Translations under genes and position numbers: made by a program
In this document: positions 1 through 55,451 of the stretch, piece by piece
Numbering within the stretch: the stretch's first letter is position 1
How the letters are laid out: each line of letters starts with the position of its first letter
Source of the DNA: a virus
DNA length: 55,451 bases
Direction: 5' to 3' (one strand)
Virus record (IMG/VR): IMGVR_UViG_3300017730_000011
Coordinates: 1 to 55,451 of that record
Notes under the pieces: model-generated
Database searches by the model: none
What the model was told of the DNA's origin: nothing
The model's input: only the letters and a program-made list of their open reading frames with translations

Positions 1-564
1 AACGGTGACGTTGCTGGTCTTTGTGTTTCTACTTCCGCAATTCTAGATGATTGGTTCTCTCCCGCAGGAACTAGTCGTGGTGGTCTACAAAATGTTGTAA
101 AACTTGCTTTCAATCCTAACAAGGCACAGAGAGATGATCTTTACACCAGTGCAGTGAACCCAATCGTTGCCTTCCCTGGCTCAGGTCCTATCCTATTTGG
201 AGACAAGACTGCACTTGCATCACCTTCTTCTTTCGATCGTATTAACGTTCGTCGTCTCTTCCTCAATGTTGAGAAGAGAGCTAGAGGACTTGCAGAAGCA
301 GTTCTATTTGAACAGAATGATGAAACAACTCGTTCAGGGTTTGCTTCCTCTATTGGTTCTTACCTTGCTGAGGTTCAGGCACGTAGAGGTGTAACTGATT
401 TCCTAGTTGTTTGCGATGATACCAACAATACTCCTGAAGTCATTGACAGAAATGAGTTTGTTGCTGAACTCTACCTCAAGCCTACACGCTCGATTAATTA
501 CGTAACAGTTACTGTAACTGCTACAAGAACGGGTGTCTCGTTCGCTGAAGTCGTCGGTAGATAA
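1..564 (+). CDS. 18: Tail sheath protein gp18, C-terminal part
   Basis: The frame is open from the first base, so the gene starts upstream and only the last 187 residues are present. This would be the contractile sheath that surrounds the tail tube and shortens to drive DNA injection. The segment has the conserved C-terminal sheath features: an RLFLNVEK-like stretch, then FEQNDETTR, and a late LKPTRSINYVTV strand that forms the hand-shake between neighbouring subunits. It sits directly before the tail tube gene, as in T4. Identity is clear from sequence and position. Confidence 0.93.
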   Translation, partial: NGDVAGLCVSTSAILDDWFSPAGTSRGGLQNVVKLAFNPNKAQRDDLYTSAVNPIVAFPGSGPILFGDKTALASPSSFDRINVRRLFLNVEKRARGLAEAVLFEQNDETTRSGFASSIGSYLAEVQARRGVTDFLVVCDDTNNTPEVIDRNEFVAELYLKPTRSINYVTVTVTATRTGVSFAEVVGR

Positions 565-602
565 TCTAAAATATAACGAGAAAAAACACGAGGTAAAAAA
601 CA

Positions 603-1190
603 ATGGCAACAGTCAATAACGTAAGTTCGTTTTTACAGAATATCGGGCAAGGCGTCAAACCTAACATGTTTATGGTTGACATCAAGTTTCCTGATGTTCT
701 AGATAAAAACGATTCGCAAGACTTGATCAACGTAATGTGCAAGTCTGCAGCACTTCCAGGTTCTAACTTGGGTGTGATCGAAGTTCCTTTCAGAGGAAGA
801 ACAGTTAAAATCGCAGGTGATCGTACCTTCGATACATGGACTGCAACATTCTTCAACGATAAGGATCTTAAACTACGCTCCTTCTTTGAGCAGTGGGCAA
901 ATACCATCAATACTCATGATGATAACTCTGCTCCTCTGTTCAAACCTAACAAGAGTGATGGTTACATGGGTGAACTAATTGTTAAGCAACTTGAAAAGGA
1001 TGCTTCTGCAGGTGGAGCTGTCTTAAGACAGTATACACTACTGCATTGTTTCCCAACTAACGTTTCTCCAATCGATCTTGCTTATGATAGCAATGACCAG
1101 ATTGAAGAATTCACAGTTGAGTGGCAGTATTCTTATTTCACTGCACAAGGTGGTTCACGCGAAGGCGTAAGTACCATCGGCGTGGTCTGA
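603..1190 (+). CDS. 19: Tail tube protein gp19
   Basis: A 195-residue protein, close to T4 gp19 (163 residues) but somewhat longer. It would polymerise into the rigid tube inside the sheath through which DNA passes. The start with SSFLQNIGQGVKPNMF and the later pattern LRSFFEQWANTIN, followed by an FTVEWQYSYF strand, fit the tail-tube fold. It lies 38 bases after the sheath gene, with GAGG upstream of the ATG, and is followed by the portal gene, which is the T4 order. Confidence 0.93.
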   Translation: MATVNNVSSFLQNIGQGVKPNMFMVDIKFPDVLDKNDSQDLINVMCKSAALPGSNLGVIEVPFRGRTVKIAGDRTFDTWTATFFNDKDLKLRSFFEQWANTINTHDDNSAPLFKPNKSDGYMGELIVKQLEKDASAGGAVLRQYTLLHCFPTNVSPIDLAYDSNDQIEEFTVEWQYSYFTAQGGSREGVSTIGVV

Positions 1191-1196
1191 TAAATA
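1189..1196 (+). promoter_or_regulatory. T4-type late promoter (GATAAATA)
   Basis: GATAAATA overlaps the gp19 stop region and lies 32 bases before the portal ATG. It differs at one position from the T4 late consensus TATAAATA. It would be read by host RNA polymerase carrying the phage sigma gp55, which is encoded in this window. Confidence 0.6.
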
Positions 1197-1227
1197 GTTG
1201 GAAGCATACTTATTTGAATAGGTAATC

Positions 1228-2931
1228 ATGAGTCAGTTATTTGGCTTCCAAATTAATCGCAAGGAGGGTCAGAAGGGTCAGTCCCCTGTCCCTCCTAATG
1301 CTGATGAGGCAATTGCCGTAGCAGCAGGTGGATATTATGGAACATATGTAGACACGGATAATCAAGCTCGTAATGAGTTTGAAATGATCCGTCGTTATCG
1401 TGACATGGCACTACATCCTGAGGTTGATAGTGCTGTTGATGAAGTCGTTAATGAATTTATTGTGAGCGATGCTCACGATACCCCCGTTGAAGTTAATCTA
1501 GACAATCTAGATGCTGGCATGGGAATTAAAAGAAAAATTCGTGACGAATTTGAATACCTCAAAAAACTTTTAAACTTTGACCATCGCGCACATGAGATTG
1601 TCAGATCTTGGTATATTGACGGAAGACTTTATTATCACAAGGTTATCGATTTAGATAATCCAAAGAAAGGTATTACGGAACTTCGGTACATTGATCCCAT
1701 GAAGATCAAGAAGGTTCGTCAAAAACTTGAAAACAAACCGAAAGACTCTCTAGCTCGTGAGGCAATCAAGGGCACTGCGCTTGAGTTTGAATACGGTACG
1801 TTTGTTGACTACTATCTTTATAACCCAAAAGGTTTTTATAAGGGTGGTGTATTAGGACCAGTTGGCGATATGTCTTTGTCTCAGGGTGTCAAGATGGCAA
1901 CTGATTCAATTACATTCTGTCCTTCTGGACTACAAGATTTAAACAAAAGAATGACTCTTGGTTTCCTTCACAAGTCAATCAAGACACTCAATCAACTTAG
2001 AATGATTGAAGATTCAATTGTTATCTACAGATTGTCCCGTGCTCCTGAACGTAGAATTTTCTACATTGATGTTGGTAATCTACCTAAGGTAAAAGCGGAA
2101 CAATATCTTCGTGATGTTATGAGTCGCTATCGTAATAAGCTAGTGTATGACGCAAACACTGGTGAAATGCGTGACGACAAAAAGCACATGAGTATGCTTG
2201 AGGATTTCTGGTTGCCTCGTAGAGAGGGTGGACGTGGTACTGAAATTACTACGTTGCCTGGAGGACAGAACCTTGGAGAACTTAAGGACGTTGAGTATTT
2301 TAAAAAGAAACTTTATAACTCTCTCAATCTTCCTCCTTCCCGTCTCACAGACGACAATAAAGGATTCAATCTCGGTAAGACCACTGAAGTCCTCCGTGAC
2401 GAACTTAAGTTCACGAAGTTCATTGGTCGTCTCCGCAAGAGATTCTCTGAGATGTTCCAAGACATGCTCAAGACTCAGCTCATCCTTAAAGGAGTAATTG
2501 CTCCTGAAGATTGGGATGAAATGAAAGAGCATATTCAATATGACTTCTTATTTGATAATCATTTTAATGAATTAAAAAACATTGAAATGATGAACCAACG
2601 TATGATGACTGTTAGTCAAATGGATCCTTTTGTTGGAAAATATTTTTCTACAGAATATATTCGTAAAGAAATTCTTGGACAAACTGCTAAGGATATGCGT
2701 GAGATTGATAAACAGATGAGATCAGATATTGATACTGGTCTTGCTATCGATCCTGTGGAAGTCAATGTTCTTGATAACATGCAGCAAACAAATCAGGCAC
2801 TCGCCCCTGAAATTCAGGGTATGCAAGCAGATGATGCTGCAGAAAGAGATGCTGCCTCAGCTGATGCTGCGCTCGAAAGAGATTTAAAAAGAGCAAAATC
2901 CGCACCTAAACCTTCTCCAAATAATAAATAA
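1228..2931 (+). CDS. 20: Portal vertex protein gp20
   Basis: A 567-residue protein (T4 gp20: 524). The portal forms the dodecameric ring at the unique head vertex, starts prohead assembly and is the channel for packaging and ejection. Diagnostic stretches are the acidic AVDEVVNEFIVSD region, DRRIFYIDVGNLPK-type motif (here ERRIFYIDVGNLPK), the LEDFWLPRREG motif and LPGGQNLGEL. The C-terminal 50 residues are rich in Ala, Asp and Lys and probably disordered. It lies between gp19 and the core/protease genes, as expected. Confidence 0.96.
   Translation: MSQLFGFQINRKEGQKGQSPVPPNADEAIAVAAGGYYGTYVDTDNQARNEFEMIRRYRDMALHPEVDSAVDEVVNEFIVSDAHDTPVEVNLDNLDAGMGIKRKIRDEFEYLKKLLNFDHRAHEIVRSWYIDGRLYYHKVIDLDNPKKGITELRYIDPMKIKKVRQKLENKPKDSLAREAIKGTALEFEYGTFVDYYLYNPKGFYKGGVLGPVGDMSLSQGVKMATDSITFCPSGLQDLNKRMTLGFLHKSIKTLNQLRMIEDSIVIYRLSRAPERRIFYIDVGNLPKVKAEQYLRDVMSRYRNKLVYDANTGEMRDDKKHMSMLEDFWLPRREGGRGTEITTLPGGQNLGELKDVEYFKKKLYNSLNLPPSRLTDDNKGFNLGKTTEVLRDELKFTKFIGRLRKRFSEMFQDMLKTQLILKGVIAPEDWDEMKEHIQYDFLFDNHFNELKNIEMMNQRMMTVSQMDPFVGKYFSTEYIRKEILGQTAKDMREIDKQMRSDIDTGLAIDPVEVNVLDNMQQTNQALAPEIQGMQADDAAERDAASADAALERDLKRAKSAPKPSPNNK
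2923..2930 (+). promoter_or_regulatory. Possible late promoter (AATAAATA)
   Basis: AATAAATA overlaps the portal stop codon, about 20 bases before the next ATG. It is a weaker match to TATAAATA, in AT-rich context, so a chance match is possible. Confidence 0.35.
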
Positions 2932-2950
2932 AATATACTGAATCATTATT

Positions 2951-3172
2951 ATGCCTGAAAACACTGAAGTTAATAACGAAGTAGGTGCTGTAGATATCGT
3001 TGGAAAAATCAATGATAATCAAAGAGCATCTGCGATCGATGCTATCCATGACATGTTATTTTCCAAAGCTTCCGAAGCTATGGCAGGTTACAAAAAAGTG
3101 GTAGCAAATACATTCTTTGACGAACCTACCGAAACGGAAGAACCCGATGAAACTGATAACGGAAACGATTGA
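2951..3172 (+). CDS. Small acidic protein at the gp67 prohead-core position
   Basis: A 73-residue, strongly acidic protein between portal and prohead protease, where T4 carries gp67 and gp68 (prohead core proteins). The C-terminus is a run of Glu, Asp and Thr; the middle is helical (DNQRASAIDAIHDMLFSKAS). Its end overlaps the protease start by 26 bases. Size, charge and place fit a gp67-like core protein, but sequence similarity to T4 gp67 is not evident by eye, so the functional call is positional. Confidence 0.6.
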   Translation: MPENTEVNNEVGAVDIVGKINDNQRASAIDAIHDMLFSKASEAMAGYKKVVANTFFDEPTETEEPDETDNGND

Positions 3173-3791
3173 AAACGTTAAACTCCTTACTGAGGAGAAA
3201 AACGGAAAAAAACTTCTGTATATTGAAGGTGTCTTCCTTCAATCAGAACTAAAGAACCGCAATGGTCGTATGTATCCTTATAGTGTTCTTGAGCGAGAGG
3301 TCAAGAGATACAATGAAGAGTACGTACAATCTAAGCGTGCTTTAGGTGAACTCGGTCATCCAGATGGTCCTACCATCAATCTCGATAGAGTGTCGCATAG
3401 AATTATTTCTCTCAAAGCAGAGGGTAATAACTTTATTGGAAAGGCACAAATTTTAGATACCCCAATGGGTAACATCGCTAAGAATCTACTTGGCGAAGGA
3501 GTTCAGTTAGGTGTTTCCTCTCGTGGTATGGGAAGCATTCAAAGAAGTGAAGACTGCAACGTTGTTGCAGATGACTTCATGCTTACAACTGCTGCAGATA
3601 TTGTAGCAGATCCTTCCGCACCTGATGCTTTTGTAAATGGAATCATGGAAGGTAAAGAATGGGTATGGGACAACGGTCTTTTAAAAGAAAGAGAAGTTGC
3701 TAAATACCAGAGATACATGGAAGGTGCTAACCGCCGCTCCATGGAAGAGAAAACGCTCAAAGTGTTTGAGCATTTCCTCTCAAATCTTTGA
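3147..3791 (+). CDS. 21: Prohead core scaffolding protease gp21
   Basis: A 214-residue serine protease of the herpes-assemblin-like clan (T4 gp21: 212 residues). It cleaves head, core and internal proteins during head maturation, typically after Glu in L/I-x-E sites. The candidate catalytic histidine is in GELGHPDG (His71) and the candidate serine in LGVSSRGMG (Ser124/125). N-terminal NRNGRMYP is a family signature. The ATG at 3147 is chosen because it gives the family N-terminus (MKLITETIE); upstream codons in frame would only read through the preceding gene's end. Confidence 0.95.
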   Translation: MKLITETIENVKLLTEEKNGKKLLYIEGVFLQSELKNRNGRMYPYSVLEREVKRYNEEYVQSKRALGELGHPDGPTINLDRVSHRIISLKAEGNNFIGKAQILDTPMGNIAKNLLGEGVQLGVSSRGMGSIQRSEDCNVVADDFMLTTAADIVADPSAPDAFVNGIMEGKEWVWDNGLLKEREVAKYQRYMEGANRRSMEEKTLKVFEHFLSNL

Positions 3792-3793
3792 TT

Positions 3794-3802
3794 CTATAAA
3801 TA
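3794..3802 (+). promoter_or_regulatory. T4-type late promoter (CTATAAATA)
   Basis: A perfect TATAAATA preceded by C, 41 bases before the scaffold ATG. This is one of the best late-promoter matches in the window and sits where high late expression is needed (scaffold, then major capsid). Confidence 0.8.
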
Positions 3803-3842
3803 AACTTAGATTAATAATACGGAAATTACGAGGTAAACTCAA

Positions 3843-5000
3843 ATGTCAGACAAGCTTAACGAAAAGTTTGAGGAATTCGTTACCGAGCAAAAGGTGATCG
3901 TAGAGAACGCGGCAGATCCAATGCCTACTGTTTCTGCAACTGTTATCCCTGGCACTGGTAGTGAACCCACTCAGGTCTCTGACGCACAGACTAGTTCTGG
4001 TAGCGGCAAAGATCCCCAACCAAAAGTAGACCCTTCTGCTGCTCCAGCAGGTCAGTCAGTAACTGATCTTGGTGGTACATCGACTGCTCCTAACGAAGAC
4101 GACGATGACGGCGAAGAAAATCCTGGCGCTAAAGCCGCTGCACCCATCTCTCAAGTATCGGGTGATCCTCAACAGCGTGCAGGCGACTCTCCTGATGCTG
4201 CCCCTTCAGTTGGTGCTGAAGTTGCATATGGAACCAAGGTAGGTGGTCCTGTTGGTTATCCTATCAAACCTTCGTTTGAGGAACTTGATGTTTCCGCTGA
4301 CGTTGCTGCCCTAGTAGAGGGCACAGAACTCTCAGAAGAGTTTGCTGAAAAGGCAAAGACAATCTTTGAAGCTGCCGTTAAAGCAAAAATTTCTGAAGAG
4401 TATGACAAGCTTGTAGAACACTTTGCCACTGAATTGGATAAGCAAGTAGATGCCGCTAAGGCAGAACTATCCGAAGAAGTTAACGGCACTGTGAACTACG
4501 CCATCGGTACATGGATGGAGCAAAACCAAGTTGCTGTGGACCGTGGAATCAGAAATGAGATTACTGAAGACTTCATCGCAGGTCTGAAGGGTCTCTTTGA
4601 AGAGCACTATATCGCTATCCCCGACGAGAAAGTTGACGTGGTAGAAGGTATGGCTGACTCTATTCGTGAAATGGAAGAGCGCCTTGACGAACAGGTCAAA
4701 GCTAATGTGAAATTACAAAAACGTCTTAACGAGACTGCCAAACTCAATATTCTGAACACTGTTTCAGAAGGACTTGCAGATACTCAGAAGGACAAACTCG
4801 CTGCACTCTCTGAGGGTGTTGAGTTTACTACCGAGGAAGAGTTCTCCAAGAAGGTGAAAACCATTAAGGAGTCCTATTTCAAGGAAGCAACTGTAACTCA
4901 AAGTGAAGTTGCAGACGAAACTCCAGTAGAAGGAGAGAACGCAGAGGTAACACCAGCAATGGCACAATACCTTACCGCACTCAACCACTGGAAATCCTGA
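3843..5000 (+). CDS. 22: Prohead core scaffold protein gp22
   Basis: A 385-residue protein between protease and major capsid genes, the T4 place of gp22 (269 residues). The N-terminal ~130 residues are low-complexity, rich in Pro, Gly, Ala, Ser and Asp; the C-terminal two thirds are charged and helical, with likely coiled coils (MADSIREMEERLDEQVKAN region). It would form the internal core around which the capsid assembles and be degraded by gp21. The long disordered N-terminus makes it larger than T4 gp22. The call rests on position and the acidic, coiled-coil C-terminal part. Confidence 0.88.
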   Translation: MSDKLNEKFEEFVTEQKVIVENAADPMPTVSATVIPGTGSEPTQVSDAQTSSGSGKDPQPKVDPSAAPAGQSVTDLGGTSTAPNEDDDDGEENPGAKAAAPISQVSGDPQQRAGDSPDAAPSVGAEVAYGTKVGGPVGYPIKPSFEELDVSADVAALVEGTELSEEFAEKAKTIFEAAVKAKISEEYDKLVEHFATELDKQVDAAKAELSEEVNGTVNYAIGTWMEQNQVAVDRGIRNEITEDFIAGLKGLFEEHYIAIPDEKVDVVEGMADSIREMEERLDEQVKANVKLQKRLNETAKLNILNTVSEGLADTQKDKLAALSEGVEFTTEEEFSKKVKTIKESYFKEATVTQSEVADETPVEGENAEVTPAMAQYLTALNHWKS

Positions 5001-5012
5001 TAATAACTAACC

Positions 5013-5020
5013 CATAAATT
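5013..5020 (+). promoter_or_regulatory. Possible late promoter before gp23 (CATAAATT)
   Basis: CATAAATT lies 25 bases upstream of the major capsid ATG, followed by GGAGCAA as ribosome binding site. It differs from TATAAATA at the first and last bases, but the position is exactly where a strong late promoter is expected. Confidence 0.5.
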
Positions 5021-5044
5021 TTTAATTCGGAGCAATTAAACAAA

Positions 5045-6469
5045 ATGTTTAACTCAAAAGCTCTAACCGAAAAGTGGGCACCTGTTCTAGGTCATGAAGG
5101 CTCTGTTGCCATCAAAGACAATTATAGAAAGGCTGTTACCGCTGTTCTGTTAGAAAACACAGAATCACAACTACGTGAAGAGCGTGGTATGATCAACGAA
5201 GCATCCAACACTGTTGGTGCTATCGGTACAAACGCACTATCTGGTAGCGGTCTCGGTACTCAAACTGGTGGACTTGCAGGTTTCGATCCTGTAATGATCT
5301 CCCTAATCCGTCGTGCCATGCCTAACTTGGTAGCATACGACATCTGTGGCGTTCAACCAATGAGCGGTCCTACTGGACTAATCTTTGCTATGAAGTCACA
5401 TTATCAAGAGAATGGCGCTGCACTACGCGCTGGTTCAGAAGCACTCTACAACGAGCCTGACACCAACTTCTCTGGTAACTCACAGGGTCCTGCAGCATAC
5501 AACGACCCCGTTTCTCCTCTTGGAGACGGTGGTGCAACTGATGCTAACCCTGCACTGCTTAACGACGCTACAGGCGGCGGCACAACTGCTGCTAACTACG
5601 AGCGCCAAGCAGGCAACATCGCTAGAGAAGATGCAGAAGCACTAGGATCGGGTTCAACCCTATTCAACGAGATGAGCTTCAGCATCGAGAAGACTTCTGT
5701 TACTGCAAAGACTCGTGCTTTGAAAGCAGAATACACTCTAGAACTTGCTCAAGACTTGAAAGCAATTCATGGTCTTGATGCTGAGCAGGAACTTGCTAAC
5801 TTACTGTCTAGTGAGATCCTTGCTGAAATCAACCGTGAAGTTGTTAGAACCGTTTACACTGTCGCTAAGTCTGGCGCACAGAACAACGTTGCTAACGCTG
5901 GCGTATTTGACCTCGACGTTGACAGCAACGGCAGATGGTCTGTTGAGAAATTCAAGGGACTTATGTTCCAGATTGAAAGAGATGCTAACGCTATCGCGCA
6001 GCAAACTCGTAGAGGAAAGGGCAACTTCATCATCACTTCTGCTGATGTAGCTTCTGCTCTTGCCATGTCTGGCACACTCGACTATTCCTCAGGTCTAAGC
6101 GGCGCTGGTGGTCCTTCCATCGGTGAAGTTGATGACACAGGTAACCTACTTGTAGGTACAATGAACGGACGCATTAAGGTCTTTGTTGATCCTTACTCTG
6201 CTAACGTTTCTAACACCCACTACTACGTAGTTGGTTATAAGGGTTCTTCACCTTATGACAGTGGACTGTTCTACTGCCCATACGTTCCCCTACAAATGCT
6301 CAGAAGCATTGACCCTAGCACCTTCCAGCCCAAGATTGGCTTCAAGACACGCTACGGTATGGTTGCTAACCCATTCGTTGTACAGAGCAACGGCACACCT
6401 GATGCCGAGGCACTTACACACAACCGCAACCAGTATTACAGACGTGTTCGCGTTGCGAACCTCACCTGA
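5045..6469 (+). CDS. 23: Major capsid protein gp23
   Basis: A 474-residue HK97-fold major head protein (T4 gp23: 521). Clear family stretches are LIRRAMPNLVAYDICGVQPM, EMSFSIEKTSVTAKTRALKAEYT and LQMLRSIDPSTFQPKIGFK. The N-terminal ~52 residues look like a removable pro-region: the sequence I-N-E|A at residues 50-53 fits the gp21 cleavage rule, giving a mature protein starting at Ala53. A strong intrinsic terminator follows within 25 bases, consistent with ending the head operon here. Confidence 0.97.
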   Translation: MFNSKALTEKWAPVLGHEGSVAIKDNYRKAVTAVLLENTESQLREERGMINEASNTVGAIGTNALSGSGLGTQTGGLAGFDPVMISLIRRAMPNLVAYDICGVQPMSGPTGLIFAMKSHYQENGAALRAGSEALYNEPDTNFSGNSQGPAAYNDPVSPLGDGGATDANPALLNDATGGGTTAANYERQAGNIAREDAEALGSGSTLFNEMSFSIEKTSVTAKTRALKAEYTLELAQDLKAIHGLDAEQELANLLSSEILAEINREVVRTVYTVAKSGAQNNVANAGVFDLDVDSNGRWSVEKFKGLMFQIERDANAIAQQTRRGKGNFIITSADVASALAMSGTLDYSSGLSGAGGPSIGEVDDTGNLLVGTMNGRIKVFVDPYSANVSNTHYYVVGYKGSSPYDSGLFYCPYVPLQMLRSIDPSTFQPKIGFKTRYGMVANPFVVQSNGTPDAEALTHNRNQYYRRVRVANLT

Positions 6470-6490
6470 TACGGTTACGAAATCAACACA

Positions 6491-6515
6491 GGGACCCTAC
6501 GGGGTCCCTTTTTTT
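6491..6515 (+). terminator. Intrinsic terminator after gp23
   Basis: A 7-bp perfect stem GGGACCC/GGGTCCC with a four-base loop (TACG) is followed by seven T. It is the canonical end of the capsid transcription unit. Confidence 0.92.
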
Positions 6516-6518
6516 ATG

Positions 6519-6526
6519 CTTAAATA
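6519..6526 (+). promoter_or_regulatory. Late promoter (CTTAAATA) after the gp23 terminator
   Basis: CTTAAATA sits immediately after the terminator T-tract and 23 bases before the next ATG, restarting transcription for the following small genes. Confidence 0.5.
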
Positions 6527-6548
6527 GGAGTAGTATCGATTAATTATT

Positions 6549-6725
6549 ATGCCTCGTGGTAGCTTACGTAAAACAGACATGCTTGCAAAGGTATATAAAT
6601 TAAAAACTGAATTGTATGATAAAGATACTAGTTCTAGTCTAACAGGTCAGACAGGTCAGTGGTATGACGGTGCTCATAATTCCCTAGATAAGGTATTAGA
6701 TATCATAAACGAATATAGTCAATGA
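6549..6725 (+). CDS. Conserved small protein, unknown function
   Basis: A 58-residue protein (MPRGSLRKTDMLAKVYKL start), basic at the N-terminus and with a Ser/Thr/Gly-rich middle before QWYDGAHNSLDKVLDII. The coding frame is uninterrupted from an ATG with the late promoter just upstream, and its stop overlaps the next gene (CAATGA). I recognise it as the type of small protein commonly found after gp23 in cyanophages but know no function. Confidence 0.75.
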   Translation: MPRGSLRKTDMLAKVYKLKTELYDKDTSSSLTGQTGQWYDGAHNSLDKVLDIINEYSQ

Positions 6726-6904
6726 ATCAATCATTAATATTATTATTATGTTTGTCTCCACTAGCAACAATTTTTATTGTAATGAAATTTGTTGTTTGGA
6801 TATCAGAAACAAAATCATTTAGATCAGAGACTGAAAAATTAAAACGTATGCAATATGGACCGTATGAAGTATGGGACGAAGAGGAGGAATTAGATGAGTG
6901 GTGA
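6722..6904 (+). CDS. Small single-pass membrane protein
   Basis: 60 residues: a hydrophobic segment at about residues 4-27 (LILLLCLSPLATIFIVMKFV), then a charged tail ending in an acidic EEEELDEW. The ATGA overlap with the preceding gene supports it being translated. Function unknown; size and topology would allow an accessory membrane or lysis role, but nothing specific shows that. Confidence 0.65.
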   Translation: MNQSLILLLCLSPLATIFIVMKFVVWISETKSFRSETEKLKRMQYGPYEVWDEEEELDEW

Positions 6905-7085
6905 TATTGGATTACATGAACAACCAATTGTTTTTTATCATAAACAAATGACCGAAGCTAAAAAAATTGTTTTAGAATCAAGAGGAATTAAATTAGCTTA
7001 CTTAGATAATAAAAATATTAAGGATGTTACAAACTCAGACACAGACTGGGAAGACTTTTGGAACAATGAAGACCAACCAGACTAG
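6894..7085 (+). CDS. Small hypothetical protein
   Basis: 63 residues with an acidic, Trp-containing C-terminus (DTDWEDFWNNEDQPD). It overlaps its upstream neighbour by 11 bases and the next gene's start by 20 bases. No domain recognised. The dense overlapping arrangement on the coding strand is the main support. Confidence 0.6.
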   Translation: MSGDIGLHEQPIVFYHKQMTEAKKIVLESRGIKLAYLDNKNIKDVTNSDTDWEDFWNNEDQPD

Positions 7086-7386
7086 CTACACAAAAGAAGA
7101 AATTGACATACTGATTGAACAAGCAGTAGAGAAAGCAGTTAGTGAAGCTAGAAAGATAGACGAAGATTCAATGGCGAAACATAATCGGGACGCTACTGTT
7201 ATTAGTATGATCTTAGGATTCACAACTCTTGCATTATTTGTGGATGGTTTACTTCGTCTGCTTGGTATTATCCCACCTTTCATGCACATAGATGTAGACT
7301 TGTTAGATAAAATTGTTAGTAGAGTCGAGTCTGATGTTATCGATAAATTAAAACAAGTTCCTATTCAAAGAGTATTTCAACGTTAA
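7066..7386 (+). CDS. Small membrane protein with N-terminal helix
   Basis: 106 residues from the ATG at 7066. Charged helical N-terminus (EEIDILIEQAVEKAVSEARK), one hydrophobic segment at about residues 43-67 (ISMILGFTTLALFVDGLLRLLG), then a charged C-terminal helix. The layout of soluble helix, membrane anchor and soluble helix resembles the protein at 38591, but I do not see sequence identity. Function unknown. Confidence 0.62.
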   Translation: MKTNQTSYTKEEIDILIEQAVEKAVSEARKIDEDSMAKHNRDATVISMILGFTTLALFVDGLLRLLGIIPPFMHIDVDLLDKIVSRVESDVIDKLKQVPIQRVFQR

Positions 7387-7396
7387 TTTAACAACC

Positions 7397-7404
7397 CATA
7401 AATA
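7397..7404 (+). promoter_or_regulatory. Late promoter (CATAAATA)
   Basis: CATAAATA, one mismatch from TATAAATA, lies 22 bases before the ATG of the following tail protein gene. Confidence 0.6.
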
Positions 7405-7425
7405 GTTATAGCTTGGGAAGTTGAT

Positions 7426-7947
7426 ATGTCTGCTGAATGGTATAAAGAACAACCTAGAAATAGGAACTTCTTAAACCCTATTGGTTATCTCCTTAAACTA
7501 GAGAAGTTTGATGGAGTAGATTTCTTTTGCCAATCAGCAAATGTCCCCGATGTTAACATGCCTACCATTGATGTAGCAAGTCCTTTTAGGAATTTGCCTA
7601 TCGTACCTGGCGGTGGTGTTAACTTCGGGGATTTTGTCGTGCGTTTTATTGTTGACGAAGATCTAGTTAATTATAACTCTATTCATAAATGGATGAGAGA
7701 TAATGGCAATGCAGATCAGATGCAACGAACAACAAATGAATTAGATATCTATACTAACGCACAATTACATATCACTACTTCACAATACAACCCAGCATTT
7801 GTTGTAGAGTTTAGGGATATATTTCCTGTATCTTTAAGTAACCTACAATTTGATGCTACAATAACTGATGTGGAATATATTACTGCGGAGGTGACATTCA
7901 AGCACCAGCAGTTCTTCCTTCGTGATAAAACAATGAAACTTTTATGA
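7426..7947 (+). CDS. Tail-associated virion protein (gp3 position, tail-tube-like fold)
   Basis: 173 residues. In cyanophage genomes the gene between gp23 and uvsY is usually annotated gp3, the tail completion and sheath stabiliser; T4 gp3 is 176 residues, so the length fits. The sequence itself (LLKLEKFDGVDFFCQSANVPD; then FVVRFIVDEDLVNYNSIHKW; then a late FQ-F-DATITDVEYITAEVTF strand) reads like the tail-tube superfold shared with gp19 and gp54. It has its own late promoter. A structural tail role is likely; the exact label gp3 is from position. Confidence 0.75.
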   Translation: MSAEWYKEQPRNRNFLNPIGYLLKLEKFDGVDFFCQSANVPDVNMPTIDVASPFRNLPIVPGGGVNFGDFVVRFIVDEDLVNYNSIHKWMRDNGNADQMQRTTNELDIYTNAQLHITTSQYNPAFVVEFRDIFPVSLSNLQFDATITDVEYITAEVTFKHQQFFLRDKTMKLL

Positions 7948-8417
7948 ATTTTGATTCTCTTCGTAATAAATTTGAACAGTTAAGAGCAGATTGGGCGGAA
8001 GATTCTGCAGTTGATTTTCAGTTCAAGAGTAAACAGTATACCACAGACTTAGGACAATTAGCTCTTAACATCCCATTTCAACATAATAAATACTTAAACC
8101 ATTACACTGACATCTCTCAGATCAAAGCTTCACTTGAATTTGAGATCCGTAAATTGGTTAGGGAAAAGCGTGAGTATTACTCTGGAGAGGCAGACGCTAA
8201 AGTTTACGCCGCTAAACCATTTGGATCAAGCATTAAGACTTCCGAGAAAATGAAAACATACCTTGAGAGTGATGATGAGATCATTAACCTTGAGGCAAAA
8301 ATCAAGTATCTAGATCAGATGTTGTACTGGTTAGATCAAGTCATGCGTCAAATTTCTAATAGAGGGTTTCAGGTCAAGAGTGCTATTGAGTGGGAGAAAT
8401 TTGTTAACGGACAATGA
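7944..8417 (+). CDS. uvsY: Recombination mediator UvsY
   Basis: 157 residues (T4 UvsY: 137). UvsY loads the UvsX recombinase onto ssDNA covered by gp32. The protein is highly charged and helical, with an early FEQLRADWAEDSAVDF segment and later EAKIKYLDQMLYWLDQVMRQISNRGFQVKSA, the typical UvsY C-terminal half. It overlaps the preceding gene and uvsW by four bases (ATGA), a coupled uvsY-uvsW pair as in T4. Confidence 0.9.
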   Translation: MNFDSLRNKFEQLRADWAEDSAVDFQFKSKQYTTDLGQLALNIPFQHNKYLNHYTDISQIKASLEFEIRKLVREKREYYSGEADAKVYAAKPFGSSIKTSEKMKTYLESDDEIINLEAKIKYLDQMLYWLDQVMRQISNRGFQVKSAIEWEKFVNGQ

Positions 8418-9886
8418 TGACAACTCTCAGTATTAAAAAAAAGAACGAAGTTTACATTACAATTAATTCAAAGGAACCACATGTTCATCAAGAACTGTCA
8501 GACTACTTTACCTTTGAAGTTCCTGAAGCTAAGTTCTTAAAAAAGAATCCCAGATACAAATACTGGGACGGAACTATTCGTTTGTATTCACCAGGTACAG
8601 GTGAATTATATCATGGTCTAAGAAAACACTTAGAGACATGGGCATACGAAAGACAATATAAAGTTGAGTATGAAAGGAATGATTGGTATGGAGATGTTGA
8701 AGACCTAAACGGTTTTGTTTCTCCTGCTGGTGTAAAGACATTCATGGATAAAATTGTCCGTGGTGATATTCAACCTCGCGACTATCAATATCGTGCAGTC
8801 TACGAAGCTATAAAAAATAATAGAAAGTTACTTCTTTCTCCTACGGGATCTGGGAAGTCTCTTATGATTTATTCCCTCGTCCGATACTATACTGCTACCA
8901 ACAAGAAGACGCTGATCATCGTCCCTACTACGTCCTTGGTAGAACAGATGGTCAATGACTTTAACGATTACGGGTGGAATGCTGACGATCATGTGCATAA
9001 GATATATTCAGGCAAAGATAAGAATACTGACAAACCAATCATTATTTCAACCTGGCAATCCATCTACAAGTTTCCAAAAAGATACTTTGATGATATTGAT
9101 TGTGTTATCGGAGATGAGGCACACCTATTTAAGTCGAAGTCCCTCACAGGAATCATGACTAAGCTACACAATGCCAAGTATAGGTTTGGTTTTACTGGAA
9201 CCCTAGACGGGAGTAAAACTCACAAGTGGGTGTTGGAAGGATTGTTTGGTGATTGTGAACGTGTAACTAAAACAGATGATTTAATCAAATCTGGTTATCT
9301 CTCTAAGTTTAGAATAAAAATACTTTTGTGTAAACATGCTCCGCAACACTTTGAATCATATCATGATGAGATGGAATATCTCGTAGAACATAAAGGAAGA
9401 AATAATATTATTAAAAACCTAGTTAAAGACATTGAGGGTAACACCCTAGTGCTATTTAACTATATTGAAAAGCATGGGGAACCACTTTATGAGTTGATAA
9501 ATAATACCATAGACCCAGAACGAAAATTATTTTTTGTTCATGGTGGTACTGATGTAGAAGATAGAGAAGCTGTTCGTCAAATTACCGAGACGGAAAATAA
9601 CGCTGTTATTGTTGCTTCTTACGGAACCTTTTCTACAGGAATTAATATTAAACGATTACACAATATTATATTTGCTTCCCCAAGTAAGTCACGCATTCGT
9701 AACCTCCAATCAATTGGTCGTGTACTTAGGAAAGGTGAAGGTAAAGATATTGCAACTTTATACGATATCGCTGATGACATTGGCGGTCAGAATTATACGC
9801 TTCGGCACTTGAATGAAAGAGTCAACATTTATAATGATGAAAATTTTAAGTATGAGGTAATAAAAGTAAACCTTAGAGCAAGTTAA
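8414..9886 (+). CDS. uvsW: RNA-DNA and DNA helicase UvsW
   Basis: 490 residues (T4 UvsW: 503). A superfamily 2 helicase that unwinds R-loops and branched DNA, switching origin-dependent to recombination-dependent replication. Visible motifs are Walker A in SPTGSGKS, DEAH box in IGDEAHLF, motif III in FGFTGTLDG and motif VI in QSIGRVLRKGEG. The N-terminal ~110 residues carry the YKYWDGTIRLY motif typical of UvsW. Two ATGs stand in tandem at the start (8414 and 8417). Confidence 0.96.
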   Translation: MMTTLSIKKKNEVYITINSKEPHVHQELSDYFTFEVPEAKFLKKNPRYKYWDGTIRLYSPGTGELYHGLRKHLETWAYERQYKVEYERNDWYGDVEDLNGFVSPAGVKTFMDKIVRGDIQPRDYQYRAVYEAIKNNRKLLLSPTGSGKSLMIYSLVRYYTATNKKTLIIVPTTSLVEQMVNDFNDYGWNADDHVHKIYSGKDKNTDKPIIISTWQSIYKFPKRYFDDIDCVIGDEAHLFKSKSLTGIMTKLHNAKYRFGFTGTLDGSKTHKWVLEGLFGDCERVTKTDDLIKSGYLSKFRIKILLCKHAPQHFESYHDEMEYLVEHKGRNNIIKNLVKDIEGNTLVLFNYIEKHGEPLYELINNTIDPERKLFFVHGGTDVEDREAVRQITETENNAVIVASYGTFSTGINIKRLHNIIFASPSKSRIRNLQSIGRVLRKGEGKDIATLYDIADDIGGQNYTLRHLNERVNIYNDENFKYEVIKVNLRAS

Positions 9887-9888
9887 AT

Positions 9889-10287
9889 ATGGAAGAAGAA
9901 TTCTATGCAACAATAAAATTAACAACTGGAGAGGAGATAGTATCTAAAGTCTGCTACTTAGAAGATGAAGACAAAGTATTATTAGAAAACCCTCTCCAAG
10001 TTCTAGCTGCAAAACAAAAGAAAGGTCAATTAGAAGTATCTGGTTTTTCTTTTAGTGAATGGATCAGCGCCTCGTTTGATAACATGTTTATTATTAAGCG
10101 TGATCATATCATGACTATGACTGAAATTGATCCCATGATTCAAGACTTCTACGAAAAAACTTTAGAGAGGTTAGAAAATGGAAAGAGTCTAACTGGAAGA
10201 GCAGGGAAATTAACTCGTGATTCTGGATATCTAGGATCAGTAAAAGAAATGAAAAAGTCTTTAGAAGATATCTTTAATAAAAGCTAA
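9889..10287 (+). CDS. Sm/Hfq-like small beta protein (paralog A)
   Basis: 132 residues. The first ~90 show a short beta-barrel pattern: ATIKLTTGEEIVSKV, then VLLENPLQVL, a hydrophobic strand with FSEWI, and MFIIKRDHIMTMTE. The pattern K-x-TG-x-x-I, a following L-x-x-P-x-x-L, and a final I-x-x-IMT-x strand recurs in the three genes at 24005-24982, so these look like one paralogous family. The fold resembles Sm/Hfq-type barrels, which often bind RNA; that is inference. It starts two bases after the uvsW stop. Confidence 0.75.
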   Translation: MEEEFYATIKLTTGEEIVSKVCYLEDEDKVLLENPLQVLAAKQKKGQLEVSGFSFSEWISASFDNMFIIKRDHIMTMTEIDPMIQDFYEKTLERLENGKSLTGRAGKLTRDSGYLGSVKEMKKSLEDIFNKS

Positions 10288-10290
10288 TAC

Positions 10291-10345
10291 CTTGACCTGA
10301 ACCTCTACAAGGTTAATTGTACTCAGTTTATGAGGTTCTGTCAAG
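10291..10345 (+). other. Long imperfect hairpin upstream of gp55
   Basis: CTTGACCTGAACCTC (10291-10305) is nearly the reverse complement of GAGGTTCTGTCAAG (10332-10345); about 14 of 15 positions can pair with one bulge, around a 26-base loop. CCCCCTTT follows, too poor in T for a standard terminator. It fills much of the 117-base gap before gp55. It may be a processing, attenuation or transcription-stop element. Confidence 0.5.
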
Positions 10346-10404
10346 CCCCCTTTACAAATCCAATTCATTGTGCTATCCTTAGTACATGATAATGGTAACA
10401 AACC

Positions 10405-10911
10405 ATGGCATATGCAGTAATGACCCGAAAAAAGACAGAATACTACGTCAATAATAAAGAGTTCCTTGCTGCGATCACTGACTTTCGGCAAAACGTTCAT
10501 GCTGCTAAAGAAACAGGCAAACCTCGCCCACGAGTTACCAATTATATTGGTTCTTGCTTTTTAAAGATCGCAACACACCTATCTTATAAACCTAACTTTG
10601 TTAACTACATGTTCCGTGAGGACATGATCTGTGACGGCATTGAAAATTGCCTCCAGTATATTGACAACTTTGACCCTGAAAAATCTAAGAACCCATTCGC
10701 TTATTTTACTCAGATCATTTACTATGCATTCTTGCGTAGGATCCAAAAAGAAAAGAAGCAGCTAGAGATCAAAGGTAAGATCCTAGAACGGTCAGGATAT
10801 GATGAAGTCATGCACACAGACACATATGATGGTAGTATGTCTGGTATGAATGCTTCTTATTCTGACATGGGTAGCATCAAAGAAAACATTGAAACTAAAA
10901 TGAATCGATAA
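10405..10911 (+). CDS. 55: Late transcription sigma factor gp55
   Basis: 168 residues (T4 gp55: 185). gp55 is the minimal sigma that lets host RNA polymerase recognise late promoters (TATAAATA-type), seen repeatedly in this window. The family core is clear: FREDMICDGIENCLQYIDNFDPEKS followed by NPFAYFTQIIYYAFLRRIQKEKK, the sigma-region-2-like helices. The ATG at 10405 may be preceded in use by the internal ATG at 10420 (MTRKKTEYY); the choice is not decided by a ribosome binding site. Confidence 0.95.
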   Translation: MAYAVMTRKKTEYYVNNKEFLAAITDFRQNVHAAKETGKPRPRVTNYIGSCFLKIATHLSYKPNFVNYMFREDMICDGIENCLQYIDNFDPEKSKNPFAYFTQIIYYAFLRRIQKEKKQLEIKGKILERSGYDEVMHTDTYDGSMSGMNASYSDMGSIKENIETKMNR

Positions 10912-11060
10912 TGCCAAACCCCAACACCTTATATGATGACATGGAAAAACTTAATGATCTTTACGAAGAACTTTGTTGGGGTCATGATGATGAACTCATG
11001 TTTACACATGATGGCAATCGAATTATAGTATACAATAAAACACAAGAAGATGCTCAATGA
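10911..11060 (+). CDS. Small hypothetical protein (49 aa)
   Basis: Starts on the last base of the gp55 stop (TAATG) and is open for 49 codons: an acidic N-terminal half (YDDMEKLNDLYEELCWGHDD), then DGNRIIVYNKT. It overlaps the next small frame. Coupled start and acidic bias make it plausible; no homolog recognised. Confidence 0.6.
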   Translation: MPNPNTLYDDMEKLNDLYEELCWGHDDELMFTHDGNRIIVYNKTQEDAQ

Positions 11061-11217
11061 ATTGGAACGTAATCTAGCTATGGTGAGAATGATTCGTCTC
11101 TCATCAAACAAGATACGTTGTAAACTATCCTTTGCATCGAAAGATTCAACTTGGAAAGTTTCTAAACCAACGGGAGAATTTTTGCAATCACTAACAATTA
11201 GATACAATGAAAATTAA
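11050..11217 (+). CDS. Small basic hypothetical protein (55 aa)
   Basis: Open from ATG 11050 to TAA 11217. Basic in the middle (MVRMIRLSSNKIRCKLSFASK). It overlaps the previous gene by 11 bases and the next by 11 bases, filling what would otherwise be a gap. Function unknown. Confidence 0.5.
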   Translation: MLNELERNLAMVRMIRLSSNKIRCKLSFASKDSTWKVSKPTGEFLQSLTIRYNEN

Positions 11218-11440
11218 ACCTGTAGAAAACAATGAACAATTAATTGAGCGTTTCACAAAGAGAACTGCTCAGTTAACTGAGAAAAAAGAATTACTACAAG
11301 AAGCGTATGATGAATACATTAAAATTGAGAGAGACTTGACTAGACTGGAAGGTTCTCTACAAGCTGTTGAATATATTGCTTTTGGTAAAATGCCAGGTGA
11401 TGGCAACCATGATAAGTTTAAAGATCATTCCCCTCAATGA
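11207..11440 (+). CDS. Small coiled-coil protein (77 aa)
   Basis: A charged helical protein: LIERFTKRTAQLTEKKELLQE followed by a second heptad-like stretch, then a Gly/Asp-rich tail. The ATG overlaps the preceding stop and its own stop overlaps the next ATG. Probably a short coiled coil; function unknown. Confidence 0.62.
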   Translation: MKIKPVENNEQLIERFTKRTAQLTEKKELLQEAYDEYIKIERDLTRLEGSLQAVEYIAFGKMPGDGNHDKFKDHSPQ

Positions 11441-11559
11441 GAACACAGAATAAAGAAAATTATTACTATGTCTTTTGGATTGTAGCAATGGTTGCTTTTA
11501 TAATTCCTCAAGTATTTACAGCATATGGTATACTAAAGATAGTGGAGTATTTGCAATGA
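11437..11559 (+). CDS. Very small single-pass membrane protein (40 aa)
   Basis: 40 codons, of which residues 10-35 form one hydrophobic segment (YYVFWIVAMVAFIIPQVFTA) preceded by a basic/polar start. It overlaps both neighbours by four bases in ATGA arrangements, a strong sign of coupled translation. Confidence 0.55.
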   Translation: MRTQNKENYYYVFWIVAMVAFIIPQVFTAYGILKIVEYLQ

Positions 11560-11813
11560 AACTAACACAAGAAGTTATTGACCAGATCCAAGAAGCAATG
11601 AACCATACTAAAAAAGATGGTTCATTTAATTGGAAAGATGATGATGAAATTCGAGTCAGTATTGCAGGTACATTTGCTGCTGATAAGTTTATTGTTATAC
11701 ACAACACATCAAAAAACCCTTGGGTGCCGTCTGCCCCACATCCTAGATTTGATTACGAAAAAGGAGAATTTATTAAAGATGAAGATAGCACTAATAACGG
11801 ATCAACATCTTGA
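11556..11813 (+). CDS. Small hypothetical protein (85 aa)
   Basis: Starts at the ATG in the ATGA overlap at 11556. It has a helical N-terminus (TQEVIDQIQEAMNHTKKDGS), then DEIRVSIAG-AADKFIVIHN strands and a polar tail. The last 35 bases overlap gp47. In-frame sequence upstream of 11556 has no better start. Function unknown. Confidence 0.65.
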   Translation: MKLTQEVIDQIQEAMNHTKKDGSFNWKDDDEIRVSIAGTFAADKFIVIHNTSKNPWVPSAPHPRFDYEKGEFIKDEDSTNNGSTS

Positions 11814-12819
11814 TGGACGAAAGGGTTCTTTACCCTTTTGGAATTACTTCCAGAAATTCTATGACAATGTATTCTTTCCAACTCTTGAAAAAGAAGGTAT
11901 CGATACTATCATTGATCTAGGTGACACTTTTGATAACCGAAAGTCAATGGACTATAATACTTTTAATCGTGTTGATACTAATTATTTCAAACGACTGGTA
12001 GATTATAAAGTTCATATGATTTTGGGTAACCATTGTACGTATTATAAAAATACAAACAAAATTAATTCACCCGAACTTCTTTTAGAGAAGTATAGCAATA
12101 TCAATATCTATGCTGAACCAAAGCATATTAAACTTGGTAGTAAAAAGTTTCTGATGATGCCGTGGATCAATTCAGAAAACAAAGCTAGTAGCGTAGATGT
12201 TATGACAAACTCTGACGCTGATATCATGTGTGGTCATCTAGAGTGTGATGGATTTGAAGTTACACCTGGCATGAAATTTGATGGTGGATTTAGAGTTTCT
12301 GATTTTAAAAACTTTAAACGAGTATGGTCAGGACATTTTCATCATAAGTCAAAGCATGGTAATGTCCAGTATCTTGGCAACCCCTATCAGATGTTCTGGA
12401 ATGATTATAAAGACTCTCGCGGTTTCCATATCTACGATACTGAAAGTGATAGACTTAAGTTTATCAGAAATCCGTATGAAATCTTTGAGAAGATCTTCTA
12501 CGATGACGCAGCTACCGACTACAACAAATCAGATGTATCTGATTATAAAGACAAGTTCATCAAACTCATCGTTGAAGAAAAACGTGACTACCAAATGTTT
12601 GAAACATTGGTTGATCGTCTTTACAACGTAGGTGCTCATGATGTAAAAATTGTTGAGACCTTAGTTGATGCAGATAACATAGAGGATGCAGATCTTGAAA
12701 CTAAAGACACAATGACTCTTCTTAATGAGTACATTGATGAAGTAGAGATTGCCGTAGACAAAAGTGAACTTAAGTCTTTAATGAGAACACTATATATTGA
12801 AAGCTGTAATGTTGCATAA
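11779..12819 (+). CDS. 47: Recombination endonuclease subunit gp47 (Mre11/SbcD-like)
   Basis: 346 residues (T4 gp47: 339). With gp46 it forms the Mre11/Rad50-type nuclease that resects DNA ends for recombination-dependent replication. Metallophosphoesterase motifs are all visible: ITDQHLDG at the N-terminus, IDLGDTFDNR, ILGNHCTYY and SGHFHHKS. The start at 11779 gives the conserved MKIALITDQH; an upstream in-frame extension would lie inside the preceding gene. Confidence 0.96.
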   Translation: MKIALITDQHLDGRKGSLPFWNYFQKFYDNVFFPTLEKEGIDTIIDLGDTFDNRKSMDYNTFNRVDTNYFKRLVDYKVHMILGNHCTYYKNTNKINSPELLLEKYSNINIYAEPKHIKLGSKKFLMMPWINSENKASSVDVMTNSDADIMCGHLECDGFEVTPGMKFDGGFRVSDFKNFKRVWSGHFHHKSKHGNVQYLGNPYQMFWNDYKDSRGFHIYDTESDRLKFIRNPYEIFEKIFYDDAATDYNKSDVSDYKDKFIKLIVEEKRDYQMFETLVDRLYNVGAHDVKIVETLVDADNIEDADLETKDTMTLLNEYIDEVEIAVDKSELKSLMRTLYIESCNVA

Positions 12820-13085
12820 TGTTTGTTCTAACATTAGAAAATCATCCAGACGGTGTATACTCTGTGTTTGACACGGCAAAGGATAGGGTTATACCTATCT
12901 TTATTGATAATGACGATGCATCAAGATACTTGATGATGATGGAGGAGGACATTGAATATCCTCCAATGCAGGTTGTGGAAATGGAAGATCATGTTATAAT
13001 AGCAGCATGTCAAGACCGTGGTCAAAAGTTTTCCATTATCACGCCTGACGATTTTTTGATACCACCTGAAGATTCTGCAGAATGA
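12819..13085 (+). CDS. DUF3110-like small protein between gp47 and gp46
   Basis: 88 residues: MFVLTLENHPDGVYSV, then RVIPIFIDNDDASRY, and a VVEMEDHVIIAACQDRG segment ending in LIPPEDSAE. This order closely resembles DUF3110, a family widespread in cyanobacteria and plastids (strand, FxDxDDAxR motif, VxEID, PPE end). The gene overlaps gp47 and gp46 by one and four bases, so it is embedded in the nuclease operon. Function of DUF3110 is not known. Confidence 0.72.
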   Translation: MFVLTLENHPDGVYSVFDTAKDRVIPIFIDNDDASRYLMMMEEDIEYPPMQVVEMEDHVIIAACQDRGQKFSIITPDDFLIPPEDSAE

Positions 13086-14827
13086 TTATTTTTGAAAAAA
13101 TCCGTTGGAAGAACTTTTTATCCACGGGTAATGTGTTTAGTGAAATTAATTTAGAAGAAGGTAGAACAAATTTAATTGTTGGAGACAACGGAGCAGGTAA
13201 GAGCACCATTTTAGATGCTCTTACTTTTTCGCTGTTTGCAAAACCATTTCGCAAGATTAGTAAAGGGTCTCTAGTTAATAGTATTAATGAAAAAAATTGC
13301 GTAGTCGAGATTGAGTTTCGTATTGGTAAGCTAGACTACAAAGTTATTCGTGGTATCAAACCTAACAAGTTTGAGATCTATTGTAATGGACAGTTATGGA
13401 ATCAAGAAAGTTCAGTAAACGATCAGCAGAAAAACTTTGAGCAGAACGTGCTCAAGATGAACTACAAATCATTTACACAGATTGTTGTGTTGGGATCCTC
13501 TACGTTTATCCCATTCATGAAACTGCCTGGTGGTCAACGTCGCGATATTATTGAGGACATCTTGGATATCCAAGTATTCTCTACTATGAATGTTCTTTTG
13601 AAAGATAAGATGCGTGAGAACAATGATGAAGTTCGCGACATCAATTATCAACTAGATCTTCTAAAGGATAAGATTGAATTGCAAAAGCAAACTATGCTTA
13701 CTTTAGAAAAGAGAAATCAAGAAGAGATTGATCGCAAGAAAGAAAAGATAGATGTATATAAGAAAACTGAGCTACAAGGTGTGGAAGATGTTTCTCTTTT
13801 GACACAACAAATCTGTAATCTTAATGAAGAAATGCATGAGTACCAGCAATCAAACGGGAAATTGCGAAAGTTGAACACATACTTGATCAAGGTAACACAT
13901 AAACTGAACACATGTAAGAAAGAACTTGAGTTCTTTGAGAACAACCATGTGTGTCCTACGTGTACACAAGACCTACGTGAAGATTTTCGTAATCTAAAAC
14001 TGGACGAAGGTCGGGGTAAAGTTGATGAAATGCTTGTAGGATATAATGATATCCTCTCTGCTATAGGAGAAGAAGAAACTAGGTTTAATAAATTTACTGA
14101 ACTTTCTACTACAGTAAATGATATCAACACTACAATTTCACAAACCAATTTTCAACTGATGACAATTCGTAAACAAGTGGAATCACTTGAAGAAGAAATT
14201 GTAGAATTAAACAGTGATAATGTTGATAAGAAATCGGAGTATAACAAACTAGAACTTTTGGTTGAAAACAAAAAGAGTTTGAATAAACAACAAGCTAGTT
14301 TGAAATCTGATCGTGATGTTCTTACAACAGCGGGTCAACTCCTTAAAGATAATGGTATCAAGACTAGGATCATCAAAACCTATCTTCCTACTATGAATAA
14401 GTTGATTAACGATTTCTTACAACGTATGGAGTTTTATGTCAATTTTACCCTAGACGAGAACTTTGAGGAGCAAATCAAATCTAGATACCGTGATGTGTTC
14501 TCTTACGATAGTTTCAGTGAAGGCGAAAAAGCTCGTATTGATATCGCTCTTCTGCTCACTTGGCGTAGTATTGCTAAGCTTAAGAATAGCGTGGATACTA
14601 ACCTCCTTATTTTAGATGAGATCTTTGATGGATCACTTGACACATCGGGTACGTCTGATCTAGGATGGATCCTAAGAAATTTTGATGACAGCACCAAGGT
14701 GTTTGTAATCAGTCACAAGCAGGGTATGGACGATAAGTTCGACCGTACTATCTCTGTGGAGAAGGTAAAGAACTACTCTACCCTCAACGTGACAGTTAAC
14801 GAAGTGACACACGGACTGGTTGGCTAG
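13082..14827 (+). CDS. 46: Recombination endonuclease subunit gp46 (Rad50/SbcC-like)
   Basis: 581 residues (T4 gp46: 560). ATPase partner of gp47. Walker A is GDNGAGKST at residues 34-42; the central ~300 residues are coiled coil interrupted by a zinc hook CPTC at residues 291-294; the C-terminal part holds the ABC signature SEGEKAR and Walker B in LLILDEIFDGS, followed by a VISHKQ switch. All expected elements are intact. It begins in an ATGA overlap with the DUF3110-like gene. Confidence 0.97.
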   Translation: MIIFEKIRWKNFLSTGNVFSEINLEEGRTNLIVGDNGAGKSTILDALTFSLFAKPFRKISKGSLVNSINEKNCVVEIEFRIGKLDYKVIRGIKPNKFEIYCNGQLWNQESSVNDQQKNFEQNVLKMNYKSFTQIVVLGSSTFIPFMKLPGGQRRDIIEDILDIQVFSTMNVLLKDKMRENNDEVRDINYQLDLLKDKIELQKQTMLTLEKRNQEEIDRKKEKIDVYKKTELQGVEDVSLLTQQICNLNEEMHEYQQSNGKLRKLNTYLIKVTHKLNTCKKELEFFENNHVCPTCTQDLREDFRNLKLDEGRGKVDEMLVGYNDILSAIGEEETRFNKFTELSTTVNDINTTISQTNFQLMTIRKQVESLEEEIVELNSDNVDKKSEYNKLELLVENKKSLNKQQASLKSDRDVLTTAGQLLKDNGIKTRIIKTYLPTMNKLINDFLQRMEFYVNFTLDENFEEQIKSRYRDVFSYDSFSEGEKARIDIALLLTWRSIAKLKNSVDTNLLILDEIFDGSLDTSGTSDLGWILRNFDDSTKVFVISHKQGMDDKFDRTISVEKVKNYSTLNVTVNEVTHGLVG

Positions 14828-14869
14828 GTTGTTTATTTGTTATGATGTATACATCAGCAACAGAGACAC

Positions 14870-17050
14870 ATGTCAAACAACAAAGAAATCAAAGGTAACC
14901 TTGCCCGTCTTCTCGCTACAGAGAATCTTGTTGTAGAGCATAAGCAGTGCTACACAGCTTCCTTCGACGTTGACCGTCGTATTTTGACTCTCCCTAACTG
15001 GGACAAAGCATCAGACATTGTATATGATATGCTTGTCGGTCACGAAGTGGGTCATGCACTATTCACTCCTAACAAAGACTGGAGAGACATTGCTGACTGT
15101 CCTATGGATTTTGTCAATGTAATTGAAGACGCTCGTATCGAGAAACTAATGAAGCGTAAGTATCCAGGTCTTCGTAAGTCTTTTGCTGGTGGTTACAAAG
15201 AATTAAACGATCGTGACTTCTTTAATATTCAGGGAGAAGATCTTACTAAACTCAGTTTGATTGACCGTATCAATCTACACTTTAAGATTGGTGCTAATGC
15301 ACTTATTCCTTTCTCTACTGAAGAAAAATTATTTGTTGCTCGTACTGATCTCGCAGAAACTTTTGAAGAAGTTCTACAGATTGCGGTTGACGTACATGAG
15401 TTCAGTAAGCAGTTTGAAGAAACGGTTGCTAATATTCCTCAAGATTCTCCTGAACAATCTGATGAGGAAGAAACTGAAGAAGATGAAAATGCAGAAGGAG
15501 TAGAATCTGCTGAGGAAGCATCTGGAGAATCTTCAGATAAAGATCAACCTGATATCCAACCTAACTTTGGTGGTGCAGGATCTACATCTAATGCAGATTC
15601 TTTTGAAGATGAAGAGGATGAAGATGAAGAGGATGATGGTTCTGGAGGAGGAGATACTTCTTCAACTCAACGTTCTTTCAATGAGAAAGCAGAAAATCTT
15701 TCCTCTCGTAATTATGGTCGTAGCACTACATATATTGAGATCCCTAAAAACGTTGATCTAGAAAACCACCTTGTAGATTGGACTGTCCTTCATGATTGGA
15801 TTGATAGTCAAGCATCTGATATCGATGATGTTTACTCTCAGGTTGATAGTCAGTATCAAGATTTTCGCAAGCAGTCACAGAAAGAGGTAAACTATCTTGT
15901 TAAGGAATTTGAATGTCGTAAGTCTGCTGACGCTTATGCTCGTGCTGGTCAATCTAAGACTGGTGTGCTTGATACTTCAAAGTTACATACTTATCTTTAT
16001 AACGAAGACATTTTCAAAAAAGTAACTGTTGTTCCTGATGGTAAGAACCATGGACTGATCTTCATTCTTGACTGGTCTGGTTCTATGCAGCATGAGCTAT
16101 TGCCAACTGTCAAACAACTTCTTAACCTCACTGCATTCTGTAAGAAAGTACAGATTCCATTTGAAGTCTATGCATTTACTAATGAGTGGATTGCAGCAAA
16201 ACGTGCCATAGCAAATATAGCAGGCGAAACTCCAGAGCATGTTAGTTATGATTCTTACTATCGTAGTTGGGAAGGATTGAAAAAGAATGAGTTTTTTATT
16301 GATCCTCAATGTTTTCATTTGATGAACTTTATTTCTTCTCGTTCTAACTCTCGCAACTATGAGCGTATGTGTAAGAACTTGTATAGAGAAGCAAACTATT
16401 ATGCAAATTATAATGGTTACCAAAATACAATTGGTGTTACTCTTTCAGGAACTCCTTTGAACGAAGCTATTGTTTTGCTTAACTACATTATTCCTGAATT
16501 CAAAAAACAAAATGATCTTCAGAAAGTTAATGTTTGTATCTTGACTGACGGTGAAGGATGTCAATCTGCTTATGGTAGAGAGCAGTATCTTGAACATAAA
16601 GATGAGAACATCATCCGTCCTTCTCGTATTGACTGGGGCAATTGCCTTCGTGATCGTCAGACTGGTCGTGTCTATCCTGAGTTTGAATATGACACTATCA
16701 CTAACATCTTCATCCAGCAGGTTCGTGATCGTAACCCTGATGTAAATGTAATTGGTTTCCGTATTCTACAGGGCAGTCAGTTGTCTAGTTTCGTTGGACG
16801 CTATGCTGATTTTGCAAAATACACTGAAATCCAAAAGCAGTGGAAGAAAGAAAAATCGGCAATCATTCCTAATCCTGCAGCATTCTCTGCTCTGTATGCT
16901 ATTAGTAGTAATTCTCTAAATCAAAATACAGAGTTGAACGTTGAGTCTGGTGCTAAGAAAAATGAGATCTCTCGTGCATTTAAAAAGATGCTTGCTAGTA
17001 AGTCCACCAACAAAAAACTACTCAATTCTTTCGTAGAGTATGTCAGTTGA
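14870..17050 (+). CDS. Zincin-like plus VWA protein (CobT-type)
   Basis: 726 residues, three parts. Residues ~1-190 carry HEVGH (58-62), an HExxH zinc-protease motif, followed by NVIEDARIEKL, which resembles the ExxR-type segment of the CobT family. Residues ~190-263 are an acidic linker full of Glu, Asp and Ser. The C-terminal part is a von Willebrand A domain with an intact MIDAS DxSxS (DWSGS, 401-405). In cyanophages it is usually annotated as a CobT- or VWA-domain peptidase. The next gene is its natural MoxR/CobS-like ATPase partner. Cobalt chelation seems unlikely without CobN; a protein-remodelling or proteolytic role is my inference. Confidence 0.85.
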   Translation: MSNNKEIKGNLARLLATENLVVEHKQCYTASFDVDRRILTLPNWDKASDIVYDMLVGHEVGHALFTPNKDWRDIADCPMDFVNVIEDARIEKLMKRKYPGLRKSFAGGYKELNDRDFFNIQGEDLTKLSLIDRINLHFKIGANALIPFSTEEKLFVARTDLAETFEEVLQIAVDVHEFSKQFEETVANIPQDSPEQSDEEETEEDENAEGVESAEEASGESSDKDQPDIQPNFGGAGSTSNADSFEDEEDEDEEDDGSGGGDTSSTQRSFNEKAENLSSRNYGRSTTYIEIPKNVDLENHLVDWTVLHDWIDSQASDIDDVYSQVDSQYQDFRKQSQKEVNYLVKEFECRKSADAYARAGQSKTGVLDTSKLHTYLYNEDIFKKVTVVPDGKNHGLIFILDWSGSMQHELLPTVKQLLNLTAFCKKVQIPFEVYAFTNEWIAAKRAIANIAGETPEHVSYDSYYRSWEGLKKNEFFIDPQCFHLMNFISSRSNSRNYERMCKNLYREANYYANYNGYQNTIGVTLSGTPLNEAIVLLNYIIPEFKKQNDLQKVNVCILTDGEGCQSAYGREQYLEHKDENIIRPSRIDWGNCLRDRQTGRVYPEFEYDTITNIFIQQVRDRNPDVNVIGFRILQGSQLSSFVGRYADFAKYTEIQKQWKKEKSAIIPNPAAFSALYAISSNSLNQNTELNVESGAKKNEISRAFKKMLASKSTNKKLLNSFVEYVS

Positions 17051-17065
17051 CAAACTGGTACACAT

Positions 17066-17083
17066 GGGGTCGTCAGTGACCCC
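17066..17083 (+). terminator. Possible hairpin between the VWA and AAA+ genes
   Basis: GGGGTC and GACCCC form a 6-bp perfect stem with a six-base loop in the 73-base gap. The downstream tract TCCATACC is not T-rich, so termination is uncertain; a TATACTAT box follows at 17093. Confidence 0.4.
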
Positions 17084-17123
17084 TCCATACCCTATACTAT
17101 ATTCATAGACAACAAAACACATC

Positions 17124-18227
17124 ATGCCTTTCGCTCCTGTTCCAGTTTCAACTGAAGACCTCGTTACTTACCTTTCTGATAAAGTTGGTACTGAGGTAAA
17201 CACCAAGCAATTGTTTGAAGCATCTGAGCATTTCAACTGCTCTCTCGCTACTGTTAAAAAGAGACTCAAAACTTATAAGCAAGGTATTGGTAAGTGGAAC
17301 CTGACGGTTCAAGAAAAACTTGAGCAAACTTATCAAGCACCTGCAGCTATTCCTGCTCTAGAGCAAAACCTTATTCCTGATAAGGATCCTAATTTTATTC
17401 CTTTTGGTAACTTTACTGATGTAAAGAAAATTATCCAATCTAAATTGTTCTACCCTACATTCATTACTGGATTGTCAGGAAACGGTAAGACTTTCTCTGT
17501 TGAGCAAGCATGTGCTGCTCTAAATAGGGAACTGATTCGGGTAAACATTACCATTGAAACTGACGAGGACGATCTTATTGGTGGGTTCCGTCTTGTTAAC
17601 GGCGAAACTGCTTGGCATAATGGTCCTGTCATCGAAGCTTTGGAACGTGGAGCTGTGTTGCTTCTAGATGAAGTTGACCTTGCGTCTAACAAAATCCTCT
17701 GCTTGCAATCTGTTCTAGAAGGCAAAGGTGTATTCCTTAAGAAGACTGGTCGTTATGTAAAACCAACATCAGGATTTAACATCATTGCTACTGCTAATAC
17801 TAAGGGTAAGGGATCTGAAGACGGTAGGTTCATCGGTACTAACGTATTGAATGAAGCATTCCTTGAGAGATTTGCTTTGACTTTTGAGCAAGAGTATCCT
17901 TCTCCTGTTACTGAAACTAAAATTCTTCAGAAAGCAGCAGGTAACCTAGGTGTTCTTGATGAAGAGTTCTGTACTAACCTTGCCAACTGGGCAGACATTA
18001 TCCGTAAGACTTTCAAAGACGGTGGTATTGATGAGGTAATCTCTACTCGTAGACTCGTTCACATCATTCGTGCATTTGCTATCTGGCAGAACCGTATGAA
18101 AGCTATCAAAGTTTGCGTGAACCGTTTTGATGATGAGACTAAACAGTCATTCATCGAATTGTATGATAAGATTGATGCTGACATTCAAACTGAAGAGGAG
18201 GAACAAGATGGCGATGTCTCTTTCTGA
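17124..18227 (+). CDS. cobS: MoxR/CobS-like AAA+ ATPase
   Basis: 367 residues. Walker A GLSGNGKT (116-123), Walker B LLLDEVDLA (Asp182-Glu183), sensor-1 region IIATANTKGKG and an arginine-containing LNEAFLERF segment mark a MoxR-family AAA+ ATPase. Cyanophage versions are conventionally called CobS after the cobaltochelatase subunit. The N-terminal ~90 residues form a small helical domain. It follows the VWA protein, and MoxR-VWA pairs generally act together in metal insertion or protein complex remodelling. The name cobS is conventional; the substrate is unknown. Confidence 0.88.
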   Translation: MPFAPVPVSTEDLVTYLSDKVGTEVNTKQLFEASEHFNCSLATVKKRLKTYKQGIGKWNLTVQEKLEQTYQAPAAIPALEQNLIPDKDPNFIPFGNFTDVKKIIQSKLFYPTFITGLSGNGKTFSVEQACAALNRELIRVNITIETDEDDLIGGFRLVNGETAWHNGPVIEALERGAVLLLDEVDLASNKILCLQSVLEGKGVFLKKTGRYVKPTSGFNIIATANTKGKGSEDGRFIGTNVLNEAFLERFALTFEQEYPSPVTETKILQKAAGNLGVLDEEFCTNLANWADIIRKTFKDGGIDEVISTRRLVHIIRAFAIWQNRMKAIKVCVNRFDDETKQSFIELYDKIDADIQTEEEEQDGDVSF

Positions 18228-18390
18228 TAAATTCCATGGTTACATGGGTCGTCTCGTAATTTTGCGAGGCACCCAGTGCCGTACCGCTAAAATTGTAGGT
18301 GGCAAAGGTATAGAACTCTATATGCAGGGGATTGACGGCAGCGTATTTAAATGCTACCATGATAATATTGAATATATTTGGGAACGATGA
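18208..18390 (+). CDS. Small SH3/KOW-like protein (60 aa)
   Basis: Starts at the ATG at 18208 after a strong GAGGAGGAA ribosome binding site that lies inside the AAA+ gene. The pattern MGRLVILRGTQCRTAKIVGGKG is that of a KOW or small beta-barrel motif. It overlaps its neighbours at both ends. Function unknown. Confidence 0.68.
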   Translation: MAMSLSDKFHGYMGRLVILRGTQCRTAKIVGGKGIELYMQGIDGSVFKCYHDNIEYIWER

Positions 18391-18674
18391 GTTTAAAATA
18401 TAATGAAGAAGCTCTGTTAGCAGAGCTACGTGATTACATTACAGGAACCTATGGACAACACTATTCTGCTGGCAACGATGCCATTCAAACGTTAGACTTG
18501 ATTGAAGCATGTGGAGACGCTGAGGCATTCTGCCGTTGCAACATCCTCAAGTACGCTTCACGCTATGACAAGAAAGGCACTGCCCGTCGTGATATCATTA
18601 AGATCTTACACTACGGTCTACTCCTTCTTCACTTCTCTGACAAATCAAACATTACTGAATCCTATCCTCAATGA
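18387..18674 (+). CDS. DUF3310-like protein
   Basis: 95 residues from the ATGA overlap at 18387. The segment FCRCNILKYASRYDKKGTA followed by RRDIIKILHYGLLLL corresponds to the DUF3310 pattern (F-x-x-GN-x-x-KY-x-x-R-x-x-KG and a following Y-L helix) seen in many phages, often near replication genes. Here it directly precedes the sliding clamp. Role unknown. Confidence 0.75.
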   Translation: MSLKYNEEALLAELRDYITGTYGQHYSAGNDAIQTLDLIEACGDAEAFCRCNILKYASRYDKKGTARRDIIKILHYGLLLLHFSDKSNITESYPQ

Positions 18675-19345
18675 GCAAAGTTATCCTTTCCAGAAAAACT
18701 CTAGATGTCCTTAAGAATTTTTCTACGATCAATTCGTCAATCGTATTTCGTCAAGGGAGCACAGTACGAACAATCTCTAATGCAGAAAACATTCTGGCAA
18801 AATTCACTGGCGAAGAAGTATTTCCTAGTGACTTCGCAATTTATGATCTCAGTCAGTTCCTTAGCGGTATTTCTCTGTTTAACGATCCTCAACTGGAATT
18901 CACATCTAGCGATTTTGTTTCTATCCGTGGCGGTCGTCAGTCTGCTAAGTATTATTTTTCGGATCCTGAAATTACGCTCAAGTCTGCTCCAGAAAAAAAT
19001 GTAAAGTTTCCTGGTTCTGATGTAGAGTTTAATCTTTCTTCTGATGATCTTGTAGCTTTGCAAAAAGCATCTGCTGTTTACAGTTTGCCAGATCTTACTT
19101 TCTATTCTGAGAAGGAGTCTGAAGAAATCAAACTTATCCTCAGGGACAAAGAAAATGATACCAGTAATACTTACGATATCACTGTGGCAGGTTGTGCTAC
19201 TGGCACCTTTAGTCTTGATCTCAAGATTGAAAACATTCGTGTTCTACCAGGTGACTATACTGTTAAGGTATCTCAGCATCTAATTTCCGAGTGGATTAAT
19301 AATGATGTTGACCTTACATACTACATTGCTCTTGAACCCAATTGA
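18671..19345 (+). CDS. 45: Sliding clamp gp45
   Basis: 224 residues (T4 gp45: 228). The trimeric ring tethers the polymerase gp43 and also activates late transcription with gp55 and gp33. The sequence has the clamp beta-rich pattern (VILSRKTLDVLKNFSTINS start; DFAIYDLSQFLSGISLF; GDYTVKVSQHLISEW near the end). It is grouped with clamp-loader genes gp44 and gp62. ATGA overlap with the preceding gene. Confidence 0.96.
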   Translation: MSKVILSRKTLDVLKNFSTINSSIVFRQGSTVRTISNAENILAKFTGEEVFPSDFAIYDLSQFLSGISLFNDPQLEFTSSDFVSIRGGRQSAKYYFSDPEITLKSAPEKNVKFPGSDVEFNLSSDDLVALQKASAVYSLPDLTFYSEKESEEIKLILRDKENDTSNTYDITVAGCATGTFSLDLKIENIRVLPGDYTVKVSQHLISEWINNDVDLTYYIALEPN

Positions 19346-19359
19346 ACGTTACTGTTCCA

Positions 19360-19551
19360 ATGAGAGTGTTGGGCAGTGGTCTTGTGATTATTGCTTACTT
19401 TACTATCCTTCATATCAATACAACATTTGGTGTTGCATTACAACTAGTGGGTGATAGTATTTCAATTCCTTACTTCGTAAGGACAAAATCTTGGGATGTA
19501 GTTATTATGATTACATTCCTCCTAGTGATTTCTATATCACATTTGCTATGA
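19360..19551 (+). CDS. Small two-helix membrane protein
   Basis: 63 residues from ATG 19360; a TTG at 19342 that overlaps the clamp stop (TTGA) is an alternative start six codons upstream. Two hydrophobic segments, at about residues 5-25 and 44-62. It ends four bases into the next gene. No recognised family. Confidence 0.5.
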   Translation: MRVLGSGLVIIAYFTILHINTTFGVALQLVGDSISIPYFVRTKSWDVVIMITFLLVISISHLL

Positions 19552-20057
19552 ACATATTTGTAACAGACCCTGATCCCACTATCTCAGCACAGTGCTTGCC
19601 TGACAAACACGTTGTCAAGATGCCATTAGAAACATGTCAAATGCTTTCTATTGTTTGCTCTGAAGAGTGGGGTCATAGCTACGGTAAAATACATCGTAAC
19701 GATGGTCAACCATACAAGACAGAGAAAGGTGCATTCCGTAATCATCCTTGCACTATCTGGGCAAATGATTCTCTAGCAAATGCATGGTGGTTACTTACAC
19801 ATGGTCTTTCTCTATGTGCTGAGTACACACACAGATACGGTAAAGTTCATTCTTGTTCTAAACCACTACTAGAGATAACACATCTCTTACCATCAGCAGA
19901 CAATACTATGCATACACCTTTTGTCTTTGCAGGTCCTGATGAATTCAAGTATGATACTGTTGACATCTACAGCAAGTACAAAATGTATATTGCATCTAAA
20001 CCTTGGGTAGCTACCAACTATCTTCGTGCTCCAGAACGTAAACCTGATTGGATTTGA
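19548..20057 (+). CDS. Conserved phage protein with DKHVVKM motif
   Basis: 169 residues from ATG 19548 (MNIFVTDPDPTISAQ). The opening and the following CLPDKHVVKMPLETCQML segment are characteristic of a protein seen in many tailed phages, but I know of no established function. Several His, Cys and Trp are spaced as in a compact helical enzyme (GAFRNHPCTIWA; WWLLTHGLSLCAEYTHRYGK). An in-frame extension upstream of 19548 overlaps the membrane-protein gene and is not supported. Confidence 0.78.
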   Translation: MNIFVTDPDPTISAQCLPDKHVVKMPLETCQMLSIVCSEEWGHSYGKIHRNDGQPYKTEKGAFRNHPCTIWANDSLANAWWLLTHGLSLCAEYTHRYGKVHSCSKPLLEITHLLPSADNTMHTPFVFAGPDEFKYDTVDIYSKYKMYIASKPWVATNYLRAPERKPDWI

Positions 20058-20059
20058 TT

Positions 20060-20251
20060 GTGACTATTGATTATGACAGGCAAGTTGATGTACCATATGA
20101 GATTCTTGAGTATTGCGATTCCTTTACTCTAGATGCACAGCGTAACGATTTACGCTATATTGATTGTGTTTACATGAACATGGGTGAGTATGGGAATGAC
20201 TTAGAACAACTCAAAGAAATGAGACAACGCATCCTTCCTATTTTTGAATAA
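20060..20251 (+). CDS. Small acidic hypothetical protein
   Basis: About 63 residues from GTG 20060; TTG codons at 20048 and 20054 are alternatives, the latter overlapping the upstream stop as TTGA. Sequence: MTIDYDRQVDVPYEILEYC, then DLEQLKEMRQRILP. No domain recognised. It sits six bases before gp44. Confidence 0.55.
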   Translation: MTIDYDRQVDVPYEILEYCDSFTLDAQRNDLRYIDCVYMNMGEYGNDLEQLKEMRQRILPIFE

Positions 20252-20257
20252 TTTATT

Positions 20258-21202
20258 ATGAGCAAAGAGTTTTTGTGGGTGGAGAAATACCGCCCAAACA
20301 TTGTTGAAGATTGTATCCTTCCTGCTAACACCAAAGAAGTGTTTCAGGGTTTCGTCAATCAAGGAGAGCTTCCTAACCTGCTGTTGAATGGCACTGCTGG
20401 CGTGGGCAAGACAACCATTGCTAAGGCGCTGTGTGAAGAGATTGGTGCTTCTTACATCGTGATCAATGGATCTGATGAGGGACGCTTCCTAGACACTGTG
20501 AGGAACAGAGTCCGTCAGTTTGCTACTACTGTCTCTCTGACCTCTGGAGCGTCTCATAAGGTCGTTATCATCGATGAGGCAGACAACACAACTAACGATG
20601 TTCAGTTGTCCTTGAGGACCGCTGTAGAGGAGTTTCATGGAAACTGTCGTTTCATCTTCACATGCAACTTCATTAACAAGATTATTGAACCGTTGCATTC
20701 TCGATGCACTGTTGTTGATTTTAGAATCAAACCTGAACAAGCAGTAGCTTTGCAGGGTCAGTTCTTTACCCGTTTGAAAACTATTCTTACTAACGAGAAT
20801 GTAGAGTATGAAGACAAAGTTCTCGCTAAAATTACTAAGCGTTATTATCCTGACTGGAGGCGTCTTATTAATGAGTGCCAACGCTATGCCGCTACTGGTG
20901 CTATTACGTCTGCTATTCTTGTGGATGTTGCTGATGTCAATCTTGACACTTTACTTTCGTCCTTGAAGAAGAAAAAGTTTACTGATGTTAAGAATTGGGT
21001 TGTTCAGAATATGGACAACGATCCTACAATGGTGATGCGTAAAGTTTACGATAGCTTGTATGTTGTATTGAAACCTGCTTCTATTCCTGAAGCAGTTCTT
21101 ATCATCGCCAAATACATGAACAGTATTCCTATTGTTCCTGATCAAGAGATCAACCTGTTAGCATGTTTAACAGAGATCATGATGGGTTGTGAATTCAAAT
21201 GA
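20258..21202 (+). CDS. 44: Clamp loader large subunit gp44
   Basis: 314 residues (T4 gp44: 319). AAA+ ATPase that opens and loads the gp45 ring. Visible: Walker A NGTAGVGKTT, Walker B/DEAD-type IIDEADN, the SRC motif in LHSRCTVVDF with the arginine finger, and the N-terminal WVEKYRP. The C-terminal helical collar completes the family length. Confidence 0.97.
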   Translation: MSKEFLWVEKYRPNIVEDCILPANTKEVFQGFVNQGELPNLLLNGTAGVGKTTIAKALCEEIGASYIVINGSDEGRFLDTVRNRVRQFATTVSLTSGASHKVVIIDEADNTTNDVQLSLRTAVEEFHGNCRFIFTCNFINKIIEPLHSRCTVVDFRIKPEQAVALQGQFFTRLKTILTNENVEYEDKVLAKITKRYYPDWRRLINECQRYAATGAITSAILVDVADVNLDTLLSSLKKKKFTDVKNWVVQNMDNDPTMVMRKVYDSLYVVLKPASIPEAVLIIAKYMNSIPIVPDQEINLLACLTEIMMGCEFK

Positions 21203-21342
21203 CACTACTCAAATTTATTGAAAAAGAACCTAAACAATTAATGATGGAGGAAATGATTGAAAGACTTGAAAACGAATCAGCAAGACACTGGGCATACATC
21301 CAAAGTCAAAACAACACCAGAAAATGTTCAGGAAGCAAATGA
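21199..21342 (+). CDS. Short frame after gp44, possibly the 5' half of a split gene
   Basis: 47 codons from an ATGA overlap with gp44: MTLLKFIEKEPKQLMMEEM, then RLENESARHWAYIQSQ, ending at 21342. The following reading frame (+1 relative) begins inside it without a good start codon and continues with a protein-like sequence. The two together read like one ~100-residue protein interrupted by a frame change near 21310-21340. Confidence 0.5.
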   Translation: MTLLKFIEKEPKQLMMEEMIERLENESARHWAYIQSQNNTRKCSGSK

Positions 21343-21514
21343 AGCATTGTTTCATGCTACAATGAACCTACCCCACGCTGCTGCTCATTGTGGAATGACA
21401 GAGCGTGAAATGAAAATGATCTTTCGCGAATACCTTAAATACCATGCCCCAGACATTGAAGTCATTGAAGACACCCCTCAGGTATCCAGGCGGGAAGAGT
21501 CGTGCCCTGAGTAA
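21257..21514 (+). CDS. Small protein, possibly the 3' half of a split gene
   Basis: Open from a TTG at 21257 to 21514 (85 codons). The convincing part begins around TTPENVQEANEALFHATMNLP, continues AAAHCGMTEREMKMIFREYLKYH, a helix-turn-helix-like pattern, and its end overlaps the methylase by 71 bases. An internal ATG at 21361 is an alternative start. See the preceding frame for the idea that both belong to one gene. Confidence 0.55.
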   Translation: MKDLKTNQQDTGHTSKVKTTPENVQEANEALFHATMNLPHAAAHCGMTEREMKMIFREYLKYHAPDIEVIEDTPQVSRREESCPE

Positions 21515-22283
21515 ACTCTTTCAGTACATTCCTAACCTGAAAGATTACACTGAGTATCGTGAACCATTTGTTGGTGGTGGATCTGTAGCATTAGAAATTG
21601 GCAAAAGGTATCCACACCTAAACATCTGGGTAAACGATTTGTATGGACCACTCTATAACTTTTGGCGAGTGCTTCAAGATCAAGGACAAGAACTTCGTGA
21701 CCAGTTAGTCCAACTCAAGAATCGTCACCCAGAACCAGTATCAGCAAAACTATTATTTCTAGAAGCTAAGGAGAAACTAAACGATGATTCAACATCCAAC
21801 CTATCTGCTGCTGTGTGTTTTTATATTGTTAATAAGTGCTCTTTCTCTGGTCTCACTGAATCCAGTTCCTTCAGCAAGCAAGCGTCAGATAGCAATTTCT
21901 CGATGCGAGGCATTGATAAACTCCCTGAATATTCAGGAATGATTTCTAAGTGGGAGATCACTAACCTCAGTTACGAACAACTTCTTACTGATGATAAGAA
22001 TGCTTTCACTTATCTAGATCCTCCTTATGAGATTGGTTCTAATCTCTATGGTAAGAAAGGTAATATGCATAGTGGTTTTAACCATGATCATTTTGCTGTC
22101 AAGTGTGATCGATTTATTGGTCCACAACTTGTGTCTTATAATTCATCACAACTTATCAGAGATCGTTTCGATGAGTGGACAGCTGCTGAATTTGCACACA
22201 CTTACACCATGAGGAGCGTGGGGAGTTATAATACAGATCAAGCAGCTCGTAAGGAACTAGTCCTTTTTAATTATGAAGTGTGA
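21444..22283 (+). CDS. dam: Dam-type DNA adenine N6-methyltransferase (D12 class)
   Basis: 279 residues. The N-terminus TPLRYPGGKSRA, SAM-binding EPFVGGGSVAL and catalytic YLDPPYE identify the D12/Dam group of alpha-class adenine methyltransferases (T4 Dam: 259). It would methylate adenine in a short target, protecting phage DNA or marking replication. ATG 21444 is required because the conserved start lies at residues 10-21, so the overlap with the preceding frame is real. Confidence 0.93.
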   Translation: MPQTLKSLKTPLRYPGGKSRALSKLFQYIPNLKDYTEYREPFVGGGSVALEIGKRYPHLNIWVNDLYGPLYNFWRVLQDQGQELRDQLVQLKNRHPEPVSAKLLFLEAKEKLNDDSTSNLSAAVCFYIVNKCSFSGLTESSSFSKQASDSNFSMRGIDKLPEYSGMISKWEITNLSYEQLLTDDKNAFTYLDPPYEIGSNLYGKKGNMHSGFNHDHFAVKCDRFIGPQLVSYNSSQLIRDRFDEWTAAEFAHTYTMRSVGSYNTDQAARKELVLFNYEV

Positions 22284-22416
22284 AGTCACCCTATACAAAG
22301 CAGGCACCGTCTTCAAGGAAGAGGTGATCGCTGTTGATTATCAAGATGCTCGCAAGGTCGCTCTTGCTCGTAATCCTGGTTGTACTGTAGTGGGCGTCAC
22401 TGCAACATTTAAATGA
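22273..22416 (+). CDS. Small conserved protein (47 aa)
   Basis: Open from ATG 22273 to TGA 22416: MKCEVTLYKAGTVFKEEVI, then DYQDARKVALARNPGCTVVGV. The first strand pair, helix and last strand look like a complete tiny alpha/beta domain. Overlaps the methylase by 11 bases. Function unknown. Confidence 0.65.
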   Translation: MKCEVTLYKAGTVFKEEVIAVDYQDARKVALARNPGCTVVGVTATFK

Positions 22417-22419
22417 TCT

Positions 22420-22644
22420 ATGAAAGAACTTTGGAAGATCTGGAAATACTCCTTAGGATCATTCAATGATAATAAAACTAAGAGATATGATAATATCATA
22501 TGCACCATTAGAACTATCATTTTTACTCAGTTATTAATTACTAACTGTTTTATCATCGCTGGAAACGTAAGACACTGGAACGACAATGTACCAACTGAAA
22601 GACTATCTCTACTCAATCAACCAATCCAAAAAGAATATTCTTGA
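22420..22644 (+). CDS. Small membrane protein upstream of gp62
   Basis: 74 residues, starting MKELWKIWKYSLGSF, with a hydrophobic segment at about residues 28-48 (IRTIIFTQLLITNCFIIAG). It overlaps the gp62 start by 59 bases. The conserved-looking basic/aromatic start and membrane segment suggest a real product; the function is unknown. Confidence 0.65.
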   Translation: MKELWKIWKYSLGSFNDNKTKRYDNIICTIRTIIFTQLLITNCFIIAGNVRHWNDNVPTERLSLLNQPIQKEYS

Positions 22645-22975
22645 TGACGATATAGATGCTGAGAGAAAGTATCCCCCATATATTGTTAACAGATGTCTGT
22701 CTTCTTTTACTGATACTATTCTTTATGTCAATGAACTGAATAAGAATCCTCATCTACCAAAGAAGTTACAGTATGATTTTTTACTAAATAGTGTGAAACC
22801 TAGGAAACGTTTTTCTCCTTGGGCACGAAAAGATTCTATTGACTATCTTGAGTTAGTAAAAGAGTATTATGGTTATAATGACGATAAAGCTCTACAAGCT
22901 CTTAGAATTCTCACCAAGGATCAATTAAATCATATTACAAAAGCATTGAGTAAAGGTGGTAAACATGAGCGGTGA
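22586..22975 (+). CDS. 62: Clamp loader small subunit gp62
   Basis: 129 residues, shorter than T4 gp62 (187) but normal for cyanophages as I recall them. Key stretches: YPPYIVNRCLSSFTDTILYVNELN and KRFSPWARKDSIDYLELVKEYYGY. With gp44 it forms the 4:1 clamp loader. It precedes regA, as in T4 (gp44-gp62-regA). Confidence 0.9.
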   Translation: MYQLKDYLYSINQSKKNILDDDIDAERKYPPYIVNRCLSSFTDTILYVNELNKNPHLPKKLQYDFLLNSVKPRKRFSPWARKDSIDYLELVKEYYGYNDDKALQALRILTKDQLNHITKALSKGGKHER

Positions 22976-23396
22976 AATTGAGATTCAATGGAGACAAACC
23001 GATATGGTTGAAGTCGTCCTAAATGAACCAGATGATTTTTTAAAAGTGAGAGAAACATTAACAAGGATTGGTGTTGCATCACGTAAAGAAAAAAAGATTT
23101 ATCAATCCTGCCACATTCTCCATAAGCAAGGAAGATATTTTATTGTACACTTCAAAGAGTTGTTTGCCCTTGATGGCAAGAACACAAATTTTTCTTTGAA
23201 TGATGCACAACGTCGTAACCGTATCGTTCAACTTTTAGTTGACTGGGGACTGGTTAATATTAATACAGAGAGTCAGGAAAAAATTGCTGACCTAGCACCA
23301 CTCAATCAAATTAAAGTTCTCTCCTTTAAGGAGAAAGGTGAATGGACGCTTGAGTCCAAATATAATATCGGTCGTAAGAAACAAGAGGTAGAGTAA
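22965..23396 (+). CDS. regA: Translational repressor RegA
   Basis: 143 residues from ATG 22965 (T4 RegA: 122). RegA binds ribosome-binding regions of early mRNAs and blocks their translation. Family stretches: DDFLKVRETLTRIGVAS, SCHILHKQGRYFIVHFKELFALDG and NRIVQLLVDWGLV. The C-terminus is extended. It starts inside the last codons of gp62, matching the coupled T4 arrangement. Confidence 0.95.
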   Translation: MSGEIEIQWRQTDMVEVVLNEPDDFLKVRETLTRIGVASRKEKKIYQSCHILHKQGRYFIVHFKELFALDGKNTNFSLNDAQRRNRIVQLLVDWGLVNINTESQEKIADLAPLNQIKVLSFKEKGEWTLESKYNIGRKKQEVE

Positions 23397-23445
23397 ACCG
23401 CAATTTTTAATAAGGAAAACCGTTATTAACGTTTAAACTGTTATC

Positions 23446-23453
23446 GTTAAATA
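23446..23453 (+). promoter_or_regulatory. Possible late promoter before hsp20 (GTTAAATA)
   Basis: GTTAAATA lies 8 bases before the hsp20 ATG and runs into the GGAG ribosome binding site. This spacing is very short for a leader, so use as a promoter is doubtful unless translation starts at the later ATG 23504. Confidence 0.3.
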
Positions 23454-23461
23454 GGAGTGTG

Positions 23462-23911
23462 ATGCCTAACGGGTCACATATAAACGTCGCTTATTTAAGG
23501 ACAATGGTTAACAATTATGCATGGCAACAACTTTCCCCATTTTCACTCGGGTTCGATGAAACATTCCACAGACTTGAATCTCTTGCTGGAGCAGGAACAA
23601 GCTACCCTCCTTACAATGTCATTAATGGACCTGGTGGTAGAACAATATTGGAGGTCGCTCTTGCTGGATTTTCAGAAGAGGATCTAAATGTGGAGACGGA
23701 ACGAAACGTCTTAACAGTATCCGCTAAAAAAGCACCAGCAGATAAAGAAAAAAATTACGCACATAAAGGAATTTCATATAGAACATTTGCACGTAACTGG
23801 CAGATGTCAGACGATGTAGAAGTCGAGACCGTAGAATTCAATAATGGTCTATTAATAATCACATTGAAAAAAGAACTACCAGAAAAACAACAGCGTAAAA
23901 AACACTTCTAA
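23462..23911 (+). CDS. hsp20: Small heat shock protein Hsp20
   Basis: 149 residues with an alpha-crystallin domain at about 45-135: RTILEVALAGFSEEDLNVE, ERNVLTVSAKK, then ISYRTFARNWQM and NNGLLIITLKKELP, ending in a basic tail. A core gene of T4-like cyanophages and probably a chaperone for virion or host photosynthetic proteins. A GGAG precedes ATG 23462; ATG 23504 (MVNNYAWQQL) is an alternative start. A terminator follows. Confidence 0.94.
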   Translation: MPNGSHINVAYLRTMVNNYAWQQLSPFSLGFDETFHRLESLAGAGTSYPPYNVINGPGGRTILEVALAGFSEEDLNVETERNVLTVSAKKAPADKEKNYAHKGISYRTFARNWQMSDDVEVETVEFNNGLLIITLKKELPEKQQRKKHF

Positions 23912-23931
23912 ATAAATCATATCGTCGCCGC

Positions 23932-23973
23932 GAGGAGCACCTGCCAACAAACAGGTTGACTCCTCCTTTTTTT
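23932..23973 (+). terminator. Intrinsic terminator after hsp20
   Basis: GAGGAG(CA)CCTG pairs with CAGG(TTGA)CTCCTC around an eight-base loop, followed by TTTTTTT. The descending arm contains the -35 box of the next promoter. Confidence 0.85.
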
Positions 23974-23984
23974 GGTGGTATAAT
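23956..23984 (+). promoter_or_regulatory. Sigma70-type promoter before the polymerase module
   Basis: TTGACT (23956-23961), a 17-base spacer, and TATAAT (23979-23984) make a near-consensus host promoter. The -35 box is inside the terminator stem. Expected start of transcription is about 23991, 14 bases before the ATG at 24005. It would drive the Sm-like genes and gp43 early. Confidence 0.85.
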
Positions 23985-24004
23985 AAAATTAAACGCTTAT
24001 AGCT

Positions 24005-24352
24005 ATGGCAGTATCTATCGTTACATTGAAAACGGGAGATCGAATCATTACTGAGTTAAAAGAAATCTTTGATGAAGAAGGTGAAGACCGTAAAGGTGTT
24101 TGTCTTTTGATGGAAGAACCTTACATCTTAAACCTTGATGATGGCACTCCCCAATATCTTACTGAACAGCATGGTATGGAATACCAAGTCAGGTTTAGTA
24201 AATGGAATCCTTACACTCCAGATTGGCAATTTAAAATTCCATATGATAGTGTGATGACAATTAGCACTCCTGAACCAGGATTGCAAAACGCATATGAAAA
24301 TAAAATTAAAGAAAAGAAAGAAGGTGAAACTATTAATCCAGAGGTATTATGA
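24005..24352 (+). CDS. Sm/Hfq-like small beta protein (paralog B)
   Basis: 115 residues: VTLKTGDRIITELKEI, VCLLMEEPYIL, then VRFSKWNPYTPDWQFKIPYDSVMTISTPE and a final helix. It shares the K-TG-x-x-I / L-x-x-P-x-x-L / F-x-x-W-x-P / S-x-MT-I pattern with its neighbours and with the gene at 9889. First gene behind the strong sigma70-like promoter, so probably early. RNA-binding is inference from the fold. Confidence 0.75.
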   Translation: MAVSIVTLKTGDRIITELKEIFDEEGEDRKGVCLLMEEPYILNLDDGTPQYLTEQHGMEYQVRFSKWNPYTPDWQFKIPYDSVMTISTPEPGLQNAYENKIKEKKEGETINPEVL

Positions 24353-24762
24353 CTGAGCAAATTGAATCAACAGAACAAACTGAACAGCAACCACTAAGAA
24401 CTAATCACAATATTAGGATTGTTAATTTAACCACGAGTCAGAGTGTTCTTTGCCTCTTTGGAGATGTTCGTGACGAAGATAAAAAAGTAGTTGGATATCG
24501 TATGCTATATCCATATGTTTTGTCACTTGGAGATGTTAATACAAATGGAACTATCCCTATCAACTATACTCGTTGGTGTCCTTTTTCTCCTGTAGAAGAA
24601 CATAGAATTAGTGGGGAACACATTATTAGTGTTGTATATCCAGATAATAATATTCTTGATAACTACACTGAAAAACTCAAGGAGGTCGGACTTGAACAAA
24701 AAGATATTTTCTTTGAGGTAACTGATGGAACTGAAAGCGAACCTGCTGAAGCTAGCGAATGA
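24349..24762 (+). CDS. Sm/Hfq-like small beta protein (paralog C)
   Basis: 137 residues. A Gln/Thr/Glu-rich ~18-residue lead is followed by IRIVNLTTSQSVLCLFGDV, YRMLYPYVLSLGD, YTRWCPFSP and EHIISVVYPDN, the same strand order as paralog B, then an acidic C-terminus. ATGA overlap with the previous gene. Confidence 0.7.
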   Translation: MTEQIESTEQTEQQPLRTNHNIRIVNLTTSQSVLCLFGDVRDEDKKVVGYRMLYPYVLSLGDVNTNGTIPINYTRWCPFSPVEEHRISGEHIISVVYPDNNILDNYTEKLKEVGLEQKDIFFEVTDGTESEPAEASE

Positions 24763-24982
24763 GTGGATCATCGCTCAGGTAGAACCTACTGAGGGGGACA
24801 CTTTATCAGGTGACCCTGATGTGTGGTTAATCAAACCTTATCTGGTAGACTGTGAAGGTCAACTAACTCCTTGGGCAACTCACTCATCGGAGACTGAGTT
24901 TAATGTTAGATCTTCTGACATTACTGTAGTGACCAACCCAAGCAAGGTACTCCTTGCTCGTTATATTGAATGTCTTGAATGA
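24725..24982 (+). CDS. Sm/Hfq-like small beta protein (paralog D)
   Basis: 85 residues: EWIIAQVEPTEGDTLSG, VWLIKPYLVDCEG, then PWATHSSETEFNVRSSDITVVTNPS and a helix ARYIEC. It is the shortest of the set. Its ATG lies 38 bases inside paralog C and its stop overlaps the DNA polymerase start by four bases, so it is translationally linked to gp43. Confidence 0.7.
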   Translation: MELKANLLKLANEWIIAQVEPTEGDTLSGDPDVWLIKPYLVDCEGQLTPWATHSSETEFNVRSSDITVVTNPSKVLLARYIECLE

Positions 24983-27468
24983 ATTTTTACACTAGTGTTG
25001 AGCAAGCAGGTAATCGTCTGCTTGTGCGTGGTTATGAGAATGGCAATCGTTACAGCGTGAGGGTTCCTTTCAACCCTACGCTGTATTTGCCTAGTAAAAA
25101 TTATTCAGAGTGGCGTACACTAGAAGGAGATTGTGTGGAACCACATAAGTTTGGTTCTATCACTGAAGCGAGAGATTTTATAAAACAGTATAAGGAGGTA
25201 GAGGAATTTAAAATATATGGTAACTCTAGATTTTTATATCAATACATAGCTGAGCAGCATCCTGAAGAGGAACTTAAGTTTGACAGCACAAAGATCCGTG
25301 TATTTACCATCGATATTGAAACCGCTGCTGAAAACGGATTTCCTAATATTGAAACTGCCGATCAAGAAATCCTTGCTATATCCATCAAGGATAGTTTCAC
25401 TGGTCGAATTATTGTGTTTGGGGCACGTCCATACAATAACAAAGACCCCATGGTGGACTACTTGCATTTCCGATCAGAAGAAGGTATGTTGGGTGCATTC
25501 CTTGAATACTGGCAGGAAAATTTTCCAGATGTAATTACTGGATGGAACGTGCAGTTGTTTGATATGCCTTACATATGTAATCGTATTGAACGTATTCTTG
25601 GTGATAAATTTGTAAAGCTATTGTCTCCTTGGAAACTTGTTTCTCAACGTGAGATTTATATTAAAGGTAGAAAACAATTAGCAGTTGATACTCTTGGAAT
25701 TTCTACTCTAGACTATCTTGAGTTGTATAAGAAATTTACTTATACTAACCAAGAATCTTACCGTCTAGATCATATTGCTTTTGTTGAACTTGGATCTAAA
25801 AAACTAGATCACTCTGAGTTTGATACATTCAAAGAGTTCTATGAGAAGGACTGGCAAAAATTTATTGATTACAACATCCATGACGTTCGTCTGGTAGATC
25901 AACTAGATGACAAGATGAAGTTGATTGAACTTGCATACACCATGGCATATGATGCTAAGGTAAACTATGAGGATGTATTCTCACAGGTTCGTATGTGGGA
26001 CAACTACATTTACTGTGAACTTCTTAGGCGTAAGATTGCTATCCCTCCTAAGACACAAAACGATAAATCTGAAAAGTATGCGGGGGCATATGTCAAAGAA
26101 CCGAAGCCTGGATTCTATGATTGGGTTGTGTCTTTTGATCTCAACTCTTTGTATCCTCACCTCATTATGCAGTACAACATTTCTCCCGAAACTCTCAAGG
26201 ACAAACGACATCCAGAAGCTACGGTTGATAGAATACTTCGTAAGGAGATAAACATTGACGGCGAGTATGCTGTGTGTGCTAATGGCGCACAGTACACAAA
26301 AGAGAAGCATGGGTTTCTTCCTCAGATGATGAAGAAGATGTATGACTCTCGTGTCATCTTCAAGAAGCGGATGATCAAAGCAAAGCAACAGTACGAGAAG
26401 ACTCCTACTGTTGAACTCATGAAAGAGATCGCCCGTTGTAATAATATTCAGATGGCAAAGAAGATCTCTTTGAACTCTGCTTATGGTGCTATCGGCAACG
26501 AACACTTCAGGTATTATCGTCTTGCTAATGCAGAAGCTATTACTCTTTCAGGTCAGGTATCAATTCGTTGGATTGAAAACCGCATGAATGAATACCTAAA
26601 TAAACTGCTCTCCACTGAAAAGGAGGATTATGTCATTGCATCCGACACTGACTCAATCTATCTTAATCTCGGACCTCTTGTTAATAAATTTCTTGGTCAT
26701 AAGTCTGGTGATAAAGCAGCAGTTGTTGGTTTACTTGACAAGATCTGTGAAGAGAAACTGGAACCTTTTATCGAACGTTCATATCAAGAACTTGCGTCGT
26801 ATGTATCGGCGTATGAACAAAAGATGAGTATGAAGCGTGAGAACATCGCTGATCGTGGTATCTGGACTGCAAAGAAGCGTTACATTCTTAACGTATGGGA
26901 CAGTGAGGGTGTTAGATATAAAGAACCCAAGATGAAAATCATGGGTCTTGAAACCGCTAGGTCATCGACACCAGCGTATTTTAGAGACAAGTTATATGCA
27001 GCGTTTAAGATTATTATCGGCAACACAAATGATGAACTTATCACTTTCATCAATGTTGTGCGAACAGAAACGAGGGAACGTCCCTACGAAGAAGTTGCCT
27101 TTCCCAGAGGAGTTAACAACCTTGCCAAGTACCGTCACCCTACGGAGATCTATTCCAAAGGAACCCCAATCCATGTGAGGGGTGCTCTCCTGTATAATCA
27201 TTATGTGAAAAAGCATAAGGTAGAAAATAAACATGCCTTGATACAGGAAGGTGAGAAGGTTAAGTTCATGTATCTCAAAACACCAAACCCATTACATGAG
27301 AATGTAATTAGCTTCTTTGGTGAATTACCAAAAGAGTTTGGTATTGAGAAGTATGTGGATTACCAAACACAATTTGAAAAGAGTTTCTTGGAACCTCTGA
27401 AGAATGTGCTACAATGCATTGGATGGCAGCATCAAAAGACTATCAGCATTGGGAGTTTCTTTGAATGA
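24979..27468 (+). CDS. 43: Replicative DNA polymerase gp43
   Basis: 829 residues (T4 gp43: 898), B-family polymerase with 3'-5' exonuclease. Exo I is FTIDIETA near residue 109, Exo II WNVQLFDMPYI, Exo III YNIHDVRLVDQ; polymerase motif A SFDLNSLYPHL near 385, motif B KKISLNSAYGAIGN near 495, motif C ASDTDSIYLN near 553. All catalytic acids are intact, and the C-terminus ends in a hydrophobic ISIGSFFE tail that fits clamp binding. Starts in an ATGA overlap. Confidence 0.98.
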   Translation: MNFYTSVEQAGNRLLVRGYENGNRYSVRVPFNPTLYLPSKNYSEWRTLEGDCVEPHKFGSITEARDFIKQYKEVEEFKIYGNSRFLYQYIAEQHPEEELKFDSTKIRVFTIDIETAAENGFPNIETADQEILAISIKDSFTGRIIVFGARPYNNKDPMVDYLHFRSEEGMLGAFLEYWQENFPDVITGWNVQLFDMPYICNRIERILGDKFVKLLSPWKLVSQREIYIKGRKQLAVDTLGISTLDYLELYKKFTYTNQESYRLDHIAFVELGSKKLDHSEFDTFKEFYEKDWQKFIDYNIHDVRLVDQLDDKMKLIELAYTMAYDAKVNYEDVFSQVRMWDNYIYCELLRRKIAIPPKTQNDKSEKYAGAYVKEPKPGFYDWVVSFDLNSLYPHLIMQYNISPETLKDKRHPEATVDRILRKEINIDGEYAVCANGAQYTKEKHGFLPQMMKKMYDSRVIFKKRMIKAKQQYEKTPTVELMKEIARCNNIQMAKKISLNSAYGAIGNEHFRYYRLANAEAITLSGQVSIRWIENRMNEYLNKLLSTEKEDYVIASDTDSIYLNLGPLVNKFLGHKSGDKAAVVGLLDKICEEKLEPFIERSYQELASYVSAYEQKMSMKRENIADRGIWTAKKRYILNVWDSEGVRYKEPKMKIMGLETARSSTPAYFRDKLYAAFKIIIGNTNDELITFINVVRTETRERPYEEVAFPRGVNNLAKYRHPTEIYSKGTPIHVRGALLYNHYVKKHKVENKHALIQEGEKVKFMYLKTPNPLHENVISFFGELPKEFGIEKYVDYQTQFEKSFLEPLKNVLQCIGWQHQKTISIGSFFE

Positions 27469-27641
27469 ATAAGAAAGTCTTTGTAGTCACATGGACTAAC
27501 CATCTTGTCGGTCAAGTAGGACCCGAGGACATTAAGTGCTTTGAGGACTACAAAACTGCTCTTGGTTTTGCTAGACTAATGAGCAAAAATTATAATTATG
27601 TAAACTTTTACGAGGACGAAGCAACACAATGGGATTCTTAA
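27465..27641 (+). CDS. Small hypothetical protein between gp43 and uvsX
   Basis: 58 residues from ATG 27465 in an ATGA overlap: [19 protein letters not shown], then [19 protein letters not shown], ending 13 bases inside uvsX. Short alpha/beta layout. Function unknown. Confidence 0.6.
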
Positions 27642-28642
27642 ATTCTGTAATTAAAGATAGTGGCAATGAATTTGCTGGTTTGGTTAGTGAAGGAGTCGCT
27701 GCTGGCGACATTACTGATTACGTTGATACTGGCAGTTATATCTTTAACGCCTTGGTTAGTGGTTCGTTGTATGGAGGTCTTCCTTCAAACAAAGTCACCG
27801 CTCTTGCAGGAGAATCAAGCACTGGAAAAACTTTTTTTGCTCTTAGTGTCGTTCGTAATTTCCTCCGCGATAATCCTACAGGTGGCGTCATTTATTTTGA
27901 AACTGAATCCGCCATTTCCCGTGACATGATTGAGTCGCGTGGTATTGATTCTCAACGCATGGTTTTGTTTCCTGTCTCAACTATTGAAGAGTTCAGGACT
28001 CAAGCTTGTCGTATCGTTGACAAGTATATGAAAGAACCTAAAGACAAACGTGAACCTATGATGTTTGTGTTAGATTCTCTTGGTATGCTTTCAACTAACA
28101 AGGAGATGGAAGACGTTGCTAACGATAAGCAGGTCAGGGACATGACTAAGAGTCAGTTGATCAAGGGTGCCTTTCGTGTGCTTACACTTAAACTGGGTCA
28201 AGCACAAGTTCCTATGATTGTTACCAACCATACATATGATGTTATCGGTTCCTATGTTCCGATGAAAGAAATGGGTGGTGGTACAGGTCTTAAGTATGCT
28301 GCATCTACTATCATCTATCTTGGTAAAAAGAAAGAGAAAGATGGTACTGAATTGGTAGGTAACATCATCAAGTGTGAAGCAAAAAAATCACGTTTAACTA
28401 AGGAGGGTAGTAAGATTGAGACACGTCTATTTTTTGACGACCGTGGACTGGACAAATATTACGGGTTATTGGAGTTGGGTGAACAATACGGGGTCTTCCA
28501 GCGGGTTGGTAATCGTATTAAGGTTGGTGAATCTTCTGTTTATCCTAAATCTATTCTCTCAAGTCCTGAGAAGTATTTCACTGAAGAAGTGATGGCAAAA
28601 CTAGAAGAAGCAGCTAAACAAGAATTCACCTATGGCAATTGA
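27629..28642 (+). CDS. uvsX: RecA-like recombinase UvsX
   Basis: 337 residues (T4 UvsX: 391). Forms filaments on ssDNA and drives strand exchange for repair and replication start. Walker A is GESSTGKT; the ETESAI segment and LDSLGML Walker B are in order, followed by [12 protein letters not shown] and the [14 protein letters not shown]-binding loop region. The C-terminal acidic tail is short. A terminator follows the stop by 14 bases. Confidence 0.96.
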
Positions 28643-28655
28643 CAAGCTGTCTACA

Positions 28656-28678
28656 GGGGGTTGCAAGACCCCCTTTTT
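28656..28678 (+). terminator. Intrinsic terminator after uvsX
   Basis: GGGGGT/ACCCCC 6-bp stem, six-base loop and TTTTT. The loop and descending arm overlap the -35 box and spacer of the next promoter. Confidence 0.88.
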
Positions 28679-28689
28679 CATTGTATAGT
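28661..28689 (+). promoter_or_regulatory. Sigma70-type promoter before the endonuclease/methylase pair
   Basis: TTGCAA (28661-28666), 17-base spacer, TATAGT (28684-28689). Transcription would start near 28696, which excludes the ATG at 28690 and favours ATG 28717 with its CGAGGA ribosome binding site. Like the promoter at 23956, it is nested in a terminator. Confidence 0.65.
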
Positions 28690-28716
28690 ATGTCTATCAA
28701 CCATCGAGGATTACCC

Positions 28717-29406
28717 ATGGATCTCATAACGTTCAAGCAAAAATTTAATGCGATCAAAGAACGTGGTTACATTAAAACCCACCGTACAGGTAACACTGGT
28801 GTGGGTCACACCTTCGAGCAAGAATTGGGACTGGAAGAGAATAACATTGCAGGACCAGATATTGATGGCAATGAGTTAAAGACAGCACGTAAAGGTGCTG
28901 GTGGTAAGCAAACACTGTTCGCTAAAGAGGGTGATTGGGTTGTACCCCAGAGAGATTATATTGAAACATATGGTTTCCCTCACACCACAAAGATTGGTGA
29001 GTTGAGTGGACAATCTACTGTAACTAAAACTGTTAATAAGCGTGGTCTTCAGATCGTGACCACTGATGACTACTGTGCTATCTGTCATGGCAATGTTATT
29101 ATTGTTATGTGGGATTGGGACACATTGATTAATCAGTTTGCTAAGAAGTTTCCTGCATGTGTGAAAGTATTTGCTGACGTTGAGAAACGTGACGGTGTAG
29201 AATACTTCCATTACAATGAAGCATACCGTTTCATTGGTACTGACAAGAACTTGTTTCGCACTGCAATCGAGAATAATATGATTGCTATTGATATTCGTAT
29301 GCGTACACAGAAGATGATTGGCAAATCTCTTCGTAATCGTGGTACTGCATTCCGTATGAATCATGGTAAAATGGAAGAACTATTTGTTAAGGAGAGCATC
29401 AATTGA
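28717..29406 (+). CDS. MvaI/BcnI-like restriction endonuclease
   Basis: 229 residues. NTGVGHTFEQELGLEENN followed by GPDIDGNELKTARKG matches the MvaI/BcnI family order, and the catalytic core reads D48-x4-E53-x-K55 of the PD-(D/E)XK fold, intact. MvaI-type enzymes cut short C-rich sites such as CCWGG and are structurally close to the nickase MutH. The start at 28717 is set by a GAGGA box and the promoter. Its end overlaps a DNA methyltransferase gene (TTGA), the layout of a type II restriction-modification unit. Specificity cannot be read from sequence. Confidence 0.8.
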   Translation: MDLITFKQKFNAIKERGYIKTHRTGNTGVGHTFEQELGLEENNIAGPDIDGNELKTARKGAGGKQTLFAKEGDWVVPQRDYIETYGFPHTTKIGELSGQSTVTKTVNKRGLQIVTTDDYCAICHGNVIIVMWDWDTLINQFAKKFPACVKVFADVEKRDGVEYFHYNEAYRFIGTDKNLFRTAIENNMIAIDIRMRTQKMIGKSLRNRGTAFRMNHGKMEELFVKESIN

Positions 29407-30260
29407 AGGATACTATTCTCTACGGTGACTGTCGTGAAACTCTTAAAGAGTTTGATAGTAAAGCTAGGATGTGTGTTACCTCACCACCTTACTATGGTCT
29501 ACGTAACTATGGTGGTGAAGAAGATCAGATTGGTCTGGAACAAACACCAGAAGAATATGTTAACAATCTTGTAAAGGTTTTTCGTGAAGTAAGAAATTGT
29601 CTTACTGATGATGGAACATGCTGGGTTAATCTTGGTGATAGTTATTACAACTATAGACCAGGTAAAGGTCAAGCTATTCATAAACAATCAGTATCTAAAA
29701 CTAACCAAGATTTACCTAGCACATGTGCCAGACGAGGTAACAAACTAGAAGGTCTTAAAGAAAAAGATCTTATTGGTATTCCTTGGATGTTTGCTTTTGC
29801 TATGAGAGCAGACGGATGGTATCTAAGACAAGATATTATTTGGAATAAACCTAATCCAATGCCAGAGAGTGTGAGAGATAGATGCACTAAATCTCACGAG
29901 TATATTTTCTTGTTTAGTAAAAGTCAAAATTATTATTTTGATGTTAATGCTATCAAAGAATCAACTGTGGATGGTAAGGGGTTGAAGCGTAAGAAAACTG
30001 TATGGGAAATTAAAACTAAACCATACAAGGGAGCACACTTTGCTGTGTATCCACCAGAGTTAATTGAACCATGTATCAAAGCTGGTAGTGAAGAAGGTGA
30101 TCTTGTATTAGATCCATTTATGGGATCTGGTACTACTGCCTTGGTTGCCAAATCATTACAAAGACATTATTTGGGTTGCGAATTACATGAAGACTATGGT
30201 AAACTAATTCAAACAAGGTTAAGTGAAAAATCCTTTGCTAGGTTAAATTTTAATGATTGA
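29403..30260 (+). CDS. Beta-class DNA methyltransferase (N4-cytosine or N6-adenine)
   Basis: 285 residues. Motif IV TSPPYY is at residues 26-31 and motif I DPFMGSGTT at about 238-246, i.e. catalytic motif before SAM-binding motif, which defines the beta class. SPPY occurs in both m4C and some m6A enzymes. The TTG start at 29403 overlaps the endonuclease stop; the next ATG would remove part of motif IV. The C-terminus overlaps helicase gp41 by eight bases. It probably protects the sites of the neighbouring endonuclease, but it could be a solitary modifier. Confidence 0.88.
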   Translation: MKDTILYGDCRETLKEFDSKARMCVTSPPYYGLRNYGGEEDQIGLEQTPEEYVNNLVKVFREVRNCLTDDGTCWVNLGDSYYNYRPGKGQAIHKQSVSKTNQDLPSTCARRGNKLEGLKEKDLIGIPWMFAFAMRADGWYLRQDIIWNKPNPMPESVRDRCTKSHEYIFLFSKSQNYYFDVNAIKESTVDGKGLKRKKTVWEIKTKPYKGAHFAVYPPELIEPCIKAGSEEGDLVLDPFMGSGTTALVAKSLQRHYLGCELHEDYGKLIQTRLSEKSFARLNFND

Positions 30261-31638
30261 ACGGATTGAAGAAACTATCCTCAGAAACCTCCTACATAAC
30301 GAGGAGTATTATCGAAAGGTAGTCCCATTTCTCAAAGCAGAATACTACGAGAATTATCATGAGAAGATTATCTTTGAGGAGATTGCCGAGTTTTCTTCTA
30401 AGTACGACAAAGTTCCTACTAAAGAAATTCTTACGATTAACTTACAAAATCGTAATGACCTTACTGACGAATCGTTTCAAAGTTCGGTACAGACAGTATC
30501 CTCCTTATCAGACGAATGGGTTGACCAAGAGTGGCTCCTCGATGCAACAGAAAAATGGTGTCAAGACAGAGCAATCTATCTCGCCCTTATGTCCTCGATC
30601 AAGATCGCAGATGGAGGCGATAAAAAACTTTCGAGAGATGCGATACCCTCCATACTCCAAGAAGCCTTGGCGGTATCGTTCGACGAACACATAGGACATG
30701 ATTATATTGAACAAGCAACAGACAGATATGAATTCTACCATCGCAAAGAAGAGAAGGTTCCCTTTGATCTTGAAAAGTTTAACTTTATCACGAAAGGTGG
30801 TATCTCTAACAAGACTCTCAATGTCGCTCTTGCTGGTACAGGTGTCGGGAAGTCTCTATTCATGTGCCATGCAGCTGGTGCCGCTCTCTCACAGGGGTAC
30901 AACGTTCTCTACATTACATGTGAGATGGCAGAGGAAAAGATTGCTGAACGAATTGACGCAAATCTTTTAAACGTTGCTGTAAAAGATATTACAGAATTAC
31001 CTGAGGTTCTTTTTACCAGTAAGGTTAATGAGATCGCTAGGAAAACTCAGGGCAAACTTATTATCAAGGAGTATCCAACAGCTTCTGCACATGTGGGACA
31101 TTTTAAAGGACTTCTAAGCGATCTCAGATTAAAAAAAGATTTTAAACCAGATCTTATATTCATTGATTATTTAAATATATGTGCAAGCGTGAGGTACAAA
31201 GGTGCCGTTGTTAACTCGTATACCTATGTTAAGGCGATTGCTGAGGAGCTTCGGGGTCTTGCTGTGGAACATAACGTCCCTATTGTTAGTGCTACTCAGA
31301 CCACTCGTTCTGGTTTTGGCAATAGCGATCCAGATCTTACCGATACTTCTGAGTCTTTTGGTCTTCCTGCCACTGCTGATTTTATGTTTGCCCTTATCTC
31401 TACTGAGGAGTTGGAACAACAAGGTCGCATCATGGTCAAACAACTTAAAAACAGATACTCAGACATCGTTACCTCACGAAAATTCATGGTGGGAATTGAC
31501 AGATCGAAGATGAGGCTGTATGATGTTGCTGATGATGCCTCAGCTATTGGTATCAATGAAGAAGCTCCTGGTGAGGACTTCCAGCAATTTGCTGACACAC
31601 AATCTAGACTATCTAAATTTGCCGAGTGGAACGTATGA
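30253..31638 (+). CDS. 41: Replicative DNA helicase gp41 (DnaB-like)
   Basis: 461 residues (T4 gp41: 475). Walker A in LAGTGVGKSLFM; CEMAEEKIAERI; Walker B LIFIDYLNIC; and the SATQTTRSGF motif, then LKNRYSD. The N-terminal ~170 residues are the helical domain. It forms the hexameric helicase with primase gp61, encoded at 38976. Confidence 0.96.
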   Translation: MIERIEETILRNLLHNEEYYRKVVPFLKAEYYENYHEKIIFEEIAEFSSKYDKVPTKEILTINLQNRNDLTDESFQSSVQTVSSLSDEWVDQEWLLDATEKWCQDRAIYLALMSSIKIADGGDKKLSRDAIPSILQEALAVSFDEHIGHDYIEQATDRYEFYHRKEEKVPFDLEKFNFITKGGISNKTLNVALAGTGVGKSLFMCHAAGAALSQGYNVLYITCEMAEEKIAERIDANLLNVAVKDITELPEVLFTSKVNEIARKTQGKLIIKEYPTASAHVGHFKGLLSDLRLKKDFKPDLIFIDYLNICASVRYKGAVVNSYTYVKAIAEELRGLAVEHNVPIVSATQTTRSGFGNSDPDLTDTSESFGLPATADFMFALISTEELEQQGRIMVKQLKNRYSDIVTSRKFMVGIDRSKMRLYDVADDASAIGINEEAPGEDFQQFADTQSRLSKFAEWNV

Positions 31639-32039
31639 CTATTAAATTTGAACGCTATGAAGAATTTGTTTCAGCAGTTACTTCAGACGCTTCTACAAAC
31701 TTTGTTGACTTTGCTGATCGTATTGGTGATCTTGATCGACAAGGTGCCAATATTGAGAGACTTCTTACTGCTGGGGTTGGAATTAATGCTGAGGGTGGTG
31801 AGTTCCTTGAGATCATTAAGAAGATGGTGTTCCAAGGAAAACCGTGGAACGAAGATAATCGTGAGCATCTTATCATTGAGTTGGGTGATGTTATGTGGTA
31901 CGTTGCTCAAGCTACAATGGCACTTGATATATCCTTCGATGAGGTAATTGAAACCAACGTCAACAAACTGAAGAAGCGTTATCCTGGTGGTGAGTTTAAT
32001 GTTCATAACTCAGAAGTTCGTGCTGTTGACGACAGATAA
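31635..32039 (+). CDS. mazG: MazG-like nucleotide pyrophosphohydrolase
   Basis: 134 residues from the ATGA overlap at 31635. The MazG core is visible: EGGEFLEIIKKM (first ExxE), then HLIIELGDVMWYVAQAT (ExxD) and KLKKRYP. These acids bind Mg2+ for hydrolysis of NTPs, dNTPs or (p)ppGpp-type nucleotides. It is a common auxiliary gene of T4-like cyanophages, next to replication genes here. Confidence 0.93.
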   Translation: MTIKFERYEEFVSAVTSDASTNFVDFADRIGDLDRQGANIERLLTAGVGINAEGGEFLEIIKKMVFQGKPWNEDNREHLIIELGDVMWYVAQATMALDISFDEVIETNVNKLKKRYPGGEFNVHNSEVRAVDDR

Positions 32040-32236
32040 TGCTCAGTCTCTGGATCCACTTACGAGCATTCTTTACTGTGGTAGTTGTGAATTGTGCTCA
32101 TCCTGTCAACTGGGAACAATGTGTTCGGGTGGACCAGTGGCTCTTGCCAGAACTTAAAGAAGGATATGAATTGTGGACAGGACAAACACACCCATATCAA
32201 AATGAAAAAGATTATCTCGACCTCTCCTCTAAATAG
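32039..32236 (+). CDS. Small hypothetical protein with hydrophobic N-terminus
   Basis: 65 residues, starts on the mazG stop (TAATG). Residues 4-20 are hydrophobic (LWIHLRAFFTVVVVNCA), followed by WEQCVRVDQWLLPELKEGY and a Pro/Tyr-containing tail. Could be an anchored or exported small protein with two Cys. Its stop codon lies inside a late promoter. Confidence 0.62.
   Translation: MLSLWIHLRAFFTVVVVNCAHPVNWEQCVRVDQWLLPELKEGYELWTGQTHPYQNEKDYLDLSSK
32228..32235 (+). promoter_or_regulatory. Late promoter (CTCTAAATA region) before the 32258 gene
   Basis: TCTAAATA runs through the preceding stop codon, 23 bases before ATG 32258; GGGAGG serves as ribosome binding site. TAAATA matches the late core but the upstream base is C rather than A. 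Confidence 0.5.
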
Positions 32237-32257
32237 TTAGACGGGAGGTTTTTTCAT

Positions 32258-33499
32258 ATGAAAGCAGGAGATTTTTTCAGAAATGGTGGAAGGTATCTTG
32301 ATCGTATGGATACCTTATTTGATAAAGCTTTAAGACGTAATGGAAAAGAAAATCTTTTCTCAACAGACATTGGTATTGTTGAGGTAGCAGGATTTACAGT
32401 CACTCGTAAAAATGCAGGTAAGTATGTAACTTCACCCTTTCAAGATTTTCATAGTATCAAAGGAAATGCTGGTAAAGAAAATTCTGCAAAGATGCTTTTT
32501 GATGCTGTGTGTAGAGAAGGTCTTCGTGGTAAAAACAATATTGAATTTACATGCAATTTTCCTGCTGGAAAAAATGTGTCTCGTGCTGTAAGTAGTGTTG
32601 ATATTTACTTAGACTTAGAAGACTTTACAAAAACTAGTGAGTTTGGTGGACAAATCAAAGGTGGTAAAAAAATTAATATGGGTAATGTTTATGAAGATGA
32701 TCTTACTCAATCCTTAATTGATTATTGTTCTGGTAAAAAACCTAAAAAATATCCAGATCATGTCAATATGATTATTGATGCCATGGTCAAAAAATTTGGA
32801 GAAGGACCTACCTTCGCAAAAGGCGAGGGTGAAAAGAATCAGAAACGTCCTCTTAAAAAGAAAGGAAGTAATATTGTTATCTCTGCTGGTGGTTCAACTA
32901 CAAATGATATTGGAAAGACTATCACAGATATTACACTGACAGTTGCTAACAAACCAGTATACATCTCAGTAAAGTTTGGAAGCACATTATCTTTCTTTAA
33001 CTGTGGTGTACGTAGTAGTGGTAAAGATAATCTAGCTTTATTTCCAGAAGCAAAATTAAAACTAGGTGAAGTGCCTGATGATGGTCAAGAATTTCTAGAA
33101 ATGTTTGGTATAGATCAACAAAAATTTTTAGATGTATTTGCTAACTACGGAACTAAAAGTGGTCCTACAGTAGAAAATCATGTTGATGATACTAAACTAT
33201 CAACTTCTGGTAAGACAGCATTACAGGATATGATTAAGAGTGGAGTTGGTTATGGATATTGGATGGCGCATTATACAGGATCTCATTTAGAATTTTATGA
33301 GATCGATCGAGACTACATGAACAAAGCTGCTTCTCTTGTTAGCAATACAGTTGAGATTAATTATGGTGGTGCTACTGGTAAAGGTAAACGTATTGATATG
33401 TTATTTGAAACTAAATCATATAATTTCAAATTTAATATTAGAAACAAACAAGGTGGAGTTTATCCTACACATACCAATGGAGATTATTATAAGAAGTAA
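32258..33499 (+). CDS. Protein of unknown function, possible PD-(D/E)XK-like core
   Basis: 413 residues, not recognised as a named family. The N-terminal third is basic with several Gly-rich turns (RKNAGKYVTSPFQDFHSIKG). The middle has TDITLTVANKPVYISVKFGST, which has the strand-turn-strand pattern of a PD-(D/E)XK nuclease with S-x-K instead of E-x-K; this is suggestive only. It is the first gene of a late-promoter block, followed by a KxDG ligase-like protein and an HxGH nucleotidyltransferase with one-base to ten-base overlaps, so they likely act in one process. Confidence 0.7.
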   Translation: MKAGDFFRNGGRYLDRMDTLFDKALRRNGKENLFSTDIGIVEVAGFTVTRKNAGKYVTSPFQDFHSIKGNAGKENSAKMLFDAVCREGLRGKNNIEFTCNFPAGKNVSRAVSSVDIYLDLEDFTKTSEFGGQIKGGKKINMGNVYEDDLTQSLIDYCSGKKPKKYPDHVNMIIDAMVKKFGEGPTFAKGEGEKNQKRPLKKKGSNIVISAGGSTTNDIGKTITDITLTVANKPVYISVKFGSTLSFFNCGVRSSGKDNLALFPEAKLKLGEVPDDGQEFLEMFGIDQQKFLDVFANYGTKSGPTVENHVDDTKLSTSGKTALQDMIKSGVGYGYWMAHYTGSHLEFYEIDRDYMNKAASLVSNTVEINYGGATGKGKRIDMLFETKSYNFKFNIRNKQGGVYPTHTNGDYYKK

Positions 33500-34692
33500 T
33501 GTCAAACATTAAACAGCTAAAACATTTAGAACATCTAGAAGATGAAATGCTCAACTATGGAGTTGAGGGTTGTAAAGCTGCTGTGTCTTTTTTAAAAGAA
33601 CTTAAGAAAATGTTGGGTCATCAAGAGAGTGGTGGTTTTATGCAAACAAAATGGGACGGTGCTCCTTCAGTTATTTGTGGCACAGATCCTCAGACAGGAA
33701 TGTTTTTTGTTGGCACCAAATCTGTATTTGCAAAGACTGCTCCTAAACTTTGCTATAGTGAAGAACAGATTGATGGGTGGTATGATGGTGACCTAGCAGA
33801 AAAATTAAAATTCTCTCTTCGTTATTTTTCTACTTTAGGTATTGAAGGTGTGGTACAAGGTGATCTTTTATTTACTTCTGATATTAGAAGGGAACGAATT
33901 AATGGAGAAGATTTGTATACATTTAGACCAAATACTATTACTTATGGTATTCCAGTAGATCATCCTATTGGTAAGGCAGCAGGTACTGCAAAAGTTGGTG
34001 TAGTATTTCATACTCATTATACTGGAGACGTAGTTGCTGACATGCAAGCAAGAGCTGGTGCAAAAGTAAAAGGATCTACTGAAGCTTTAGTAATTCAAAA
34101 TGATACACCAATGCATAGAGTTGGTTTTTCTCGTGCAGAGATGGGTAAGTTTGATCGTTATATCTCCACTATTGAACGCATGTGTAGTACATGTGGAGAT
34201 TTTTTAGATGAGTTGGTTACTAAAACAGGAACTACTGGAGATGCTAAGTTTCATATTGCATCATACTTAAAACAGTTCTTCAATAATGAAATTAAGAATG
34301 CTCGTTCTATTGGAAACATTGATGAAACAATGTATTCCATGCTCAATTTCTATGAAGAGAAAACAAGTAAAGAACTTGCCAAGATCAAAACAGTTGCAAA
34401 CCTGACTAAGAAAAGAGAACTTGTATATGGCAGTCAATTATATGTTGAGAAAAATAATGACAAGTTCAAAGCAATGCTAACACTGTACAAAGAATTGCAA
34501 GCAGTGAAGCAAATGGTTATAGATAAACTTGACCACCTAGAAGAGTTCAGGACTTTTGTCCAGACAGAGAAAGGATATAAGGTCACAACTCCTGAAGGAT
34601 ATGTTCTGCATAAGGATGGCAGTATGATTAAGTTTGTTAACCGTATGGAGTTTGCATACAACAACTTTACTCTTCAGAAGCAATGGCGTTAA
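33499..34692 (+). CDS. DUF6267-like protein with KxDG nucleotidyltransferase motifs
   Basis: 397 residues. MQTKWDGAPSV has the KxDG motif I of covalent nucleotidyltransferases (ligases, capping enzymes), Lys51 being the candidate nucleophile. EGVVQGDLLFT (about 117) resembles motif III, GVVFHTHY (about 167) motif IIIa and TEALVIQND (195) motif IV. The C-terminal ~190 residues are helical and charged. I recall this as the DUF6267 family of T4-like phages with no assigned function. An RNA or DNA end-joining or adenylylation role is inference. Starts on the last base of the preceding stop. Confidence 0.75.
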   Translation: MSNIKQLKHLEHLEDEMLNYGVEGCKAAVSFLKELKKMLGHQESGGFMQTKWDGAPSVICGTDPQTGMFFVGTKSVFAKTAPKLCYSEEQIDGWYDGDLAEKLKFSLRYFSTLGIEGVVQGDLLFTSDIRRERINGEDLYTFRPNTITYGIPVDHPIGKAAGTAKVGVVFHTHYTGDVVADMQARAGAKVKGSTEALVIQNDTPMHRVGFSRAEMGKFDRYISTIERMCSTCGDFLDELVTKTGTTGDAKFHIASYLKQFFNNEIKNARSIGNIDETMYSMLNFYEEKTSKELAKIKTVANLTKKRELVYGSQLYVEKNNDKFKAMLTLYKELQAVKQMVIDKLDHLEEFRTFVQTEKGYKVTTPEGYVLHKDGSMIKFVNRMEFAYNNFTLQKQWR

Positions 34693-35246
34693 ATTGTAAC
34701 AAGTGCTATTTTACATTTGGTAGGTTTCAACCACCTACTACAGGACACAAAGATAACTTTGCTGGCGTAAAAGCAGCTGCAGGGTTACATGATTATCGTA
34801 TCTACATTTCACAAACTGTAGATACAAAAGGTAGCAATCCATTGCCACCAGATCGTAAAAAGTTTTATATGGATAAGATGTTTCCTGAACATAAAGGTAA
34901 AATTTATAGTGGTCCTAGAGATCCAGTTAAAATTTTACAGGACATTATGCTTGCAGGATACAATGAAGTTATATTCCTTGTAGGTTCTGACAGAGTTGCT
35001 GCTATGCAGTTCCTCCATAAATATAATGGTAAAGATTTCTCATTCCGTAAAATTGATATCCAATCTTCTGGAAGTAGAGACGCTGATGGCGATACCTTTG
35101 CCATTTCTGGAACTAAGATGAGACGTGCAGCACATGCTGGTGACTTTGATACATTCAGAAAGGGTATTCCCAGAGCATTAAATGATCGTGATTGTCGTGC
35201 TCTTATGGCAGAGATTGCAATGGCACTACCTAAGAATTTTAAATGA
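34683..35246 (+). CDS. HxGH-type nucleotidyltransferase (NMN adenylyltransferase-like)
   Basis: 187 residues. TFGRFQPPTTGHKDN (11-25) is the GRFQPxHxGH-type first motif of the nucleotidyltransferase superfamily, though the first His is replaced by Thr, and AISGTKMR (140-147) is the ISxTxxR motif. NMN adenylyltransferases and phosphopantetheine adenylyltransferases share this layout. It overlaps the ligase-like gene by ten bases. A product such as NAD, or an adenylyl donor for its neighbour, is conceivable but not shown. Confidence 0.82.
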   Translation: MALNCNKCYFTFGRFQPPTTGHKDNFAGVKAAAGLHDYRIYISQTVDTKGSNPLPPDRKKFYMDKMFPEHKGKIYSGPRDPVKILQDIMLAGYNEVIFLVGSDRVAAMQFLHKYNGKDFSFRKIDIQSSGSRDADGDTFAISGTKMRRAAHAGDFDTFRKGIPRALNDRDCRALMAEIAMALPKNFK

Positions 35247-35470
35247 AAGATTTTAAGAAGTTGCGTGAAGAAGCACTCCGTCAACAACAACGGCAGGATG
35301 AAGTTTTCAAAGAAGGTGATATTGTTATGTCATCACGTACAGGAGACAAAGGACACATTCATAGAGCAGGTGGCAACTACGCTATCATTATTTCTGAAGA
35401 AGGAAATATGTTTCGTGAATGGATTAAGAACATTAGATCTATAAATAATACGAGAAGAACCTCCCTTTAA
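35243..35470 (+). CDS. Small KOW-like protein with possible capsid-targeting N-terminus
   Basis: 75 residues. MKDFKKLREEALRQ resembles the capsid-targeting leader of T4 internal proteins (MKTYQEFIAEA), with L-R-E-E|A fitting the gp21 cleavage rule. The remainder, EGDIVMSSRTGDKGHIHRAGG, looks like a KOW/SH3 barrel. ATGA overlap with the preceding gene. Confidence 0.7.
   Translation: MKDFKKLREEALRQQQRQDEVFKEGDIVMSSRTGDKGHIHRAGGNYAIIISEEGNMFREWIKNIRSINNTRRTSL
35439..35447 (+). promoter_or_regulatory. T4-type late promoter (CTATAAATA)
   Basis: Perfect CTATAAATA, 27 bases before ATG 35474 and inside the end of the previous gene. Same nonamer as the one before the scaffold gene at 3794. Confidence 0.8.
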
Positions 35471-35473
35471 GAA

Positions 35474-36271
35474 ATGAAGAAGCCAGATCCTATTAATAAA
35501 GTAAGACACAGTGACGAGTTTTCATCTGGACTGATGGAACAGTATGGTAAGTGGATGGGTGGCGATTGCTTCCAGAACACTGAGATGCCTGACTTGCATT
35601 TATCCGAAGCTCCTTTTGATGGAATGGATCCACAATCCAATGGTGCTGAACTGGAAAAAATTACGACAAAGAAAAAGGGACCTAAGAAGGAGTCACCTAA
35701 AGCACAACTAGCTACTAAGGAAGAGTACGAAGTTTTAGAAAGAGAGGAGGTTGAAATTGATGGTGAAGTTTATGTCCTAGAGAAGAGGAGATATGCTACT
35801 GAAGGTATGGCAGCAGCTCGTGATAACGTTGGTGCTTCTACATGCTGGAAAGGATATAAGGCAAAGGGAACTAAGAAGAAAGGTGGTAAAGAAGTTCCTA
35901 ACTGTGTAAAGGAAGAGGAAGTAACAGAGCATCATCAAAAAGATGCTGACGGTAAGGTCATTGAGCATGATGGTGAAGAGCTAGAAGAAGCAAAGAAAGG
36001 ACTTTATGCTAATATCCATGCTAAGAGAAAGCGTGGGGAAGCACCTGCAAAAGCAGGTAGTGAAGACTATCCTGCTAAGGATGCATTCAAGAAAGCAGCA
36101 AAGACTGCTAAGAAAGAAGAGGTTGAACTAACTGAGAAGAAACTCGACCCAGTTGGTAAGGCAGATGCTGACATCGATAACGATGGTGATGTAGATAAGT
36201 CTGACAAGTATTTACATGCACGTCGTAAGAAGGTCACTAAAATCATCTCAATGACGAAGAAGAAAAAATGA
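35474..36271 (+). CDS. Modular Lys/Glu-rich virion or head-internal protein
   Basis: 265 residues made of short modules joined by charged linkers: AARDNVGASTCWKGYKAKGTK with a following PNCVKEE; GLYANIHAKRKRGEAPAK; and GKADADIDNDGDVDKSDKYL, an EF-hand/dockerin-like calcium-loop pattern, then HARRKK. I recognise this module set from structural proteins of T4-like marine phages. With its own strong late promoter and neighbours that carry capsid-targeting leaders, a head-internal role is likely. No enzymatic motif. Confidence 0.78.
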   Translation: MKKPDPINKVRHSDEFSSGLMEQYGKWMGGDCFQNTEMPDLHLSEAPFDGMDPQSNGAELEKITTKKKGPKKESPKAQLATKEEYEVLEREEVEIDGEVYVLEKRRYATEGMAAARDNVGASTCWKGYKAKGTKKKGGKEVPNCVKEEEVTEHHQKDADGKVIEHDGEELEEAKKGLYANIHAKRKRGEAPAKAGSEDYPAKDAFKKAAKTAKKEEVELTEKKLDPVGKADADIDNDGDVDKSDKYLHARRKKVTKIISMTKKKK

Positions 36272-36630
36272 AATCCTTTGATAAGTTCCGTGAAGAGTGC
36301 GGTTGCGATGAAAAGGAAAAGAAGGTAAAATCTAAACTAAAGAATAAAAAATCTGGTAATGTAGAAGTGATGCCTAATATTCCTGATGGTAAGAAAGGGA
36401 TGACCACCCGCGCAACTAATGAAGCAAAGAACTATCAAGGTCCTTTGTATGCACCGTGGTCTTCTGTTGTAAAAGGAAGAGGATTTGATCCTATTGAAGA
36501 AAGAAAAGTAAAAGAATCATTTGAGGGTGGTGTTCAAAAAGCACGCCGTGACTATCGTTCTGGTACTTTATTAACTTTCAAACAATTCATGTCAAAGATT
36601 ACTGATATCTTAGACGAGTGGGAGAAATAA
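36268..36630 (+). CDS. Probable head-internal protein with capsid-targeting N-terminus
   Basis: 120 residues. MKSFDKFREECGCDEKEKK resembles the T4 internal-protein leader MKTYQEFIAEA, with cleavage possible after F-R-E-E. The rest is basic (KVKSKLKNKKSG), with YQGPLYAPWSSVVKGRGFDP and a C-terminal helix. ATGA overlap with the modular protein. Function inferred from the leader and late context. Confidence 0.7.
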   Translation: MKSFDKFREECGCDEKEKKVKSKLKNKKSGNVEVMPNIPDGKKGMTTRATNEAKNYQGPLYAPWSSVVKGRGFDPIEERKVKESFEGGVQKARRDYRSGTLLTFKQFMSKITDILDEWEK

Positions 36631-36633
36631 ATA
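36626..36633 (+). promoter_or_regulatory. Possible late promoter (AATAAATA)
   Basis: AATAAATA covers the preceding stop codon, 25 bases before ATG 36658. Good distance to the gene, first base differs from consensus. Confidence 0.5.
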
Positions 36634-36657
36634 GGCTATGCAATATGATTTAAGATT

Positions 36658-36858
36658 ATGCTATCCTTTCTATTACCACTCGCAACAAAAGTAATTTCAG
36701 ACGCAGTTTCCAAGATCCCTGAAAACGAGGAACTTGGAGAAAAACTGATTGATATCTGTTTAGTTATTCTCGGTAAGGCAGTTAAACTGACTAAGACCGA
36801 TATGGATGACAAACTACTTGAAACTGTGACCGCTGCTATTAAAGCAAGAGAAGAGTAA
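36658..36858 (+). CDS. Small helical protein with hydrophobic N-terminus
   Basis: 66 residues: MLSFLLPLATKVISDAVSKI, then acidic turn ENEELGEKL, a second hydrophobic helix IDICLVILGKAVKL and a charged C-terminus. Two amphipathic or membrane helices. It stands alone between a late promoter and a terminator, a monocistronic layout that suggests a product needed in quantity. A holin-like role is possible, but equally a small virion protein. Confidence 0.65.
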   Translation: MLSFLLPLATKVISDAVSKIPENEELGEKLIDICLVILGKAVKLTKTDMDDKLLETVTAAIKAREE

Positions 36859-36865
36859 TACTCTA

Positions 36866-36886
36866 GGGGGAGCAATCCCCCTTTTT
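36866..36886 (+). terminator. Intrinsic terminator fused to a late promoter
   Basis: GGGGG/CCCCC stem with a six-base loop and TTTTT, whose last T is the first base of the late promoter TATAAATA. Confidence 0.85.
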
Positions 36887-36893
36887 ATAAATA
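36886..36893 (+). promoter_or_regulatory. T4-type late promoter (TATAAATA)
   Basis: A perfect TATAAATA 37 bases before ATG 36930, with TTGGAG as ribosome binding site between them. Confidence 0.8.
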
Positions 36894-36929
36894 AACATTA
36901 GATAATAGTAATATTTGGAGCACACGTCA

Positions 36930-37547
36930 ATGTCCCTTTACGGAAGAACTGACAGCAATGCAAACAAAACCAAAGCTGGTGTGGGCATTGCAGCGTCAAG
37001 TCAAGCAAAAACAACTGTCTTTGTTGACAAAACTGAGGCGCAACTAGCAGAAACTAGATCCCGTGGTATCACCGCTCCTGGTTGGTGGTCCTATTTCACA
37101 TATACTGATGCGGATGGCAACACTCGCCATAAAGCAGAGCAACTTGTGAATATCGCTAACCCTGATCTCAATTCTAACGAGACACAAACTGATGACACTA
37201 TCGCAGCAGATGTAGCATCGGCAGTAACCATTACGGTTCAACCTGCTAACTCTACATCTTCTTCGGGTGCTGGTACTTACACCCTCACCACTACGACAAC
37301 AGGAACACCTGGAGCACTTGCATATCAGTGGCAGCGTCAAACTGCAACTGGTAAGCGTTGGGTTAACATCGCTGCTGGCACAGACACAGGTATTACTTAT
37401 GCAGACTTCACGACAGCAACTCTTGCTTACAGTGGTCTCGCTGGCGATACTCTGGACGGTAACAAGTTTAGAGTCAAGATCACCTCTGCGGGTGGTACTG
37501 AAGAAGTAATGTCTAATGGTGCAGCAACACTAACATTCGGTAGCTAA
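36930..37547 (+). CDS. Virion structural protein with Ig-like domain
   Basis: 205 residues. The N-terminal ~90 (MSLYGRTDSNANKTKAGVG; APGWWSYFTYTDADG; RHKAEQLV) form a conserved cyanophage virion region; the C-terminal ~115 are an Ig-like beta sandwich (ITVQPANSTSSSGAGTYTL, then YQWQRQTATGKRWVNI). Ig domains on phage heads or tails often bind surfaces loosely. Strong late promoter and ribosome binding site indicate high expression. An in-frame TTG at 36915 is an unlikely start. Whether it is a head decoration (Hoc-like) or tail protein is not decided. Confidence 0.85.
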   Translation: MSLYGRTDSNANKTKAGVGIAASSQAKTTVFVDKTEAQLAETRSRGITAPGWWSYFTYTDADGNTRHKAEQLVNIANPDLNSNETQTDDTIAADVASAVTITVQPANSTSSSGAGTYTLTTTTTGTPGALAYQWQRQTATGKRWVNIAAGTDTGITYADFTTATLAYSGLAGDTLDGNKFRVKITSAGGTEEVMSNGAATLTFGS

Positions 37548-37550
37548 TGA

Positions 37551-37907
37551 ATGAATATAAGTGAACTGAACCATGAAAACTGGTTATTCTTTGCAATTCA
37601 AAATTATAACAACCCGTTGTCCGTAACTTATTCAGATTTTGAAGAAGACTTAAAGAGATTTAAGTATATTAAAAGACTACTGAAGAGATACGAGACAACG
37701 GGAGAGTTAAAGACTCACCTATTACTTAATCATGTGATAGTTTTATATAATGTTTTTGATGATGCAGCAACCCCACTGCTATTTTACAGAATAGAAGCAA
37801 CATATTGGTCTGTAATCAAGGCGTTCATGTTGTTTCTAAATAGATTACCACCCAAACTTAATGAGGATGTTGACCAGGAATGTCTAAAGGAACTAAACCT
37901 AATATAG
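37551..37907 (+). CDS. Hypothetical helical protein (118 aa)
   Basis: Starts three bases after the Ig protein stop: MNISELNHENWLFFAIQNY, later LLLNHVIVLYNVFDDAATPLL and WSVIKAFMLFLNRL. It looks like a compact helical protein of the kind found beside structural genes in T4-like cyanophages. Function unknown. Overlaps the next gene by 28 bases. Confidence 0.7.
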   Translation: MNISELNHENWLFFAIQNYNNPLSVTYSDFEEDLKRFKYIKRLLKRYETTGELKTHLLLNHVIVLYNVFDDAATPLLFYRIEATYWSVIKAFMLFLNRLPPKLNEDVDQECLKELNLI

Positions 37908-38584
37908 AAGAAATGATTAATTCCGCAGGGGATGGTTCTGGTCTCCAGTTACCACCTGCATTTGTCATGGTAAATCCTAGACAACATCGTGCATATAAAA
38001 AAGGTAATGAAAATATTGACGGGCGCTCTAAAGGTGCTCGCTCTCTCTTCGACCGTATCCAAAAAAGAAAAATGAAAGAAGACACAAACGTAACCGAAGC
38101 TCTGTCTACAGATACTGAGAGAGCTCAAAAACAGATTACTCAGGGTAAGAAACTGGGTCGTCAAAAAGATCTCCAGAAGAAACGTGGAGAAGCAAAAGAA
38201 AAAATGATGCGTAAAACCAAAGAAATGGATACGCTAATGAAAGCACGTCTTTCTGATTTTAAAAAGAAAGCGTCTGATCAAACAAAAAAACTTAAAAAAG
38301 AACAAACTGAAGTGACTACTAATACTATGAATGAAAACCAAGATGTAATCCAAGTTGCACTTGATGTTGCAACATCTGAACTTAACCCCGCAGGCGAAGG
38401 TTCATTTGCTAAGATCCAGTTCTCTGATGGTGGAGTACAAAACCTAGATAACTTCTCTGCTAAGAGAATTGCTGCTTGTTATGCACAACTAGACGACACA
38501 CATAAGCCACAGTTTCAGTATATGCTGAATAAAAATGCTGCTTCTTATCAATCCGCTCTAGATTTCGCTGTTCGCAACGTCTAA
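37880..38584 (+). CDS. Lys-rich probable structural protein
   Basis: 234 residues. Basic coiled-coil middle (about 60-155; RAQKQITQGKKLGRQKDLQ and a later KKKASDQTKKLKKEQ), framed by a Gly/Pro-rich start and a compact C-terminal domain with VIQVALDVATSELNP and SALDFAVRN. Basic, Lys-rich helical proteins next to virion genes are often head-internal or DNA-associated. No enzyme motif; function unknown. Confidence 0.68.
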   Translation: MSKGTKPNIEEMINSAGDGSGLQLPPAFVMVNPRQHRAYKKGNENIDGRSKGARSLFDRIQKRKMKEDTNVTEALSTDTERAQKQITQGKKLGRQKDLQKKRGEAKEKMMRKTKEMDTLMKARLSDFKKKASDQTKKLKKEQTEVTTNTMNENQDVIQVALDVATSELNPAGEGSFAKIQFSDGGVQNLDNFSAKRIAACYAQLDDTHKPQFQYMLNKNAASYQSALDFAVRNV

Positions 38585-38590
38585 AAGGAT

Positions 38591-38989
38591 ATGTCAGACA
38601 TCAACTCAGCTATCCTAGAAAGGTTAGAAAAAGTTGTAGACTCCTTACAGGAAAATTCTGTAAAGATGGGTCAATTGCTTGCTGTACATAATGAAAAACT
38701 AGCTAAACAAGGTGAAGTCGATGGAATTCTATTTGAAAAGATAGATAGAATCCATTCAGATCTTAACAAAGAAACTGATGCTATCAAGAAAGGATGTGAG
38801 AGAGACATCCGTCTTGTAGATGATAGACTCAGAATGATGGAGAAAAAGATGTGGTCTATCTTTGGTGGACTCGCTGTGATCTCATTCTTGGTCAGTGTGC
38901 CAGGTCAAGCATTGCTTAGGTCATTGACACCTGCTCAACCTTCTGCTAATATGAGCGCAGTGCAAACCTCTCTCATTGAGTTATCTTGA
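38591..38989 (+). CDS. Membrane-anchored coiled-coil protein
   Basis: 132 residues. Long N-terminal coiled coil (ILERLEKVVDSLQENSVKM, then later heptads to about residue 88), one membrane segment at about 92-112 (MWSIFGGLAVISFLVSVPGQ), and a short polar tail. Similar small coiled-coil membrane proteins occur in many tailed phages. Overlaps the primase start by 14 bases. Function unknown; a lysis or membrane role is possible. Confidence 0.68.
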   Translation: MSDINSAILERLEKVVDSLQENSVKMGQLLAVHNEKLAKQGEVDGILFEKIDRIHSDLNKETDAIKKGCERDIRLVDDRLRMMEKKMWSIFGGLAVISFLVSVPGQALLRSLTPAQPSANMSAVQTSLIELS

Positions 38990-39965
38990 CGTTAAGTACA
39001 TAAATTTAATATCCCCTCGCTTGACTCTTTTCAGTCGTAAGAAGGCAGACCTGTATAATTTCAGGTGTCCTTACTGTGGTGACTCTCAAAAGAGACGCAA
39101 CAAAGCGAGGGGGTATTTGTTTAAGATTAAAAACAATTTTACTTATAAATGTCACAATTGTGGCGTAGGTAGATCTCTTGCTAATTTTTTAAAAGATCAA
39201 GATACACATCTCTATGATCAATATATCATGGAGAAATTTAAAGAAGGTAGCACTGGCAAGGGTACTGCAACTCCAAATCCTAAACTCATTTTTTCCAAAC
39301 CAAAATTTGTTAAAAAAGATATAGATCTTGAGAAGATTTCAGAGCTAAATAATTCTCACCCAGCACGAGTTTATCTTGAGCAACGTGGTATCAAAGACTT
39401 AGATTATTTTTACTATTGTCCAAAGTTTAAAGATTGGACAAATAAGAGAAAGAAGACATTTGATACCTTAAGACAAGATTCACCACGTATTATTATCCCG
39501 TTTAAAGACAAAGAAGGTAACCTGTTTGGATACCAAGGCAGATCGCTCGCCCCTCAGGCAAAACTAAGATACATTACGATCATGCTCGATGAAGACAAAC
39601 CAAAAATCTTTGGACAGGATAGGATTAACACAGACGAATCAATTTACATTGTAGAAGGACCCTTTGACTCAACGTTTATTAAAAACTCGGTTGCCATGGC
39701 TGGTTCCGATATTGATATTAGGACGTTTGGTTGGAGCAATCATATTTGGATTTATGATAACGAACCACGCAATCGAGAAATCGTCGCCAGAATCTCCAAG
39801 TCAATTGACAGAGGAGATAAAGTAATCATCTGGCCAAAAACTATACAACAAAAAGACATCAATGACATGCACTTAGCTGGACATGATGTTCAAACTTTGG
39901 TAGAATCAAACGTCTATCAGGGATTAACCGCAACCCTTAAATTTAACGATTGGAAAAAAGTATGA
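38976..39965 (+). CDS. 61: DNA primase gp61
   Basis: 329 residues (T4 gp61: 342). Zinc-binding CPYCGD ... CHNCG near residues 31-60, then the TOPRIM core: IYIVEGPFDST (catalytic Glu), MAGSDID and IWIYDNEPRN. Makes RNA primers with helicase gp41. The TTG start at 38976 is required to give the conserved MSYLDVKYINLIS; no ATG is close. Confidence 0.95.
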   Translation: MSYLDVKYINLISPRLTLFSRKKADLYNFRCPYCGDSQKRRNKARGYLFKIKNNFTYKCHNCGVGRSLANFLKDQDTHLYDQYIMEKFKEGSTGKGTATPNPKLIFSKPKFVKKDIDLEKISELNNSHPARVYLEQRGIKDLDYFYYCPKFKDWTNKRKKTFDTLRQDSPRIIIPFKDKEGNLFGYQGRSLAPQAKLRYITIMLDEDKPKIFGQDRINTDESIYIVEGPFDSTFIKNSVAMAGSDIDIRTFGWSNHIWIYDNEPRNREIVARISKSIDRGDKVIIWPKTIQQKDINDMHLAGHDVQTLVESNVYQGLTATLKFNDWKKV

Positions 39966-42277
39966 CAAACGGACATGGAATTAAAGTTCGCAAGCGTGAC
40001 GGGTCTGAGACCGCCCTCAACCTAGATAAGATTCACAAGGTAGTAGAAGAAGCTTGCGAAGGGTTAGGGAGCGGTGTGAGTGCCTCTCAGGTAGAGATGA
40101 ACTCTGGTCTACAATTCTTTGATGGAATTGAAACCAAAGACATTCAAGAAATTTTGATTCGTTCGGCAAGTGATTTGATTAATTTAGATTCTCCTAACTA
40201 TCAGTTTGTTGCTGCTCGTCTTCTACTTTATGCTGTCTACAAACAGGTTTTTGGATCCGAATGGGTCCAAGGTCTTCCTAGTGTTTATGATCATGCATGT
40301 CACTGCACTGACAAACAAGTTTATGATAAAGATATCCTAGGTAAATATACAAAGGAAGAGTGGAGCAAGATCAATTCTTGGATTGATCATGAACGTGATA
40401 TGATATTCACCTATGCTGGTTTACGTCAGGTAGTGGATAAATATCTTGTTCAGGATCGTAGCTCTGGTGTGGTTTACGAATCACCCCAGTACATGTACAT
40501 GATGATTGCAGTAACACTATTCCAAAATTACACAGACAATCGTCTTGAATATGTCCAAAAATACTACAACGCAATCAGCAAACACAAAATCAACATCCCA
40601 ACGCCAATCATGGCAGGTGTTAGAACGCCTCTTCGGCAGTTTGCGTCTTGCGTTCTGGTTGATGCTGACGACACCTTGGATAGTATTTTTAGTAGTGATA
40701 TGGCCATCGGTCGCTATGTCGCTCAGAGGGCTGGCATTGGTATCAACGCAGGTCGTATCAGGGGCATCAACGCTAAAATCCGAGGCGGAGAAGTACAGCA
40801 CACTGGCGTTGTTCCTTTCCTTAAAAAATTTGAATCGACTGTACGATGCTGTACGCAAAACGGAATCAGAGGAGGATCGGCAACAGTCCACTTCCCAATC
40901 TGGCACCAAGAAATAGAAGACATCCTTGTTCTCAAGAACAACAAAGGTACAGAAGACAATCGAGTGAGGAAACTTGACTACTCAATCCAAATTTCAAAAC
41001 TTTTCTACGAACGTTTCATTGAGAATGGAGAGGTTAGCTTATTCTCACCGCATGACGTACCAGGTCTCTATGATGCTTTTGGTACTGATGACTTTGACAC
41101 TCTATATCGGATGCATGAACTCAATGATGCTGTTCCGAGAAAGACTATCGGGGCACAGGAATTAATTCTTTCATTGCTTAAGGAGAGAGCAGAGACTGGT
41201 CGTATCTATATCATGAATATTGATCACTGCAACGAGCATTCTTCTTTCAAAGACAAGATTAATATGAGTAACCTCTGTCAAGAGATTACCCTACCTACTG
41301 TACCACTTAACCATATTGATGGTGAAGGAGAGATTGCATTGTGCATTCTATCTGCTATCAACGTTGGTAAGATCAACAAGTTAGATGAATTGGAAAATCT
41401 CTGTGACCTAGCAGTCCGTGGTCTAGAGGAATTAATTGACTATCAGAACTATCCTGTAGAAGCTGCAAAACGTAGCACTATCAATCGTCGTTCTCTTGGT
41501 ATTGGTTACATCGGACTATCACACTACCTAGCAAAACATGGATATAAATATGACAACCCTGCAGCATGGAAATCAGTCCACGACTTGTCTGAATCTTTCC
41601 AGTTCTATCTACTCAAGTCAAGTAACACCCTTGCCAAAGAAAAAGGTAAGTGTGGTTATTTCGATAGAACAAAGTATGCAGATGGTATCCTCCCAATCGA
41701 CACTTACAAGCGTGACATTGATGAGTTCTGTGGGGCGGAGTTAAGTCATGATTGGGAAAATCTTAGAGAATCTATCGTCACCCACGGTCTTAGGCACTCA
41801 ACACTGTCCGCACAAATGCCTTCAGAGAGTAGTTCCGTTGTGTCAAACGCAACCAATGGAATCGAACCACCTAGAGGATTCTTGTCCACTAAAAAATCAA
41901 AGAAAGGACCTCTTAAGCAGATTGTTCCACAATACGGCACATTAAAAACCAATTATACATTGCTGTGGGATATGAAGGATAATGATGGGTACATTAAAAT
42001 TGTATCTGCCATGCAAAAATTCTTTGACCAAGCAATTTCTGGCAACTGGAGCTATAACCCAGAAAATTATGACAATAATGAAGTACCTGTATCAGTTATG
42101 GCAGGTGACCTTCTTAAAACATATAAGTATGGATGGAAGACTTCCTACTATCAAAATACATACGATCAAAAAGGAGAAGAACCTGAATTTACAGACGAAA
42201 AGAAACAGAGTATCGAAGATTTACTTACAAACATTTTGGAAACAGAGGAAGAAGATTGTGACAGTTGCAAAATTTAG
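39962..42277 (+). CDS. nrdA: Ribonucleotide reductase alpha subunit NrdA
   Basis: 771 residues from ATG 39962, which overlaps the primase stop (ATGA). Class Ia RNR large subunit. ATP-cone at the N-terminus (KVRKRDGSETALNLDKIHKV), the substrate-site Cys in FASCVLVDADDTLDSI, the NLCQEI active-site motif, SSVVSNATNGIEPPR, and a redox CDSC pair at the very C-terminus. Reduces NDPs to dNDPs for phage DNA synthesis. Confidence 0.97.
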   Translation: MTNGHGIKVRKRDGSETALNLDKIHKVVEEACEGLGSGVSASQVEMNSGLQFFDGIETKDIQEILIRSASDLINLDSPNYQFVAARLLLYAVYKQVFGSEWVQGLPSVYDHACHCTDKQVYDKDILGKYTKEEWSKINSWIDHERDMIFTYAGLRQVVDKYLVQDRSSGVVYESPQYMYMMIAVTLFQNYTDNRLEYVQKYYNAISKHKINIPTPIMAGVRTPLRQFASCVLVDADDTLDSIFSSDMAIGRYVAQRAGIGINAGRIRGINAKIRGGEVQHTGVVPFLKKFESTVRCCTQNGIRGGSATVHFPIWHQEIEDILVLKNNKGTEDNRVRKLDYSIQISKLFYERFIENGEVSLFSPHDVPGLYDAFGTDDFDTLYRMHELNDAVPRKTIGAQELILSLLKERAETGRIYIMNIDHCNEHSSFKDKINMSNLCQEITLPTVPLNHIDGEGEIALCILSAINVGKINKLDELENLCDLAVRGLEELIDYQNYPVEAAKRSTINRRSLGIGYIGLSHYLAKHGYKYDNPAAWKSVHDLSESFQFYLLKSSNTLAKEKGKCGYFDRTKYADGILPIDTYKRDIDEFCGAELSHDWENLRESIVTHGLRHSTLSAQMPSESSSVVSNATNGIEPPRGFLSTKKSKKGPLKQIVPQYGTLKTNYTLLWDMKDNDGYIKIVSAMQKFFDQAISGNWSYNPENYDNNEVPVSVMAGDLLKTYKYGWKTSYYQNTYDQKGEEPEFTDEKKQSIEDLLTNILETEEEDCDSCKI

Positions 42278-43439
42278 AACTAACGAACCCATGAGTAGTG
42301 TAGAAGGCATGACAGTATTCAATACTGATCAAGTAGATACAACTAAACAAACTATGTTCTTTGGTCCTCCTCTGGGAGTACAGAGATATGACAAATTTAG
42401 GTATCCCATTTTTGATAAGTTGACACAAAATCAACTTGGTTTTTTCTGGAGACCTGAAGAAGTATCTCTGCAGAAAGATAGAGCAGATTATCAAACATTA
42501 AACAATGCACAAAAACACATATTTACTAGCAATCTCAAATATCAAATCCTCTTGGACTCTGTACAAGGTCGTGGTCCTGGCATGGCTTTCATGCCTTATT
42601 GTTCTTTACCCGAGCTAGAAGGATGTATGAACATCTGGCAGACCATGGAGATGATTCATAGTCGTTCATACACACATATTATTAAAAATGTATATCCAGA
42701 CCCCTCTGTTGTCTTTGACCACATTCTAGACGACGAGAAGATCCTCTCACGAGCACAATCAGTTACTAAAGCATACGATGAGTTTATTAATATTGCTCAG
42801 AGATATGGAACTGGTAGCATGTGGAAGGATACTTGGAAAGATTCCCCAACAGCAAAGTGGGAAATCAACGATCTCAAGAGAAATCTATATAGAGCAGTCG
42901 CTAATGTCTACATTCTTGAAGGCATTAGATTCTACGTATCTTTCGCTTGTTCTTTTGCTTTCGGTGAACTTAAACTCCTTGAAGGATCAGCTAAGATCAT
43001 TGGTCTTATTGCGAGAGATGAATCTCAACACATGACTGTTACTCAAAACATTCTTAACAACTGGAAAAAAGACGATGACCCTGAAATGAGGGAAATTGCT
43101 AAGGAAGAGGAAGAGAATGTTTATCAAATGTTCCGTGATTCTGTAGAAGAAGAGAAGCAGTGGGCAGAGTATCTGTTTAAAGATGGATCTATCATTGGTT
43201 TGAATGATAAATTACTACAGAAATACGTTGAGTGGACTGCTAATCGTCGTTTGAAGTCTATCGGACTCAATGCAATCTTTGATACTCCTATTACCAACAA
43301 CCCTCTTCCTTGGACTGCACACTGGTTATCCTCTAAGGGTATGCAGGTAGCTCCACAGGAGACAGAGGTTGAATCTTACCTAATTGGTAGTATTAAACAA
43401 GACGTAAAGAAAGATACTTTTGCAGGATTTAAATTATAA
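42258..43439 (+). CDS. nrdB: Ribonucleotide reductase beta subunit NrdB
   Basis: 393 residues from GTG 42258, preceded by AGAGGAAGA; ATG 42291 is an alternative without a clear ribosome binding site. Diiron and radical residues are visible: SLQKDRADY, TMEMIHSRSYTH (Glu, His and radical Tyr) and ARDESQHMTVTQ (Glu and His). The gene overlaps nrdA by 20 bases. Works with NrdA; a glutaredoxin at 47541 could recycle the enzyme. Confidence 0.96.
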   Translation: MTVAKFRTNEPMSSVEGMTVFNTDQVDTTKQTMFFGPPLGVQRYDKFRYPIFDKLTQNQLGFFWRPEEVSLQKDRADYQTLNNAQKHIFTSNLKYQILLDSVQGRGPGMAFMPYCSLPELEGCMNIWQTMEMIHSRSYTHIIKNVYPDPSVVFDHILDDEKILSRAQSVTKAYDEFINIAQRYGTGSMWKDTWKDSPTAKWEINDLKRNLYRAVANVYILEGIRFYVSFACSFAFGELKLLEGSAKIIGLIARDESQHMTVTQNILNNWKKDDDPEMREIAKEEEENVYQMFRDSVEEEKQWAEYLFKDGSIIGLNDKLLQKYVEWTANRRLKSIGLNAIFDTPITNNPLPWTAHWLSSKGMQVAPQETEVESYLIGSIKQDVKKDTFAGFKL

Positions 43440-43441
43440 CT

Positions 43442-44068
43442 ATGGACCTTTGGAAAAATTACAAAACATCTCTTGCAAACGTTTTTCCAGATATGAAATT
43501 TGTTCAGCGACATGCTGAATGGACTAATGATAAGGATGTGAACTTGACTGCTGATTTGTATTCAGGTAAACATCTAATCAAATCAAGACAAGTTGAAATT
43601 TGGGATGATAAATCTTGCAGCATTTATAACAACATATTGTATCCCAGAACAGGATCAAACTTACCCTGTTTTGGTATGGATCTTATGGGAATGAGTGACA
43701 AGAGAGTTGTTATTGTGTTTGATTTTCAACACCCTGTAGAAAAATACTTGTTTTATACATCAGATCTACCTAAAGTAGAAGGAACGTATAGATTTTTTGA
43801 AGCAGGCAATCATTTTTCTGACAATCTTATTGTTAGATATTGTAAACCCGATGAGGTAGATGAACATCTTCCTTTGTTTACAAAATATATTCAATATTAT
43901 AAAAACATGCTAGATGAGCATCAACCAATTGGTACTGATACTACACAGTATGTTGATTTTGACAGATACATGATAAGACTTGATCCTATATCTGGGTATT
44001 TGTCCAATAGATTTGGCAAGGAAAAATCTCAAACCTTGATTAAAGAATTCTTTTTCAGTTATGCTTAA
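43442..44068 (+). CDS. pebS: Phycoerythrobilin synthase PebS
   Basis: 208 residues. Ferredoxin-dependent bilin reductase of the phage PebS type, which converts biliverdin to phycoerythrobilin in two steps. The stretches NNILYPRTGSNLPCFGMDLM, VIVFDFQHPVEKYLF, YRFFEAGNHFSDN and VRYCKPDEVDEHL match what I remember of PebS from Prochlorococcus phage P-SSM2 (233 residues), with a shorter N-terminus. The two catalytic Asp fit Asp80 and Asp181. Two bases after nrdB and two before pcyA. Confidence 0.92.
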   Translation: MDLWKNYKTSLANVFPDMKFVQRHAEWTNDKDVNLTADLYSGKHLIKSRQVEIWDDKSCSIYNNILYPRTGSNLPCFGMDLMGMSDKRVVIVFDFQHPVEKYLFYTSDLPKVEGTYRFFEAGNHFSDNLIVRYCKPDEVDEHLPLFTKYIQYYKNMLDEHQPIGTDTTQYVDFDRYMIRLDPISGYLSNRFGKEKSQTLIKEFFFSYA

Positions 44069-44070
44069 AA

Positions 44071-44760
44071 ATGGGAAGACAAATAATTAATGACTTAGCT
44101 AGTATTATTCGTAAACATCAAAATACTCTACCTAACATAGAGGAATTAGATGTTGATGATGAATTTAAAGAAGTCTATAAAGAAACACAAGATGGTAGAT
44201 TGACCATCGAAAATGATATGCACATGTGTACTGGATTACGTAAGGTACATATGGAAATTGCTAGTCTAGGACCACTCGATATCCTACATTGTATTTGGTA
44301 TCCAGATCCTGAATTTGATTTGCCTATTTTTGGTGCTGATATTATAGCTAACAAAAATATTGTTACTGCTGCTATCACAGATATTTCTCCTGTTGATGAT
44401 CTATGTCATCCAATCTATGAAGATATTGCTGATATCAGTAGATACTATAGTTTTAGACACAACAGGGAGATTCCTGCATGGGGTACAATTTTTTCACCGT
44501 ACTGTAAGTTCGCAAGACTAGATGATGATCATGAAATTGATACATTTTGCCATGTAGTTGACGAATATCTAGATGCATTTGTTGGTGCTGTTTGGAAATC
44601 AACTATGGATAACAGTGGAGCAGAACAAAGATGGGTAGCACAGTCAGATTACTGTAATAATCAAAAGAAAAATGACAAAACTAGAAAAATTTTAGAAAAT
44701 TATTTTGGTACTCGTTGGGCAGACCAATATATTAATAAAGTATTGTTTGACGGACCCTAA
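44071..44760 (+). CDS. pcyA: Phycocyanobilin:ferredoxin oxidoreductase PcyA
   Basis: 229 residues (cyanobacterial PcyA about 245). Converts biliverdin to phycocyanobilin. Hallmarks: LRKVHMEIASLGPLDILHC, LPIFGADII, AWGTIFSPYCKFA and CNNQKKNDKTRKILENYFG. Catalytic residues correspond to Glu62, His73 and Asp90, all present. Adjacent to pebS, so the phage carries two reductases using the same substrate. Confidence 0.94.
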   Translation: MGRQIINDLASIIRKHQNTLPNIEELDVDDEFKEVYKETQDGRLTIENDMHMCTGLRKVHMEIASLGPLDILHCIWYPDPEFDLPIFGADIIANKNIVTAAITDISPVDDLCHPIYEDIADISRYYSFRHNREIPAWGTIFSPYCKFARLDDDHEIDTFCHVVDEYLDAFVGAVWKSTMDNSGAEQRWVAQSDYCNNQKKNDKTRKILENYFGTRWADQYINKVLFDGP

Positions 44761-44763
44761 ATA
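44757..44763 (+). promoter_or_regulatory. Possible late promoter (CTAAATA)
   Basis: CTAAATA at the pcyA stop, 22 bases before the GTG start of the next gene. Matches the late core TAAATA; the upstream context is GC-richer than in the better promoters. Confidence 0.4.
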
Positions 44764-44785
44764 TTGGAGATGATATGATGATCAT

Positions 44786-45265
44786 GTGGAAAAATTTAAA
44801 GAATATGAGAATGCCTGGATCTATCATGGCAGCGTCTTTGACGGGTCTCTTATTGGGGACAACTATGGTTTTGTTTACAAGATTACCTGTAGCACCACCA
44901 ACCGTTCCTACATCGGTAGAAAATACTTCTGGCAAAAACGAAAGCCTAGAGCTGTGGGTCAAACTACCAAGCGGCGAAGAGTTACTAGTGAAAGTGACTG
45001 GAGAAAATACTACGGAAGTTGTCCAGAGCTTAAAGAAGATGTTAAACAGTATGGACGGGAGTCTTTTGCTAGAGAAATCCTCTCCCTACACAGGACACCT
45101 GGAAGGGTCAACTATGAGGAAACTCGTCAGCTCTTCCTCTGTGACGTTTTGACAAAAGCCTTGACAGACGGCACCCCTGCCTACTATAATTCAAACATAC
45201 TCGGACGTTACTACAGGAAAGACTATTTTGATTTTGGAAATGATTCTGGCGTTGACGCCTGCTGA
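44786..45265 (+). CDS. GIY-YIG family endonuclease-like protein
   Basis: 159 residues from GTG 44786. GFVYKITCSTTNRSYIGRKYF has the GIY-YIG pattern (FVYKI ... YIGRK), and SDWRKYYGSCPELKEDVKQYG, then NYEETRQLFLCDVL, are recurrent in cyanophage copies. The catalytic Arg and Glu seem present. It could be a homing-type or repair endonuclease; its presence between pcyA and a hydrolase would fit a mobile insertion. Confidence 0.82.
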   Translation: MEKFKEYENAWIYHGSVFDGSLIGDNYGFVYKITCSTTNRSYIGRKYFWQKRKPRAVGQTTKRRRVTSESDWRKYYGSCPELKEDVKQYGRESFAREILSLHRTPGRVNYEETRQLFLCDVLTKALTDGTPAYYNSNILGRYYRKDYFDFGNDSGVDAC

Positions 45266-45617
45266 CTACGACCACCTTGCGAGAGCAGTGCAAGTTGAGG
45301 CAGCGACTAATACAATGGATGAATACTGTGTTGCAGTCTCTATTCTAAATAGAGTCAAATCACCTAGGTATCCTAATACTGTTGCTGATGTAGTATATGC
45401 TCCTGGACAATACGAAGGTTTCTTATACCGTCGTCCATCTGCTAAGACTTCTACCATCACTCGTTTGTTGGATACAAATAAGATGCTTACGGCATATAAT
45501 ATCATTGGAGATAGAACTAATTTTAAAGGACAACGTATGTTGCCTTATCGTGTAGCTGCAGAAGATCCTATGTGTGATCCTAAAGGTAACTTCTTTCATT
45601 ATCATTGGCAATCGTGA
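45240..45617 (+). CDS. SleB-type cell wall hydrolase
   Basis: 125 residues from ATG 45240. LARAVQVEAATNTMDEYCVAV-type start (with catalytic Glu in QVEA), ILNRVKSPRYPNTVADVVY and PGQYEGF match the SleB/Hydrolase_2 family of peptidoglycan hydrolases. It is the only wall-degrading enzyme in the window, so a candidate endolysin or virion lysozyme. Overlaps its neighbours at both ends. Confidence 0.87.
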   Translation: MILALTPADYDHLARAVQVEAATNTMDEYCVAVSILNRVKSPRYPNTVADVVYAPGQYEGFLYRRPSAKTSTITRLLDTNKMLTAYNIIGDRTNFKGQRMLPYRVAAEDPMCDPKGNFFHYHWQS

Positions 45618-46156
45618 TATACTCGATATTTAATTACAACTTCTTTGCTCAATTTCAAGCAGTTAATCATGAAAAATTAATAGCAGAATTAAATAGAGAA
45701 GTTGTACTTGGTGTTAATGATTATGCATGGTCTGCTAAGTGTGATGTATCTACAAAAAGATTAGATACAGATAAGTATACTGAATTACTACAACCAAGCA
45801 TCAATAAATTTGCAGATACTCTTCAAAGAAAATTAAATTTTGTAATTGATGAAGCATGGTTAAATAGTTATCAAGAAGGTTCTTACCAAGAGATACATGA
45901 TCATGTCCCTTCAGATATATCATGTGTATTATTCTTAAATCACGGAAAAAACTTTTCGGAATTTTATTTTAGGGATAGGTATAGTTCAGATGTCTCATTT
46001 AAATTGAGACAAACATTAGGTTTTACAGATCTATGGACTCCACAAATTAAAGCAGGAGATATATTATTTTTTCCTTCCAATGTTCTTCATGGAGTTTCTA
46101 AACATAAGAGTGATACGTTGAGAAAAACGTTTTCATGTGATATAATAATCAAATGA
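45614..46156 (+). CDS. 2OG-Fe(II) oxygenase-like protein
   Basis: 180 residues from GTG 45614 in a GTGA overlap. Iron-binding HxD lies in YQEIHDHVPSD and the distal His in FPSNVLHGVSKHKS, followed by the 2-oxoglutarate Arg in TLRKTF. The double-stranded beta-helix spacing is right for small phage 2OG oxygenases. Substrate unknown. A sigma70-like promoter for the tRNAs lies in its last 40 bases. Confidence 0.82.
   Translation: MIYSIFNYNFFAQFQAVNHEKLIAELNREVVLGVNDYAWSAKCDVSTKRLDTDKYTELLQPSINKFADTLQRKLNFVIDEAWLNSYQEGSYQEIHDHVPSDISCVLFLNHGKNFSEFYFRDRYSSDVSFKLRQTLGFTDLWTPQIKAGDILFFPSNVLHGVSKHKSDTLRKTFSCDIIIK
46118..46146 (+). promoter_or_regulatory. Sigma70-type promoter for the tRNA cluster
   Basis: TTGAGA (46118-46123), 17-base spacer, TATAAT (46141-46146). 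Transcription would start at about 46153, at the first base of the tRNA-Arg. It lies within the coding end of the oxygenase gene. Confidence 0.75.
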
Positions 46157-46227
46157 CTCAGTAGCTCAGTGGATAGAGCAACTGCCTTCTAAGCAGTCGG
46201 TCGTTGGTTCGACCCCAACCTGAGTCG
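46155..46227 (+). tRNA. tRNA-Arg (TCT anticodon)
   Basis: 73 bases. Acceptor GACTCAG/CTGAGTC with G discriminator; D arm AGCTCAGTGGATAGAGC; anticodon stem ACTGC/GCAGT with loop CTTCTAA; T arm with GGTTCGACC. Reads AGA codons. No encoded CCA follows. Confidence 0.95.
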
Positions 46228-46230
46228 TTA

Positions 46231-46312
46231 GTCGGTATGGCGGAATTGGTAGACGCGCTAGGTTTAGGTTCTAGTGTCTTATGACGTGGAGGTTCAAGTC
46301 CTCTTACCGACA
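46231..46312 (+). tRNA. tRNA-Leu (TAG anticodon)
   Basis: 82 bases. Acceptor GTCGGTA/TACCGAC with A discriminator; D arm GGCGGAATTGGTAGACGC; anticodon loop TTTAGGT between CTAGG and TCTAG; long variable arm typical of Leu; T arm with GGTTCAAGTCC. Reads CUA and related Leu codons. Starts three bases after tRNA-Arg. Confidence 0.95.
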
Positions 46313-46315
46313 TTA

Positions 46316-46387
46316 GGGTGAATAGCTCAGCGGTAGAGCATCTCCTTTACACGGAGGCGGTCGGGGGTTCGATCCCCTCTTCACCCA
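46316..46387 (+). tRNA. tRNA-Val (TAC anticodon)
   Basis: 72 bases. Acceptor GGGTGAA/TTCACCC with A discriminator; D arm AGCTCAGCGGTAGAGC; anticodon loop TTTACAC between CTC and GAG stem ends; T arm GGGGGTTCGATCCCC. Starts three bases after tRNA-Leu. Confidence 0.95.
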
Positions 46388-46417
46388 TCACTTCACAGAG
46401 AGGTTAAATGCTTAACA

Positions 46418-46666
46418 ATGTTAACGGCAAGATGCAAACTATGCAACAAAGAACTGACAAGCACTAGCAGGATTCAGTTCTGTGGTTGTCCAAATCAGAT
46501 GAGAGTTTTGGATGATCATATTGGAGCTATTGATTTAAATCAAGTAGTTCTTACAAAACATAAAGAAAGTATTAAATATAACGGGATTCTTACATCTGAT
46601 GACCTAAAATATCAAGAGGAACGACGTAAAAGAAAAGTGCGTCGTATTAAATTCGAGGAACGTTAA
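46418..46666 (+). CDS. Small zinc-ribbon-like protein
   Basis: 82 residues. CKLCNKEL with a following CGCPN at about residues 23-27 makes a four-cysteine zinc site; the rest is charged, with a strongly basic C-terminus (EERRKRKVRRIKFEER). The basic tail plus zinc ribbon suggests nucleic-acid or protein binding. Coupled to the next gene by a TAATG overlap. Confidence 0.72.
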   Translation: MLTARCKLCNKELTSTSRIQFCGCPNQMRVLDDHIGAIDLNQVVLTKHKESIKYNGILTSDDLKYQEERRKRKVRRIKFEER

Positions 46667-46878
46667 TGATCAATCTTGATGAACGGTATCATTCATACCT
46701 AATGACAAACAAATGCTTCTATATTGATGGTGTTTGTGAGAAAGTTAAAGGTTATGGTTACAATTGTGACAGTACCGACATTATTGGTTATTATGTACTC
46801 ACTACAAAACATAAATTATTCTACAATCTGGAGGAAAAATTTCTTCGTAAAGAGCTTCTTCCTACAGTTACTATATAA
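46666..46878 (+). CDS. Small hypothetical protein (70 aa)
   Basis: Starts on the last base of the preceding stop. MINLDERYHSYLMTNKCFY, then GYGYNCDSTDIIGYYVLTT; rich in Tyr and with three Cys. No domain recognised. Confidence 0.6.
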   Translation: MINLDERYHSYLMTNKCFYIDGVCEKVKGYGYNCDSTDIIGYYVLTTKHKLFYNLEEKFLRKELLPTVTI

Positions 46879-46896
46879 AAAACATTTTTGATTATT

Positions 46897-47544
46897 ATGC
46901 AAATTTTTCTAGACACTGCTGATTATAATGCTATTGCTGAACGCTATGAGACTGGTCTAGTCGATGGTATCACTACAAATCCTACACTAGTTCGTAAGTC
47001 TGGTGTAAACTACCTTGATTTTATCAGGACACTTGTTTCTGAATTTAAGTTTGAAAGTATTTCTGCTGAAGTTGAGGGTGATACTGATCTGGAAATGATT
47101 CGTAATGCCCAACAATATATTGAGGTTGGAGAAAATGTTACTATCAAATTGCCCCTCACTAAAGATGGGTTATCTGCATGTAAAGTTCTTAGTGATGATG
47201 GTATTGGAACTAACGTTACCTTGTGCTTCAGTGTTGCTCAAGCAATCATGGCAGCAAAAGCAGGTGCCTCATATGTTTCTCCATTTGTGGGTCGTTTGAA
47301 TGATAACTCTATCAGTGGGGTTGAACTTGTTCGTGCTATCTCTGGTCTGTATTCTACTCATGGCGTAAAGACTGAGATCCTTGCTGCTAGTTTGAGAGAT
47401 GTTCACCATGTCTCTCGTTGCTTCCTGTATGGCGCTAACGTATGTACGTTGCCACCAGCTGTGTTTGATAAAATGTATAACCATGTGTTGACCGATTCTG
47501 GTCTAGCAATTTTTGAAGAAGACTTTAAACAACTACAAAAATGA
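46897..47544 (+). CDS. talC: Transaldolase-like protein TalC
   Basis: 215 residues from ATG 46897. MQIFLDTADYNAIAERYETG, GITTNPTLVRKSG, the Schiff-base Lys in VTIKLPLTKDG, and SPFVGRLND mark the short TalC/fructose-6-phosphate aldolase family. Cyanophages use it to direct carbon through the pentose phosphate pathway, supplying NADPH and ribose for dNTPs, which fits the nrdA/B genes. An in-frame upstream TTG at 46888 is unlikely. Confidence 0.95.
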   Translation: MQIFLDTADYNAIAERYETGLVDGITTNPTLVRKSGVNYLDFIRTLVSEFKFESISAEVEGDTDLEMIRNAQQYIEVGENVTIKLPLTKDGLSACKVLSDDGIGTNVTLCFSVAQAIMAAKAGASYVSPFVGRLNDNSISGVELVRAISGLYSTHGVKTEILAASLRDVHHVSRCFLYGANVCTLPPAVFDKMYNHVLTDSGLAIFEEDFKQLQK

Positions 47545-47783
47545 TTATAATCTATTCAAAATCTGGTTGTCCATATTGCGTAAAGATGAAAAAAGTGATG
47601 GAGATTGAAGAACTCCAACACGTATCATATGAACTTAATCGTGACTTTACAAAAGAAGAATTCTATGCTAAATTTGGTGAGGGATCAACCTTTCCACAAG
47701 TCACTCTAGATGATCTTCATCTAGGTGGGTGTCAGGAATCTATTAAACATATGCAAAAGGAGAAAATTTGTTGTCAAATATAA
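47541..47783 (+). CDS. Glutaredoxin
   Basis: 80 residues. MIIIYSKSGCPYCVKMKK has the CPYC redox site at residues 10-13; TFPQVTLDDLHLGGCQE contains the cis-Pro and GG-C loop. Likely electron donor for the phage ribonucleotide reductase. ATGA overlap with talC. Confidence 0.93.
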   Translation: MIIIYSKSGCPYCVKMKKVMEIEELQHVSYELNRDFTKEEFYAKFGEGSTFPQVTLDDLHLGGCQESIKHMQKEKICCQI

Positions 47784-47983
47784 TTGAAGTTCCGTTTGCT
47801 GAATTTGAAAAAGAATTCGATGCATATATGGATCGCATTGAAGCAGGTGAATCCTTTATAGTTCGTAAACCAGATGGAACTGCTGTCATGGCAGTCCCTG
47901 CTGATGAATACAAAGAACTAACAGATCAGGTTACTGATAAAGATTGGGAAAACATGATGACAACACACGACGATGCTAGTTAA
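47768..47983 (+). CDS. Phd/YefM-like antitoxin
   Basis: 71 residues from TTG 47768 (TTG 47771 is next). VPFAEFEKEFDAYMDRIEAGE followed by FIVRKPDGTAVMAVPADEYKEL matches the N-terminal DNA-binding and dimerisation part of Phd/YefM antitoxins; the C-terminus is an acidic tail as used to wrap the toxin. No toxin gene is nearby: the next gene encodes a membrane protein. See findings. Confidence 0.78.
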   Translation: MLSNIIEVPFAEFEKEFDAYMDRIEAGESFIVRKPDGTAVMAVPADEYKELTDQVTDKDWENMMTTHDDAS

Positions 47984-49013
47984 AACATTAGAATCTATTG
48001 CTACGAATGAACTCTACATGGGGTACATCTTTGGCATCATGATCTTGGGTGGATTCATCCGAGAACATAGTGCTCTAGAAGATGTTTATTCGTTAGCTAA
48101 GAAATACATCAAGGACAATCGTGTCCTTGTTATTATAACCTCACTGTTAGGTGGTATACTTCCTATTCCAGGACGTGTTGCTCTATCAGCACCACTCCTA
48201 GATGCTATTGCACCACCTGATAAACAGAGGCGTTCTGACTTTGGTGTGATTGATTATCTATCTGTTCACCATTACTATTGGTGGTCGCCATTAGAGAAGA
48301 CGGTTGTCTTGCCAATGGCAGTGATGGGTGTATCTTATGGAACATTCCTAGGATATACTATCGTTCCTTTGATTATCACCTTGACATACACATGGTGGTA
48401 TATCTTTACTAAGGTTCCAGCTTCGTCTGTTGTTCCTAACCTAGAATATGTACGAGACTTTAACTGGCGTCGTGCATTAACTGGTTGGGCACCACTGATT
48501 GCTACTGTTATCTTGCTACTCAATACAGGAAAAGCAGGAGCACCATTCTTCTTCCCTTGGTTCCTTGGTATGTCAATTTATTATTCGATTGTATATAAGG
48601 ATTGGAAGTGGGGTAGATGGTTGGATGGTAAGTTTGCTATTATTGCAACTATTGTCCTTGCTCTTGGTGGTGTGGTTGGACTGGTCAAAGGACCTGTCAT
48701 GGACTATCTCAATGCAGCAACTCCTGGAATGCTTATTCCTGCTTCTCTAGTAGCTATGGTTGCTGCTTACATCATGGGTTCATCTGGCAAGTATGCTGGC
48801 ATGACTTCTGTGCTAGTATCGATCTTCGGTCCTCAGTATCTCGTGTGGTTCCTCTGCACTGAGTATTCTGGTTACCTGATCTCACCTGCACACAAGTGTC
48901 TCATGATTGGACAGCAGTATTTCGGTACACCAATTCGGAAATACTACGTTGTCTTGTCTCGATTGTGTGCTATACTTATTGCATACGCAGCACTCGTCAC
49001 TTTCGTCCTATGA
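47973..49013 (+). CDS. DUF401-like multi-pass membrane transporter
   Basis: 346 residues with about nine hydrophobic segments. LLGGILPIPGRVALSAPLLDA is close to the DUF401 signature (P-G-x-x-x-x-S-A-P), and YLISPAHKCLMIGQQYFG to its SP-x-HLCL-x-x-x-x-YF signature near the C-terminus. DUF401 belongs to an ion-transporter superfamily; substrate unknown. Starts 11 bases inside the antitoxin gene. A complete integral transporter is unusual for a phage. Confidence 0.78.
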   Translation: MLVKTLESIATNELYMGYIFGIMILGGFIREHSALEDVYSLAKKYIKDNRVLVIITSLLGGILPIPGRVALSAPLLDAIAPPDKQRRSDFGVIDYLSVHHYYWWSPLEKTVVLPMAVMGVSYGTFLGYTIVPLIITLTYTWWYIFTKVPASSVVPNLEYVRDFNWRRALTGWAPLIATVILLLNTGKAGAPFFFPWFLGMSIYYSIVYKDWKWGRWLDGKFAIIATIVLALGGVVGLVKGPVMDYLNAATPGMLIPASLVAMVAAYIMGSSGKYAGMTSVLVSIFGPQYLVWFLCTEYSGYLISPAHKCLMIGQQYFGTPIRKYYVVLSRLCAILIAYAALVTFVL

Positions 49014-49252
49014 AACCAACTGTTATTCTTGAGCGATATCCCTACCGCTATGTCCAGTGCGGTACGCTAGAGATCAACGGTAAACCTGACTACCGTATCC
49101 AAAAATATCATGAGTGGAAAAAGCGGTACTTTGATATGTACTTGCTTGATAACTCCATTCAACTGGATTATGTTTTGGAAGATTTTGAGTACACCAAATG
49201 GTTAGATCCAGAAGGTGTACCTTGTTATGTCAGAGATCGTGTTACTACTTAA
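49010..49252 (+). CDS. Small hypothetical protein (80 aa)
   Basis: From the ATGA overlap at 49010. MKPTVILERYPYRYVQCGTLE, then KYHEWKKRYFDMYLLDN; rich in Tyr and Arg, with a strand-helix character. Coupled to the transporter gene; function unknown. Confidence 0.65.
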   Translation: MKPTVILERYPYRYVQCGTLEINGKPDYRIQKYHEWKKRYFDMYLLDNSIQLDYVLEDFEYTKWLDPEGVPCYVRDRVTT

Positions 49253-49261
49253 GAGGTTACT

Positions 49262-49630
49262 ATGAGCGTTACATCACAATTAGAAAAAGCAGAAGAAGCT
49301 ATTCGTCAGGCATTGATCAACGCTCTCGCAGAGGGTGAAGATGCATACCTTACAGAACTGTTTGAACAACTCAATTCGGTTCGTGGTTTGCAAAAGAAAG
49401 TGAGTAATACTATTCGCTTTACTGATGACAGTGATAGTTATTATGATCGTTTAAACGATCCTAACTATTCGTCATCCATGTTTGATCTTACATCACCATA
49501 CATTACTAATGTAAAACCAGGAAAAGATCTGGATCGTATTGATAATGTTCTTGATTTCCCGATTAAGATTGGAAATTATAGTGGTGATGTTGTTACTTTT
49601 GGTGATATTGATAGTCCCGAAACGACTTAA
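49262..49630 (+). CDS. Hypothetical protein (122 aa)
   Basis: Good ribosome binding site (AGAGG). N-terminal helix (LEKAEEAIRQALINALAEGED) and LFEQLNSVRGLQKKVSNTIRF, then an acidic, Asp-rich C-terminal half (DSYYDRLNDPNYSSS; GDVVTFGDIDSPE). Unknown function. Confidence 0.68.
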   Translation: MSVTSQLEKAEEAIRQALINALAEGEDAYLTELFEQLNSVRGLQKKVSNTIRFTDDSDSYYDRLNDPNYSSSMFDLTSPYITNVKPGKDLDRIDNVLDFPIKIGNYSGDVVTFGDIDSPETT

Positions 49631-49675
49631 AACTTATTCTGGTGGATCCAAAGACCCCTTCCGTGTGGATGATTT

Positions 49676-49702
49676 CCTGTTTTGCATCTAAACTAAAACA
49701 GG
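49676..49702 (+). other. Hairpin in the 91-base gap before the oxygenase
   Basis: CCTGTTTT pairs perfectly with AAAACAGG around an 11-base loop. No T-tract follows, so it is not a standard terminator. It may shape the upstream RNA of the 2OG oxygenase gene. Confidence 0.4.
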
Positions 49703-49721
49703 TGGCGTGCATGGTAGACCT

Positions 49722-50297
49722 ATGAGCAAAGTTCTTAATTATTATTACTTACCTACAGCAGTCGATAGTTCTGTTAGTGAAGTTATTGTTAATCAATTAT
49801 CTAAACTAAAACTAGAGGAAGCTAGAGTTACTGAATCTGGTAAAGATTCAGGAGAAAGTAATAAGACTATTAGGAACTGCCTGACCCAAGGCATCCCTTC
49901 AGATCATTGGGTATCAGGAATGCTCTCGCATTTTGTCAATTGTGCCAATACAAATTTGTTTCATTTCGATCTTCATAACTGGGCGGATTTTATTCACCTA
50001 TGTGTGTATGATACAAAAGAATCACATTATCATTGGCACACTGACATTTCTCCAGCACTCTATGAGCAACCAATTAATCATATAAGAAAATTAAGTATCA
50101 GCATGTGTCTCTCTCCTAAAGAAGAGTATGAAGGTGGAGAGTTTGAACTGTATGTTGGTAGAAAAATGTTTAGTTTTAAAATGGATTGTGGCGATGCTAT
50201 TATATTTCCCTCAGATTGTATGCATAGAGTTAGACGGATTAACTCTGGCAGTAGAAAATCATTAGTTGGGTGGTACGGCGGTCCTCCATTTAGATAA
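49722..50297 (+). CDS. 2OG-Fe(II) oxygenase (prolyl hydroxylase-like)
   Basis: 191 residues from ATG 49722. HYHWHTDISPA holds the iron HxD, CMHRVRRINSGSRKSLVGWYGGPP holds the distal His and the 2-oxoglutarate Arg/Lys region. This arrangement is that of PiuC/prolyl-4-hydroxylase-like enzymes common upstream of tail-fibre genes in cyanophages. Substrate unknown; modification of fibre proteins is one idea. Confidence 0.87.
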   Translation: MSKVLNYYYLPTAVDSSVSEVIVNQLSKLKLEEARVTESGKDSGESNKTIRNCLTQGIPSDHWVSGMLSHFVNCANTNLFHFDLHNWADFIHLCVYDTKESHYHWHTDISPALYEQPINHIRKLSISMCLSPKEEYEGGEFELYVGRKMFSFKMDCGDAIIFPSDCMHRVRRINSGSRKSLVGWYGGPPFR

Positions 50298-50300
50298 ATA
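50293..50300 (+). promoter_or_regulatory. T4-type late promoter (GATAAATA)
   Basis: GATAAATA overlaps the preceding stop codon and lies 38 bases before the fibre gene ATG, which has GACTGGAAG upstream. Same octamer as at 1189. Confidence 0.65.
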
Positions 50301-50337
50301 CTTCTAGCTTAGTGTAACTGTCTTCAGGACTGGAAGT

Positions 50338-52494
50338 ATGTCAAAAATTCTTGCAAATGAAATCGCCAATTATGGTGATAATGCGCCTATAGATCTTAAG
50401 GAAGGTCTTAATATTCCTGCTGGTAAACCCATTCAAGCAGCAGGTAGTGCAGGAAGTTCGGGACAAATCCTCAGCACAACTGGATCTTCTATCGCTTGGG
50501 TAACACCTTTTGATGGAAGTTATAATAGTCTAACTAACAGACCTAGTATTCCTGCAGCACAGGTAAACTCAGATTGGAATGCTAGTGGTGGTGTTGCAGT
50601 TATTCTTAACAAACCCTCTGTTCCTCCACTGCCTAGTGTAACCACAGCAGCTGCTTCTGGTGGTGGTAGTCTTTCATATAATGGTGCGAATGGTGAGTTT
50701 ACATTTACTCCAGCATCTATTTCTCCTAACTGGGACACAGCATATGGGTGGGGTAATCATGCTAATGCTGGATATATAACAGCAGAAGCAGACACTCTTG
50801 ATACTGTAATTGGTAGAGGTGCTACTACTTCTACTAAAATTATTGCTAATGGTGGTGTAAGAGGTGGAACTCTTTCTTCTGGATCTTCTAATGATGTTCA
50901 ACTCTTCCACACTAATGCTACACACAAATCTACATTACAACATCTCAATACGTTCAGTGATTTTGATATTAAGAGCGTTACTGATGTCAACATTATTGGT
51001 GGAATAACTGAAGGTGGTGGTGTAAATCTTTCTCACACTACAAATGCAGGAGACAATGCAGTTGTAAGACTTCAAACTACCGCTGGTGGTGTAACCATTA
51101 ATGGTTCTATTGAAATGGGTAGTGGTAATTTAACTACTACTGGCAAAATATTATATGCTAACAACTATGATACCCTAGGAGATCTTCCTGGTGCATCTAC
51201 TTATCATGGTATGTTTGCACATGTACATGGTACAGGTAAAGGATACTTTGCACATGCTGGTGCTTGGACTGAATTGCTAGATGTCAATTCTTCCATGGCA
51301 GATCTTGGTGATGTAGACCTTACTGTTGCACCTACTGATGGTCAAGTTCTTAAGTGGGAACAATCTTCTGGTTCATGGAAAGCAGCTAATGATCTCACTG
51401 GTGGTGGTGGAGGTGGTCTTGCACTAACAGATCTTTCTGCTTCAACTGCAACTGCATCTGGTGGTGGATCTCTTTCTTATAACTCTGGTAGTGGTGCATT
51501 TACTTTCACACCACCTGATCTCTCTAGCTATCTAACAACAGAAACTGACCCTGTATTCCTTGCTTCTGATGCAGCAGCAGTAACTTCTGCACAAATTACT
51601 AATTGGAACTCTGCATATGCATGGGGTAATCATGGATCGCAAGGTTACCTAGTTGGATATGGTGCAGTTTCTAATCACACTGATGTCAACATCACTGGTG
51701 CATCTAATAGTCAACTACTACAATACAATGGTACTAACTGGGTAAACTGGACACCTAACTACATCAGTTCTGAAACTGATACACTTGATACTGTAACAGG
51801 TAGAGGTGCTCAAACTAATAATGCGATCACGATAGGTGATGTTTCCAACGGTGGAGATTTAAATATTTCTGCTGGGAATGACAATTACCTCAAAATTTTT
51901 GCTTCAGGTAATGAAGCATATATTAGAAATATTGACAACAACGGTGGCACTGGTGGTGGTGGTCTAAACATTGCTGCTCGCACTACACTTGGATTGTATT
52001 CTGGTGGTACGGGTGGTTCGCATATTACTTTCGTAGGTAGTTCAACTGGAACTGCGGGATTATATTATCAATCCTTGAAAAAATTAGAGACTAGTTCCAC
52101 TGGCGTAACAGTCACTGGTGCTCTCACTTCAGGTTCTTTTGTCAAGAGTGGTGGTACATCATCTGAGTATTTGATGGCAGATGGATCTGTCACTACTGGT
52201 GGTGGAGGAAGTGGAGCTAGTGTTACTATCTCTGACACACCACCTGCTGCAACCGCTGGTGATTTATGGTGGGAGAGTGATACTGGTCGCCTCAAGATTT
52301 ATTATCAGGATACTGATACGACGCAATGGGTTGACACTAATCCACCACTAACTCAAGATAGAATTGCATCTTCATCTGCTCCATCTTCTGCTACAGATAC
52401 TGGAACTCCTGGTGACATTAGATATGATTCTGGTTATGTTTACATCTGCATCTCTAATAATACTTGGAAGAGAGCAGCACTTACAACATGGTAA
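50338..52494 (+). CDS. Tail-fibre-like protein
   Basis: 718 residues, Gly/Ser/Thr/Ala-rich, beta-structured. Opens MSKILANEIANYGDNAPID, a common fibre start in cyanophages. Repeating modules are SGGGSLSYN...FTFTP, W-x-x-AYxWGNH and EADTLDTVxGRGA, seen at least twice each. The C-terminal ~110 residues include ISDTPPAATAGDLWWESDTG, a fibre-tip motif frequent in these phages. Likely part of the adsorption apparatus. Own late promoter. Confidence 0.87.
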   Translation: MSKILANEIANYGDNAPIDLKEGLNIPAGKPIQAAGSAGSSGQILSTTGSSIAWVTPFDGSYNSLTNRPSIPAAQVNSDWNASGGVAVILNKPSVPPLPSVTTAAASGGGSLSYNGANGEFTFTPASISPNWDTAYGWGNHANAGYITAEADTLDTVIGRGATTSTKIIANGGVRGGTLSSGSSNDVQLFHTNATHKSTLQHLNTFSDFDIKSVTDVNIIGGITEGGGVNLSHTTNAGDNAVVRLQTTAGGVTINGSIEMGSGNLTTTGKILYANNYDTLGDLPGASTYHGMFAHVHGTGKGYFAHAGAWTELLDVNSSMADLGDVDLTVAPTDGQVLKWEQSSGSWKAANDLTGGGGGGLALTDLSASTATASGGGSLSYNSGSGAFTFTPPDLSSYLTTETDPVFLASDAAAVTSAQITNWNSAYAWGNHGSQGYLVGYGAVSNHTDVNITGASNSQLLQYNGTNWVNWTPNYISSETDTLDTVTGRGAQTNNAITIGDVSNGGDLNISAGNDNYLKIFASGNEAYIRNIDNNGGTGGGGLNIAARTTLGLYSGGTGGSHITFVGSSTGTAGLYYQSLKKLETSSTGVTVTGALTSGSFVKSGGTSSEYLMADGSVTTGGGGSGASVTISDTPPAATAGDLWWESDTGRLKIYYQDTDTTQWVDTNPPLTQDRIASSSAPSSATDTGTPGDIRYDSGYVYICISNNTWKRAALTTW
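50777..50828 (+). repeat. Dispersed fibre repeat, copy 1
   Basis: 52 bases that match 52765-52816 with a single mismatch (T to C at 50810), encoding AEADTLDTV-x-GRGA. A diverged third copy is at about 51770-51810. Confidence 0.85.
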
Positions 52495-52495
52495 T

Positions 52496-52503
52496 TCTAA
52501 ATA
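52496..52503 (+). promoter_or_regulatory. Possible late promoter (TCTAAATA)
   Basis: TCTAAATA two bases after the first fibre stop, 24 bases before ATG 52527; GGAAGGAGC gives a strong ribosome binding site. Confidence 0.55.
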
Positions 52504-52526
52504 ATACGGAAGGAGCATCATAAGAA

Positions 52527-53579
52527 ATGGCAATCAATTTTCCCTCAACAGCAGGGCAGGCAACTGACGGTTCATACACCTATAACGTAGCGGGTATTAT
52601 TTACGTATGGAATGGATCGTCGTGGGAAGCAGCAGGAGCTGGTGCTAGTGCAACTGACAGAACTTTGTTTAGTGTTACCAATGCATCTGCAGGTAGCACA
52701 TCTCTTTCATATAACAATAGTAATGGTGTATTTACTTACACTCCTCCTAATCTTTCTGGTTACCTAACAGCAGAAGCAGACACTCTTGATACTGTAACTG
52801 GTAGAGGTGCTACTACAACAAATACAGTTCAGGTTGGACGACTTGATATTGGTGGTACATCTCAAACCATCCTTCCTAGTGGAACAAATGACATAACATT
52901 CCAGAATACATTTACTGGAGGTGCAATCCTTTTACGTGCTGCTGGTGATGTAGAGATCCAAAGTTATCAAGGATCTTCTTTGTTGAAAACAAACACTAGT
53001 GCTGGAACCACAGGTGGAATTAAATTATATTATGCTACTGGTCTCACTACAGAAGTTGAAAGACTTGCAACTACTTCTACTGGTGTAACTATTAATGGTG
53101 TTCTTACTGCTGGTAGTCTAACCTATCCATCAACTAATGGTACTAGTGGACAAGTCTTGACGAGTGATGGAGCTGGTGGTGTAACATGGACTGCTGGTGG
53201 ATTGCAATCAAGAACTACAGCATCTGTAACACAATCGATTGCTAATGCAGGTTCTTCTGATGTTTCTATTACAACACCTTCGGGTTATGCATTACTTTCT
53301 ATCGCAACATCACATGCTGCATGGGTAACTCTTTATAGTGATACTACTAGCAGAACAAATGATTCTACTAGAGCTATTACTAATGATCCTTTACCAGGAT
53401 CAGGAGTTCTTGCAGAGGTAATCACAACTGGTAATACTACTCAATTGATTACACCAGGAGTTGTTTGTTTTAACTCTGGTGGTGCTGGTCAGAATACTAC
53501 TTACGCAAAGATTGTAAACCGAAGTGGTTCTACTAATAACATACAGGTAACCCTTACGTACATCACAATCGAGGCTTGA
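52527..53579 (+). CDS. Second tail-fibre-like protein
   Basis: 350 residues, same composition as the previous gene. Starts MAINFPSTAGQATDGSYTY, then VAGIIYVWNGSSWEAAG, a frequent fibre/adhesin start. It shares the SLSYNNSNGVFTYTPP and EADTLDTVTGRGA modules with its neighbour, including a nearly identical stretch of DNA. The C-terminal ~120 residues (TASVTQSIANAGSSDVSI) form a beta domain probably making the tip. Ends one base before the subtilase. Confidence 0.85.
   Translation: MAINFPSTAGQATDGSYTYNVAGIIYVWNGSSWEAAGAGASATDRTLFSVTNASAGSTSLSYNNSNGVFTYTPPNLSGYLTAEADTLDTVTGRGATTTNTVQVGRLDIGGTSQTILPSGTNDITFQNTFTGGAILLRAAGDVEIQSYQGSSLLKTNTSAGTTGGIKLYYATGLTTEVERLATTSTGVTINGVLTAGSLTYPSTNGTSGQVLTSDGAGGVTWTAGGLQSRTTASVTQSIANAGSSDVSITTPSGYALLSIATSHAAWVTLYSDTTSRTNDSTRAITNDPLPGSGVLAEVITTGNTTQLITPGVVCFNSGGAGQNTTYAKIVNRSGSTNNIQVTLTYITIEA
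52765..52816 (+). repeat. Dispersed fibre repeat, copy 2
   Basis: Partner of 50777-50828: 51 of 52 bases identical, in the same reading frame in both genes. Confidence 0.85.
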
Positions 53580-53580
53580 T

Positions 53581-55451
53581 ATGTCGGAAAAAATCTACAT
53601 CGTCACTCTTCATAAGAGAGAAGACTTAGAAGCTTTCTATTCAGAGATGGTAGAGAATGGTTTTCGTCTAAACATGAAGCGTCCAATGAGTAGATGCACT
53701 CATTATTGGATGACTTCCGAACAAGCAGAAGAATTAAAACAAGATCCTAGAGTGTGGGATGTAGAATTAAATCCTGAGGATGCTGGATACGAGATGGTTC
53801 GCCATTCATATCCCACTAGTTTAAATCATTCTACTATTCAATTAACAGGTCAATATTGGAAAGATGATACTATTGCACCTGTTACAATTGATCCATCTGT
53901 AGATACCAACTGGGGACTATATCATCATGCTGGTGTATACAGTATTGGATTTCCTAATAGAGATAAGAATAATTTTGGAGCAGGTGCGACAGAAAAAATT
54001 GGAGATGATGTTATCTGGCACAATGATGGTTCTGAAGTTGATGTAGTTATCTGTGATGATCCCGTGTCTAGTGATTGTGGTGAGTGGTTGAATAGAGTTA
54101 ATAGACAACCACTACAAGGAGCAGGAACTACAAATAGATTTGTAGAATATCAATGGTTTAATAATCTTAATGCTGCAGTAGGATCTATTGATGATGACGG
54201 ACAGACATTACCTACTGGATCTGTAACTTATTACACTAATGGAACAAATACTGTTGAACACGGTACACACGTTGCTGGAACAGTAGCTGGTGGTAACTAT
54301 GGGTGGGCGTCAGCAGCAAACATATATGGTCTACAAGTTCTTGGAACAATGCCTTCGGGTCAATCTATACCAGGACTGTTAATTTTTGATTACCTCAGAG
54401 CATTTCATACTGGTAAAGCAATTGATGATAACCTAGGAATTAGAAGACCTACTATCACTAATCATAGTTGGGGATATGGAATCTCTGCTAATAGTGAAAC
54501 ATTCCCAAACGGTTTTAGTATTGCTGACATCATTGAAATCCAATACCAAGGTGTGATTTATAACTCATCTAATCCAGGACCATCTGGTTGGAACATATAC
54601 GGTATTGAAGTTGATTTTGGTATTGGACAATATAAAACAAAATTTCCTGTACACTACACCTCAATCAATGCAGACGTTGAGGATGCTATTAAAGATGGAG
54701 TTGTCATTATTTCAGCTGCAGGTAATGATAATTTTAATGTTGTTCGTGATGGTGAAGCAGATTGGAATAACTATGTCAGAATTAGTGGAGTGAATGGTGG
54801 TAGTCAATTATATTACAATAGAGGTTCATCTCCATCATCATCTCCCAACGCTATTTCTGTTGGTGCAGTAAGTAAGTATGCAAATCAGAGGAGAGCTAGT
54901 TTTTCTAACTATGGAACTGGTGTAGATATCTTCGCTGCTGGACAAAATATTCTTTCTTCCTGGCCAAACCCTGCTACAATTACTGGTGACTATGCAGGTA
55001 TTGGATTAGTTGATGTAAAATATAGTCAAGGAACTGGCGACTGGATGTATCCTATTAGTGGTACTAGCATGGCGAGTCCACAAGTTGCTGGTATCATCGC
55101 ATGTGCTGCTACTGGAAAGAATAGATTTACTCAAGAAGATGCTTTTGGTGTTATTGAAAGAGGTCATCAAGAAAACTTAATGACTTTTGACACAGGTATT
55201 GGGGGTGGATCTATTGCTCTTACATATGATGTGACTGTTACAGCACCAAGTTCTGCTTACTATACTCTTAACGGTCAAACTAGAGACGGAACTATTAGTG
55301 GTAACGATATTACTGTTAGGATTTTCGTAGGTGATACAATTAACTTTAATTTGAGTGGAGTTGGTAGTATTCACCCATTCAAAGTGAGACAGTCTCCTGG
55401 CGGAGCGGATGTAAACAATCCTACTATTCCTAACAATGGAGCTACGGGAAC
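53581..55451 (+). CDS. Subtilisin-like serine protease, C-terminus cut by the window end
   Basis: At least 623 residues, open to the last base, so the end is missing. The catalytic triad of family S8 is readable: Asp in VVICDD (159/160), His227 in EHGTHVAG, Ser496 in ISGTSMASP, plus oxyanion Asn382 in AAGND. The N-terminal ~100 residues look like a prodomain (MSEKIYIVTLHKRE). After the protease, residues ~545 onward (VTVTAPSSAYYTLNG; IHPFKVRQSPGGADV) resemble cupredoxin-like C-terminal domains of phage adhesins. Position after two fibre genes suggests a virion-bound protease. No signal peptide is visible. Confidence 0.87.
   Translation, partial: MSEKIYIVTLHKREDLEAFYSEMVENGFRLNMKRPMSRCTHYWMTSEQAEELKQDPRVWDVELNPEDAGYEMVRHSYPTSLNHSTIQLTGQYWKDDTIAPVTIDPSVDTNWGLYHHAGVYSIGFPNRDKNNFGAGATEKIGDDVIWHNDGSEVDVVICDDPVSSDCGEWLNRVNRQPLQGAGTTNRFVEYQWFNNLNAAVGSIDDDGQTLPTGSVTYYTNGTNTVEHGTHVAGTVAGGNYGWASAANIYGLQVLGTMPSGQSIPGLLIFDYLRAFHTGKAIDDNLGIRRPTITNHSWGYGISANSETFPNGFSIADIIEIQYQGVIYNSSNPGPSGWNIYGIEVDFGIGQYKTKFPVHYTSINADVEDAIKDGVVIISAAGNDNFNVVRDGEADWNNYVRISGVNGGSQLYYNRGSSPSSSPNAISVGAVSKYANQRRASFSNYGTGVDIFAAGQNILSSWPNPATITGDYAGIGLVDVKYSQGTGDWMYPISGTSMASPQVAGIIACAATGKNRFTQEDAFGVIERGHQENLMTFDTGIGGGSIALTYDVTVTAPSSAYYTLNGQTRDGTISGNDITVRIFVGDTINFNLSGVGSIHPFKVRQSPGGADVNNPTIPNNGATG

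Follow-up and report, generated by a model that had tools for sequence, protein, structure and literature searches.

A probable restriction-modification unit in a T4-like cyanophage, with an MvaI/BcnI-type nuclease gene placed beside a resident methyltransferase

The type II restriction endonucleases R.MvaI (PDB 2OA9/2OAA), which recognizes CCWGG, and R.BcnI (PDB 2ODH/2ODI), which recognizes CCSGG, belong to one family, whose monomeric enzymes cleave one strand, reverse their orientation and then cleave the second (PMC4081073). Cellular members occur in restriction-modification loci of Parageobacillus (L125), a Thermoproteota MAG (L126) and a bacterium (L127), where the nuclease gene adjoins one for a methyltransferase with an SPPY motif. 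Among lytic DNA viruses, complete nuclease-methyltransferase pairs are likewise present in chloroviruses and Marseilleviridae (PMC7253447, PMC7248222), but these infect eukaryotes, and their nucleases come from families other than the one described below. For the marseillevirus units a role of the phage-conflict type, directed against rival viruses, has been argued (PMC7253447), and orphan viral methyltransferases have been proposed as shields against the nucleases of other viruses (PMC7253447, PMC7248222). Phages often carry a methyltransferase gene on its own, the purpose of which is for the most part a matter of guesswork. In an open-access subset of the literature, no earlier report of the nuclease-methyltransferase pair presented here was found for cyanophages.

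The stretch of DNA analysed, called the window, makes up a virus record of 55 kb (55,451 nucleotides; IMGVR_UViG_3300017730_000011) and is, like the majority of its relatives, a genome fragment. Its replication block is syntenic with those of the Synechococcus phages S-RSM4 and ACG-2014j and, judged by this synteny, the window is from a T4-like cyanophage of the Kyanoviridae. Its UvsX and gp41 proteins are 90.5% and 85% identical, respectively, to those of ACG-2014j. In both reference phages uvsX and gp41 overlap directly, whereas in the window a gap of 1.6 kb separates them and is filled by a nuclease gene and a methyltransferase gene, the 3' end of the latter being overlapped by the start of gp41. 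In phage S-SSM4 a 2OG-Fe(II) oxygenase sits between the same two genes, so the junction is one that takes up genes. The features of the window locus are as follows.

27629..28642, plus strand: uvsX (RecA-like recombinase), flanking the insertion on its left; PF00154, E 2e-12
28655..28674, plus strand: terminator-like hairpin followed by a T run; by itself a chance-level scan match
28661..28689, plus strand: predicted sigma70-like promoter, TTGCAA - 17 - TATAGT; alone a chance-level scan match
28703..28716, plus strand: leader ATCGAGGATTACCC with a GAGG ribosome-binding site; recurs in relatives
28717..29406, plus strand: MvaI/BcnI-family type II restriction endonuclease, 229 aa; PF15515, profile, fold and invariant residues
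29403..30260, plus strand: beta-class DNA methyltransferase of the SPPY type, 285 aa, TTG start; PF01555, PADLOC and orthology
30253..31638, plus strand: gp41 (DnaB-like replicative helicase), right flank; PF03796, E 5e-18

The nuclease reading frame begins with an ATG at 28717, and its stop codon ends at 29406. Residues 8–223 of the 229 match Pfam family PF15515 (MvaI_BcnI) with an E-value of 3.8e-38 and 132 bits, the curated cut-off being 25 bits. Searched against the PDB, the single sequence finds R.MvaI at 4e-17, while a profile of 18 relatives run against all PDB sequences matches R.MvaI (4.8e-27) and R.BcnI (4e-22) and nothing else. The AlphaFold2 model has a pLDDT of 80, with low confidence in the active-site loop (42–51). 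Its fold matches MvaI and BcnI chains at E-values of 1e-12 to 1e-16, and each of the six PDB matches with E<0.001 is one or other of these enzymes. When aligned to MvaI and BcnI, the core D48-x4-E53-x-K55 is intact, and E34, D48, E53 and K55 are invariant in the 18 relatives. By profile, fold and catalytic residues, the protein is a bona fide member of the MvaI/BcnI family, as a preliminary description of the sequence had proposed from its D-x4-E-x-K core; the profile search and the inspection of relatives for active-site loss, both named there as checks, bear this out. The likeness to R.MvaI and R.BcnI extends over the full length, the core and the fold, but the window nuclease is only about 25% identical to them, is phage-encoded, and has a beta-class phage methyltransferase as its partner. 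Sequence comparison gives a dN/dS of about 0.12 (range 0.08–0.18), by which the gene is under purifying selection, and no broken copy was found among 19 distinct full-length sequences.

The preliminary description had also considered a MutH-like enzyme, nicking DNA for repair or along with replication. The place of the gene inside the replication block would suit such a role in conjunction with UvsX and gp41, as would the way in which monomeric MvaI/BcnI enzymes cut strands singly (PMC4081073), but it is very improbable: MutH is missing from the top 50 fold matches, which MvaI and BcnI lead, and Sau3AI, a relative, is reached only at an E-value of 0.6. Furthermore, close relatives carry the pair elsewhere in the genome with neither uvsX nor gp41 adjoining, and these two genes are directly adjacent without the nuclease in S-RSM4 and ACG-2014j.

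The TTG start of the methyltransferase lies within the nuclease stop codon, giving a TTGA overlap at 29403–29406. The protein matches PF01555 (E 7e-57) and the PADLOC model MTase_II (E 2.9e-110), and TSPPYY (residues 26–31) precedes DPFMGSGTT (237–245), which is the beta-class order; the class, the two motifs, the overlap and the placement of the pair between uvsX and gp41 all agree with what had been described. SPPY as motif IV is usual for N4-cytosine methyltransferases, and the enzyme probably makes an N4-cytosine mark. It is orthologous to the cyanophage T4-GC 38 'dam' protein, with 65–72% identity to those of P-SSM2, P-SSM4, S-SSM5, P-HM1 and others, but none of these phages has an MvaI/BcnI nuclease beside 'dam'. 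With 37 INPHARED records at 60–80% identity and at least 597 IMG/VR stretches, the methyltransferase gene is, on this distribution, common and resident in cyanophages, in most cases as a solitary gene. The window also carries a second DNA methyltransferase (21444-22283), of the D12 class and N6-adenine type (PF02086, E 1e-32), which is 84% identical to the gene at the same place in ACG-2014j.

The nuclease is far less common, occurring in one of 50,697 INPHARED records (an unannotated single-cell amplified virus) and in about 40 IMG/VR contigs, and this rarity shows that it is not generally needed. Where it does occur, it lies directly upstream of a T4-GC 38-type methyltransferase in 36 of 41 IMG/VR loci. 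Two of the remaining loci end at a contig edge, one (L165) has a different beta-class methyltransferase, and two (L026 and L030) have no methyltransferase nearby. The L026 nuclease (8001-8693 of IMGVR_UViG_3300005611_000007) is 65% identical to that of the window and comes from a more distant T4-like phage; its 127 kb fragment carries no PF01555 methyltransferase, and either the phage has other protection, or the gene is missing from the fragment, or the specificity differs. The nuclease and methyltransferase might be mere neighbours rather than cognate, the methyltransferase being a defence against restriction by the host and the nuclease working independently of it. The L026 locus would accord with this, as would the discordant gene trees and the pairing of cellular relatives with another type of methyltransferase (both described below). 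Such an arrangement is nevertheless improbable, because the adjacency recurs in several genomic places and across nuclease clades that have diverged, and in most cases the stop and start codons overlap.

Three states of the uvsX-gp41 junction are found: closed, methyltransferase alone, and nuclease plus methyltransferase. In 21 IMG/VR loci the methyltransferase stands alone, its TTG start overlapping the uvsX stop. The sequence CAATTGA forms this overlap (TTGA) in the methyltransferase-only phages; in the window it ends uvsX (28636..28642, plus strand) and again ends the nuclease gene (29400-29406). Relative to the methyltransferase-only state, the window and its relatives L001-L011 have hairpin, promoter, leader and nuclease gene added between uvsX and the methyltransferase. 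Another nuclease, 54–58% identical to that of the window, occupies the same place in L045, L160 and L161 without hairpin and promoter, and in L045 its ATG overlaps the uvsX stop. Both uvsX-site nuclease alleles are present in a single metagenome (IMG 3300021368; L011 and L161). Nuclease-plus and nuclease-free alleles that share both flanks are found at two places, namely uvsX/gp41 and a position behind a helicase gene (L031, L151 and L157 versus lone-methyltransferase loci). For the pairs of L012-L024 and L027, the flank comparison turned up no methyltransferase standing alone between the same neighbours on both sides, so that joint transfer of the two genes can also occur.

The control elements ahead of the nuclease gene show a similar recurrence. 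In consensus scans of the window the promoter and terminator matches, among them the sigma70-like promoter that the preliminary description had given the unit, are, taken alone, no better than chance. The leader ATCGAGG...CCC-ATG does recur, however: L012, L016, L018 and L019 have almost the same sequence ahead of their nuclease genes, in different genomic places, and it appears to travel with the nuclease gene. A like hairpin and T run precede the nuclease in L020-L023, at unrelated sites, and a TATAAT or TATAGT box does so in L021-L024. The hairpin at 28655..28674 is a predicted terminator, and would set the unit apart from uvsX transcription.

The trees of the two genes disagree strongly. 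Between the window and L045 the nucleases are 58% and the methyltransferases 93% identical, while between the window and L012 the values are 86% and 72%. In AU tests on the nuclease data, a clade of the uvsX-site loci {window, L006, L011, L045} is rejected (p 2.4e-5); on the methyltransferase data, {window, L006, L011, L012} (p 1.5e-4), {L031, L045} (p far below 1e-10) and a single clade of all nuclease-linked methyltransferases (p 3e-6) are rejected, these p-values being rough since the groups were named after the trees had been seen. This conflict indicates that nucleases entered, or replaced one another, upstream of a methyltransferase already resident, both at uvsX and, independently, at the helicase locus. 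The cyanophages would thus differ from the Marseilleviridae, where both genes are present or absent together, in that a nuclease was added to a methyltransferase already in place. Between the window and L006, the nuclease genes have diverged more than the methyltransferase genes; a special nuclease swap between these two was considered and rejected, as similar divergence peaks occur elsewhere along both genomes.

Nor does the phage pair appear to be simply a captured operon of the cellular MvaI/BcnI type, because the cellular relatives adjoin a different type of methyltransferase. In L125-L127 the nuclease is 31–38% identical to that of the window, but the methyltransferase gene is convergent, its product has an FxGSGT-type motif before SPPYGDSRTTVAYGQFSR rather than the beta order (in full in L125 and L126), and the stop/start overlap of the phage kind is absent. 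Two MAG loci carry the phage pair itself at 82–86% identity (L123, 'Euryarchaeota archaeon TMED129'; L124, 'Rhodopirellula sp. NAT69'). The second shares its match position with an IMG/VR phage contig (L020/L146), and both are probably phage contigs misbinned into MAGs.

With respect to the recognition site, the residues corresponding to H77 and H219 of BcnI, which we take to be the positions reading the central base pair, match MvaI in the phage proteins (TLF[T/A]K and GTAFR) and not BcnI (TLFHK and GPHLR). These residues hint at CCWGG as the best guess. CCAGG does occur at 8591, 15164 and 21486, as previously listed, and the window has 42 CCWGG sites in all, so protection would be needed were CCWGG the site. 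The ratio of observed to expected CCWGG is 0.75 in phages without the methyltransferase versus 0.5–0.6 in carriers, and the motif counts show no CCWGG avoidance in methyltransferase-free phages. Across carriers, methyltransferase-only phages and phages with neither gene, none of CCWGG, CCSGG and all 4- and 5-base palindromes behaves as the site of the unit should. CCWGG and CCSGG counts are normal in L026, where no 4- or 5-base site is eliminated. To gain a nuclease next to an existing methyltransferase would be survivable only if that methyltransferase already protected the genome, and a nuclease gained at hardly any place other than beside this methyltransferase is what one would predict of cognate enzymes. 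The best indirect support for a shared specificity would be the occurrence of two divergent nuclease clades beside near-identical methyltransferases.

One palindrome, CCGG, is absent from the window (0 versus 27 expected), from the L012 contig (0/47), from 40 kb of the L028 contig (0/36) and from the uvsX-site methyltransferase-only loci (0/26). It is present at normal levels in L021 (52/47) and L026 (98/93), is seen 15 times versus 26 expected in ACG-2014j, and was rejected as the site of the unit on account of the normal counts in the nuclease carriers L021, L020 and L029.

Taken together, the two genes probably form a functional type II restriction-modification unit in a lytic, T4-like cyanophage, with the nuclease as a plug-in beside a resident methyltransferase. 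Family, fold, catalytic residues, adjacency in most loci and purifying selection all favour the type II layout that had been proposed at the outset; of that earlier reading, the restriction-modification unit has held up and MutH has not, while the residence of the methyltransferase and the late arrival of the nuclease are new. From sequence we infer that the unit is active, that its two enzymes have one specificity, which DNA it attacks and how the phage benefits. The unit would have been assembled inside phage genomes. An old and often solitary cyanophage methyltransferase would methylate the phage's own DNA, and an MvaI/BcnI-type nuclease gene would then have been inserted directly upstream with the TTGA overlap kept, that of the window bringing along a terminator, a promoter and a ribosome-binding site of its own. 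The nuclease would act as a monomer, nicking first one strand and then the other at a short site (CCWGG as best guess). Its targets would be whatever DNA in the infected cell lacks the methyl mark, whether of co-infecting phages without the methyltransferase, of the host chromosome, or of both, and packaged phage DNA would be immune, being methylated already.

The clean presence or absence at one site, CAATTGA at both ends, the repeated insertions and the mosaic divergence along neighbouring genomes would also be expected of a selfish, homing-like gene, which cuts nuclease-free genomes at mixed infection and is copied by recombination, with the methyltransferase incidental. That the nuclease is of this kind is quite unlikely, since its family is one of restriction and not homing enzymes, it adjoins the methyltransferase at unrelated genomic places, and recipients that already have the methyltransferase would be protected from cutting.

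Rival exclusion and breakdown of host DNA would both result from the same activity, and sequence cannot separate them. It is somewhat unlikely that the main task of the nuclease is to degrade the host chromosome for nucleotide recycling, as in chloroviruses, with the exclusion of rivals secondary. Cyanomyoviruses lack denA, ndd and denB, and their route of host DNA degradation has been described as open (PMC2984593), which favours this role, as does the presence of nrdA, nrdB and mazG in the window. Against it, the nuclease occurs in only a small minority of cyanophages, the polymorphism at one site among close relatives is better explained by conflict between phages than by a basic requirement of metabolism, and the marseillevirus unit did not degrade host DNA (PMC7253447). 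For some lineages, the nuclease is nonetheless a candidate for host DNA breakdown in T4-like cyanophages without denA, ndd and denB (PMC2984593).

The repeated gain of cutters beside the same protector points to an exchangeable weapon that attacks unprotected DNA in the infected cell, and the one-site polymorphism, the rare nuclease and the common lone methyltransferase fit phage-phage conflict. A tentative extension, which may well prove wrong, is that solitary 'dam' gives immunity against the nucleases of rival cyanophages, and that nucleases plug in beside it and turn shield into weapon, the alleles of the junction then being closed, shield only, and shield plus weapon. In this reading the nuclease would spread to places where the recipient is already immune. 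The locus offers a natural series, from no gene through methyltransferase alone to methyltransferase with either of two divergent nucleases, and so makes the idea of orphan methyltransferases as shields directly testable.

Other viral loci show related arrangements. In an unrelated viral contig, L165:4809-6367, a very divergent MvaI/BcnI-like nuclease is directly followed by another beta-class SPPY methyltransferase, by sequence an independent viral pairing. In P-SSM4 (L036:2359-4957; P-SSM4 40590-43188) a gene annotated as 'restriction endonuclease II' stands in a row with two methyltransferase genes, one weakly Eco57I-like and the other that of T4-GC 38; the first of the row has no Pfam or NCBIfam match, and the row is possibly a different phage restriction-modification unit beside the same protector. 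Elsewhere in the window, 44786-45265 encodes what may be a homing nuclease, a GIY-YIG endonuclease of the SegE type (PF19835, E 3.5e-50), and 43442-44068 is a pigment gene of host origin, for a ferredoxin-dependent bilin reductase (PF05996).
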